Below are positions 1-64,000 of a stretch of 64,000 bases of DNA, in pieces. The stretch comes from Spizellomyces sp. 'palustris' (lineage: Eukaryota > Chytridiomycota > Chytridiomycetes > Spizellomycetales > Spizellomycetaceae). The notes below the pieces were generated by a model. The model did no database searches. It was not told where the DNA came from and worked only from the letters and a program-made list of their open reading frames with translations. Location of the stretch: the NCBI GenBank assembly GCA_006535965.1, contig QEAR01000016.1:62001-126000 (forward strand), read 5' to 3'. The position numbers and the translations under genes are program-made. How positions within the stretch are numbered: position 1 is the first letter of the stretch; each line of letters opens with the position of its first letter.

Positions 1-1222
1 GTGTTCCAATTCCAAGCCATTGTTCTGTGTTTAAGCTTGTCTTTAGTGTTTGTTGTGATCGGCTGATGCGGGATCAAAGGGCATTCTCCATTGTCTTCTT
101 TTAAGGGCATCCATTGTCCCAATTTTTTTTTTCTAAAATCCCGTTTCTTCCGATAGCACTTTTTGACGGGCAAAATCGCCCAAACAATCTACGGCGACAC
201 GGTGTCGGCGTTTGGGGTTACCAAGTGGCTTGGCTGCGCGAACCCGAGGTTTTCATGGAACGCCTCAATTGCCGACGACCCGGTTAGCCAAAGCAAAACC
301 GCGGCAGTGGATTCATGGGAGGCCAACCACTTCAAAAACTGCGTTTCAGATGATCGGTTGCCGGCAAATTTGACTGTCCACCTAACGTCTAGAGCATTTC
401 TGCCTTCCGAAATTTCCCCAACTTTGTAATCCATGAAAAAGATTGTCCACCCATGAAGCGGCTGCACGGGGCGTTTCGGAAGGAGTGTCTGGAATCCCCC
501 ATCCGCCGTTCTGGGGAGGCAACTCAGCGACATGAACCAACCAATGGGTTCAAAAGAAGCAGTTGCCTTGAAACAAGACTATTTGCTATCTATGCGGGGG
601 TTGCTTCCGACGGCAGGTGGAATGAACGGCAGATGAAAAGGTCCTTGGACGCAAGGAGTGTCATCTCATACTGTCTCATGCAATTGGAATCGTTGAATGT
701 GTTCAATAATAGTTATTGACGATATGCAAGGAACAGGACTGTGGAGCATTTTCATTTTCTGGTCAGCAGAGAACGGGAACAATGCCCATTCACTACGAGA
801 TTTTTGTAATCTCCTAAAAAGTGAGAAAAGCCTTTTATAAAATCTCCGGATAATAGCCGCTTCAAACAATAAAAACTCCTTGAAACAAAGAGTATGGATC
901 GTGTTCCATTAATTGGTACGACCATTCTTGCAGCTCAAGGCCCAAAATGTAGCGAGAGATCTCCGGATAATAGCCGCAGCATCTTGTTGAAACCAGCTAT
1001 AGCAGCTGTGTTCCAAGGAAGCCCCATCAACTGTTGGAAAAACATGACTGCTGCCTGGCAATGTTATAAACTCTCCCAATATACACACCCTGATATAATA
1101 AAAGCCAAAAACCTTACATCCCACAGTCCATAAACGCAAGCTACATCTCTCAGATACACTATAAACAATACATCTCCCAAACCTACGTATAAAGAGCACT
1201 ACGCAGTACAATGCAGACCGTA
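1..1222. other. No confident gene
   Basis: I see no recognisable protein or RNA gene here. Short open frames exist on both strands (for example 189-533 on the minus strand), but none resembles a known family. The only structure I noticed is a perfect 19-nt direct repeat at 842-860 and 959-977. The right end of the stretch holds the 3' flank of the protease gene. Confidence 0.5.
842..977. repeat. 19-nt direct repeat pair (842-860 and 959-977)
   Basis: The 19-mer ATCTCCGGATAATAGCCGC occurs twice, offset by 117 bases, with unrelated sequence between the copies. It lies in a gene-poor stretch. No terminal structure or target-site duplication suggests an insertion, and its role is unknown. Confidence 0.8.
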
Positions 1223-3464
1223 TCAAGGACTCCATGCCAATGAATAGTACCTCGAAATAGCAACCCCTGGAATCTCGCCGCTATTCTCGTCCGTCAGTTG
1301 CCTACGACGTTTACTGTTTTTGCCAATGTTACCCAGATAGTAAACAGTTTGGTGGGCTTGCGTAAACGATGTACCTAAACCGACAATAGAGGTTAGGCAA
1401 CAAACTTTTAAATAAATGAAATAGATGGTATAACCAACCAATAACAGCTAAAATTTCACCAAATTCGTTCGGCTGGTCTCTGAGCACAACACTATCCGGC
1501 TTAAACGTTGTGAAAATAGAGTAACATTGTTGCTTTCCATAATCATCTGGGCCCTTTTGAATGTATTCCGCGGGGAGAATGGGATAGTCTCCTTGGTCAA
1601 ACGTTAGAGTAACGTTTGCAAGTGACGGGACCGAGACGCACGGGACCGTGCAGAGGTCATGCGATTTGATGCCGGTTTGCGAGCGCCAGAATCCAGATGT
1701 GCTGTTGGAGTTCAAAGACGTGGCGCGGCGGCTATGGGTGGATTTTGTGTCTTTATCATACTTCTTGTAGTCGTCTTTGTAGTCGTCTTTGTAATCGTCT
1801 TTGTATTCAGAGTACCCATACTCCTGACCTGGACATGTAGCGCCAATCAACTTGTGAATCTTATCGACGGCAATTTTGGGGAGCATGATAAAAGGCGACC
1901 CGGTATCGATCAATGCATCGATTTCTTTCTGCTTGGGCTCGTAGGACTGGTACCCATATGAATCTTCACGGGACTCCTTCACCAGCGGAACCAGACTTTG
2001 GCCCACTTTGATTTTCTTCAGGTTGAGTTGCCAATATCTTTTAACGTGACCAGGCCATTAGTCCCTCGCGATATAGTATATCAATAATAGCTCAACGTGA
2101 TTAAAACATACCCATACTGCAACCCTCTCTGCGTAACATGGTTAAACTTGGTGGGCATCTGACCTTCATATCCACAGATCGACAACTGGGCAGTGGTCGG
2201 CTTGGGCTTTGGCGGCGCGTAATAATCGTAGCTTTCATCGCGCTTTCCATACGATGGCGTCGGCTGAGGAGCATACGCTTTGGGCGGTTCCACAGGTGGC
2301 GGGTCCAGAGCAAAAATGGGATCGCAAACACCTTCCTTGACTGCTTGATACAGCCACGGGTCAAAGTCCAGGTCTGGGTTACGCAGTGAGAGCCCTAGTA
2401 TACCGAGTTAGTTGTGGCGGATAGTGTGAGGCCAAAGTCAAAGCTATACCAAAGTGTCCGTCCACAGTCTCATTGGCGCTAACCTCCTTTTGCGTTCTCA
2501 GTCCAAAAGTGACAGTTGCTAAACAGTAAGATACATAAGCCTCAGATTCATACCAGATGACCATATACAAGACCATACCTTCTATGCCACCGACATTGAC
2601 TACATCTCGCCCTTCTTTGACTGTGACCTTTTCTTGGCCGTAGTACTCTAGATCACCTTCACGGCCACCGTCCTGCCATGTCGAGGACTTGTCCGGGTCA
2701 AAACCAAAGTACACAAGCTCGCGCTCGGGCTCGTAGTAATCATTGTCCTTTTTGTACTCATCATACTTGTCGTCGTATGAGTTGTAGTCGTCGTACTTTT
2801 TGGGCTTTTCCTTGTACGCGGCTTTTTTGACCCAGGAGAGTTGCGTGGCGGTGTCGAAGCGGACGGTAAGTTTTTGAGGTGGGGTGCCGATTTCGACTTG
2901 TCCAATAACTATTTTGTCGTTCAACGGTAGAGTTTTTGTTATCATGTCACGTAGTATATGCGCAACGCAACTTACAATCAAACGGATCAAATCCAGCCGG
3001 AACAGATACAGGTCCCTTTTTCTTCTTTGGCTTCGGCTTTGGCTTCTCGTACTTGTCATATTCGTCGTACTTTTGTTCGTGTCCATATCCATATCCAGAT
3101 CCAGTTTCCGCCTTCTCCTCCTTATAAGGTGGCGTCACGTATGCGGGACGGACGGCTGGGTGGTTACTGTACTTTTCACGGATATATCTAAAAGACAGTC
3201 AACAAAAAAGGCAACTGTATTTGAAGCCTTTTTGCAGCAGAGTACATACGCCTGCTCCTCTAGTAATCTGTCCAGAATCGAAGAGTGATGACGGACAGGT
3301 TTGTGCAGCGGAACGCGCAAGATTCTCGGATGGTAGTCATCTTGAGGATACTCATCGCGATAATAGTCCTCATACGGCGGTGGTGGGTGGTAGGGATCAG
3401 CAAAGGTGGTGGAGAGGAGGAGGGAAAGGGTAGTGAATGCCGCTGGCAGAGACCAGAAAGGCAT
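1223..3464 (-). CDS. Secreted pepsin-like aspartic protease (family A1) with Tyr/Asp/Lys-rich inserts
   Basis: The ATG at 3464 opens a signal peptide (MPFWSLPAAFTTLSLLLSTTFA) followed by a Pro/Tyr/Asp-rich region. At least five introns are visible. The first starts at a GTATGT donor just after LLEEQ, and the last joins AVIG to TSFTQAHQTVYYLG, which matches the pepsin C-terminal motif. The first catalytic motif reads FDTATQLSWV, so the Asp is kept but the usual DTG glycine is Ala. The second motif, ALIDTGSPF, is normal. Charged Tyr/Asp/Lys-rich segments are inserted after the first active site and again after the second, the latter including three YKDD units. The protein is probably secreted or cell-wall bound. 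Activity is uncertain because of DTA; it could be a weak or regulatory pepsin homologue. The family call is firm, but the final exon is less certain. Confidence 0.75.
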
Positions 3465-4949
3465 TTCTCGCGTATTGGCGGTGCGTTTGTAAAATGAGCA
3501 GGAATGCTATTTTCAGGGCTCAAAGATGTACGCTAGGGCTCTATGGCAGGTTTCTAACGTCGCTCTGGCTTTTCCTCGTTCCAATTGTCCAATCCTTTTG
3601 TTTTTCAAGTATTTCAATCTGCACAGCTGCGGGTTTACAACACAGCCACGCTGAGTAACAGCAAACTCCCTGCACCTCCAACACCCAACCGCCAAAGAAA
3701 GGCGCGCGCGTTCTTCTTCTTCTTCTTCTTCTTCTTGCCAGAACTTCCTTTGAGGCGGCAGTGGGATCTTTGGCGCCCTCGCAACGACGTTTGGATGGGT
3801 TTCAAGAAGAAGGGTAGGAGGCATGGACTCGTTGTGTGTGTTGTTGCGAGCGTCCCGCCAAACACGAAAGAGTTACAATCACAGAACACATCCTCGTAAG
3901 TGATCGCATGTCTGTAAAACAAAAACCTTGGCTATGAAGCGTTCAGAGTTACTCGATTATGCATTCTGTATCTGTGACTCTGTCGCCCACCCACAGACAC
4001 CAGGTCATCGAAAGCCATTCCTACCAGATGTAGATGTGCACCTTAATGGACAAACACTAGTTACCTTACTTTAAAGACATTTAGCGTTCAGAAATGTAAA
4101 AGCAATGAAAGATAAACCGCGCATTGAGACTGTACTTACCATGTGCGCTATGTAACATGTGTGTGCTTCCCAGTCCATTTTAATCGGTGGGTTCATTGGT
4201 CCATTCGGTCATGGTTTGCAGGGACCAGGGACCTTTCGGACAAGTGGGCTTCCATCAACAGCATTTCACTCTTATCATTGGAAAAACTTTGAGGAATCGC
4301 TCACTCTAATGACCAGCTGTGAAGTGGAATGGCTGATCATTCACAACAGATGCCTTGACCGATAGATAACATGGTATTCATAATGAACAAGATTCCTTTT
4401 GGTTCCTGGCCGTAGTAGAACAATAAAAGATTGGGCCATAAAACGAGCGAAATCGGCAGTGTCGTAAACCAATTGTCAGCAGTTCCGTTTTTTTTTTCTG
4501 GCTTGGCCAACTCGACTTTTGTAAAGGATGCTTTATCCAATTGCAAAACAATCTACCAACAAAAAGACTGACAGGCCGCAAGACCAGCATGCTACTCCAA
4601 CTGCCCTTCCGCTAACGATGACAAGACGCAAGTAAAAAAAAAACTGAGAGTCCGAAAGGCCGTGACATATTGTGGAAACAACTGCAGGTGGTTGACGCGA
4701 ACAAGAAATGTTCAGGAGCCCCCAACGTTGCCCATTTGATGTCTGCCTAATGTTCTTCTTCTTGTCGTTATTTGTTACTTTGCACATTGACTTTTCACTT
4801 GCTTTACCAATACTCTTGCATCCTCCTTCTCCAGCTTTAACCCTTCTCGCTCCCATTTGGGGGATTCGCGCAATAACGCAAAAGGATATCTCCACCCTTC
4901 TGCGCACTGCCCCGACAGATATCTTCTTACACGACCCGCAGCTTGCGAT
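3465..4949. other. Intergenic: divergent promoter region, no gene recognised
   Basis: This stretch separates the protease (minus) and the Snt2 gene (plus), so it should hold both promoters. It contains a TTC microsatellite at about 3711-3736 and several low-complexity T-rich runs. The open frames here have no family resemblance. I see no RNA gene. Confidence 0.5.
3711..3736. repeat. TTC microsatellite
   Basis: About 8.7 perfect tandem TTC units, flanked on the left by a GCGCGCGCG run. It lies in the upstream region of the protease gene and is not within a recognised coding frame. Confidence 0.9.
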
Positions 4950-7900
4950 ATGAAACAAGCACAAAAGAAGGCTGCTTTGTCTGTCACTCCGGTGAACGGA
5001 AAGAGTGTGTCGCCGGCCAAGGGGAAATCTCGAGGTGGGAATTCCGTAGCTGGCTCGGCAAATAGTGTAAAGGCTGCTGTGACCCAAATAGTGGCGAAAA
5101 ACGGAGAAACGTATGCTTTGAACGGTATGTATGGCATCATTGTGAGCATACAGCCCACCATGACAACGTTTGAGCACCCCAGTGGGTGACTGGTAACAGT
5201 CATGCACGAGATGCTGGCTCAGTTTTTTGCTCACATATCTGGATCGTTTCATATCCCAATTTTTCTTAGACTACGTGTATTTGGCGCCCGATATTCCCAA
5301 TGAGCTGTAAGTACCGACTGCCTTCCACCCCAGCTTTGTTTACCGTGCCTACTGATGCGCTCATACCGCCTACATGGGCAGTTACTACGTCGGCCGTATC
5401 CTCGAGTTCGTCTCGGGGAAATTACCGGGGAAGCAGACGGTGGCGCGCATAGGCTGGTTCTACAGACCAAAAGATGTTCTCCCCGGCGGAAGAGGGAAGA
5501 AGCATGACCCTCGATTGCTTTTGGCGAGCATGCATTCGGATATTAATCCGTGAGTCGTCGTCCTTTGGTTGGTGTGTATGCATGTCCGATCACTCAAAGC
5601 GCTTTTTGCGATTTCAAGTATTTCGAGCATTCGGGGAAAATGCAAAGTAGAGCACATATCTCATGTTAAGGACATGGACCAATGGCGGGCAGAGGAGGAT
5701 TGCTTCTACTATGATCAACGTACGTCGTATGCTTTCCATATCATGCAGACTCGCATTTGACCAATCCAAATCACTCTTTGTAACAGTATACGACAGATAT
5801 ACACATCGAGTGTACGATGTGGTGCCTCTTGAACTCGTCAAAAACCTTCCGAGAGAAGTATCCCGTGCTCTGAGTGACTACCAATTCATTCTCGTTGAAG
5901 CTGGCAAAGCCTCGGATTTTACCGAACGACGGGTGTGCAATAGCTGCGATCGATGGTGCAATCCCGATGAAGCTGTCATCAAGTGCGTGGCGTGCCGTGC
6001 TGCCTTCCATTTGGGTTGTGTGGGAATCGTAAAGAAACCGCCCAAAGGATATGCTTGGCAATGCGCCAAGTGTAGTAAGAAGGCATCGGATGCCGCTGAA
6101 GAGGAGGAAAAAACATCTTTGGGAAAGAGCAGAGGCAAGGTTGGGAAGAAGGAATCTTCTTTACCTTCGCAATCGAATGATAGCGACTCTGCTACGTCAT
6201 CCGAGGACGAAGATGTCAAAACTGAAGGTTTGTTTTAGCTTGCGCTTGTACACCGTGAAAGTACAAGTTACGATGACGCTCTGTTCAGTGCCAATGGAGG
6301 AGGTAGAGGTACCAATCAACCCAACCAAAGATACTGCCAAGCCTATGTGGCCGTACAGATATTTTGGTGAATATGCAAAGTTTAAGGAGATTTTGGGTAA
6401 GCTGCTATCGATCCGCATTTTGAACTGCAACCTTCAACTCATTGGAGTGGTATAGCGGAAGAAGGGCCGGACCGAGGGCATCCCAGGGCAGCCAGCAGGT
6501 AACAGAATTGCTTGAATTGATACTGGCATACAGTTGAAATGCTTAACCGCCTGCATGTAGGATTGGAAAGCAGTTTCAGGCAGATCTGCCAGACCTTGAA
6601 GCGAAGCCAGACGGCACCAACCGATCAGCTTCTAGGTGTGTATATCTGCGTACCTGCTGTCGCTGCTACAGGTATCTCAACTGGCTATATAACGACATTT
6701 AGAATCGGCGGAGACTACCAAGCCGATATCCCGGACCTTGAAACTCCTCCGCCCCCGGAAACAAGTCGTCGCACGTCCAGTGGCTCTCGGTATGTTGGGA
6801 GGTGATCTTCTCCTTTATTCTATCGTAAGCTGAATGCTCATCTGGGGCCGTAGAGTTGGTATCGACTACCAAGCGGATATACCGCCTCTTGAACTACCAC
6901 CTCAACCTGATGTCGCTGAGGAGACTGCCGATCGCAGGTACGCTTATGCCGGCCGCCATCCCCTCTCTGTAGGTTTTCACGTTCGTCTTTAAGGAACAGC
7001 GAACGTCGTCGAACCGAGACTCCCCCCCTGGAGTCACCTCTTTCCAGCGCGAAAGGAAGTTCCAAGCCCGTAGCGCGCGGGAAAGGCAAGCGCAGACTGA
7101 AGTTGTTGGATTCCGATGGTGAGTTTCCCGCTCACTGTTCCGCATGTGCAGCACTTACTAAAGCCAGAAATTTAGTTAATGAAGAATTGGAGATACCTTC
7201 TCGTGGTAGCTCTGCGGAAGTCGTCTTCAAAATGCCACCCCATATGAGCGATCAGCAGCGTACGTCTTGCGCATTTGTTCTAGGCAAAAAAAAACATTAT
7301 GTTTACATTGATTATCCTCAAGTGGATGCATACATGGAGCATATACACGAAGAAATGCCGTCAACATTGAAATCATCCGATTACCTTATTGATCGAGCTT
7401 TGGCAGAGTTGCATAAAGCAAATTACGATATCGAGACGGCCTTGAAAGTCATGCTTGAATTGAAGGCGCGCGATCTAGGTGTTGTGGATTGGGCAGAAAA
7501 TGAAATTAAGGCGTTTGAAGGCGGAATTGCAAAGTATGGGCATGAATTACATTTAGTGCACCGAGAGGTACGAGATGTCTTTTGCGGACATGGCGCTGGG
7601 AAAAACCAGATGTAAACGTTCCTTTGTCCGCATAGGTACCAGCAAAGCCGATGACGGAGGTGGTGGCTTTCTTCTACAAATGGAAGAAATCTCGACGATA
7701 CGCTGCCGTTTACTCGCAATTTTGTAAAAAGTATCGACCAAGGTGTGTAACCAATACAAGGCACAACCCGTTGGGTGGATTGGAACACATGGCTGAAATA
7801 TTGTGCTTAATTCGTCACCAGCAAGCGATTTAAAGGTCAAAAGCACGCTATGGACGGTGCGGCAGACGCCGAAGGTAATCTCAGTAGTGGAGACCTGAGC

Positions 7901-9976
7901 GAAGACGACATGCCCCCATCACCAACCGGAAAAGGGCGTGTGAAAGAATGTGCCAATTGCTGGACAACTGAATCACGAAGATGGAAGTATCGGCAAAAGG
8001 ATCTAAAGAAGGAAATCCTTTGCTTGGCTTGTGGCATACATTATCTCAAATATGGTGTCACGCGAGTTATCAGTGATACTCAAAAGAGGGCGAATAGGGA
8101 GAGTGGTGCGTATACCCGCGAATTTGAGGAACCTTGTTTTCGAAAATTGACATGGACTGTTGAACAGCCCCCAAGAGGACCATAAAGCGTAAACGTTCGT
8201 TTGATAATGCGCAAACGCCGTCAGATAGTGAAAGGAAACCTCCCAAGAAGAAGAGCCGAAAAGCAGTCACCAAAGTGTCCTTACCTGAGGTATTTCAAGT
8301 GGACGGCGCTACTAATTGAATGATGGTCTAATGTTACTACCTACAGATCACATTTGTCGAAGATTTTGTTCCTTCGAGTCCTGAATCGGACGCACCGCGA
8401 CCATGTGCTGTCTGCACAGAGTTGTACGAACCTCCCGGAAACCTTTTGTTGACATGTTTGGGCTGTAAATTGCGCGTTCACAAAGGTTTGCATTTAAGCT
8501 AAAAACGTTGTAAATAATCTTCAAGGTGTGCTGACATTTACTTGCCCAGAATGTTACGGTGTTCCTGCCGAACATATCGAAACTACTTTTCAGTGCGCTC
8601 GGTGCCGGAATATACAGCATCCTGAATGCTCAGTTGTAAGTCCTGCCCTGCACCTTTTTGGTCAACTTGCCGTGATTTGACAACTATGACCGTACTTTCT
8701 AGCTGTATAAATGTGTACTTTGTCCCATTGTCAATTCGCCACGCGAATCAGCGTTGAAAAGGACTATTGGAAATAACTGGGCTCATCTGACCTGTGCGAT
8801 CTGGATGCCGGAAGTGAAGTTTGGAAATGTTGAAACGGAGGAGCCAGTCGAATGTATTGGCTTGATTGATAAGAAGCGATGGAAGCAGGTGAGTGTTCGC
8901 GTATGCAGGCCGTCCAACCATAGTGCCTGTGAATAACATTTTTATAGCTATGTTGCATCTGCAAACAACCCGAAGGAGCCTGCATTACCTGTTCTGAGCG
9001 CAACTGCTCAGTATCGTTTCATGCGACGTGTGCGCAATATGCTGGGTGGGAAATGACGATCGAATCTCTCAGATTGTCAAAATCTTCATCGCAGGTGGAA
9101 TTAAAAGCTCTGGCACATTGTCCCAGGCATGACCGTCGGAATGTGTCTTCGGTGAGTAGACCAAGGCGATGACCTGGAATTGATGTCCACACTCCCCCAC
9201 ACTTTACTAACCTGAAAGATATCACATAGTTCCACGGCGAGACAATCAAAGCGGTCGCCACAGCCGCAGGAACGAGCTCTCTTCACCAACCGGCGCCCTC
9301 GTCCTTGACACCATATTACTCCCACGTACCACCCGAGGAATTAGATTACAGCTACAGTCGACCCTTTCTACTTCGGGAATTCGTCTTGTCCCAAAAACGA
9401 AACACCAAGCCGCTGACAACCAGTGGCCAAAAACGAGCATATTCCATGGCCCTACAAGGAACTTGCCTTTGTCATGTATGTTCCGCAGGCGGGTTGCACG
9501 AGGAACCCAGCATCAAAAGTTTGATATCGCCAATCACACTGGAAGTCCCTAAACTCGGTGGTAGGAAGGGCTCAACCGTGTCTCCCACTGCGGCTGAAGC
9601 TCCTCGAAGAAAGTCATCCAGTGCAATGAGCCAGTCTGCTCAATCACCGCTCTTGGATACCTTTATCGACCACCCATCTATATCAAGAATTTGCGTGCAG
9701 TGTCACAAAACCGTTTCTCCAGCGTGGTGGAAACAAAAAGACATTGTGGAGCAGATTCGCGCGGCGGGTCACAATGTGGATGACCTACTAAAATCAGATA
9801 AACCAATGGAACCCGCCCCAGCACCGATTTCAAACGGTGCCCGCAAGAAGCGAAAATCTCGTGATGAAGAGCAAGACCATGCTAAAAAAACTAAAGTAGG
9901 GGACTTTAAGCAGGAGGAGGCCATGTTATGTCATGGCTGCATGTGGGATCTCAAAGATCGCGCTGGCATGAAATGA
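4950..9976 (+). CDS. Snt2-like chromatin reader: BAH, PHD, ELM2, SANT, GATA-like finger, PHD and extended PHD
   Basis: Many short exons give a large nuclear protein. The order is: BAH domain (roughly 5090-5900), PHD finger with Cys-x2-Cys pairs (about 5935-6090), an acidic Ser linker, ELM2 motifs (6561-6937), a SANT domain beginning DWAENEIKAFEGGIAKYG (7480-7740), a GATA-like finger CANCW...LCLACG (7950-8035), and a PHD plus extended PHD (8400-9150) ending near CPRHDRR. A basic tail contains two more Cys pairs. This architecture matches fungal Snt2, a subunit of the Lid2/Rpd3-type histone demethylase and deacetylase complexes that bind modified histone H3. The unusual point is that the ELM2 start motif is encoded three times in tandem exons, described separately. 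The ATG at 4950 is the first one in frame with the BAH exon. Confidence 0.88.
6561..6937 (+). repeat. Three tandem exons encoding the ELM2 N-terminal motif
   Basis: Exons at 6561-6635 (75 nt), 6703-6789 (87 nt) and 6854-6937 (84 nt) all begin and end in the same codon phase. They encode RIGKQFQADLPDLE, RIGGDYQADIPDLE and RVGIDYQADIPPLE, each followed by a Pro/Ser-rich spacer. Each is flanked by GT-AG introns of about 64-67 nt. Because every exon is a multiple of three, any can be skipped or included without breaking the frame. Confidence 0.8.
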
Positions 9977-11687
9977 GTGGAGATCCAGGCGTTGGAGGAA
10001 TGTACCGTACGGCTAGAGAATATGTGATTTTTTGGCTCCTTGTATTTTTAGCTTTGCGATTTTTGAATTAACAAATACAGAATATTTATGCCTTGAGCTT
10101 GGATAGGGTTGGAATTCCTGGTCGAGAACAAGGATAACATGCGTCTACCATCAGGATTCGTCACTTTATAGGTCCGACAAGGCCAGCAATTGGTACCAAT
10201 GTTATGGGAAGTGGGGACATCTGTGGGCGTTCTCGGCACTAGCCGAGGAATAATGGATTCCTCCGAGTCTTTCCCACCGGATTGGAACTTAATTCATAAA
10301 AAAACCCTCCTCTATGAGCCTATTAGCTTACCTCGACCCAGTATCATCGTCGCCAAATATCCTTGTTAGGATAGCTTTCCGGGACCGCCAGGAGCATCCG
10401 CCCGTTCCTTTTGGCACGATTTCAACAACCCGACAAAAGCGGACTTGTCTTTCGCCATGCAGCTGTAGCTGCTTGCCAACATTTCCTCAAACGGTTGGTC
10501 TGCTTTTTGAAAGGTTTGCCGTTCAGTTGAAACATCCACAGGTAACGGCTGATAAGTGACGGATGATATGTTTGTTACTCGTCCTTCATTAATGTCTACC
10601 GTGTCCGGGCTTTTTCAGAGGGCATCCCGCAACTGGCACATAAGAGTGCCGCCGGGCCATGCAGCTCGATCACCCGAGAATATGCGCGGCGGGAAACGCA
10701 AGGCATGTGCGCCATCTTTGTTAGTATAGCGACAATATGACCCAACCTCGAAAAAACGCAGGAGAGTTAACCCCACACCCCGCTGGTAGCGCGTTGATCG
10801 CAAGTGGAAGCGCGGGTCGAATGAACGCTTACGCCGTTCCAGGATCCTACAGGGTGGACAAAAGAGACGTCTTGGTACTCGCAAAATACAGTGGCGTCAG
10901 TGGTCGGTGACCCTCCTTCTCACAGATGTTGACACCACTTCTTACGCCGCACATTGTCAAGTAGCATTGTATGAGAAGCAAGATAGCCCACAGCCAAATC
11001 CACTGAATCTAATACCTGATTGAGGGAGATTCCAGTACATGGGGCCTCGGTGGGGTAGATGCTACTCTAGTGAATAGGCCCCATTGGTCAAACCGTTCGA
11101 CCCCGTAAACAGCAAAATCCTCAGCGAAGCTCATCATATGCAAGTACAATGGAAACCTAGTAGCTATTCGGAGCGGAGACCTCAATTTTAAGGCGAGTTT
11201 CTACTATAGTGACCATCATTAAAGTCAAAATTGCCCAATCCATTTTCCAAATTGTATTCAAAGTTCGCAACTCGCAGGCCTCTGCAAGCAGCAGAGTTGA
11301 TCGGAAAGGATGTGGTACACTGTCGCGGATCACCAGCAAGGCCAATGCTCCATGATGTTATAGCCCCATCAAACGGGGCCATACTTACGATTATAGGATA
11401 TCTATAGACGCACCAAAGAAGCAGAAATGCAAAAATGGAACAGCTCCAAGTCTGAGGGTGTTAATCTGCAGACTCGGAGAAGGTCATATGAAGATTGGGC
11501 ATCGTCGCAAGTGAGCAAGTTGTCACCTGCAGTCAATGCATCATATCCTGACTGGTAATAAATTGATAGATGCAGTATGTCCCCAGCTGCTAATACACAG
11601 CAAGTTTCGCAAAAAGTCGCTACAATGGTTAATGGTTACCCACTGACGTTTTTGGTCGCTGGAATCACCAACGTAAATAATGGCATT
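9977..11687. other. Gene-poor interval with coding-like fragments on the minus strand
   Basis: No known family is recognisable. The minus strand from 10889 down to 10048 contains several open, coding-looking stretches next to plausible splice signals, listed separately as a possible gene. The 11.0-11.6 kb part holds a short minus-strand frame around 11188-11382 with a GLGNFDFNDGHYSRN-like peptide that I cannot place. I see no RNA gene. Confidence 0.4.
10048..10889 (-). CDS. Possible unrecognised multi-exon gene
   Basis: Four coding-like segments lie in order on the minus strand: 10889-10833 (VFCEYQDVSFVHPVGSWNG before a GTAAGC donor), 10715 downwards (MAHMPCVSRRAYSRV... with a Cys-x2-Cys pair, preceded by a TACTAAC branch site and AAAG acceptor), about 10560-10366 (a Ser/Lys/Glu-rich frame), and about 10285-10048 (IPRLVPRTPTDVPTSHN..., ending at a TAA). 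I could not connect all junctions in phase and recognise no family, so it may be a diverged gene, a decayed one or chance. Confidence 0.25.
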
Positions 11688-12020
11688 TTAGCAAGGGCTC
11701 CACTGCGTATCTGGCAAAGAAATAAATAAAGACATACCATAATCTGGATGCTCTTTCTTCCTAAACATCCACTGCTCCGTCTTCCACTGCTGATCTGTTT
11801 CTGTGTCCTTATTGGGAGGCGACCCTTCTCTCTCTTGATGCCGGGCCTTTTCAATATATGCTTCGACGCGCTCAGGATGGACATTGGAAAAGTTTTTGAG
11901 GGTTCCGTCCGGAAGAGTTACATATACGCTGACGCCGGACTGAGTTGGGGATTTTTGGTGGTAGGAGATTTTCCCGCCGTGAGCCATGGCTTCATCGAAC
12001 TTTGTGTGTCCTCGCGGCAT
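11688..12020 (-). CDS. Small unknown protein (about 100-110 aa)
   Basis: The ATG at 12020 opens MPRGHTKFDEAMAHGGKISY..., a compact hydrophilic protein with a segment SGVSVYVTLPDGTLKNFSNVHPERVEAYIEKA that looks like a small folded unit. I recognise no family. Near the 3' end, a 27-nt GT-AG segment (GTATGT...GCCAG) keeps the frame whether or not it is spliced, so the C-terminus is either ...HPDYDTQWSPC or has nine extra residues. The gene is divergent to the AIFM3-like gene, and a TGACGTCA site lies about 125 nt upstream, which suggests bZIP/stress control (inference). Confidence 0.5.
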   Translation of the reverse strand: MPRGHTKFDEAMAHGGKISYHQKSPTQSGVSVYVTLPDGTLKNFSNVHPERVEAYIEKARHQEREGSPPNKDTETDQQWKTEQWMFRKKEHPDYGMSLFISLPDTQWSPC

Positions 12021-12144
12021 GTTTTTGCAGTGTTTTGTTCTGCTTTTAGCTGACAATGTTTGGGTCGATGAGTTTGGCAGTTGGATTTGGCAAACGAAAG
12101 GCATCGTAAGGCAGCTGTGAGGGTTTTGTTTGATCGAGCATTGC

Positions 12145-12152
12145 TGACGTCA
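12145..12152. promoter_or_regulatory. CRE-type palindrome TGACGTCA
   Basis: A perfect ATF/CREB-class bZIP site, 125 nt upstream of the small minus-strand gene that starts at 12020. Confidence 0.5.
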
Positions 12153-12657
12153 CGTCTTGTCATGCGTCGCAGTGTCCCGCTTGCATGCGATAGATGCCTC
12201 GATATGATACAAAACAAAAACACCATCAGGAAATATGGGCCGGGCTTATAATGTCGATATGCATGAAGGAACGGCTGTGATCGCCTTGTCCTGATTGGGA
12301 ACAGCATCCAACTGGAAGGCCAAATCCAGAGCGCAACGAAATTCCGCTTTTTGTAAAATAACCAGCGTTAATCGCCCAGCCTCGGCCACAAGCCCCGGCC
12401 CGCTCAGCCAAAGTGCAGAAGGAAATGCTGCAGGAAAGAACCACAAGCTTATACCATTCAGTGGCGGCTTGCAAAAGTGAACATGTCCTTTTAAAAGAGT
12501 TATTTCACATTGGTTGTCGTTTGTTATCGTCACTTTTATTAGTGCTTCAAAGGCCAGGCGAACGTTATTTTCGGCCTCTTCCCTTCAACAGTAGTTTTGA
12601 ACAAAGGCGAAAAACTAACGTCGCTTTGCAAACGCGTCGATCGCGCTATCCGTTGCG

Positions 12658-12665
12658 TGACGTCA
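12658..12665. promoter_or_regulatory. CRE-type palindrome TGACGTCA
   Basis: A perfect ATF/CREB-class bZIP site 19 nt before the TATAAAA box of the AIFM3-like gene. This placement is typical of a functional promoter element. Confidence 0.5.
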
Positions 12666-12683
12666 AAACTCCAACCAGGCAAC

Positions 12684-12690
12684 TATAAAA
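12684..12690 (+). promoter_or_regulatory. TATA box
   Basis: TATAAAA about 180 nt upstream of the AIFM3-like ATG at 12870, just downstream of a CRE palindrome and followed by a C-rich pyrimidine stretch. It is one of the few clear TATA boxes in the window. Confidence 0.5.
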
Positions 12691-12869
12691 GCTCAGCGTT
12701 TGGTTTTTCCCCCCCTCCTTTTCAACCCCATTACTCCTGGACTCCATTACTCTGGTGGGAATTGATGCTACGTGCTGGCCACAGAATAAAGCAGATCCTA
12801 CACCGCCCGCATACTCTCAAAACAGCCGTGTATCGTGTGCTTTCTTTTCAACCGTTGACGTCCAAAACC

Positions 12870-15186
12870 ATGTCCACCAACCCAGGAGAGGTCTCGACAC
12901 CCAATGACTTGCAAAATGGGCAAATGTAGGTTTGCTCTTCATCTGGGATCCCTTTTCATTTTTATTTTTTTTTGGCTGACGGCGAACGGTTTTCCATGTG
13001 TGTAGGAAGTCTGTAGATGTTGGGGACAAGCAAAAAGTCCTTCTTTCAAAAGTCCAGGACACAATTTACGCTACATCGGCTAAATGCACGCATTATGGGG
13101 CACCCTTGGAGAAGGGCGTATTGACGTCGGATGGAAGGTTGACTTGGTAAGGAACTATTGTGATATCATGGCGATCCTTGACAATGTCAACTGAGCTGCC
13201 CATATGTCATCTGCACATGCTGCAGCCCCTGGCATGGAGCATGCTTCAATATCAAAACAGGGGATATCGAGGATGCTCCAGCCATGGATTGTCTCAAGAC
13301 TTTCAATGTTCGTGTGGTAGGAGATCAAATATTAATTAACGTGTCAGCTGAAGGTACTTTACCGTGATGGATGTTTTGCTACGAGTCTGATCACGAAGCA
13401 TTGACACTACTGGAGTAGAGTTGAAAAAAAGCCGGTCTCCTCCCATTCGCGGTTTACCTGTCCGTCGCCCGGACGCAGCGGTCATTATTGGGAATGGATC
13501 TGGAGGACAGGCGGCGGCTGAGGCGCTTCGTGAGGTTTGTAAAGTGGCGGCTTTGCGTACAGATTTGGGCATCTCGCCTGATCCTATGTTCCATAACCCT
13601 GCAGCACGGCTTCGATGGTCGCATCATTGTTTACGGCAAAGAACCCTACCTTCCCATCGATAGAACCAAGCTGAGCAAGTCCCTCGATGTGTCAATTGAC
13701 AAGGCTGCCTTGAGGCCCGCTGAATTCTACAAGGAGCGGGGAATCGAACTCATCACCAGCAAGGTCAATTTTCACATCGTTTACGGAATAATTAACCAAA
13801 AATACTGATGTATAGATGGTTTAGGAGGTCAAGTCGGTCAATATTGATGGAAAAAAGGTTGAATTAACGGATGGGACTGTTCAGGAATACCAGTACTTGG
13901 TTTTGGCTTCGGGATCGCAGGTCAGTCTGATCATATTGTTTGCGAACTGCGTATCTATAGCTCTGTCTTACTTATTATTGTGATGATTAACCTACAGCCA
14001 CGGACTCTTGATATCGAAGGCAACCATCTTAAAAACGTCCACTACCTGAGATCGCTCATCGACGCCACCGCCTTACACTCTGGTTTGTTTCTTTCCCAGC
14101 ATAGGCTCGTTGCATCCAGTACATCGGTATCAATGCCATGAGTATTTCGTTTTCTGCAGCCATTAAATCGTTTGAAAAGCCGAACGTTGTGATTGTCGGC
14201 ACCGGGTTCATTGGAATGGAGGTGGCTTCCGTTCTCGCCAAAGATAACAAGGCCAACGTTACCATCGTGGCAAGGGGCGAGGTAACCGAGTTGATTTGTA
14301 CTCCTAGAATGATATACTGAACCTTGTTCAAACGGGTTCCCCAGGTACCCTTGAAAAGTGTTCTAGGAGACGAAGTCGGGAAATTCATCAGAAGGTGGCA
14401 TGAAGATCACGGAGTGAAATTCAAGGCGAATGTGAGCCCGAAAAAGTTTACTCCGTCAGGTAATGCTCCAAATAGTTGAGCTGAGAAGATGTCGCAACTC
14501 AACCGCAGACCACAACAGACGCAGATCCCACAAAAGTCGCCTCAGTACTTTTATCAACCGGCGAAATACTTCCTGCCGATGTTGTACTTGTCGCCATTGG
14601 CGCGACGCCCGCAACGAATTACCTACCCAGCGTCCTCCTGAACGACGACTCATCGGTTACCGTTACACCCAACCTATCCATACCCTACCACCCGGAGCTA
14701 TACGCAGTGGGCGATATTGCACGATTCCCAACTCCCATGAATCCCAAAACAACCCGCATCGAGCACTGGAACGTAGCCCGCAACACTGGACGTCTAGTAG
14801 CTCGGAATATTGCACTCTCGTCTCGTTCGGAGCCTCTTCAAACCTTCAACAAAACGCCATACTTTTGGACGGCGCAGTACGGCAAATCTCTGAGATACGT
14901 CAGCACAGCTCCGTTTGAGACTGTATTTGTCCAGGGCGACCTGCAGTCACAGAAGGGAGAGGACACGACATTTGTTGCATGGTATGCAAAAGGGGACAAC
15001 ATTGTGGGTTGTGCTAGTTTGAATAAGGATCCGACAGTGAGTCATGTGAGTGAGTTGTTGAGGTTGGGCAGGTGCCCTACCTTGAGTGAGATCAAAGCGG
15101 GGAAGGACGTACTGAAGGTGGAACTGGGTAAGTCTGCAAAATTGTGGTTCCTTTTGACTGGCACCTTGAATCAATCAGAGTATTAA
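12870..15186 (+). CDS. AIFM3-like flavoprotein: Rieske domain plus pyridine nucleotide-disulphide oxidoreductase
   Basis: About eight exons encode an N-terminal Rieske [2Fe-2S] domain with the ligands C-T-H...C-P-W-H (around 13085-13225). An FAD/NAD(P)H oxidoreductase follows. The FAD-binding glycine motif IIGNGSGGQAAAE lies near 13480 and is interrupted by an intron after ALRE, the NAD(P)-binding motif VVIVGTGFIGME is near 14190, and the second FAD contact YAVGDIARFP is near 14705. This order matches AIFM3/AIF-like proteins, which are redox enzymes related to ferredoxin reductases. The ATG at 12870 follows a CRE-TATA promoter. The last intron (GTAAGT...ATCAG) would give a C-terminus ...VELEY, with the same stop as the unspliced frame. 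Confidence 0.85.
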
Positions 15187-16496
15187 TGGATTGATTCGTT
15201 TGTGTCGGATAGGCCCTGCGAATCGTCTTTGAATAGGTTAACTTTCGTTGGTATGGCACTGGAACGTATATAGTCACATAGCTGCTAACATAAACAAAAG
15301 TAGTTGACAATTCTGTCACATTTATTCAGAACAATAAAGTAGTGGACTCGATGCCTCCCAAAGACACTCTGCTGACCTCCATCAAATGATCCATAACTTG
15401 CGCTAACCAAAGCCCTCAATTTTTGAATCGACTTTTTTCTGTAACTGTGTTATCGTATAATTCTCTAAACTGGACATATAGCCACTTGCCATGTCGATAA
15501 CAATCCACAAGTTACATCTAGCTCGTTGCGAATGTGGCGGAATTATAGTGCCAAGGATGCACACTATCTACGGGGCACCCATCACTACCATTTTGTCCGC
15601 TCAAGTTGGGCCTTGGTCATTGACCCGAGAAAAAAAACCAGTCGTCTGTTTTTTTTTGTCAAAAATGGCCAGCGTTTTTGTGCGGTTTACGGTACCGATC
15701 ATAACCGTAGGTCCATCGACTTCTCCCATGTTGCTCGCAGGGGATTTTCACCGATTACTGATTGTATCCCGAGCTAAAACGTCACCTCATGAAAACGGAG
15801 CAAGGACCGATAAACTTCAAATGATGAGCAATGTAAAATTACATGCCCATACTTTTTTGCAAATAGAATTAAGGATATTTAGTCTGACCATTCCCCATGC
15901 CGGGTATTCTCGTACCCTTAGCCAGTCTTTACGGATATCTTTATTACTGGATCTTGTAAGACCTCACAATACTATGTAATGCTTTATAACGCTTTTACTG
16001 AACACTCGGGACCGAGTCTCTACCAATACAGAGACGTATGTCGCCACAAATGAGAAAGCCCCATCGACACATTTACATCTGCGTCTGCGGCAGAGGTAGC
16101 ACCGTCAGCAGATCGTATGGGTGTCAGTGATATTTTCTTTCATAGGCTTGCTTCTGGAAGGGATTATGCCATTGCTGTGCAGGTCGGAAAAGTATATGTA
16201 TATCGCGAGTACCAAAGGGTTGACAGAGTGGAGCGCACTACACAAGACTGTACAGGATCCCACGATAAAATCAATATGGAAAAAAAACGTCAAGGAGATA
16301 TCTGTTGACTATTTTCAAATCCTTCTAATAATATACACGTCTTCCTCCCATCCTTCACTCTTAATCCCCTTCTCAGTCCAAAAGAAAGGCCCTCGTCTGT
16401 ATCAAAAAAAAAAAGAAATAAAGAGCCTCCTGCATTTTATCCCCCTCTGGCCCATCTATTTCCCCAAGATAGTCCAATCCGCCAACTAAACTGCCC
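15187..16496. other. Convergent intergenic region, no gene recognised
   Basis: The interval lies between the 3' ends of the AIFM3-like gene (plus) and SERCA (minus). The longest plus-strand open frame (15491-15979, true ATG) gives a 162-aa peptide without family likeness, overlapped by another open frame, so I do not call it. T-rich runs near 16300-16420 are probably 3' flank of SERCA. Confidence 0.5.
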
Positions 16497-19978
<3,482 letters not shown>

Positions 19979-20624
19979 GTCTGAAAAGTGTTTTGCAATC
20001 ACGGACAACACGGGATGATCAAGAAGAATGGACAGGTTAAGAATTCCCCCTGCTGTTCGTGCACTAAACTCTAAACGAGTTTGCGAAATGGTGCGTGCAG
20101 ATCAAAAAGCCCGTCCGATTACTAGCACAAATCACAAGAGGATGGGGCAAAGGAATTTCAAACGGCAATGCGAGAGAAGAGAAGGGGATGAAGACCTGCA
20201 GTTCGTTTGGCCAAAGCACGTGCGCAGCTCATATGACCATATTTGGATGGAAGGCCATTGAAAAGCGTGGTTGGAAATGATTGGGCCGTTCTTTTGATAA
20301 CAAAAGGGCTGGGGGTTTCAAGAAATGATTTTCCAACCGTCGATGTCAAAGGAAATGCCAAAAGGCAAATCTCATCGTTTTGCTTAAATGGACGTTTTTA
20401 TGCAGAACGAACTGTCGACCTCTTCTTCTGTACAAAAAGAATGACTGGAATCATCGTTCTCTAGAGACATCTAGACTATGCTAAAAAGTGGGCAATAAGA
20501 TCTATCTACTGGTCGCTCTGCCTTTGCTTCCCGGTCTACTCTGCACCCGTAACCACGTTGGCTACATGGCCCGCATTGGCAACAGGTCCCACATTGGCAA
20601 CATTGGCAACACGCCCTACATCAT
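19979..20624. other. SERCA upstream region and ERG28 downstream region
   Basis: This is the 5' flank of SERCA and the 3' flank of ERG28, both on the minus strand. The only structure I see is three copies of CATTGGCAAC-like units at about 20570-20612. No gene is recognised. Confidence 0.5.
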
Positions 20625-21252
20625 CTATCCACGAACAAAATCTGCATACGAGTTCCACATCCATGCCAGTGATATTGCTAACATAAAGGTGGTTAAGAAC
20701 GCAAACCGGCGCGAATCACTTCCAAAGTCCAATGAAAACGAGCACTTACGGGAGATGAGCAAGGCAGGCCACACTCCAGGGCTGGAAATCTTTGCCGTCT
20801 TGTAGACAAAGACCTCAGTTGTGAACGAAAATAATGCCAACGCAAATGTGTACATTGTGAGATTGTAAAGCCTAGAGGACCATCATAGTGTGAGCATGTT
20901 GGGCTTACAAAAGGAAACCGAAAGCATAAGGGATACGCTACACTCGGTCGTGAATATTCCAGGCCGCGTACACCCGAACAAGACCTGAGGTAATTGTCCA
21001 GAGTCCCATCATTCGAGACATTAGGTCCGTCGCTACAACGTCCAATTTTGGGTTCGATTACAAGTTTATAGGCCATCCACAACAAAGACTGACCATAACG
21101 CCAGCAACCACACCTTCACCCTTCTTTTCCGAGTAAATACGACCTGTCACTCGCATTTTGGGGAGGAAGCATTGCGCACCGTTGTAAAAGGCCAGTGTGC
21201 CGACAAAGAGGAGGTACTTTTGGAGTGCGGAAGGAGGAAGATAGGCCGACAT
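20625..21252 (-). CDS. ERG28 ergosterol biosynthesis scaffold protein
   Basis: Exons encode a small four-helix ER membrane protein. Exon 1 gives MSAYLPPSALQKYLLFVGTL, the next LMSRMMGLWTITSGLVRVYAAWNIHDRV, then MYTFALALFSFTTEVFVYKTAKI, and finally ISLAWMWNSYADFVRG before the stop. This matches the Erg28 family, which tethers the C-4 demethylase enzymes (Erg25/26/27) and other sterol enzymes in the ER. The final intron has a GTAAGT donor and TTAG acceptor. About 150 residues is the normal size. The gene lies in tandem with SERCA, another ER protein, but there is no evidence of co-regulation. Confidence 0.85.
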
Positions 21253-22449
21253 GGTAGGGCTGTTGTTGTGTTGGTTGAAAGGATGCGAGAGGGTGAAATG
21301 GGAAGGAGCAAAGGCTGGCGACGCGTACCTCCGTTGGACACGCGATCCCATTTCCTCCAATCAACCCGCCATTCCAAAATGTGCCATGATGGAATCGCTG
21401 TACTCGACCCTGTGGATGTTGAAGGCTTTCGTGCAATGAACGAGGTATCCAGGAATAGAAACGCAAAGCCCCAACCGGGAACAGTGCCTGAACGTGGGAG
21501 TCAGTTGTCCGTCTTTGAATATCCAGTTGATGAGGGTGCATCTATACAAAGGTTGCCTGACCATGGCTTTAGTGCAATGAACTAAAGGAAATCGAAAGGA
21601 TTTTGAGCACCGAAATGATAATTGTTGTGGGCACCGTTTCATCACTTGCAAAAGCTGCACAAATGGACATGGCGACCGCCATTAGTTATTAGTAAACTCA
21701 AAAGTCTGTTGCTGTGTACGCCCGAGTCCGGCTGCTGTGGATATTCTCTACGTCCAGTTCTAATCTCCTTTGACGGGCGGTCCCGTCCAGCAACAGCCGT
21801 GAAAGGTTTCACACCGTGCACCAGCGGTATTCACATCTGGCACGACAACAAAGAGTTGGTCATCACCCGTCTTGATCAATCCACCGTAACTCCACCAACA
21901 TCATCGACGTCAAGTGAATGGATATAATGGGAACGACTTGGCAAGTTATCCTCAACGCAAGCACATGTAAGCCCTCCTTCATATTCAACATCAAAGATCC
22001 AAATGTCCTCAACTTGGCGCTTTTAAACTTTCAAAGCTCCGGAGCCCATTAAACCAGAGACCCGGTATAATAACTTTTGGTCAACAAAAAGTTGTATTCC
22101 TATTGTTATATCTACAACCAGTCGTCTGGTATTGCAGGCAACCTGCCATTTGGGCCGCTGTGTTTACGCAAGCCCATGCGCTAGAACTTTTTGTTGGGCC
22201 TTCAGCCATATATGATACCAGAGGTTGGAAAACAATACGTAAAGGGCATTCGCCGATCTGGATAATCTCGATCATCCTGCCTTGGGATTTTGGAAAAACC
22301 TAAAAAGAAAAGGTTAAATTTAGAAACACTTTTGATTGAGGATCGTTGCTATTGCTGGACCGAGGACCTGGCCAGGTGATGACCTATAACTGCAACTGCA
22401 AAAGCTAGCTCCAACTTCTCACCTTGTCGGTTACCTCTATCGCAACTAG
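21253..22449. other. Divergent intergenic region, no gene recognised
   Basis: This interval of nearly 1.2 kb lies between ERG28 (minus) and the RAX1-like gene (plus). Short open frames such as 21361-21660 (minus) and 21622-21927 (plus) overlap each other and show no family likeness. Two similar GCTTT(C/A)GTGCAATGAAC copies occur near 21427 and 21563. It presumably contains both promoters. Confidence 0.5.
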
Positions 22450-23749
22450 ATGGCCAAGCACACTGCGGTGACCATCAATGGAGTCGAAACAGCACTAGAC
22501 GTAAAGAAGAGAAAGCAACAACTAAATGTGCTGCAGAATGAAAGCATTCTGGTTAGGATACTGCAGGGGAAGACATGCACTCCTTTGTCGTTGTCCGATT
22601 TTAGAACATATTTAGGTATGTCGCTCCTTCTGCCTATTCCAAACGTATATATCATTAATCCTAATGATCCTTTTGCTAATGTAGAGAAAAAGGAGTTTTC
22701 GGAGGAAAATCTGGATGTTCTCGAGTGGTTTATCAGCTACCGCCACAGATTTATGGCTCTTCCAGAGTCAGAACGTGCGCTCTCACCCGCCCCAGTTTTC
22801 AGCGCTGAAAATGAAGGAGATACCGCTCACACCGAAGATAATCTCGTGAAAGCACTTTTTTCAACGGGCCAAAGCGGGGTCGGCGTTGGAGCGGGGCCAC
22901 TCAAAACTTCTATCGTCACTGTCGATGGTCCTCCTACAGGAGCAACAGCGTCTGCGGAATGGCTGCCTTTCGGGTGTCCGCCCCCTGAAAAACTGGTGCT
23001 GACTTGTACCGAGGATGCCAAAAGACAACCGTTTCGGACAGAGATCAGCGCCGCCATTCAACTCTTTTTCACAACTGGGTCATCGAAAGAGCTCAATATC
23101 ACTGCCGCCCTGCGCAAATCTATTTGCGACAAGGCAGCTAGTACCACACATCCCGATGTATTTGTTCCAGTTGTCAGGCACTGTCTTGATATTATGGGGA
23201 CGTCTAGTTTGCCGGCGTTTATGCATTATGCTGCCCAGAATGTGCAGACACCTGCAAGGATTTCACGGACTGTGGCAGCATCTTTGACGTCCTTGTTGGG
23301 TGTCCTATTGGTGGCTCTGCTGGTACGTTTTGCGACTGCTACTTCATCCAACCGTCCAGCCATGTACCTGTATCTAACTCACTCATGACGCTTAGATTCA
23401 CAACAATGTGACGCGCTGGTCTCGCGTCTCTGCGTTTCCCCTCTTTGCAACAGCCGGCCTCCTCTACGTTGCCGTCTACAGTAAGATGTGTCCCCTTCGA
23501 ATGGCGGCTCGTAAAAAAGAAATACTTGTCACAGAGGTTGCCTCGGACGCCAAACCGGGATTCTTCAAAAGACATAAACAGCCCGCACCTGACAAATCGC
23601 AGTTGCCTACTAGGAGTAAGGTCGTCATCCAAATTGTTGAGGAGCCATTGGTGTTGAGTAGGCAAGCAAAGTTGACGCTGTGGATCTGTGTGTGGGCTGT
23701 TATAGCGGGGGTGTTTATGACCGCCATTGCAGTGGCGATTCCCCTGTGA
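22450..23749 (+). CDS. RAX1-like RGS-domain membrane protein
   Basis: The protein begins MAKHTAVTINGVETALDV and carries an RGS fold. The first half (ILQGKTCTPLSLSDFRTYL) is joined by a 69-nt in-frame intron (22616-22684) to EKKEFSEENLDVLEWFISYRHRF, and the RGS C-terminal half lies near 23040-23240. A long acidic Ser/Pro insert splits the domain. Hydrophobic segments SLTSLLGVLLVALL, VSAFPLFATAGLLYVAVY and LWICVWAVIAGVFMTAIAVAI are membrane helices; an intron (about 23322-23396) separates the first from the second. RGS plus three C-terminal helices is the layout of fungal Rax1 and related RGS proteins, which act in polarity and G-protein signalling. If the first intron is retained, 23 residues are added without a frame change. 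Confidence 0.75.
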
Positions 23750-24279
23750 GGGCCTGAAATGTGCTTTATACCCAGCACGTAGCATCTACTATAAGAGCAC
23801 TATATTTTTTTTCTTCTATGACAAGCGGCTTTTGTTCTCTATGTCAGAATATATTTCGTTGAGCCAAAAGTTTAAATGAGGCCACAGAACCTCAAATTGC
23901 TTTTTGCGTATTGGATTATATCCATTTGTACAGGTATTGGCGTGCGTGCCACACACCGGCTCCAGAGCCTGGAATAAACACATTGTGGCGATGTGACTTT
24001 AGATAAGCAACTTGTCCACCAACATCTGGACTGTGCCACATGCGCGTTTCCGAGGAATCACCGCCGTAGCCCCGACGAATGAATTCAGCTTTGACACGGT
24101 GGTGGGCGAGTCACTTGCCAATGCGTGGTGAAAGTGCAGAGAAAATATCTTGTAGTGGTGGGCAAGTGTTGGATACCTGTCTAAATAAAATTGCATTTAA
24201 GGGAGGGCATGTTCAAGAGGAAGGCACTAGAGTCCTTGTCTTCAACAATCTACATTTCCTTACGAGAAAAGTGACAATA
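23750..24279. other. Intergenic, no gene recognised
   Basis: This is the 3' flank of the RAX1-like gene and 5' flank of the NADAR gene. The NADAR frame is open upstream to 24079, but that part (VLVFNNLHFLTRKVT) does not resemble the family, so I start the gene at 24280. Confidence 0.5.
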
Positions 24280-24756
24280 ATGAGCGCAGTATACTTTTGG
24301 AAAACTTCTGAGCGTCCCCACGGAATCTTTTCCCAGTGGGCTCCTTCCCCCTTTACCGAAGCTGGCATCACCTTCCCAACAGCCGAACACTACATGATGT
24401 ACCACAAAGCCGTTCTATTCAATGACGAGGTCATTGCCGAGCAAATCCTTGCGGAAACACGTCCAATAAAAGTCAAAGCGCTCGGACAACGTGTGAGGAA
24501 CTTTGTTCAATCCGAATGGGCCGCCCACAGATATCGCATCGTTTTTAATGGCAACATGTTGAAATTTGGGCAAAATCCTGAAATGAAAAAAGTATTGCTT
24601 AATACTGGGAGCAAGGAGATTGTCGAAGCAAGTCCGTATGACAGAATTTGGGGAATCGGGTACACGGCTAGGGCTGCGGCAGGAGCTGATAGGAAGTCAT
24701 GGGGGTTGAATTTGTTAGGAAAAGCATTGATGGATGTTCGGGAAGCTTTAAAGTAG
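24280..24756 (+). CDS. NADAR (YbiA/DUF1768) family protein
   Basis: An intron-less gene of 158 codons. The ATG at 24280 begins MSAVYFWKTSERPHGIFSQW, the typical NADAR start (YFW...FSNW). The conserved segments FPTAEHYMMYHKA, ALGQRVRNF, W and DRIWGIGYTA are all present, including the Glu of the AEHY motif and the Trp-Gly-Ile-Gly loop. NADAR proteins act on N-glycosidic bonds: YbiA cleaves damaged riboflavin intermediates, and others remove ADP-ribose from nucleobases. Which of these applies cannot be told from sequence alone. Length and motifs indicate a complete enzyme. Confidence 0.88.
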   Translation: MSAVYFWKTSERPHGIFSQWAPSPFTEAGITFPTAEHYMMYHKAVLFNDEVIAEQILAETRPIKVKALGQRVRNFVQSEWAAHRYRIVFNGNMLKFGQNPEMKKVLLNTGSKEIVEASPYDRIWGIGYTARAAAGADRKSWGLNLLGKALMDVREALK

Positions 24757-24865
24757 CTCTCATAGAAAACTGTACTTGTAAATAAATATATGTTTTGGGC
24801 ATCTAGTTGGAGCATCCTGTGGCTTGACATCGGTCCCGCTGTGCCACTCACGCGATTCCTTGACC

Positions 24866-24873
24866 TGACGTCA
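24866..24873. promoter_or_regulatory. CRE-type palindrome TGACGTCA
   Basis: A perfect ATF/CREB-class site 142 nt upstream of the small Ala-rich gene at 25015, followed by a further ACGTCA half site near 24899 and a TTTAAAA element at 24922. Together they resemble a compact stress-type promoter. Confidence 0.5.
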
Positions 24874-25014
24874 TGCATGCCATTACGTATTTCGATCCAC
24901 GTCATTCCTCCGAGGAGCGCCTTTAAAAGACCGTCCAAGGCTTCCCTGCCCCCCGTTTTTATTGAAAAACTATTCGTACATACAAATATCAAATTCAAAC
25001 AATAACAGCATACC

Positions 25015-25369
25015 ATGGCCAGCTACCAAACACCAAAGACGGAACTCAGCACCGCCAAAGTCGAAGCCAAGGTGGCAGCGCACCACGCAGCGGAAGCCTC
25101 AGCGCACGCCTCAACAGCAGCAAAACTCGCTGCGGTAGATACGGCACACAAAGTCCAAGAGTCCGTCGAAGATGCAAAGATAGAGGTGGAACAAAAGTGG
25201 GAGGAGAAGAAGCCAGGTAAGGTCCCTTCTAGTCTCTGACGGATGCAAAGTAGGACGCATACTGACGGTTTATTGTGATTATTTAGCTGTTAAGGCGTAT
25301 TTCAACCAAGGAAAGGATCCTGAACTGGTGGCCGCAGAGGAGGAGAGGAAGGCATTGGAGAGGTCTTAG
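25015..25369 (+). CDS. Small Ala-rich amphipathic helical protein
   Basis: Two exons (25015-25216 and 25287-25369) give about 94 residues: MASYQTPKTELSTAKVEAKVAAHHAAEASAHAS..., ending EEERKALERS. The body is rich in Ala, Lys, Glu and His with helical periodicity and no Cys or Trp apart from one W near EQKWEEKKP. Composition recalls LEA-like or histone-H1-tail-like stress proteins, but I recognise no defined family. A CRE palindrome and a TTTAAAA box lie within 150 nt upstream. The gene is short but has clean splice sites (GTAAGG...TTTAG) and a clear start context. Confidence 0.6.
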
Positions 25370-25847
25370 AGGTCATAAAGTGAGAGACGACCAATAGATC
25401 TGGATGACTTTTGCAGATGGTTGCGGCACTTGTGATGTCAATGTAAATAATAATACTGTTTTTTTATATTTGCTGAAATGGTCAGAAAAATGCTAGAGTC
25501 CTAGTCTGTTATATTACCAATAAACCATTCGCGCACACAGAAAACGAAAGAACACATCTCTGCACAACGTCAAGGGCGCCTTCACGAGATGTACTTTTTG
25601 CATGAGCCCTTGATACCATCAATAATGCACGCCGCTGTACGCCAGTACAAGGAAAAATGTTCCCCGCACAATGTCCTCAGTCCTCCCATACCCCCTTCGC
25701 TGCGGTTCGATTTTGAGAATAACAGAAACATGACTTGACTAATGATGTACTGCCGTACGATCTATAAATGACAATGTTGATATTGGGTCCTTGAGCAGCC
25801 ATCATAATCATGTAAACGTACCACGATAACCCGTGAAATGATTTGAC
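25370..25847. other. Convergent intergenic region, no gene recognised
   Basis: This is the 3' flank shared by the Ala-rich gene (plus) and the unknown minus-strand gene. T-rich and AT-rich runs near 25450-25520 look like transcript ends. I see nothing else. Confidence 0.5.
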
Positions 25848-26643
25848 TACCATGGATTTGATAACCTATGTCCTCTTGTTTCCGCTGCACCGGGAGCGTG
25901 TGGATAGCTCAACCAGGTCGGGGTGGATGACACGCTGGGCAAGTCGACTTGAGTAAGAGTAATACTTTCTATGTCTGGCTCCTATAGAACGAACCGATAT
26001 AGTGTAAATACAACTGGCGACCCCGCTTTGCCTCCAGGTATGGTGTTCTCACCTTGTTAGCAGCTGTATTAATATCAATGTGTCCAAACGCCTCCTCCAA
26101 ATTCTTCATCAATCCCGTCTCCGGATCGATTGCCATGGAGCTCAACGCATTTGCCAAATCATCCACTTCTGCGAGACCTTTCCTCTTGGCCTCCCGCAGC
26201 ACCAAACTTCCACACACACATGCGGCCTCTCGTGTCGACCTCTCTGGATGCCAGGCGGTGGTTCGTTCCCTCTTTGGATCAATGAGAACAAACCCGCCTT
26301 GACCATCTGGTAGATCGAAAATCAGGTATCCAGCGAGACCGCCCAGGATATTGAGGTAGATGCTCTCGTCAGAATTGGGGGCAACATGCATTTTTCGGGC
26401 GGTAATGTGATCGGGGTTAATGAATTGTGGACCACCTGCCTCTTTGAGTGCTCTTGTGGCGAGTTCGTAGAGCTCGGGATGAGTAGCTGCGGACGGCAAA
26501 GGTGGAGCAGTTCCGGGAGCGTAGCTAATTCCAAGACGGGAAGCAAGCGATCGAGCCTGTTCCTTGCGGCTTTCATCAAGCTTCCAGGTACGGGTCTGGT
26601 GGTTGTCTGGCCCAAAGGGGAGAGTCAAGTCCATCTTGTCCAT
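25848..26643 (-). CDS. Unknown conserved-looking protein (about 240 aa)
   Basis: The ATG at 26643 opens MDKMDLTLPFGPDNHQTRTW, a soluble protein with segments such as HPELYELATRALKEAGGPQF and NILGGLAGYLIFDLPDGQGG that look like a folded mixed alpha/beta domain. A 71-nt intron (26052-25982, GTGAGA...CTATAG) links GHIDINTAANK to EPDIESITLTQVDLP and extends the protein to the stop at 25848. If it is not spliced, the frame ends at 25969. The same frame is open far upstream (to 27201), but that part lacks coding character. I recognise no family. Confidence 0.55.
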
Positions 26644-27890
26644 GGTATGGAGACGGTCGGAAATTGTCGGGTTGTAGGGAAAGCAAAGCGGGTGGTCTTG
26701 ATACCGACCAACGACGCACTGTTGGAATGTGGGCAAGCAAAGCCAAAGAAAAAAGAAGGGAAGAAGACTACCTTGGGTAAAAACTTGAGAGAACCGTAAG
26801 ACGGTGGCCCAGGACGAGCCAAACAAAGCGATTGTGGCGGCGTGAACAAAACAATGCCGTGGGCGCCAACTATCTCGTAGCAAAAGCTGCTTTTGAATAT
26901 ACTTGTGACAATGACTTGTGTGTATTGGCAAGAAGAATTGGCAATGGAACCTTTGAACCGAGTAGGAAATGGGAGGGTAGCGACAGGAGGAAGGCGAGTC
27001 GTTGCATGACGTGCCAAGCGCCATTTGCTTGCAAGTCACGCGTCGACACGCCCCCCCACAGTCACGAGGAAAAAGGCAAGTTGACAGCTGGGCGGCTTTT
27101 GTTTGGCAAAAAGGAAGATTCGGCATTGGCCTAAATAAAAACGAAACTTTTGGCAGAAGGATATGGTGCCAGATGAGCCATTGATGCAAGGTGAGCTGCA
27201 ACTGATTCGTTGCGTATTGACGTTTGCTGTTTTTCTATCACGAATCAATACAAGGTATGAAAATCATGAGCCGTCCAAAACACTTGTATGATGCGGCTGT
27301 TAATTTCTCGTTTACAAATGATTTTAAAGAGTCTTATGGATAATGGCACCTTGTTACCCGGAGTTCTTTAGCACCAGTGCACGGGCCGTATCATTGCACG
27401 GTAATCAATTTCCAATCTCCAATGTTAAAAGTTGTCGCATTTTGATCTTTGAGGTGCAAACGGCTCTTCCAGAATGTTGTCATTGAATCGCCAGAATATG
27501 AGCCATAGTGGCTTGAGATTGAGGATGGCCTTTGCCTAAACACAAGGTGGACACACAGAGTATGCTGGAGCCAGGCTGAGTGATTTGAATCCAGAATACA
27601 AGTACTCGTCCTGTTCTCTATGAAAAGACGGCTGAGTTTCTTTGCGCCTTGTCCGTAAAGATATCGTTCGCTTATTGCGGATACTTGGACGAACCTGCAT
27701 CCATGGGCTGACCAACCATTATCAAGGGCCGTTCATTGATCTGAGCTCGAAAGTGGCTTATGTGGCTACCGATCGATCACATGACCTCAATCACATGACC
27801 GCCTTCGAGGGCAGACTCGACTTTGTCCAAGGCGAGTTGCGTTTTTGGATTGCGACTTGGGCCAACACTGCACCACAACATACCCCAACC
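26644..27890. other. Divergent promoter region, no gene recognised
   Basis: This interval lies between the unknown minus-strand gene and NDUFA6 (plus). A long open frame continues upstream of the unknown gene without coding likeness. Near NDUFA6 there are two RTCACRTGAY sites (27776-27800). Nothing else is recognised. Confidence 0.5.
27776..27800 (+). promoter_or_regulatory. Two tandem Cbf1-type E-box sites
   Basis: ATCACATGACC occurs at 27776-27786 and again at 27790-27800, a 14-nt spacing, about 91-115 nt before the NDUFA6 ATG. Both match the RTCACRTGAY consensus of Cbf1-class bHLH factors, which control respiratory genes in some fungi. Confidence 0.5.
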
Positions 27891-28437
27891 ATGACTTTAA
27901 TTAAACCGCTTCCCACCATCATCTCTCGGAATGTTCAGGAACAGCGGAAGCGCGTGCTTCAGCTGTACAGAGACTGCGTCAGGGCAGCCCCTGACATTGT
28001 TGAAATGTACAAGCTGCCGTATCCCGTGTGGAAGGTATGCAGTAAATAGGAAGCAGGATTAGGGCCAGGAATGAACAGCAAGAAGCACAACCAACGGCTG
28101 GTGTAGACTTTGTGCACCATCGTACAGGTCTAATCCTTTACTCCGACACCAGGTTCGCCAAAGAATGCGCCGAGAATTTGAAGCAAATCGCTCCATCGAG
28201 AACCAACAAGTCATTGATATCCTCATCTTCAAAGGCCGAAACGAGCTCACTGAAACCCTTGAACAATGGAAGCAAGATGATCATGTCCAGCGGTTCTTCC
28301 CGAACAACACGTACGAGCAGCCCGATCGGAAAGTCCGACCTTTTGAGGACGACAACGGAAGAGGGAAATATTCTGACTTTTTGGCGGACTTTTTTGAAGG
28401 AAACTTTGCTGGCCAGCGAAGCAAAAATTATGCTTAG
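27891..28437 (+). CDS. Complex I LYR-family accessory subunit NDUFA6 (B14)
   Basis: Two exons. The first gives MTLIKPLPTIISRNVQEQRK and the LYR motif in RVLQLYRDC. After KLPYPVWK a GTATGC donor and CAG acceptor lead to VRQRMRREFEANRSI, which carries the conserved downstream Phe, then VIDILIFKGRNELTETLEQWKQ. These are NDUFA6/B14 hallmarks. NDUFA6 sits on the matrix arm of mitochondrial complex I and binds the phosphopantetheine-carrying acyl carrier protein through its LYR helix. The start is chosen by homology; in-frame Met codons upstream (near 27798) are less likely. The C-terminal 45 residues are a charged extension. Confidence 0.85.
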
Positions 28438-28581
28438 AATACTATGATACTCATGTGGGGGTGGACACAAGTGTCCGAGAAAGGACCGCTTGTAAATAGA
28501 GGCAATTGGTGAAAGACTTTTTCCTACGTCCTCTTTCAATTTAACGTTATATACAACACAACATATATCTACATACAATTA

Positions 28582-30264
28582 TCATACATGCGGCAGCAGG
28601 GGCTCATCTACTAAATGCCACCCAGATACAGTTTCATCCTCATCTTCGGAATTCTCCTCCAAAATCTGTCTCAAGGACGGAGATATGGTAAATTCTGACT
28701 TTGGCTCACCATCATTCCTTAGCGCGGCGATCTCGCTCACTACCCATCTCCGTGTCCTTATTGCAATGTGTAGCCGTACAACTTTTTGAAAGTCCAAGGA
28801 GAATGGTTCCCGTGGAGATGGGTACGACACTGTAGTAGGCTGAGGACCATCAGGACTGTCCCGGCGAGGTCGGCTGACGTCACTAAAAAAAACGATGATC
28901 ATTGAGCAATTCATTTCGGACCACTTTCTAGGCATGAACAAAACACACCAGCCCAGATCTGGCCCTTGACAACACAATGCCAGGTTCTCCAGCGTATTGT
29001 GTACTTGATAAATTGGGATATCAACTCCCTGGGTATAACACAAATAGGCAATATTATAGTTAAGCATTGAGAGTCCGACGGTGAACGCTTCAACGCTGTT
29101 ATCGGAAAGGTACAACGGCAATTGACTGTAGGAACAAGTGCAATTAGTGCTTTGGAGCATGTGAGATAAAAGCGTATTTACAAGTCTTCCAACCTGAATT
29201 CGGATGAAGAATCCACATAGGTCGCTTGCGCAAAGGACCGAGCACCTTTATTGACGATTTGGAACGGCAGCGTCACATGAAGGTAGTGGGAAAGCAGTAT
29301 GGTCATGTGGATAACGTAACCGAGTCCAGCATTGAATCTTTCATGCGGGGAGCCTGTGTAGTTGGTGTTAATGGAGACGTTATGCAGGACGCCGATTTGC
29401 ATCTCGGGTCACTCACTCACTCAGAGAATACCCGAATATCGGAAATCCAACGTTAATAATACGATATTCGGGCACGTCGGGTGAAGGAGAGAGTAAACTA
29501 CTAGTAGAGCTCCGCGCCACGGGCAGAGATTGTGTCGTGGTCATCCCCGATGAAACCAATGATGATGAAGATATTCCATTACGAACGGACAAGGTGGAGC
29601 TTCCAAGGCCCATCACAGGTCCACCAATCGCTTCTTTTCCTTGTTTACGTTGAACCTTTCTCAACCGAAATATGGACACAACCTCTCGTACCAACAGCCG
29701 ACGGGACTGCATCAGCACTTCGGCCGCTTGCCGATACTTTCCCCGTCCATGGTCCACTTCCTGTCGGATATTCCCGATATTTCGTAACCACTTGTGTTCT
29801 AATGTGGCGTGTGCTTGCGCTAGAATCTGACGACGCTGGTTGATAGTACGGCGTACAGTCTTGAGCTCTTCCCTACCTAGATGTGATCTTCTTTAATAAA
29901 CTCGCACGTTCGCGCATATTCGTGGTCTCATGTAGACATGCACAAGCTTGCCTTTCTGCACTGCTTCCCTCGCCGCGGCAATGGAACTCTCTAAAGCTTT
30001 TATATGTCCCTTTGCAGCTTCTGCCTCCTCGGCTGGGGATATTCCAGTAGGTGGTCGGTTAGAGCCAAGGATAGTATGAATGCGCTCTGCCAGTGAATCC
30101 CTCTCAACGGCGAGTACAGTGTAGTTGGATACGTGATTTTGAAGTCTGATAAACAGACTAGTTGAGCAAAAAGTGTGCAGTTTTACTGCAAAGCATTACC
30201 TTTCACTTATGCAGCTGGAGCACCAAAATTTCCTATGCGTTGAAGCGCATGTACCGCATTCCAT
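28582..30264 (-). CDS. ATG14 (Barkor-family) PI3-kinase autophagy subunit
   Basis: The ATG at 30264 begins MECGTCASTHRKFWCSSCISER, the paired-Cys start typical of Atg14. A coiled-coil follows (ERDSLAERIHTIL..., EEAEAAKGHIKALES, QRRQILAQAHATLEHKW). The C-terminal half has LSPSPDVPEYRIINVGFPI, the conserved LPLYLSDNSVEAFTVGLSMLNYNIAYLCYTQG, and a tail ending WHLVDEPLLPHV. Four or more introns are visible. Atg14 directs the Vps34-Vps15-Atg6 lipid kinase to autophagosome formation sites. UVRAG/Vps38 is a relative with a similar C-terminal half, but the N-terminal Cys motif favours Atg14. The gene is head-to-head with katanin p80 (475-bp gap). Confidence 0.8.
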
Positions 30265-30739
30265 TTGTGGAGGGCGATGGAGAAAGAAGGGCCGTCCAAG
30301 AGCGCAAAGAAAGCGGACGATAAGAAGAAAAGTTGCTTTTTGTTTGGAGGAAGGCGAGCGAGAGCGACGCTGACTCAGACGGTCGCGGTGAATGCTGTAA
30401 TTGAACCTAAATAGGTCGATGCCCATAGTACCACGGGCTTCGCTCCCAAACATCGCCAAGAAGACGATTGCCTTTTGGAATTGAACAGTTTCCCAGATAA
30501 TCCCACCCAACGAGGCCTCCTTGTAATCTAGGACACCTTTATTGCTATCAGCTCAACCTGCGTGCTCTATCGTGGGCCATTTCAACATTCTCACTGAAAT
30601 ACTCTCAGCCGAGTCTCTCAGCTTTGTCACGACGCAAAACCGTACCAGCTACCTTGCAGGAGCAAATAGAACTCCTCTGTAGAGAAGGAACAAGCGTAGG
30701 GGGATTTTTAGAGGGGCTCTTTGCGTGAGCAGCGTGAAA
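30265..30739. other. Head-to-head promoter of ATG14 and katanin p80
   Basis: This 475-bp interval drives two divergent genes. I see no clear TATA box or known site, and no coding frame worth calling. Confidence 0.5.
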
Positions 30740-33583
30740 ATGAACAACGATACCAGGGCGTCCAAGATCTGTATGTTTATTCGTTCAAGACTTTCGCCAT
30801 GTAGTCGTCGAAAAGCTAACACGGCCATGGACATACGTAGATGATTTTGTCGCACACAATGCGAACGGAACATGCTTGCGAATAGGACCAAAGTCGGGGC
30901 GGGTGATGGTTACGGGCGGGGAGGATAGAAAAGTGAACTTGTGGGCTATTGGGAAAACGGCACCGATATTGGTGAGTTGAGGAATGACTGCGTAGACCGT
31001 GTGGCATGCATCTTGTTTGCCTCCACACGGCGTGTGCGCTGACAGAAAAAGCTGATAAGTTTCCCTTATTGCTCTCAGAGTCTTAGCGGGCACGCAAGTG
31101 CAATAGAATGTGTTACACTAGATTGGCCAGAGGAGATCGTGGTAGCAGGGTCATCTTCTGGAACGATCAAGCTCTGGGACCTCGAACACGCAAAAGGTAC
31201 TTTCTAAACTCCAGGATGACTGATAGTTTGTTCATCTCATGATATATTTGTTCGCGTAACAGTAATACGGACGTTAGCCGGCCACAAGTCTGCAGCCCGA
31301 TGTGTTGAATTTCACCCCTTTGGCGAGTTCTTTGCTTCAGGCTCTTCTGATTCATCGGTTAAGATATGGGACGTTCGGCGGAAGGGATGTATTCAGACGT
31401 ACCATGGTCATCAAAACGCAGTCAATGTTCTTCGTATAACACCTGATGGGCGATGGATTGCAACAGGAGGCAGTGATGCAACAGTAAAGGTACGGATTAG
31501 AGGGAACTTTTCCGCTTGTTTTGTGCTGCAATTGGATTGAAAATGCCCCACGTCTAGATATGGGACATGACCGCCGGGAAACTACTACATTCATATTCAG
31601 ATCATACAAGCGCTATAACGTCACTTGCTTTTAATCCTTCCGAATTTTTGATGGTATCAGCTGGCGCCGATAATGTGTTGAGGTTTTACGATCTTCAAAC
31701 ATTTGAGTGTATATCCGCAACCCCCGCAAGCACTGGGCGACCGGAAGCATTGCAATTTGATACGGAAGGACATGAAGTGTATGCGGCATATACTGATTCT
31801 CTGCAAATATGGACATGGGAACCCGCTGTATGCCACGACGTTATCTCCGTTAGCTGGCCCAACATTGCGGACATGAGAATTCTCCTGGAGGAGGGGAAGG
31901 TGCTAGGTGGTGCTCTGGATCAAAATTTCGTGAGCGTGTGGGGGGTAGATATAACGGTAAGTGGCGGGGCATCACATCACATTTCGGATGAGCATCTGAC
32001 CCGGACTTGCTCAGCCGCGTCTAAGCCCAACGGACCGACTACCGCCGGACTTGGCTGCACCCGCAGGGTTCACACAAGGTCCCGAGAGTCCGTATGGCGG
32101 GGTAAATCGTAGTAACATCGACACCACGGAACTCGATATTGGTAAGGTTTTGCGAGCGGTTGAACTCATTGCGTCAAATCATGGGAATCAACCTTTGATC
32201 GTCCGTAGGCCGACTCTACCTTGGCGAAAATCAAAGTGCTCGGATAGAATCATCACTACGAGGGTCTCAAACAACAGTTCAGGATGACATTGTATCAAAA
32301 ATTGGTTGGTATGATTTACTCTCGAGAACATGCAGGGTAAGGTTTTAATGAACTATCAGCTGCCCAACGACAGGAGTTTGCGGAGCGACACCATACCCCG
32401 CCCCCATCCCAACAGCCAAACAATGCTGGTTTGTGATGTTTTCTGTTGCGGAGTTGGCATAGAAACGTTATTCACAATTGCATCCAAAAGGTACCCAGCG
32501 TACACCACCTTATGGTATCCCTAAATCGATGTCATCACCCTACATGAAACCAGAACCAAGTGACACGCCACCGTATGGAAGGTCCATGTCCACTTCGCTG
32601 GACCGACTGAATTTCTCAGAAGATGCTGGATATAGGCCAGCGACAGCTCCTGGATCCTCTCGAAGTGCTGACGAACAATTGGCTCAACAACTTCAAACAC
32701 ACGCCTCGCGTGGCCCAAACTCCTTTGTGCCGTCTGGGAATGGCCAGAGATTACTCAATTTGGATGTGGCAAAATTCATACAGGTACATGTACATCGCAA
32801 ATGTAGTATGCATGCCAGCACAAATCTCACACCTTGCGGATACCAGAATGCTCAACGACGCGCCCAACCTCTTCCCCTCTCCCCGTCGTCTCCCGGAGCT
32901 CCTCCACCGACATCCGACAACGACATTATAGACTCCCTGACGTTCCGGCACGCCTCCATCACTTCCATTCTCAATTCCCGCCTAACCAGTATTCGGTGCA
33001 TCCGACAAACTTGGGACGAAGCCAATATCCGACAGGCCATAGAAACAATGATCGAGCTCAAAGATTCGAGTGTTTGCATCGATTTATTGAGAATCATCAA
33101 TTTGAAACCGAAATTGTTGACGCTGGACGTTGCGATTTTGCTCCTTCCCATGTTGAACGAGTTGCTGTTTGAGATGTATGAAGAGTACGTGTTCAACTTT
33201 GGTTGATTCCCATCAGAACTAGGGATCTTGATAACTGAGTTTGTTAATGTCCCAACCATAGTTTTATCGTCACGGCCTGCGCAACTATACGACTCCTTGT
33301 GAAGAGCTTCTCTCATGTTATCATATCAACAATGAATGCGGATAGTCTGTCCTCTCCAGGTGTCGATATCAGCAGAGAAGATCGGTATGGCCCGTTTTTT
33401 TGGTTGGAATCGGCCGGGATACGTGCTCACCTTTGCCTCTTGGACAGAATTCAACGATGCAGAGCATGCCATCATGGGTTCATCGAGATATCTACAACCC
33501 TGGAGGAACTAAAGCGATCAGGTGGACAGGTTGGAGGGGCCGTCCGGGAAACACTAAAAGACTTGGCCGTCTTTGCTTCGTGA
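30740..33583 (+). CDS. Katanin p80 regulatory subunit (KATNB1-like)
   Basis: Exon 1 (30740-30770, [10 protein letters not shown]) joins exon 2 at 30841 to give [17 protein letters not shown] run of WD40 repeats follows ([58 protein letters not shown], and more) to about 31950. A Ser/Pro-rich linker (32000-32900) leads to the con80 domain ([17 protein letters not shown]..., [28 protein letters not shown]). A terminal exon ends DLAVFAS. The p80 subunit targets the katanin p60 microtubule-severing ATPase to spindle poles and basal bodies. Its presence fits a flagellated fungus. The linker exons are uncertain. Confidence 0.85.
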
Positions 33584-33874
33584 TAGAGTTTGATACCATG
33601 CTGTAATGATCAAATGCTGAAGATTGCCCTGAAATTGCCCAATGAGAGTTTGTGCGATTGCCTGTGCAATTTTTTCCCTCTTGTAGTGCCAGTTTAGATT
33701 AGTGTCCTTCGCGCACGCTCGACCGTTCATCCCACATTCACTCTAGTCCAAAGAAAGAGGCAAACAGCATTCGTTTTCACTATTTTATCAAAAGCCACAG
33801 GAAGAAAAAACTAAAATAGAAAAGCGCACATCCCTAGGTACACAGAATTCCCTATCCTCAGCTCAGTCAACAGC
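33584..33874. other. Convergent intergenic region
   Basis: The 3' flanks of katanin p80 and VPS8 meet here. A 13-nt unit (AGCTCAGTCAAC-type) is duplicated across the VPS8 stop (33860-33887). I see nothing else. Confidence 0.5.
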
Positions 33875-36800
33875 TCAGTCAACAGAGTCTATCGAAGGAG
33901 ACATTGAAGGAGGGGCGAGACTCAAGAAATACTTGTGCGGGGTTTTGACAATACTTGGCGGTACATGTTGAATCTGGTGCGATGGGAACTCTGATCCTCG
34001 GCGGTAAGCAGGTTGACCATCACCGGACGCCAAGTCGTATGGCGGCTCCCCCAGGTCGATGACGTCGTCGTTCATGTTAATCGAGTCCTCGTCATTGTTG
34101 GCGCGGTGTGGATGGAGGAGCCTATATATTTCATTCTGAAAGAAATGACAAATGGTTATTACCTCTGGGTTTTGTTAAAATATTGCATTGTTTGTAAATA
34201 AGAGAGAGTACGTACAGTAGGCATGTGGGACGAGAGCCGAACAAAGAGTTCGGCGTTGGCTCGTTGTACGTGATGCTTTTGTTGTATATCTGGTGGTTCC
34301 TCTGCGTCCGCCCCAACAGCCTGGAAATGAGAATACGGTTAATGTCACCTGACAGAGGGCAGTAACATCATGCAAAGACAAAGCCACACCATCTTATCTT
34401 TTCCTTTTTCTTTCGTTCTCTCAGCTGAACTAGCGGCTAACTTCTTTGCCGTAGCCTTGGCCCTATCCCGGTTCTTTGCACAAATTACACACCATCCCGA
34501 CCCAGAAATCGCGTCACCAGCAGCTTCCCATCCTTCCATGCTGGCAATCCTCTCCATGTCAGTCTGCAAACACGTCGCATGGAAAGCATGCCCACATTTC
34601 ATCACAGCAATTTTGTTATTCTTTTGCAAGTCGGACATGGCCCGTATGTGAAGCATCCGTTTGCATACACCGCATTGTCCTTTAAAAGGTCGCAAGGCTT
34701 TTCGTCGTAGTGAGCTGCTGCGAGCTTGTGAGCTATGTACATCGATCGAAAGGATGCGGTTTGTGGCTTGAAGAAGTTCTCGTTCGTAACTGTAAGATTC
34801 AAGCATGGAAAAGATAATCTCTCTATGCTCGCCAAACGATGCTCGACGTTGTGACTGGACAATTCGATAGAGGATTGAGTGGAATGGCACATATCCGACC
34901 ATGGCGTAAAGTAGTGTGCGAGCACGTTCTTTGAGGCAATCATACAGTTCGACCACCTTCGGGTCTCTCTCATCGTGGAAGGTTGCACTCAGGGGTCGAT
35001 CTTCAGATCGTGTAGGCGAAGGAGGCGCTGTTACCTTTTGTGGCTCAACTATGGCATCCAGCAGACTAAACCAAAGAGATTCACACTCGTCTCTGCCAAG
35101 TCTTCCCGAACTTCTCATACAAAGATCCAAGGCCATGTCTATCCGGCGTTGGATGTGTTCAAGTGCATTCAGGGATGTAATCTCCCCAGATGTTTCTCCT
35201 GGCCCGTTCCCCGTGTTCGTAATAATGTCAACAGCTACCTGTACGCCTTCCATTATCAGCCGCAGAGCGCCTTCCCAATTCCCGCTCTTCTCCAGAACCC
35301 AGACGGCCGCATCAAGCACATTGTGTTGCTTACACAGAGCCAGTACTCGATCAAATGCATACGGATATCCAGTGTGATCGACGCTAAGCCTATTAAGATA
35401 TCTTTTCACCTCCTGGGGCTCACGTACACATAGAAGCTCAATATACTTCTCATAAACATCTTCACCAAGGTCTAGGGTAGATGTAACCTGTTTTGGTCTC
35501 CGCCGACGAGGACGGTCGGCTGTCTTTCGAAGAGATAGAGCCCACTCCGCATCGAGCAGCCCTCTCAGATATGTGAACAAGTCGTCCGCGTTCGGGGAAA
35601 GGGTGCGAATGACGGCTTTATGCTCTGTTGGCCAAAATGTTGATACAAGATCCGTGGTTGCAACTTCATCGATATGAGTGAGTTGCACGACATTTTGCAA
35701 TACACTCTGTTTAACCGCCAAAGACTGTCGAGGTGCTAGCTCTTCGCTCGCCAGCAGCTCGTAAATCGCGTGAAAGCCCTGCTCCTGGCGCGTCGGGTCA
35801 TTTAAGTAAGACAAAATTACGAGCTCGTAGCGCTGGAGCTTGCGAGCTGCCAATTCGTAGGGCCGCCACAAGCCACCTTGCTGGTATAGGTCCAGCCATT
35901 TATCCTGCTCGGCGTTGCTTGGCTCAAAACCAGTCAGGAGCACGCCCACAATGGCCCGCTGTCTCTCCTCGCGCGTTGTACTGTCCGGTGAGGTCATCAA
36001 GCACAAAAGGACCCTTTGTAGAACATCCTTTTGGAGAGAAACAGAGCTGCAATAGTTTGCATATATGCGTGCCACAAAACAGAAGCAAAGAGTGACGTCT
36101 CGAGGATCCAGTACATTATTCTCGTAAATTGACTCCCCATGTTGCAGCGACAGGACATCTACGCTCGGTGGACTGCTTCCCTCTACTGCCGAAATTAAGG
36201 CGTTCAAAATGAATTGTCGGCTGATTTCGTACCTATCAGCATATCGGCCCATGCCATCTTCGTCGGCTACAAAGACATTTGGCCTAATTTTAAGATTGTT
36301 GTTTTGCAATGCGTCATCCGCAACGATGGCCCCGACAGCTTTCAGGAATTCTCGGGGATCATAACTTAATAGCAAATGAATGTATGGATATGGTTCTCGC
36401 CCGAGTTTACAGGCCTCGGTGCCAGGGGGCCAGATCGCATGAAAAGGTGAAAACAGGAAGCTGAAGACCTCCTCCCTGGCCGCCACAGCTTCTTTCTCAT
36501 CGAGATGTCCAACAGGAAAGGCTTTCCCGGTGAGGATATATGCCAGGTACACGTACAACGTGTAGATCGCATCCTCAGGAGAATGGGCTATAGATGTAGA
36601 CAGCGCTGACCCGTTGCCATTTGAGCTTCGCTTGTCGTTCCTCGCTTTCCCGTGCAACTCCAATAGCTGAAGAAGCTCGATAATAGGTGTCACAAAATCG
36701 CCAACACGGTTATAGACGTAGAGTAAACCGCTGTATAATCTGTACTTGAGGCAGAGACCCACAGTGTGATGTACATCCAATACCATGGGGTCGAGGTGCA

Positions 36801-39800
36801 AGATCACTTGCTCAAGTCGGTCCAACCACCCTTGCATCTCATAAAATGCAATAAATTCCTGGACAATAACCGGGTTACTGAAGGTGGTAATCCGCTCGTC
36901 CAATACATACGCCTCCAGGAGCTCGAAGAAAACCACTTGAAGATTTTTGTCACAGAAATTATCGTAGATGTCGCCGAAGAGGAGATCATCACGGCCAATA
37001 GCCAAGCACGTATCAAAGGCAGTAGCCGCCAGTTGGCGAAACACGGAAATATCCTCCCCCTCAAGAAGTTTTTGGTCGCTTGCGTCATAGCTGGTCAATG
37101 ACATGTTGATAAAAGACAAGAGCAGGTCTGTAAGATGGTCACCGACCACAGTACGTCGCATCTCATCATCTGGTGGCAATCCGATTACCGCGCGTTTTGC
37201 GCTGCCATAATAGAACGTAAGCCCCATCGCTATAGCTTCTTGAAAATTGCCAGATACTACAAGTGCTTTGAGGCGATCTGTCCAGGAAAGCCTGCTAGCT
37301 ACTGTAAGCTCCCGGTGACCCTGCGAGGGGGAAAGCCAAATAAATGTCAAGTTTTTACCAGTAGCGGCAGCCAAATTGCCTTACCAGAACAAACAATCTT
37401 CCTTTATAAGAACGAACACTTTGATGGTATGCCATTGCTGGTGTCACGCGCAACGATTGTAAACTGCGCGTATATTGATCTGAGGAGATGATCTGTCGCA
37501 TGCTGACATCAGATCGCTCTATCTCTCTCATCATCGTAACGTCGAAGAGGATTAGCTCTTGCAGACTTGTTAGACATGACAGTAACTACGATACCAATCT
37601 GTTAGCGTCTCATACATCCATAAGGGAAGATTGGGGACAATAATCCACCTTATCGTCCATCCACTGGAGAGCAACTAGGTCATCATTTGCGATCCAGCTT
37701 CCTTGGACCGCGTAGTCCACTGCATTCGACTGTACGTTGACCGAGTCTCGCTTGCTCCGCTTTGCGGTAGAGGCCCACGATACGCGAATGATTCGTAGCT
37801 GTTTGCCGAACGAACAGGCGAGCAGCGGATTGCTGAGGAGTACTATTTTTCCTGATCATATGAAAATCCGGACATACGAAACGTGATGAGCGTAATCTTG
37901 GGTAAGTTTCAGAGTCATCGACGATGGTATAGTCACCATACCGAGTCAGGCATTTATTCCACCCACCATGTTTATCCTGCTTAGAGGGAGGACACCATGA
38001 GAGACATGAGATCGAGCATGCGAGCGCAGACGGGTTGGTGACAGTGGACCCTCGCGTCCATGACAATCTGAACTGCGTTTGCGGCGCCGGCTTCAGACTG
38101 ATGATGGCCATCTATTCATCAAGTTAGGCCACGTTTTGTCTTGCATGGGGGGAGGAGTGAAAAAAGCGCATGTACCTTGTACGGCGTGCTGAGGGCAATC
38201 AGGTCCAAATGATCGCCTGGGTATCGTAAATGACCTGAAACACGGGGGAGGGCAGACAATGCATAGAGGGTTGTCGATATGGATGGGTTGGAGTTGCTCG
38301 GGTGAATACGTGTGGATATTTGAGTGCTCATGACGAGTCCTTTCGATGATGCATGATAGAAAGCGGAGCCCTGCAGATTTATACAAGATTCCAGTTTCAC
38401 TCTGTATGCCAACAAAAGCGATGCAAAGTGGGTATTGACAGACCTGGTTGTCACCCGATACAAACGCTCCTTTGGTCCCGATGAAAGCAAGGTGAATGAT
38501 GGCCGCACCTTGCGCATGTCCATCTTTCTTCGACTTCGCCTCTTGCTGGACACCAATAGGAATGATCGCCTTGACGATTGCACGTCTCTGAATGTCCCAT
38601 ACACGAATCATTCCGTGTGCATAACCACAAGCTAGCTGATTATGATCCGGTGCAAGAGCAAGGGCTGTTACAGGCCCAGGATTACTCGCTACGTTAAAAT
38701 GAAAGTGGAGTCAGCTGTACGCCGACATTCTAATATCCGCATCGGTACATTATTCACCATCGGCAGGATCCCCAAGAATCGTTTTCAAGACTTGTGCAAA
38801 GTCGTAAACAAGAATCATCGACCAGGATGTGCCGATCAGGATACCTCCTGAAACAGACAACACGGTTGGGACGCCAACTTTTTGCCTCATGGCACCTGAC
38901 ATAAGTTGCATCGATAACTTTTGCAACGACGTCCATCGCAGAACATCCTTTGGTCCCGGTGGAACCGTCTGCCCAGCAAGCACACTTAGATTACTTGCTG
39001 ACATGGCTGCAGTGGAGGGGATTGTGGAAGACGATAAAGATGCACCAGAGGCCACTGTGGAGGTTGAAATTCGTCGCAAATGCGATAACGGGCGAGGTGG
39101 TTGGGTAGCTGGAGATTGTATGGGTGGACTTGCCACACCACTAACATCAGAACAAGCATCCGATGTACTATCCTAAAATTATAGGGCAGTACGATAAGCG
39201 GTACTGCAGCCAAAGTATCGGTACCAAAACCATCTTTTGCATTTTACGTACGTCAAATGTCTGTGAACCAGAGGATTGCATATCATCGGGGGTCTGCGCG
39301 GAGCTCCCATAGCTGATGACATCATCTGTTTCTTCCCCGTTCCTCGCCAAAATGCCGAGACCAGATGCACTCTCTGCATTTCTCGGGTGAGTATAAGACG
39401 CGTGTGTGCGCACTCAATGAGACCGTACCACTGGAGTCCAAAAATTCACCATATACGCTGATCTCCTCTACGATGGTTTCCAGCAGTGTTCGAGCCTTTT
39501 CGTCTGTTTCAAGATCATTTGTATCAATATGAGCCAGGACATCCTGCTGTAATGTTTGAAGTTCCTCAATTCTAGTCTGTAGCACTTGTTGATCGGCATC
39601 GCCGATGTCACCCGGAATGATCAAGCTGAAGAGAGTTATAAGACATACAGCCAGCTTTGAAGAGCCCATAAATACATACCTTGCAAACCGCGCGGTCAGT
39701 TCTGACAAGGTTCGAATATCTAACATTTGTCCACGGTCAAAACAAGAAAGCCCCATGCGTCCATGTCGTCGATACTCACCGTGATGCTCCGAGCCTTCCA

Positions 39801-40297
39801 TCCAAGACAAGCTAGCAGAAAGAACGGGTCTGAGTCTTCCCCATATACGCACGTTGAAAAAGATGGACGTGAAATACGCCATCGTTATAACGTTTCACAT
39901 ACCCATCTGCATTTTCTCGATTCCCGACCTCATGTCTGAGATGCGAGCTTCTCTTATCTGAAGTCCTGACCAACTCTCCCTTAAGATCTCCATTGCTCCC
40001 TGTGGAGCTTGCCACAGACAATCGACTCTCACTGTTGCTTCGACTCAAGTTCGAATCCGCTGTGCTCCTCCGTCCCCACACCGGAACTTTGAACCCCAAT
40101 CCAAACGGTCTCCAACTAGAGGTATCCTCTGACACAGTCCCTATCCCATCAATCTGAGTAGTACCGTTCAATCGAGCGTGATGTGCATTCGAGTCCTGAC
40201 CGCCTTGTTGGAAACTGTCAAAATGGTCTTCTATGCTTCCCAAGTCGCTCATGTGCAATTCTTTGGGGGAGTCCAAGCTCTCTCCCCATTGGTTCAT
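33875..40297 (-). CDS. VPS8, CORVET tethering complex subunit
   Basis: This is the largest gene in the window. The start is taken as MNQWGESLDSPKELH at 40297, although the N-terminus is poorly conserved. An exon with WD40-type repeats (PDHNQLACGYAHGMIRVWDIQRRA, near 38600) is followed by a single long exon (about 37300-34390) with the alpha-solenoid typical of Vps8 (SWTDRLKALVVSGNFQEAIAMGL). A C-terminal RING-H2-like finger comes next: CGVC...CGHAFHATC...WCVIC near 34660-34480. Two small final exons give a tail ending SPSIDSVD. Vps8 is the Vps21/Rab5-binding subunit of CORVET, which tethers early endosomes. The gene is head-to-head with the E2 gene. Confidence 0.88.
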
Positions 40298-40769
40298 ATG
40301 GAGGCAAAACTATACAAAGTACGGCTAGCCAAGAGGTATACCGGATTGAGGAAGTGTGGGAGGCAGGTAAAGCTTCGGCGGACGACCCGCTCGGATGGCA
40401 AACCTCCAGTGACAGCAACGACCGAGCAGCGCAGACGCGGACCTCATGTTGACACGTGATTCGACTTGCTTCGCGACCTAACGACCGCTCATAGCAACGT
40501 ATTCAGTCACAATCCATCCGTCCGTCGAATTTCGGACATATGCATTTAATGCATTCAAATGTGTCCTTCCGACCTTTGTCATGATCGAGAACAGTTTGGT
40601 TTTCCTTTGACCCATGGACCCCATTTCCCCCCGCTCCATCGTCGTTTCCCTGCTTATTAGTATCCGTCAATAGCACCGATTTTCCTAGATACTACCCCGT
40701 TTTCTTCTTGCTGCACTCTAGACTTATACAACGTTTACAAATCTGCCCATTATCCCGCAGTCAGTTATA
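40298..40769. other. Head-to-head promoter of VPS8 and the E2 gene
   Basis: This 472-bp interval is pyrimidine-rich near the E2 start. It contains a CACGTG core at about 40453. No coding frame is called; true VPS8 5' exons could extend a little into it. Confidence 0.5.
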
Positions 40770-41684
<915 letters not shown>

Positions 41685-41992
41685 TGTAATTGTATAACTG
41701 TCAATAAGGTGGAAATTGAGCGGGCCGAATATATCTTATATCTTAACAAACTGGTTTGAGATTAAATGGGAAGCAACCGGTACAATAGAAACAATCTGCG
41801 ACGCGTAAGCCTAGGCTCCTCCTCTGAAGGGGAACGAGGTTTTAAATAGTGGATTTGCTGATAATTATAAAACGCAGTACACACTTGAGTTATTGCAGGT
41901 TTTCTGGTGGCTGTGACATGACAGTCACCATTGAGCGTCATACAGAGAGTACCTCCTAGAATCTGCCTCAGAGAACAGACCAGAGGTCACAT
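41685..41992. other. Convergent intergenic region
   Basis: The 3' ends of the E2 gene (plus) and the NDUFA9-PanC gene (minus) face each other here. I see no features beyond AT-rich transcript ends. Confidence 0.5.
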
Positions 41993-44438
41993 TCACTTGG
42001 CCCAGGTCTTGGTCGAGATACCCAAAAGGACGTTGTCAATGATCCTCGTTTTACCAGTCCTAACAGCGCCGGAAAATATTGCACCCTCGGACCCAACTTG
42101 CACCTCTTCCGCCAACGAAAAGGGATTCGCAACACTTAGATACTCCAATTCCACACCATGTTGTACATCAATGATTGCTTTTGCAATTCGAATCAGGTCG
42201 TCGCGGCTCTTTGCCGTACCTTCATTGAAGGCTCTTTGGCCGGCAGATAAAGCCTTGTACAGCACCGGGGCAACAGCTCTCTCCTCTGGCGACAAATACC
42301 TGTTCCTGCTACTCATCGCCAACCCATCTGGCTCACGCACGGTCTCACCGACTACTATTTCGGTAGGAATGAATAAATCGCGAACCATCGTGCGTACAAC
42401 CGCACATTGCTGTGCGTCCTTTTGCCCGAAGAATGCTTTTGTGGGTTGCGTAATGTTCAGAAACTTGGTTACAACGGTTGCGACTCCCCGAAAAAAGTGC
42501 GGACGTATAGACCCCTCCATTTGGTGGGACTTTCCCTTCACTTCAACAAATGTGCCTTGTTGATCCTTGACGTCCAAAACGATACCAGCGGGGTACATTT
42601 CCTTGACGTTGGGAAGAAAGATCACGTCCACACCGACCTCCGTCAACATTGCAACATCTTGCTCCATGGTGCGTGGGTACTTTCCCAGATCCTCATGTGG
42701 AGCGAACTGAGCTGGGTTAACGAATATACTCACAACGACTATATCGCAGGTATTTCTTGCAATGCGGGCTAGGCTTACGTGACCATCATGGAGTGCTCCC
42801 ATGGTAGGCACAAAGCCAACACTGAGGTCTTGTCGCTGCCACTGACGTCGGAGATCGCGATATTCGGCAATCGTCTCAACGATGCGCGGCTTACGGGTGC
42901 TGGTGGAGTATGAGCGCGAGTGGGTGTTGGCGGCTGGAGGACCATGTATCAGCAGGTAGAGCGGTACGGTGCACAGCAGAGACAAACTCACGAGTAGGTG
43001 GACGTACACCCGTACCGAAACGCGTACGCCTCAGATATCTATGTAGTACATCTTCCGCCTGAGTCGGTGATACGCCAAGATCCGTTAGCTTCATATGACT
43101 TCCTGACACCACGTTGTCGCGCTGCAAAAGCTTGACCTGATCACGGGTGAGCGTGAACAAGTTCTCTGGTAGGCGCTCCAGAAAAAATCCTTGGATATAG
43201 CCGACAATCTATATTGGGACCTGATGTCGATAAACCTCATCAGTAGAAACTCAACGTCTGCATGCGTACCCATGGAACGGATATGATCAGCCGCCGTATC
43301 CCAGCCTGATCCAACATAAGCTGCATAAGGTCCCTAAATTCATACACTGAAAACGTTACGCTCAGCTTTAGGTCCTGTTATTACCATATAAAAGACACGT
43401 TACCATGTGGTCCGCCTACTTCCACAATTTTCCCCTTGACCTTATCGGTCGCAATGCACTGTGTTATGGCGCGGGCGAGGTCCTCCACGTAGACTGGGCA
43501 ATTGGAATGAGCAGGTCTAAATCATAACATATTTCATCGAATACGAAGAAGCATACCTGGTTGAAATTTTGTATGTCCCCCTCCAAAAACAGGAACAAAA
43601 GGAAGTATTCTTGCGAGTTTGGCAAAGCGCTAGGTTTTGACACCAGTCTATGGTGAGATGCAACCGATGTAGACTTCGCGGATCGCGCGGGTAAAGAAAT
43701 GTTTGCAGCACATCCTTTCTTACGTTGAAGAAATCATCTTCTTCTCCAAATACGAGGCTGGGACGAACGACAGACGCGTCGGGGTGAACATCAAAAACAG
43801 CCTGTTCTCCAAGTCCTAAGAACCAAGATCGTATCCATTCTTAGCCCAATCGTGGGTGTTTTTGTCCGCACATAGACGCACCTTTCGTCCTTGCATAAGG
43901 CACATCGGACTCCACATCAGCTCCGATGGCACTGACATGCACCAGCTTGGCTCCACTGTCTTTGGCCGCCTGAGCAACCACTCTCGCCCCTTCCTTCTGC
44001 ACTGCATCAAATGTGTACCGTGGTCTCCGCTCGTGCATGATTCCCACCAAGTTGACGACAGCTGATGCTCCGCGACACGCTTCGCGAATGGACTGGGGAT
44101 CGGTTACATCTGCGGCGATCGCAGGTAAGAGCCGACCACCGTGGCTGCTGGAAACCTGAGGATGATCGCGTGGCGAGCGGCATGCGAGTTGAACGGCGGC
44201 AGAGGGTGAGTGTTGAAGAACAGACCTGGCAATATATGGGCCTATAAACCTGAAGCAAAACCATGTAAACACTATACATATCAGTCAGAGGAACCACCCG
44301 AGTTCTCTAGTATACCAACCCTGTTCCTCCAATCACAACAACCTTCTTAGTGGGATTGCTCTCGTTCGAGTAGAACCGTGTGAGCCAGAGTCCCGACTGA
44401 CTGCGACAAAGTCTAATAGGAGTCTTAATGGACCTCAT
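41993..44438 (-). CDS. Predicted fusion: complex I subunit NDUFA9 plus pantoate-beta-alanine ligase (PanC)
   Basis: The ATG at 44438 opens a mitochondrial presequence (MRSIKTPIRLCRSQSGLW...RFYS). The atypical SDR domain of NDUFA9 follows: GGTGFIGPYIA, NLVGIMHERRP, VHVSAIGAD, VRPSLVFGEEDDFF, RFAKLARILPFVPVFGGGHTKFQPVYVEDLA. The usual NDUFA9 C-terminus (FLERLPENLFTLTRDQVKLL... to RRTRFGTGVRPPT) ends at 42992. A 58-nt intron (42991-42934; GTGAGT donor, CTGAT branch, TCCAG acceptor) links in phase to PANTHSRSYSTSTRKPR and then a full PanC with PTMGALHDGH, FVNPAQF, FGQKDAQQ and MSSRNRYLSPEER. PanC has no ATG of its own before its catalytic motif and a stop lies upstream in its frame. NDUFA9 stabilises complex I; PanC makes pantothenate from pantoate and beta-alanine. 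Confidence 0.8.
42890..42933 (-). other. Linker with presequence-like R-x-Y-S motif at the NDUFA9/PanC junction
   Basis: The first codons after the joining intron read PANTHSRSYSTSTRK. This stretch is rich in Ser/Thr/Arg, lacks acidic residues, and contains R-S-Y-S, which resembles the R-x-Y|S site cut by the mitochondrial processing peptidase. It may be the leftover presequence of a once separate PanC, or an internal cleavage site. Confidence 0.45.
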
Positions 44439-44571
44439 GATGGACAAGGCTGCAGATGGGTGCAAGATGGGACGTAAGGCATGCGCGCTAATATCGGGCT
44501 TTACGCACGTGATACCAAAGAGTTTTTGAATAAGTTATACAAAATATTATTCTATAGCCGCTCCCAGAAAA

Positions 44572-46743
44572 CTACCGCAAGAATTGCTGATATACCAAAT
44601 TGTCTGTCTCTTCTACGTAGGGATATCTCAGGTCCTTTAAAAACTTTTCAAACTCGTGTGTCGTCTCTAGTGGCACTTGAACGCCTGCCAACACCCTCGA
44701 GACATCGCCGCCATAATTGCGGTAATGGAATAAGGATACTACAGTAGGTAAATCAGCATACAAATATCAAACAAGCGACTCTCACTTTCACTAACCGTTC
44801 CATAGAGGATGGCGAAGCGTGGACAGGAAATGGCTGAGAGCGCCCGGTCGCTCCGGGAAGGAAAATCGGAAAAGTCTCTCATTCGCGACCTCTTTTCTTC
44901 CCCCTACCAGGTATCGAGCGTGGGCTTTGGCCATTTCATTCCGACTAGCGTCCATGGCACGCATTCCTTTGCTATCAAGCTCCTTGAAAATCTCTCCCAA
45001 TTCCTTTTCCCTGTCGTTTACCACGAACGACATGAAAATGTGCGCTTCTGCGGGATCGCCATACCGGTAGGAGAATTCGGATACAGCTCGTGGTGAGATT
45101 GCTTTGTACAGATCCATGAAGCTTTGACAGCAAAGATCGTAAGATAGGATCGACTTATAGCTAACACGAACCGGAAATCCGTAGTCATACCTGCCAGGTC
45201 GCTCTGGAATGATAACGGTGATCAAAGCTTCCCTATTCTCACCAAGCTCCGCTCGTTCCGCGACGAATCTCAGTCGATCAAAATTCATATTTGCCCCACT
45301 GGTCACGGCAACAAATGTCATGCCCTTGCATCCCTTCTCCTGCACATATTTCTTCACCCCCGCCAGACCGAGTGCTCCAGCCGGTTCTACAACACTCCTG
45401 GTATCCTCAAAGACATCCTTGATTCCTGCGCAGATTTCATCCGTAGAGACCAGCACAGTTTCGTCCACCAACTCCTTGCAGACCCGGAACGTTTCCTCCC
45501 CAACGACTTTCACGGCCGCACCATCCGCGAATAAGCCGACCTGCGATAGCATAACACGTTCGCCAGCCTTCAAGGAACGTGTCATTGCCGCTGCATCATG
45601 CGTTTCAACCCCTATGATTTTCACATGGGGAAAGATCCTTTTCACATACGATGCAACACCGGCTGCCAGTCCCCCACCACCGATACAAATAAAAATCGCG
45701 TCAATTTTTGGTCCAGACTGCCTCATTATTTCCAGACCAACCGTTCCCTGGCCTGCAATGACGTATGGATCATCGTATGGGGGTATATTGATATATCCGT
45801 GTTCCTACTCAGATGGGACTTGAGAAGATGTGGAATTCTGCAAAATGACAGTTCACAGTACCTTGGCAAGCCTGGCACATTCTGCTTTTGCTTCGTCAAA
45901 GTCGTTCCCATGCAATACCACTTGCGCACCAAGTCTTTGGACGTTTCTCCACTTGATCGGAGGAGTTACTGTTGGCATAACAATGGCTGCCCTAATGCCC
46001 ATTTTTTGAGCTGCTAGAGCAACACCTTGTGCATGGTTGCCAGCTGAGCATGCGATGACTCCCTTCTTTTTTTCCTCCTCTGAAAGCTGATGCATGCGAT
46101 TATATGCCCCCCGCAGCTTGAAAGAAAACACGGGTTGCAGATCTTCCCGCTTAAGAAGCACCGTATTCCCAATGCGTGTTGATAGGTTGTGTGCCTTTTG
46201 AAGTGGTGATTCCATGGCGACATCGTAAACTTGGGCGGTCAGAATTAAGCGGACATAATCGGGGAGTTGGAAGTTTGCTGCAGCAGTTGGTGTGTTGTCC
46301 GGTTTGCCGGAATGAGGGTTAGGAAATATGGACGATGCATTGGGGGAATCAATCTCTTCATCGTATTGAGCAAGTGGCACCGCGGAGGCTGAGAGAGTTG
46401 AACTTTCCTCCTTCCCTTGTGTGAGCTTGTTGCTTGTCGAATCCACAACAGACGCAACTTCGGGAGAACCGCCAGACACTGCTAGACCGAGTCCTTCTAC
46501 AGCTCCCACCATGACGCCCGCATCTCTGACTGCACAAGTGAGTGGATCCGTTCCACTTTCAGTCGTGTCCGCATTAACCGTCCCTGTTGCTACTGAGTGT
46601 TGGACATGGCTCGTAGTCTGGGTGGTTGTTGAAACAGTGTCCGCCGAGGCCCCCGCGCTGTGAGATGTTTGTGTTGACGACGTACTTTGTGAAGCCATGT
46701 TCCCTGCGTCCGCAAGGTGATTGCTAGCGTCAAATTGGGCCAT
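44572..46743 (-). CDS. Threonine deaminase (L-threonine ammonia-lyase), ILV1
   Basis: PLP fold-type II enzyme that converts threonine to 2-oxobutyrate, the first step to isoleucine. The catalytic part has [32 protein letters not shown] with the PLP lysine, [29 protein letters not shown], and [13 protein letters not shown]. Two ACT-like regulatory segments follow, the second ending [14 protein letters not shown] and the protein ending VYQQFLR. Three or more introns are seen. The first 160 residues are Ser/Thr/Ala-rich with very few Arg, unlike a normal mitochondrial presequence, although fungal Ilv1 is usually mitochondrial. NDUFA9-PanC follows 133 bp downstream on the same strand. Confidence 0.92.
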
Positions 46744-47242
46744 TGTGAGGAAGTGTGTCCTCGACCCTCAAGATCTCCACCAAGATAAAAATACAGAATA
46801 TGAGTCACATGAGTCACAGCCAGCAGATTGGATTAACACCAGAGGACGAATCGGACGAATGGGACGAGGACGGCGAGGACGAACTTTGAGCGATTTACTA
46901 GTCATGATAACCATTGAACATTTACAGGAAGAAGATTCCGCTGGGAAATATGCGTGGGTAACAAACCAATCTGTTTTGGACTCATACGCAGATTGGATGA
47001 CATTCCCTCAAAATATCAGCATCCAGCAACCAGCAACCAACAAACCGCTGCCCCATAAAACGAATAAAAATTCCAAATGGATTGCCACCGGTTGTTGGCA
47101 GCTTGGAGTTGTGTGTTGACCTCTAGGGTCTCGGGAACGGAGGTTGCCGGACATTCTGAGGAGTCGGGCAAAGATTACGAAATGCTCGTGTAATCACAGC
47201 CGCGAAGGCTGTGAAACTGGAGGTGGATTCTTTACTCCAAGC
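46744..47242. other. Head-to-head promoter of ILV1 and the F-box gene
   Basis: About 500 bp between two divergent starts. It contains a GGACGAATCGGACGAATGGGACGA near-repeat around 46840-46870. I see no clear TATA box or coding frame worth calling. Confidence 0.5.
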
Positions 47243-48558
47243 ATGACATCCGACTTATCCAAACGACTCGATACGCAACCGGAAGAATGTCTGCTCATCA
47301 TTCTTCGGCATCTTCCAGCATGTTATTTAGTAAGCATCTGCCGAACAAACCGGTACTTTCGTGACTTGGGCTATGATGAGGGTCTTTGGAAGCACAGGTG
47401 CATTGTAGACTACGGCCTGCAATCTATCTCCCAGCGGGAAATAACCAGCTGGCGAGCGCTCTATGCTCGCCTAAAGAGTCCAAAAGTATTTGAGTGGGAT
47501 AGTAATACCTACCCTATCGACTATGGAAGGTTTGCTGGCAAGAAATTGGTCAAAGTCGTTTGCACCGGATGGGGAAGACTTGCTTCTACGGCGACCGGCG
47601 AAATCTGGTTTTGGGGCAAAATGAACGGTGAAACATGGGGCGACAATCGAAGCAGGAATTATCAAGAACCGGTCCAAGTTGCAAATTCTGGTTCGCCTCT
47701 ACCCAGAGTGCTCGATGTCACCGGAGGAAGGACGTTTGGGATCGCCTTGACAAACGACCCAGCCGGTTTGGACCGTAAACGTGTCTTTGTCTTTTCTAGC
47801 GTGGAATCGGTATGGGAAATTGAAGGGCTTCGTGACAAGGATATCGTCAAAGTCGCTGCAGGATGGGCCCACGGACTCGCCTTGTCCCGCTCGGGTACGA
47901 TCTACATCTTTCCCACCGAAAGTGCTACAAATCAGCAATACAGGACGATTTCTTCGCCCTCTATGGACAACCCATACGTCGAAATGGGGGGTGGTGAGGA
48001 TTTCTGTGTAGCCCTTACGTGCTATGGGGATGTGTACAAATGGAGCCCCAACGCCGAGGAGGCATTAATTGTCCCAGGTTTATCAGGACTAGGCTTCACA
48101 AAGCTGTCTTCGTTTTTTCGCCATTATGCAGTCTTTGGTCAAGATGTTAGGCTTTCTAACCTGCATCCAGAACAGTCAAGTACCAAGCAAGTCATTCCAA
48201 TCTGGTGCAAAGACAAATCAAACGTTTTCGGCTTGACATTGCCCGATGGAGCTAATTCACACGACGCCATTCGGCAGATAGCGTTTGGAGATTGGCATAG
48301 TTTGTGTCTGACCAAAAATGGAAAAGTCTATAAATGGGGAGAGGGGTGCACAGGTACATCTTTTTAATCATGTAGTGTGGTGGCAAATTCTGACATTCTT
48401 CAATAGCCTCGAAAAACGCATTTCCACAATCGGGACCTGCATTGGGAAACCCAGAAAGCTCATGCGAACTCCTACCATTCTCGAATACCGATTGGTTTGT
48501 AATTCAAATAGCGGCGGGTGGTCATCAGGCTGCGTGTTTGGCTGTCCAGGTTTATTGA
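47243..48558 (+). CDS. F-box protein with RCC1-like repeats (SAF1-like)
   Basis: The ATG at 47243 gives MTSDLSKRLDTQPEECLLIIL. The F-box covers QPEECLLIILRHLPACYLVSICRTNRYF...LWKHRC. RCC1-type blades follow: TGWGRLASTATGEIWFWGK, VTGGRTFGIALTND, VAAGWAHGLALSRSGTIYIF, MGGGEDFCVALTCYGDVYKW, FGDWHSLCLTKNGKVYKWGEG. A 56-nt intron near 48355-48410 leads to the last blade, ending IAAGGHQAACLAVQVY. This layout matches Saf1-type and other F-box/RCC1 proteins that serve as substrate receptors of SCF ubiquitin ligases. The substrate is unknown. Confidence 0.82.
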
Positions 48559-48776
48559 CGTGCTAGGTAGCTGTGGTGCAGTTGAGGCCTTCTGCACGTT
48601 ATTGCGATAGATAGAACACATATGTAGCCAAATAACATTTCAGTCACTAGTCGCACCTCTCTTCTCAATACTATGCTACCAAATTCCTCTATCATGCCTA
48701 CATGTGAAAAATGCGTATTTTTACAAGCTATGAATTAAATTATCATGTACAAAGGGCGTTGGGGAAACGTTCAGAT

Positions 48777-51700
48777 CTATTTGATTTTCAAAGTTCGTTG
48801 CTTCTCAGCATGCTCAACAATTTTTTTCTCCACCAATAACCCCTATAAGCCCAGGCACTGATGCTTTAGGATGAATAGGCCCAGAATGTGACAAGGAAAA
48901 CGGTCACCCACCTTTCGCTTACGAACTCCTTCCATGTACTTTTTTGCGAGGTTCTCTCTGTCCGCTTTCTCACCCAAGTCCTCCAGCTCCTCCTCGGTCG
49001 TCGGTACCCAAAAAGGGTCAATATCAAGCACTTCAAATCCACTAAAGATCAACTGCGGACTTGCCGCTCCAGAAGTTCGCTTCCTAATCTCATCCGCGAA
49101 GCCGAAACTCTCCACGACTGGCAGCACTGATCTGATGTTAAAGAACGGGGTACCTTCTCGCATCTCTTCAGATAGGATGCGGCCTCTTCGTCGGGCCAAG
49201 ACTGCATATACTTTTCCCAGAACTTCCGCTGGAGCTTGCAGATCACAAGAATACATGGCAAGCATCAATCTTGGCGACCATCCTAGGAATGCCTGTCTAC
49301 AAGCTTCCTTGAGCGTTGAAATCACCCGTCCCGACAACAAACTTAATTGTGCGTCCGGGGCTTCTTCCCACCCTTCGATCGTAAATTCCTCCAAGAAAAA
49401 CGCAACGCCCATCATGGGTTCGGCGGCCAAGGGGCCCTGCAACGTTGCCAGCTGAAAGCCCGCATTGATACTTCCTTCGTAGTGCCGGATGTTCGGTATC
49501 CGTCTCTCTAAATGACCATCGTCAAGAGATAGCTCCTCGATCGAGGTATTTAGTGTATCTTCAGCTTCAATGGCTTCGGTGGACTCAATCTCTTCAGTCG
49601 GTGAATCTGACCGAGTCCGTGAGCGCCCGGACCCTGATGCTACTGAGCGAAACCAGGGGGATCTCTCATAACCTGGCACATTATTAACGAGCAAGTTCGG
49701 ACCAATACGTTTGGGTCCAAATGCCCACAGTCTGTCGTGACGAACTCAGCGAATGTGTTACATGAAATACCAACTTATGCGATTGAACTCAAGTACCTGT
49801 CGACAACTCCGTTCCATAATTCCTTATCCTTGATTTCATTTTCTCTATACGCCTCGTCGAACACCTCTTTGAGCTTCCGTACGAACGCTTCACCACTTCC
49901 CTCTTGATCCACACTAATGTCTCGCTCTTCGACAATGTTACGCATGGTCTTCGACTGGTTTTCTAGGTATGCAGTGACTCGTGACGGTAATGGGACTGCT
50001 CTTACGCGTATGGTACACAGCTTGTCGGGAGTTTGAACAATGGCGGTTCCTGTTGGAAGAGATGTCGCGACTTCAGTGGGTCGAGAGGCAGGGTCAAGCG
50101 GATCTACAATATATGTAAATGATTATGATAGTTTGATATGAGAAGTCATATTTATCGTACCGGTGGAATCCTCGACTTTTTGTCCACTTGGAGTCTGAGT
50201 TAAAGGAATGGCTGGGAATGTGGACACCGTTTCCCGGAATGGCACAATCGGGGGAGACACTTGAATGTCTATTTTGGCAAATCGTTCTCGTAAATCTTTC
50301 AAGCATCGTTCCAAATGTAGCTCTCCTGCACACACAATGACGTGCTCCCCTGTCTCTTGTAAGTATACTTCGACACAAGGATCTGCTTGATTGAGTAATC
50401 GTAACCCGTCGACCAGTTGTCCCATTTGGTTTGGCTCTCTTGGTTCCAGCGCAACACGCACGATCGGTGCTGCGTCAGCCCTTACGCCTCCAAAGCTTGG
50501 ACACTCTGATATACTGGACAAGGTCGCAGATTTTAACACGTGCTGTCCCAAGCCGCCGATACCAAAGACATTTCCAGCCGGCACCTCCTTCAGCTCTTGA
50601 AGTTCACGCCCCATCATGAGATACAGTTTCTCAATGGTAACAGCTGACCGGTATCGTGTGGGAAGAGCTGGATCGTACTTGGGACCTAATACCTGAAGAG
50701 TTTGTCCCACTCTTATCGTTCCCGAATAAATGCGCGCAAAGCCGATCAACGTTTCCTCCGCTGGCGCTTCGGGGACTTCGGGGGTTGAAACTGTGTCCGT
50801 CGGTCCTTGTAGTACCACAGGTCCCGTCTCTGCATTTTCAGCACTCCCAGAATCGTCCAGCTGGATATGACCCGACTCAACTGCCTTGTCGCTGGTTGTC
50901 TCTCCTTTCAAGACCGCCGCTTGTTGCTTCTCAATGGCCGCTCGCCGTCGTTCTCTCATCTCTTCTGCAGTTAGTTGCACACGTCGATTTGTTGGTAGCA
51001 TGTCAGCAGACACACTAAACATTTTGCTCACATAGGCGACCACAGGGACATCATCACTACGGTCGCAGTTGTAAATTGCGGTTTCAAAGGCATGTCGAGA
51101 TTCTGATAACGATTCTAACTCTGGTTGGTCGCCCTTTGGATACAATATCTTCGGTAACCTCAAAGTCTGCGCCACGGCAGGCGAAGGAATCTTCTCTATC
51201 ACAGTCAGGAGCACAGAACTCGACAGTGGTAGCCACTGGCTCATGATCGCCTGTAGGAGAGCTCGACTGTCCTTTGATCTCATGTCACGCGGAAGCACCT
51301 TCACGTTTAATGCCTTCACAATCTTTTCCACCTTTTCCCGGTCGCTAGATGATACGAAAAGTCAGTATTTCCAATCCATGCTATGAGGGTCCATGCTCGA
51401 CATTTTTAATTCTTACTTTGTTTCCAGTACGCTGTCGTAGAGTGCCCAGAGATTGTCGAGAACAAACTGCACGAACATGGGCTTCAATGGTCTGCCCTTC
51501 AATCCCTTATGTCCCAGCACCCTTTTCGTTTTCGGATCTAGATAGTAGTCGCCCCAAAGCACTCTCCGTAACAACTCCTCTTTTATGCCCAATTTTGCGG
51601 CATATATCTGGGCAAACTGCTCTATCCTTTATAAATTCTTAGCAGCTGAAGTGTCCATACACGAGTCAGTAGTGTGGATATATACCTGAAAGCCCACCCA

Positions 51701-52713
51701 TCTATTGCACTAGAGAAGATGACGTTTCCCTGATCTGGAGAAAAGTACAGGGACGAGTCATCCTGATGCTCAAGTCTCCATTCAATTTCCTCCTCTTCCT
51801 CCTTCCCATGTTTCGTCATCAATCTTTTCGCCTGATACGCCTAATTTCCAGTGAATAATTATAAAGGTCAATAGTTATAAAGAAAAACCATTGTTTTGCC
51901 TGCCTCTTTACCTTGTATCGGGCTGCATCTTTCTGCATCATGCTTTCAGAGTAGAACGTCCCCATGATTGCATTCACCTGTTCCAGAATTCTGTTCAGAT
52001 GAATGTATGCTTCTGACGACGTTAGCTTGAGCTCGGTAATCAAGCGGTCGATCTTGTTCAGTACTAAGACAGGCCGAACGTTCTCCATCCATGCTTGACG
52101 TAACACCGTATGTGTCTACACATGCATATTGTAAGATGCCCTATCCTGAAGCGACATGAATGACCTCTAATATCTCCTTTCACCTGCGTGCAAACTCCTT
52201 CTACTGCATCTACAAGCACAAGCGCGCCATCACACAGCCTTGAAGCGGTTGACACCTCACTCGAAAAGTCCACATGTCCAGGGGAGTCGATCAGATTAAC
52301 CAGATATTCATCGGCTACAGTAGAAGACTCTTTCGCCGCGTCAGACGTATACTACGGCATTTGTAAACAATGCTCAGGAGTACCTTGCTTTGCACTGTCT
52401 ATCAAGCTCTTGACAATTTTAAAGTAGAGTGATATCCCACTGGATTTCATTGTAATGCCTCGTTGTTGCTCGTCCTCACGAGAATCCAGATACCGAACTT
52501 TTCCGGAAAGTTTGGAGCTAATAATACCATTGGAAGCCAGAAGACTATCTGACAAGGTCGTTTTCCCTAGTTCTAACGTCAACGCCTGCTCGCATCAGTT
52601 TTTCATAAGGTCATATGATTACCATGGTCGACATGAGCCAAGATGCAAATGTTCCGTATCTTATGCTGGTCCTTTTGGAGGGACACCAGCTGGGCATGCG
52701 TTATGGCGGGCAT
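48777..52713 (-). CDS. Elongation factor-like GTPase EFL1 (RIA1)
   Basis: The ATG at 52713 opens [21 protein letters not shown]. The G1 motif AHVDHGKTT is split by an intron whose acceptor is AACTAG. G2 RGITMKSS, G3 [11 protein letters not shown] and G4 NKIDR follow. A charged insert typical of EFL1 ([16 protein letters not shown]...) lies in domain II. Domains III-V carry [20 protein letters not shown] and a long C-terminal part with the final exon [15 protein letters not shown], the EFL1/EF-2 relative C-terminus. Efl1 works with SBDS (Sdo1) to release Tif6/eIF6 from pre-60S ribosomal subunits in the cytoplasm. About eleven introns are present, some placed only approximately. Confidence 0.9.
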
Positions 52714-52967
52714 GGTCTTGGGCGGAGTGCGGACATGAACTCGAGATTACACTTGGCCAAAAAGAGTGTGAAGGTACAGTGACTAAACTAATTGCTCACG
52801 TACATAGCAACCGATGGAGGCACAGCATCTCATGCACATAGCAACATGTGATAGCGGCGACGACGACGGCAGATGGTTTTGCGATGTGGCAAACAAATGA
52901 ACTATATTTCTAGAAAGCACCATTCTCCAGACAAAGATCCAGGAAAATTTGAATAAATAATCTACTC

Positions 52968-53468
52968 TTAACATTGCCGAACTTTCAACCTCCAACCAAA
53001 AAAGCTAGCGACATACACGATCGCACGGGCAGCTGTCATCACAGCACGATCCCAGAGCTTATCAAATGCTTCCATGGTCTTTACCACAACTAACGGAAGC
53101 CGCGGCTCATCATACGTAGAGGTTTTATATATGCGGTTGTTCGCTGCAGGCAAATACGATGAAGGAGAACGCTTTCGTAGATGATTAGATGATTTTTTGA
53201 ATGAGGATGCCTTTGGCTTAGAGGACGACATGAGAAGGGGCGTCGTTAGACGCTGGTATAACGAAAGCCATAAAGGCATTCCGATGAGAGGTACACAATG
53301 TGATCCCTGTATTAGCAACTCATACGACTTCACGGTCCAATCGAATGCCACTCACGACAGATTTCATCAACACGGCTAGTGTCGGTCCCAACAGTGCGAC
53401 GACAATGAGAATGGCTACGTTGAGGGCTTCTTTTGATCCATCCACGGCTGCTCTTGCGGCGGGGAGCA
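52968..53468 (-). CDS. Small unknown membrane protein
   Basis: Two exons are clear. The first has MLPAARAAVDGSKEALNVAIL and the membrane helix ILIVVALLGPTLAVLM, ending MKSV before a GTGAGT donor. The second begins RLTTPLLMSSSKPKASS after a CCAG acceptor, is basic, then ends with a hydrophobic patch (AVMTAARAIVYVASFFGW). I recognise no family. The true start could be further upstream. The open frame from 53755 in another phase would overlap the CSA gene start, so I give the conservative start at 53468. Confidence 0.45.
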
Positions 53469-53685
53469 TAGCGTAGGCCACTTCAAGTTGCAGTGAGGTA
53501 GCCAGACGAAAAGCGCGCAATGCCGTGCGGGGACACGAGCACGAGCGTCAAGCTGCGATGTCGTAATCGATGGAGATGCAATGCGGTTGGAATGCACTGC
53601 TTCCGCGGATCCAAATCGCCGCCTGTCGACTTGCTGTTGATCTCCACACTAGAATCGACAAACAACACCAGATGCAGACGCTGCG

Positions 53686-55483
53686 ATGACCTATCGACTT
53701 TTGCGCTCGCGAGAGGAAAATCCGCAACTGCCCAAAATTGAACTGCACTGGTCATCTTCGCGTTTTTTGACTACTGAATTGAGCAAAACGAAGGCTCTGG
53801 CAAAGGTCGCAACAGGCCCTATTAACGCATTGGACATTGAAGCTCTGGAAGGACGATAGTGCGTAGTAGTCTCAAGGGAGCTTTCAAGCGTCGCACGAAC
53901 AGAGCTCATCCAGCTTTCAGCTTACTTGCAGGTAGTGCCGATACGACAATACACCTGTATGACTTGGAGGAGTGGGACGCTGTCTCCAGTGGCTCAGACC
54001 GAGCGTCCACTGGGTTGCGACGACCCGCACCCGCACGAGCCCTTTCGCGTCCAGTAGCGACCGTCGAAAGGTATGGAGTGGCTTGCGCTGTACGGCCGAT
54101 CAACTGGAAATATGTGTGACGTATCTCTTATGTTGTCCCATCACCACTAGGCGTGCGGGCCATGAGTATAGCGTCACAGGCGTCCACTGGTTCCCGTCAG
54201 ATACAGGCTTATTCACTACGTCATCTATGGATGGTACGGTGAAAGTGTGGGATACTAATGTTATGCAGGTATATGTTCAATGTTTGGAAGCTACTACGCA
54301 TCCTCCGCTAATTTTTGATCGTCGCAGAGTGTCTGCACTTTTAATATCGAAAATCATGTCTATGTACATGAGATGTCGTCTGTGGCGACGAGCCACAATT
54401 TGATTGCAAGTATAATCTCGGTGGACGTCGATCTTGTTTCTGCCAGAAATAGCTTGGACTGACGAGGTGTCGTTTTCCAGCGGGCACGGCTGAATCGTCA
54501 GTACGTCTATGCGATATGCGTACGGGTGCCTTCACACATTCGTTAATGGGTACGTTGTTGTACTTGCGCATTATCTGTATCCGCTGCCTGTCAATATACG
54601 TATTGTTAAGGCCACAGGGGGTCGGTTCTCACCGTACGGTGGTCGCCACGGGATGAGTTTTTGTTAGCGTCAGGAAGGTAGGCGTGCTTGTGGAATTGAC
54701 GCCTATCGGGGCGGTTTATATTGACGACCCATGCACTCTATGTAGCACTGATCATACGATTCGATTTTGGGATATACGCAAAGCGAAGGCATGTCTCATA
54801 TCGCTCGATCAGCATGAAACCGGTATAAGATGAACTCTTTTGGCGCATATGTATCTAAAAATATTCTCAACTGCACCGGATGTAACAGGATCTAGGAGAC
54901 GGGAGGACAATGGAGACAACGATTCTACGTCTGCACACAATGGTCATGTAAATGGCCTTGGCTTCACGTCCGACGGCTTGTATCTCATTTCCGCCGGGCA
55001 CGATGAAAGTTTGCGACTGTGGGATGTCTTTTTGGGCAAAAACACTCTGGTACTTGCGATTAACAATGTCCCCTTCGCGCGGTTCACTTTCGTTAACCAT
55101 TTGGGCCTCCAGGTGAACTATGGTCCACACTTGCGAAATCGGGTCTTCCATGTTCTTCAACCGACAATTACACCTCTTTCTTCCTGTTATCCACCATTGC
55201 TTTTTCAGCCGTCTGATAATAGACAGGTACTGGTCTTCAACTTATGGAGTGGGGAATTGATGATGAGGCTAAAGCGGCACGCCGGCCGGGTGGGTTGTGT
55301 TGCCCTTCGACACGGACATGAGGTAAAAAAAATGACAGTATTACAAGGCTCCACTTTGGCAAACCAATTAATACTTTTTTTTTGCCGAACTTGAAGGAGC
55401 TTTACTCTGGGGGGAATGATCATGAGATCTTCTGCTGGAATCCCCGCAAGGACAATATACTTGCTGATGAAGGAGCGAGATAG
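53686..55483 (+). CDS. CSA/ERCC8-like WD40 protein (Rad28)
   Basis: The ATG at 53686 begins [22 protein letters not shown]40 blades are [20 protein letters not shown] (across the first intron), [112 protein letters not shown], and a last blade ending [19 protein letters not shown]. About eight introns are present. The order and the N-terminus match CSA/ERCC8, the DDB1-CUL4 receptor that ubiquitylates stalled RNA polymerase II and CSB in transcription-coupled repair. The C-terminal tail is short (NILADEGAR). Confidence 0.85.
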
Positions 55484-55528
55484 ACATTGATGATGAAATA
55501 ACTTGATTAAATAAGGACACTAGGCAGC

Positions 55529-58500
55529 TCATCCCCCTCTTTGGCCTATTTCCACTTCCTTTACTAATGTGCCCACTCCGTTACAATGGGAACCCCCTTC
55601 GTTCTGACAAAGAGCAGTCTTGTCACCAATCCAATTCATGAACATGCTCCATATCACCTGCCGTTCCACCTCATGCATCTCTTCCATCATCCCACGTATG
55701 TCGGCCAACACTTCATGAACGGCTGAATGAATTTGGGCGAGTTGCGATTGCAATGTCAAATGGGATGGATGGTAGTACAACCGTCTTCGAGATGAGGGTG
55801 CTCGTAGCGACATCGTGGAATTTCCTTCTGGAAGGTGATAGTGAGACGTCATGAATGTCTTGAAGCTGAAGGAATCTGCAGTTACTAAAATGCAATAGCT
55901 GAGGACACCCGCCAAGAAACACCGGTTACCTTTGCGTGAAGTCGTCATTGTCTCCAAGGTTGAAATCCTTTACCCAGTCCACTGTCCGCGGGCTAATATT
56001 CATTACACTTCCTTGACTGGGCCCTCGCAACCAGCCTACGAGATGACAGACGCATGAAATAAGCAATAACACCACAAGGGTGTACACCGCTATCGGAGAT
56101 CCCAGTCCAAACGGAAGCTCTTCAGTGGCACTTCGCCTGGTCACATTGCCAGTGGTGTCACCAGGTGTCAGTGGACTGACGGCGATGGCTTCGGCGCCGG
56201 CACTTTCCGCTGAAGATGGCGTTTTACCCAGTACTTTCCGGTTGTACTCATCAATTTCCTGCTTCAAAAGTGCTACAGTATCTGCGGCACCCTCTTCCAA
56301 ATGAAACGGCTTTTAGAATTCGCCAGAAACTACAATACCTCCCCATGTCCGTACCTGCTAAACCCTTCATTCCGGCGGAGCGTATCATGCCTACGCAAAA
56401 TGTATTCCAAGTATGGTTACACCTGAACTTTATGTCAGAATAGCGCGTACAACTCCATACCTTTAACCATTGGACTCTAGCGTGACAAATCCACCATCCG
56501 TAGTCAGAATATATATACGTACAAATAACGGGAACGGTAGCAAAACTGCCCACCTTGAAGAACTTGACTCCACAGGTCATCACCAAGCGGCACGAATTCT
56601 TCGTCACCCATGTTACGCAGTAGCGCGTGACAGGCGCAAAGGCATCTGCATACGGAAGGGCAGGCGTCGAGCTTTGAGCCTCAATAACATAAACGCTTGA
56701 TTTTATCCACTGTATGAGTGAGAGGGTTCTGGCACAGAAAGAGCGACGGAAAATACAAGAGCTGAACATACAAGTAATCATTCCGCTTGACGAGTCTCTC
56801 CGTTGCGATTACCTCGGCTTCTTTTACTTTCACTGGTGGAATGAATTTTCGCTTAGAGATGTGATTTGCGGGACTAGACTCCTTGGCCAGCGTTACCCAT
56901 CGGATTATTGACAGGCATCATGTATTTGACTTCGCGTTGCGGTTCCGGCCCATCAGACCAAACACCCAGTTGTCGTCCTGTGCCATGCACAGAATATAGT
57001 GTTAAGTTGGAAAGCACGGGAAAACATCGCGAGGAGCGCGAACCTGATTCGCCGCGTTTGGGATGAAATCTTTGACTCCAGAATGTTGTCTCATTGCCAA
57101 AAAGAACGTCAAACAATTTCTGGAACGTAGCGGTTAATATCCACACAGTTTCCCAAATGTCGTAATCGTCCCGGCTGCACCTTGGCTGGTATATTGAATA
57201 CCACGTCCGCTTCCTTCTTTTCTTGATGATCAGCCCCACATCCGCACGGTACTTCCGCGGCTGGGAGCGCCAGATCGGAGGGTGGGTCGTATTCTTTCGA
57301 CAACAAGGGTCTTGAATGAGTCTAGCATTTTTACTAGCAATTTCGTTCAGCAGCTTAGCTTACCTGAAGCGGCGGCGGGTTGTCTACAAAACGCTGAACA
57401 TTACAACGTGCCGTTGGGAATTCAAAACATCGTTGTTTACCTACCCGGTTGTAGGATCTGTTGCAACTGGAGCAGCATCTGGCGCTCGACCCTCGCTTTC
57501 TTCTGACTCGGTTTCGACCCCAGCAGTAGCATGCTTCCGCTTACTGACCGAATCATAAAGTTCTTGCGGGGATAGTCGTTGCTTTGTAATGGACGTTGGT
57601 AAAGTAGTGGCGACAGTAACACTATGCACAGCACACTACATACTTCTGTATTCGTGGCATTTAGCCATGCGGCTTTTAAAGTGGTGAAGTGCGCTTCATC
57701 TTTACTGTAAAACAGTAAGAACGAATGCTATCACGGAACAGAAAAGGTAAACCGTATGTCTCTCATCCTACGCATATATCCAGTGCATACGTACGGTGGC
57801 TTCATTCGTGGTTACGAGGATTGTTGTGGACAGAGGGCCTCTCTTTTGCACAACTGCCAGGACATCCTTCATCTCCGTCACCAGCTGCCAAGTGGTACGT
57901 CAATTCTTGCGTCCAGAGTGGTACAGAAATCAAGAGACTGGCGTTTACCATTCTAATGAAGCCAAGAATATTGGAGTAGAAGCATATACGATCATAGGTA
58001 ATGTAAAGTCTTCCATGTATAGCTATATCCTTCTGCATGGCACACGAGAAGGCTAAGAGACTCACATCAGAAAAGTCAGAAATATGGGCACTTCACAGAT
58101 AGAAGAGTTACCGTCAAGAACATAGTCATTTTTGGGAACGGACTTAAGAAGTCGATGCAGTTTCGTATTCTCCTTGCCTAATGTCCGGTCGGAATATCTG
58201 ATGCCAACATCATCCCCACTGCTCTGATCAGCCGGACTGTCTGGCTTGCCTTGCTCTTTTTCACCATCACTCTCATCTTCATCATCGTCATCTTCTTCTC
58301 CCTCATTGTCAGCAGTCGATGGTTTAATATCACCTTCTGACATTTTAATCTCGTGCAAGGGAATTGCGTCTTCCTCATCATCACTGCCAGCAATATCTGT
58401 AGCCATATCACCTATGAATGGCGTGGAGGCTGGTCCTTCACCAGCGGCTTGGTATTTGGCGGCTTCGATCGTTGCTATCCACTCGTTCATATCGTCCTCT

Positions 58501-60208
58501 GTTTCGGCTTGCAATATGAAATTCCTCCTATCGTTTGCAAATGCGGCGTTGGTGTGATTATTGTCATTGTAAAAATTTCGATCGCCGGACGTACTTATGC
58601 ACGGTAGATACCTCGAAAGAGAACCGTCGTTCTTCGTTTCTGGCCACGCGCACACTGCACAAGAGCACGTTCAAGGCTGGAGTGCCAAGCACCACTCCTC
58701 GTTGCTTTGGTGATATCACACAGTAAGAAAACCCTCCATTTTTGACGCGAAACCATCGCCTTGCCCATGTTTGGACTGCCAAAGGCTTGCTGGAAAATAC
58801 TCGCTTAAATAGGTACCTGAAGATGTGTGATGAGGCCACGCCACTACTTGTAAAACAACCATTCCATACCCTTCTTTCTCCGTTGGAGTAGAAGCTGATG
58901 GGATCAATGGAGAGGGTATGTGACGTGTGCCCCCCCTCTCGCCCGACTGTACATCGAGACTCGGATTGCCCATCGTACTCGTGATCGTGAGGGGTTTCGC
59001 CTTAGTTATGGTTTCCTAGAACATGTGCAGAATCAGAAAATGTAATAAGTGAGGACACTATCCTGGCTTCCTCACGTCTTCCAAAACCTTCCGCGTAGTC
59101 TCCAATTTGGTCGCACTCTGATTTCGCACTTTGATGGACTGCATATCGTTCTTAGTGTGAAGGGTAATCAGGCAAGATCCAACAGAAATGCTCTGATACC
59201 TCGTCAAGTTTGGCTTTTAAGCCGGTTAGTTGAGGCATCAGGCCTTTAAAAACTTGGGACGCGGTATCGTAAAATTCAGAATGGGAGCTGATATAACTCA
59301 TCAGCCTCTCCATGATCATGCCGTGTACACGAATCCGAAATATGATCACCCGGTGGGCAAGTTCCAGAGATGCACGTATGTATTGCTTGCGAAATTCATA
59401 TAGAACAAAAGCATCCTTTCAAAGCACGAGTTTCAGGACGAGTGTCGTGATCGCTCTCGTTCTGCGTCAGCTAACCGTAACAAACCTCACGCAACGCACT
59501 GCTTTCTTTCGTTTTAGACAGATTACCATATCGCGTCACGGCAGTCTCGTATCTCTCTAATACTCGGTCAAAATTTCTTGTCACATCCTAAAAGCACACA
59601 TTTGAAACACGCCAGTAGGAGATAGTGACAACACGGCAAACCTTCATGTCTCGAACGTCCTCCTTCAGAAACGCAAGAAACGGTTCTACAAGCTGCTCTA
59701 TAATATCGTCAACCTATAAGTAGAGCGAATGTTACTAGCCGCTCACGGTGCAAGAACAACATCAATAACCTTACAAGTTTGGCCTTCACTTGATACACAG
59801 ACTGTAGAGCGTCCCCAATTATTCGCGTTATAGTCCGCTCTGCCTCCCCAATGGCCGTTTAGCATTTGAAGGATATGTCACCGGCTTTGGTTCCTTACCA
59901 AAGAGGTGCAGGCCTGACTGGGGCATCAATGTTGCTATCACGTTAGACTGCACTTCATTAGTCCCTTTTTGGCGCATGAATTAGCAATGACGCTCCATAA
60001 TACTAGGTCGCGCAAACCTACTGATCATTTCGTCCGTATACTGGCGTAAAACTCTGCAGACTGAGTCCAACCATTTTCCAAATGCCTCCAACTCATTCTG
60101 AAACAGAGCGACCTTGGCCCGGAAAAATGGAGAGTCGGTTGCCGCAAGCTCCAATGAAAGGGCAGAACAGTCGACCAAGTCGGTCCTTATCGTTGACGGA
60201 TGATGCAT
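55529..60208 (-). CDS. LAM/Ysp1-Sip3-type sterol transfer protein: BAR, PH, GRAM, VASt, membrane anchor
   Basis: This is a large intron-rich gene. The ATG at 60208 starts MHHPSTIRTDLVDCSALSLE, opening a BAR-like helical domain. A PH domain follows (TWARRWFRVKNGGFSYC..., ETEDDMNEWIATIEAA; 58839-58430), then an acidic linker. The GRAM domain has MQKDIAIHGRLYITYDRICFYSNILGF near 58030-57960. The VASt (StART-like) domain spans about 57270-56310, with FDVLFGNETTFW, YVQLFTSSDAPYADAF and CGVKFFKVG. A membrane helix (PIAVYTLVVLLLISCVCHLVGWL) precedes a C-terminal tail. This order matches yeast Lam1/Ysp1 and Lam3/Sip3, which move ergosterol between ER and plasma membrane at contact sites. It is head-to-head with the Vps3844 gene (222 bp). 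Confidence 0.82.
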
Positions 60209-60305
60209 ACTAGAATTCACCGAGGTAGAATGGAAATTGGACCAAGCGGGTAACCAGGCAATCTGGAGGAAGACCTTGTTCTCGCGCAGATCACGTACGC
60301 GTCAG

Positions 60306-60315
60306 GTCACGTGAT
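60306..60315 (+). promoter_or_regulatory. Cbf1-type E-box GTCACGTGAT
   Basis: A perfect RTCACRTGAY site near the middle of the 222-bp promoter shared by the LAM gene (start 60208, minus) and the Vps3844 gene (start 60431, plus). Confidence 0.5.
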
Positions 60316-60430
60316 AAAGCAAACTGTTGAAGGCGCGCTGGAGGACATCGGCACCAGGCGGGCGATTGGAAAAACAGCGTTCACTGGTTTATAGCGGAAG
60401 GCCAGTCGTCAATAACAAGCATACATTGCC

Positions 60431-62367
60431 ATGGCCCGTAGAACGCTCGTTTCGTTATGCGCGGGTATTGCGGCGCTCGCAGCTCTCGCTTCGGCGTCGG
60501 ACAGTTCTGGTAACCCTCGATTGCGATGATTGCCGATGGGTATAGCAAACTGAACAATGTTTTCGTCTCTTGCGTCTGTTGCAGCACCCTATGCGTCTCT
60601 CCATCTATATCCCCGATTGAAGGACGGAGCACCGCGCGATATTTCTTGGACTCAAGCAACATCTTTGGTTTCCCATGTGGTGGCGGTTTCAGCCGGGGCT
60701 GGTGACATCCTACAACCTGTCAATATACTTGAAGTGCAAGACAATGATATACTGGATGATGCCGTCAAAGATGTAGGATTTTCATGCATGTGGTCTTCAG
60801 CAGAATCATTACAGTCTTCTGAACAAACTTCGGCTTCAGATCAAATTTGATATCCTAGGGGCACCTAAAGCGAACCTGTGGGTAGTCATTGACGACTATC
60901 ATGCTGGTAAGTCCCGAATGAGTTTTTTATTGACTGGAACAAATATCCTCACCAATAGTCATGAATACACCAGAATCAGGTCTTCTTGATTCGGTACCGG
61001 CGTATCAGATCTATACAGAGGATGACACCGTGGACTCGCAGTTGGTGGAATTTGGCGAGCGGGCCGCGCGTGCTATTGTAAAGAATGTTCCCGGCAGCTG
61101 GCCGTTAATAATTTCATCTAACGGCCAGGCCGCAGTTATGGGACAGGTATCCGCAGTCCATGTCGGAGAAAAGGTAGGCACGCTTTCAAATGCATTCGCT
61201 ATGAAGTGATTCTGACAAAATGGAATAGAGGGTTGATGTGTCAGCGCAAGTTAAGCTTCCATCAAGCATTCGAAAGACGTTAACTGCGATTTCCGAAACT
61301 CTCTATGAAGACATGAGGTCCCACGCGATTGAGAAGTTTGGAGAGAGTGCGCAATCTTTAAACAGTAATAATCCTGTATGTGACGCGCCACATGCACTCT
61401 GATTTGCTAGATCTCTTGATGTCTAATTATTGACTCCGCCTTTACAGGAAGATATGCATCTCATGGTAAGAAGCATGTTCTGTAAATCGAGAGGTCGCAA
61501 CGCTCATTCTGCCCTGCAGGCGGAAGTCGAATTCGCAACGAGCCTCATTGAGGCATTTAAAGTACAGCGGGTGGCAAGCGCGGGAAAGCCGATCGATGTA
61601 CCCTCTTTTATTGCAGTAACTTTCTCCGGTTTGTCCCGCTTGCGGGACAGATATGGGGAAAGATCCGCTCAGTACGAAAATGGAGCTACTATGGTTAAGA
61701 AGGCTATCAGCGAGGTATCATGGTGCTGTTATACGACATTTGAAGACTGCATGATTGTAACCATCCAGACTTAGATGGTATCCTCCTTCACCGAACTTCA
61801 CGATGGCCACGTGCTGGCCGAGATTTTGACCGTGCCCCCGAAGATTTCAAGGACATTGCTTTCTCGTCGTGCTTCTACTACAGCGACACCGTGTCCAACA
61901 ACCCTTGCGGATTGTATTTCGTAAGTGCTCAGTTAGAAGGCCCTCACGTGATGCCGAACATGCCTAAACGTCTGGAAATGCCCTCCCAAATGCAGGACGT
62001 TTTCAAACTGTACCAATCATGGCACGTGCGGCCAACGTAACGGTTCAAGCTGCTTCGTATGTCAGTGTGGCAACCAGTACACTGACGATGCTGGTCAGGC
62101 GAGGCCTGGCTTCAGTGGACCAGTGAAGTGGACGGGCGACGCGTGTCAATATCAGGATATCAGCGGGCCTTTCCAGATTATTTTCTGGACAAGTCTTGTC
62201 TTGATCATCACAATAATGTAGGTGCCGTTTCGAATGGATATGCCAACGTGTCTCTAATGATTCATTTTTATGGTATCAGCTTTGTTGTGGGCCTACTGAG
62301 CAGCGTTGGGTCTGTGGATTCCGCCAACGATGGCGCCGGTTCAGGCACCCGCAGCAAGACAGACTAG
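60431..62367 (+). CDS. Vps3844-domain secretory-pathway membrane protein
   Basis: The ATG at 60431 begins a signal peptide (MARRTLVSLCAGIAALAALASA). A 103-nt or so intron leads to APYASLHLYPRL. Exons give a luminal domain (YEDDTVDSQLVEFGERAARAIV..., IDVPSFIAVTFSGLSRLRDRYG). A Cys-rich EGF-like segment, CNGHGTC...CFVCQCGNQY, and a membrane helix, PFQIIFWTSLVLIITIMFVVGLL, follow near 62000-62290. The order signal peptide, luminal domain, EGF-like Cys cluster and one helix matches the fungal Vps3844 family (related to V-ATPase accessory proteins of the ER/vacuole). Function in detail is unknown. The exon near 61470-61510 is doubtful. Confidence 0.7.
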
Positions 62368-62741
62368 GTTGGCATACAATCATTCGTTCATGTGAAGTTA
62401 CAGCACCGTCCTCTTCAGCTGGGTGGGACGCAAAATAAAATATATACTGCTATGTCTGGATTATCTCATTGAACAATCAGGAATAAATGCGAAGACGCCA
62501 TATGCGCTTGTCTGCACCGGTATTTTCAACGTGACATGCCGTCCCCGGTGCAGGCGACACGCTCTAGATTTTATCTCAAAATGGTTAGGTCACTTCGGGA
62601 CAGTTGATATTTGCATGGGTTGGTGTCAGGCGCAGAAGAGAGCGTGGAATGACGCGCATGACTGCCAACGGGACCAGACGCTCGGCTACCATCGATACCA
62701 TCCATGTAACAACTGCCCTGATGTGGCTCTTCCCTCCGCTA
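62368..62741. other. Convergent intergenic region
   Basis: This holds the 3' flanks of the Vps3844 gene and the Mpv17-family gene. The open frame 62423-62797 on the plus strand is antisense to the latter and is not called. Confidence 0.5.
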
Positions 62742-63357
62742 CTAACGTAAATCGGAAGGTATTTGGATGGCTCGCCCGGCATGCTGTCGAGTGTTAAAGC
62801 TGAGATACGTATTCCATCCAATCCCAACGATATTGATATAAGCGATACGCCATTGGCTTGGAAGATACCGGAAGTTGATAAGGTTGGCGATCGGCCAGAC
62901 AACAGAGCCATTGACCATGATTGGAACAAAGCGGGATTGGATCCGGTCCCACGGTGACTGCCCGTCCAAGAGAGCAGTCATGGAGAGGAAAGAGAGAACA
63001 TAGGGCGGGAAGAGCAAAACCTGGCCGGCAACAGATTTCTTAAATACGGCCCCCAGCGACCTTGCCTGCCCGCACAACCTATCGAGCTTGGTAAACCCAT
63101 ACAGAAAAAATGGCCCATGCAGCAATGCGCCGGTCAAAGCTGGGATAAAATTGCAACAAACGTTGAATGGTCGCCAATCTACCTGTCAACTAACGCCATG
63201 TTTACCCACCAAACTTTCCAGTCCTCAACCAGTCAACATCACGGAATCGAGCCGTGTCGCTTCCCGATACTCTAGGTTCTACAAAGCCCTGATTCAGCAA
63301 GTCCCCAATCGTATACAGCGTTCCTGATGTTAACGAAGCGCGCACCAGGTCCTGCAT
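62742..63357 (-). CDS. Mpv17/PMP22 family membrane protein
   Basis: The start is taken at 63357 (MQDLVRASLTSGTLYTIGDLL), which matches the Mpv17 beginning ...LTSGxLxxxGDxLxQ. The frame is open to 63420 without an ATG, so an upstream exon is possible. An intron follows DVDWLRTGKF. Family motifs follow: LLHGPFFLYGFTKLDRL, the W-P-x-x-x-x-x-N-F-x-x-x-P motif as WPIANLINFRYLP, and the end near WNTYLSFN. Mpv17/Sym1 proteins sit in the mitochondrial inner membrane or peroxisomes and affect mitochondrial DNA upkeep and stress survival. The C-terminal tail after LSFN may instead be removed by splicing. Confidence 0.8.
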
Positions 63358-63428
63358 CGTCCCTCGCTTAGGAGAGATCTCAATGCTCTTCCGCACACTT
63401 GCGCTTGCAGGACTTGTCACCTGATCAG

Positions 63429-63438
63429 ATCATGTGAC
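63429..63438 (-). promoter_or_regulatory. Cbf1-type E-box (GTCACATGAT on the minus strand)
   Basis: A perfect RTCACRTGAY site about 72 nt upstream of the Mpv17-family start codon. Confidence 0.45.
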
Positions 63439-63745
63439 TCAGGTCATGCTCTCGCAGATCACCTCTGGCAGCTTGTTTCCTGCGAAAGCTTTTTGGAACA
63501 CATCTGATGACAATCTGTGCTCCTGCGAAGAGTCATGACGACATGCAAAAGACAGTGTCAAGTGGGGATCTCGTGGCGAAAGCGAAGACTACAAAACCTT
63601 TCCAATTATAAGTATCTACACACTTTTTGTTGGAGTATATTGCTGGGTGACGAGGGCGGTTGGGTGCTGGGGCCTATTACAAGGCAGCTCCATTGATGGT
63701 GTGATGGTTCGACGCCATCGGTGTTTAACAATATAAGATTCTAAC

Positions 63746-63919
63746 CTGAGCTTTTCTGGTTCGTCGTATTCCCTTTGGTTCTTGGTTGCCCTTTGCTCTT
63801 CCTGTACTTGCGTTTTCGAAATCTTACGAGTCACCAGAGCGTTGTTCTGGACGTCGACTTTCAAAGACGCACCGTAAAAGTGGGTATCCCGGAGAAGCTC
63901 TCCAGATGCTTGATATGAG
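63746..63919 (-). CDS. Possible exon of an unidentified gene
   Basis: A 58-codon frame lies between an AAAG acceptor and a GTTAGA donor. It encodes SYQASGELLRDTHFYGASLK... and EEQRATKNQREYDEPEKLR, charged and rich in Gln/Glu/Lys. It looks coding, but the flanking exons lie partly beyond the window and I recognise no family. Confidence 0.3.
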
Positions 63920-64000
63920 CTTTACTCAGCTTCTTGCAATGGGAATCCCGCTGATGGTCGCTATCTAAACAGGGCTGCGTCATCCTCTACATAACCCCAC

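Follow-up and report, generated by a model that had tools for sequence, protein, structure and literature searches.

On the minus strand of the 64-kb window (the whole stretch of DNA analyzed, from Spizellomyces sp. 'palustris'), a complete NDUFA9-type complex I subunit is followed by a complete pantothenate synthetase (PanC) in a single frame of 658 residues. Joining the eight exons from 44438 to 41993 yields this chain without an internal stop, and the coordinates of the first-pass annotation proved exact. NDUFA9 homology covers residues 30-341 and PanC homology residues 362-649; on the same chain, Pfam recognizes an NAD-dependent epimerase fold (33-244) and a pantoate-beta-alanine ligase (362-647). 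The features of the gene are collected in Table 1. Upstream on the same strand, 134 nt (44572-44439) separate the stop codon of a threonine dehydratase gene from the NDUFA9 ATG, and the genome is compact here.

Table 1. Features of the NDUFA9-PanC locus, with positions in the window. An arrow (↓) marks a predicted cut in the protein, a slash an exon end.
Feature	Position	Strand	Evidence or remark
Whole fused gene	41993..44438	(-)	8 exons, 7 introns; 658 aa (58-nt last intron) or 650 aa (82-nt last intron)
NDUFA9 presequence (MRSIKTPIRLCRSQSGLWLTRFY↓SN), residues 1-23	44370..44438	(-)	Net charge +4, no acidic residues; R-X-Y↓S at 21-24
NDUFA9 domain (SDR/Epimerase fold), exons 1-7	43016..44350	(-)	Pfam Epimerase 1e-15; PDB NDUFA9 homologues
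Six homology-supported NDUFA9 introns	44319-44250, 43881-43816, 43723-43630, 43556-43494, 43403-43347, 43269-43209	(-)	
In-frame ATG in NDUFA9 exon 7 (Met312), closest possible start of a separate PanC with the last intron spliced	43092..43094	(-)	Sequence
Alternative 82-nt intron (TCG/GTACGG...CCTCCAG), in phase, better supported	42934..43015	(-)	Score 7.95
58-nt intron of the first-pass annotation (GTGAGT...CCTCCAG), in phase	42934..42991	(-)	Score 3.17, below all 11 local introns
Linker PANTHSRSY↓STSTRK, residues 346-360, with predicted MPP/Icp55-type site R-S-Y↓S-T	42888..42933	(-)	R-X-Y-S motif; positive charge; low model confidence
TAA closing the NDUFA9 frame upon last-intron retention (378-aa form)	42891..42893	(-)	Frame reading
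PanC domain, complete, invariant catalytic positions all kept	41993..42887	(-)	TIGR00018 1.3e-95; Pfam PF02569 3e-102; fold match 9b2q E 5e-35

The first half aligns along the whole NDUFA9 chains of solved complex I structures, with E-values between 3e-52 and 1e-18 and 9g83_P as the best match (3e-52). It belongs to the same family as NDUFA9/NUEM/Nuo-40 of complex I, and the alignment with these begins at the Rossmann motif and reaches the C-terminal YLRR region; the NAD(P)-binding GxxGxxG is present as GGTGFIG. In its sequence features (charge +4, RFY↓SN), the N-terminus is presequence-like. None of the matched solved chains, which are 330 to 489 residues long, carries an enzyme after its C-terminus, unlike the predicted palustris chain.

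The second half matches the PanC family with 319.6 bits for TIGR00018 (NCBIfam panC; cut-off 212.75) and 341.8 bits for PF02569. The catalytic motifs PTMGALHDGH, FVNPxQF, FGQKDAQQ and SSRN are kept, and the columns that are invariant among 22 PanC sequences (21 bacterial ones plus the palustris protein) include T76, M77, H81, H84, N105, Q108, K204, D205, Q208 and S240-N243. The closest fold match is Candida albicans PanC (9b2q), with 46% identity. The evidence shows the PanC half to be of the fungal type, and both halves look functional. Candida albicans PanC and Pan6 of S. cerevisiae belong to the same enzyme family; both are described as stand-alone proteins with no NDUFA9 ahead of them.

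Between the two halves, the usual boundary of two genes is hard to place. If the last intron is left unspliced, the sole stop of the NDUFA9 frame is the TAA at 42893-42891, about 5 nt ahead of the PanC homology, which starts at 42886. Preceded by a stop, the open PanC frame starts at 43030, and its first ATG lies within PTMGALHDGH, as the first-pass annotation had also stated. From 43030 to 42893 on the minus strand, both frames are open and overlap by about 138 nt. Read in the PanC frame, this region is hydrophobic and without acidic residues (VRVSVRVYVHLLVSLSLLCTVPLYLLIHGPP), which is relevant if the region remains unspliced. Two ordinary separate genes would need to overlap here, whereas the spacer ahead of NDUFA9 measures 134 nt. 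The last intron had been said to join NDUFA9 to PanC in phase, and this agrees with our reading, in which NDUFA9 has no stop before the PanC homology. A single NDUFA9-PanC reading unit is the best-supported gene model, and we consider it quite likely that the fused reading is real.

The splice signal at this junction was evaluated with donor and acceptor models built from those 11 introns of the 64-kb window for which both flanking exons show homology. The 58-nt intron, called strong in the first-pass annotation, does not deserve that word: it reaches 3.17 bits, under all 11 local introns, which range from 4.26 to 10.64 bits when each is scored left out. Its GTGAGT donor hexamer is good; the low score is largely due to the exon ending in C, whereas G precedes the donor in 10 of the 11 local introns. 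Pairing the donor at 43015 with the same acceptor (42934) gives an in-phase intron of 82 nt with a score of 7.95. Exactly where the splice falls is uncertain; on these scores, donor 43015 appears better supported than donor 42991. Donors 43027, 43015, 43009 and 42991 share their phase and all join NDUFA9 in frame to acceptor 42934; hence the fusion frame is independent of the choice of donor, whereas the exact linker depends on it. Intron pairs scoring at least as high as the 58-nt intron are found in 84% of exonic windows of equal length. Dinucleotide shuffles of the junction yield an in-phase intron with at least this score in 41% and with a score of at least 7.9 in 10.5%. A+T content is 44-45% in both candidate last introns and 57% in the gene's six others, a slight point against the candidates. 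The splice signal agrees with a fusion without proving it, and gives weak evidence for the predicted splicing of the last intron. Since this signal by itself is weak, the case for fusion rests on the absence of an NDUFA9 stop together with the absence of a PanC start.

The linker between the domains carries a second presequence-like feature. The published MPP/Icp55 motif is RX(F/Y/I/L)↓(S/A)(S/T) (PMC8847149). R-X-Y-S occurs only twice in the 658 residues, once as RFY↓SN at the expected end of the NDUFA9 presequence (21-24) and once as RSY↓ST between the domains (352-356). Windows of 18 residues with a net charge of at least +4 are likewise confined to residues 1-22 and 326-364 of the chain. 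A linker of 30 residues would contain such a motif by chance with a probability of about 1.4-2.5%, depending on which of two counts is used. Cuts at both sites are predicted to give an NDUFA9 of 331 aa and a PanC of 304 aa. Both are normal sizes, close to the 330 of the nearest NDUFA9 homologue, 9g83_P, and the 306-328 of C. albicans PanC. With donor 43015, the linker loses eight residues and keeps RSY↓ST as it is. The predicted structure model has low confidence in the linker, which is probably flexible. Taken together, these features give the linker the look of a site inside the chain at which a mitochondrial presequence is cleaved. Pan6 of S. cerevisiae is reported to have an N-terminal extension that resembles a mitochondrial signal (PMC11428646) and in this respect is like the PanC-linker part of the fused chain. 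A PanC with a presequence is therefore a plausible ancestor, and what is left of the presequence of a once separate, mitochondrially targeted PanC is probably seen in the linker with RSY↓ST.

We favor, with a probability of roughly 0.5, a fusion that is cleaved internally after import, i.e., a mitochondrial tandem precursor of the Arg5,6 type. Under this explanation, a single nuclear gene would give a single spliced mRNA and a chain of about 650-658 aa, which the NDUFA9 presequence would carry as a whole into the matrix. MPP, followed by Icp55, would process the chain at two places, behind Y23 (RFY↓S) and behind Y354 of the linker (RSY↓S). The products would be an NDUFA9 of ~331 aa, destined for complex I, and a PanC of ~304 aa, which would make pantothenate in the matrix. 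Given the predicted last splice, two complete proteins stand behind one presequence in one frame, and a candidate canonical MPP/Icp55 motif sits at their boundary. The junction is 41% A+T and contains no polyadenylation-like hexamer, versus 56% A+T in neighboring spacers and 57% in introns; the spacer between threonine dehydratase and NDUFA9 is 56% A+T and does contain such hexamers.

The same continuous frame and the several in-phase donors would equally suit a chain that stays uncut, with PanC either residing on complex I or forming part of what is mainly a bifunctional matrix protein. We consider this unlikely, given the presequence-type cleavage motif at the domain boundary. PanC enzymes are dimers, so that uncut chains would also link complexes. 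The NDUFA9 C-terminus, moreover, packs against membrane subunits: in mammals these are ND3/ND6, and in Yarrowia it follows the membrane arm. Its interactions are important for the activity of complex I (PMC8762328). This packing argues against PanC staying attached, and a dimeric enzyme would be awkward at that place. That the chain remains fused with PanC as a stoichiometric passenger of complex I appears quite improbable. Of the single product proposed in the first-pass annotation, the common reading unit thus stands, while a permanent chain becomes less likely with RSY↓ST in the linker. Overlapping transcripts are another unlikely arrangement. NDUFA9 would then stop at TAA 42891 on a transcript retaining the intron (378 aa), and PanC would be made from a shorter transcript, starting either at ATG 43094 after splicing or at a non-ATG codon in 43030-42934. 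The NDUFA9 frame is indeed open through the intron to 42891, the PanC frame open from 43030 lacks acidic residues and offers several near-cognate codons, and a compact genome with 134 nt ahead of NDUFA9 would fit such crowding. Nonetheless, a promoter within the NDUFA9 coding region and zero intergenic spacing would be required, the product from ATG 43094 begins with acidic residues, and the NDUFA9 tail from the retained intron is longer than usual. The retained-intron frame past the acceptor also has poor codon scores, albeit over few codons; across the junction as a whole, there are too few codons for scores by frame to discriminate.

An altered junction, caused by a sequence or assembly error or by a lineage-specific mutation that erased the boundary of two normal genes, is highly improbable. 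The overlapping NDUFA9 and PanC frames lie one base apart, such that a single extra base would connect them with no intron needed, and one missing base would bring ATG 42945 into the PanC frame. With a base missing, however, NDUFA9 runs out of frame into PanC, which still does not give two tidy genes, and with a base in surplus the fusion stays; both domains are intact elsewhere. Extremely improbable is a separate PanC gene in which ATG 42945 and 17 codons precede a 53-nt intron (42894-42842) and then PanC. This intron is in phase and its score of 8.27 falls within the range of real introns, but splicing would remove PRIVETIAEYRDLRRQ. This segment matches PanC homologues, so that its loss costs 12.3 bits of the profile match, and the predicted fold shows it with high confidence as a strand and a helix (block pLDDT 97-98, residues 51-70). 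The intron-like segment at 42842..42894 on the minus strand was rejected as it deletes the conserved PanC N-terminus.

The favored tandem precursor has known counterparts. Fusions in which PanC is one half are also found in cyanobacteria, as bifunctional PanC/(d)CMP kinases. In the bacterial pantoate-beta-alanine ligase/(d)CMP kinase proteins of NCBIfam NF010004, PanC is N-terminal and joined to the kinase, while the palustris PanC is C-terminal to NDUFA9. Yeast Arg5,6 is known to mature as a tandem precursor, and several composite precursors have been examined for such sites (PMC8847149, PMC12585908). As is proposed for the palustris gene, Arg5,6 combines one nuclear gene, one N-terminal presequence and two matrix proteins with an internal MPP-type site at the domain boundary; Rsm22-Cox11, Etp1, Atp25 and plant RPS14 composites belong to the same class (PMC8847149, PMC12585908). 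MPP also cuts engineered internal sites (PMC10450427). The differences from Arg5,6 are the domain pair, a respiratory-chain subunit plus a vitamin enzyme, and cleavage that in palustris is predicted from the sequence. None of the papers found in the library searched describes an NDUFA9-PanC fusion, in line with the first-pass annotation, which knew of none. NDUFA9 plus PanC is a new domain pairing within a known arrangement. A bacterial operon origin of this pair was rejected: of 80 bacterial panC genes, including those of alphaproteobacteria, none had an NDUFA9 relative within its fetched flanks (≤10 kb). A search for eukaryotic relatives of PanC or NDUFA9 contaminating viral contigs found none.

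Few natural mitochondrial tandem precursors have been described. If the proposed reading is true, a complex I subunit is joined to a vitamin-B5 enzyme, both are forced into equal amounts, and the last step of pantothenate synthesis is located in the matrix of Spizellomyces sp. 'palustris'. The junction then constitutes a simple natural substrate for testing internal MPP cleavage. If the chain is instead left uncut, an enzyme for a CoA precursor would be fixed to complex I, and the supply of the CoA/phosphopantetheine precursor, which the acyl-carrier subunits of complex I require, would be tied to complex I assembly. We know of no description of a CoA-precursor-supply enzyme attached to complex I.

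Elsewhere in the 64-kb window, no tRNA or Rfam features were found. Two aspartic-protease-like ORFs lie on the minus strand at 1332-2057 and 2382-3134, the first with tandem YKDD repeats (YKDDYKDDYKDDYKKYDKD), and an intact NADAR-domain protein (Pfam E-value 5e-58) is encoded on the plus strand at 24070-24753.
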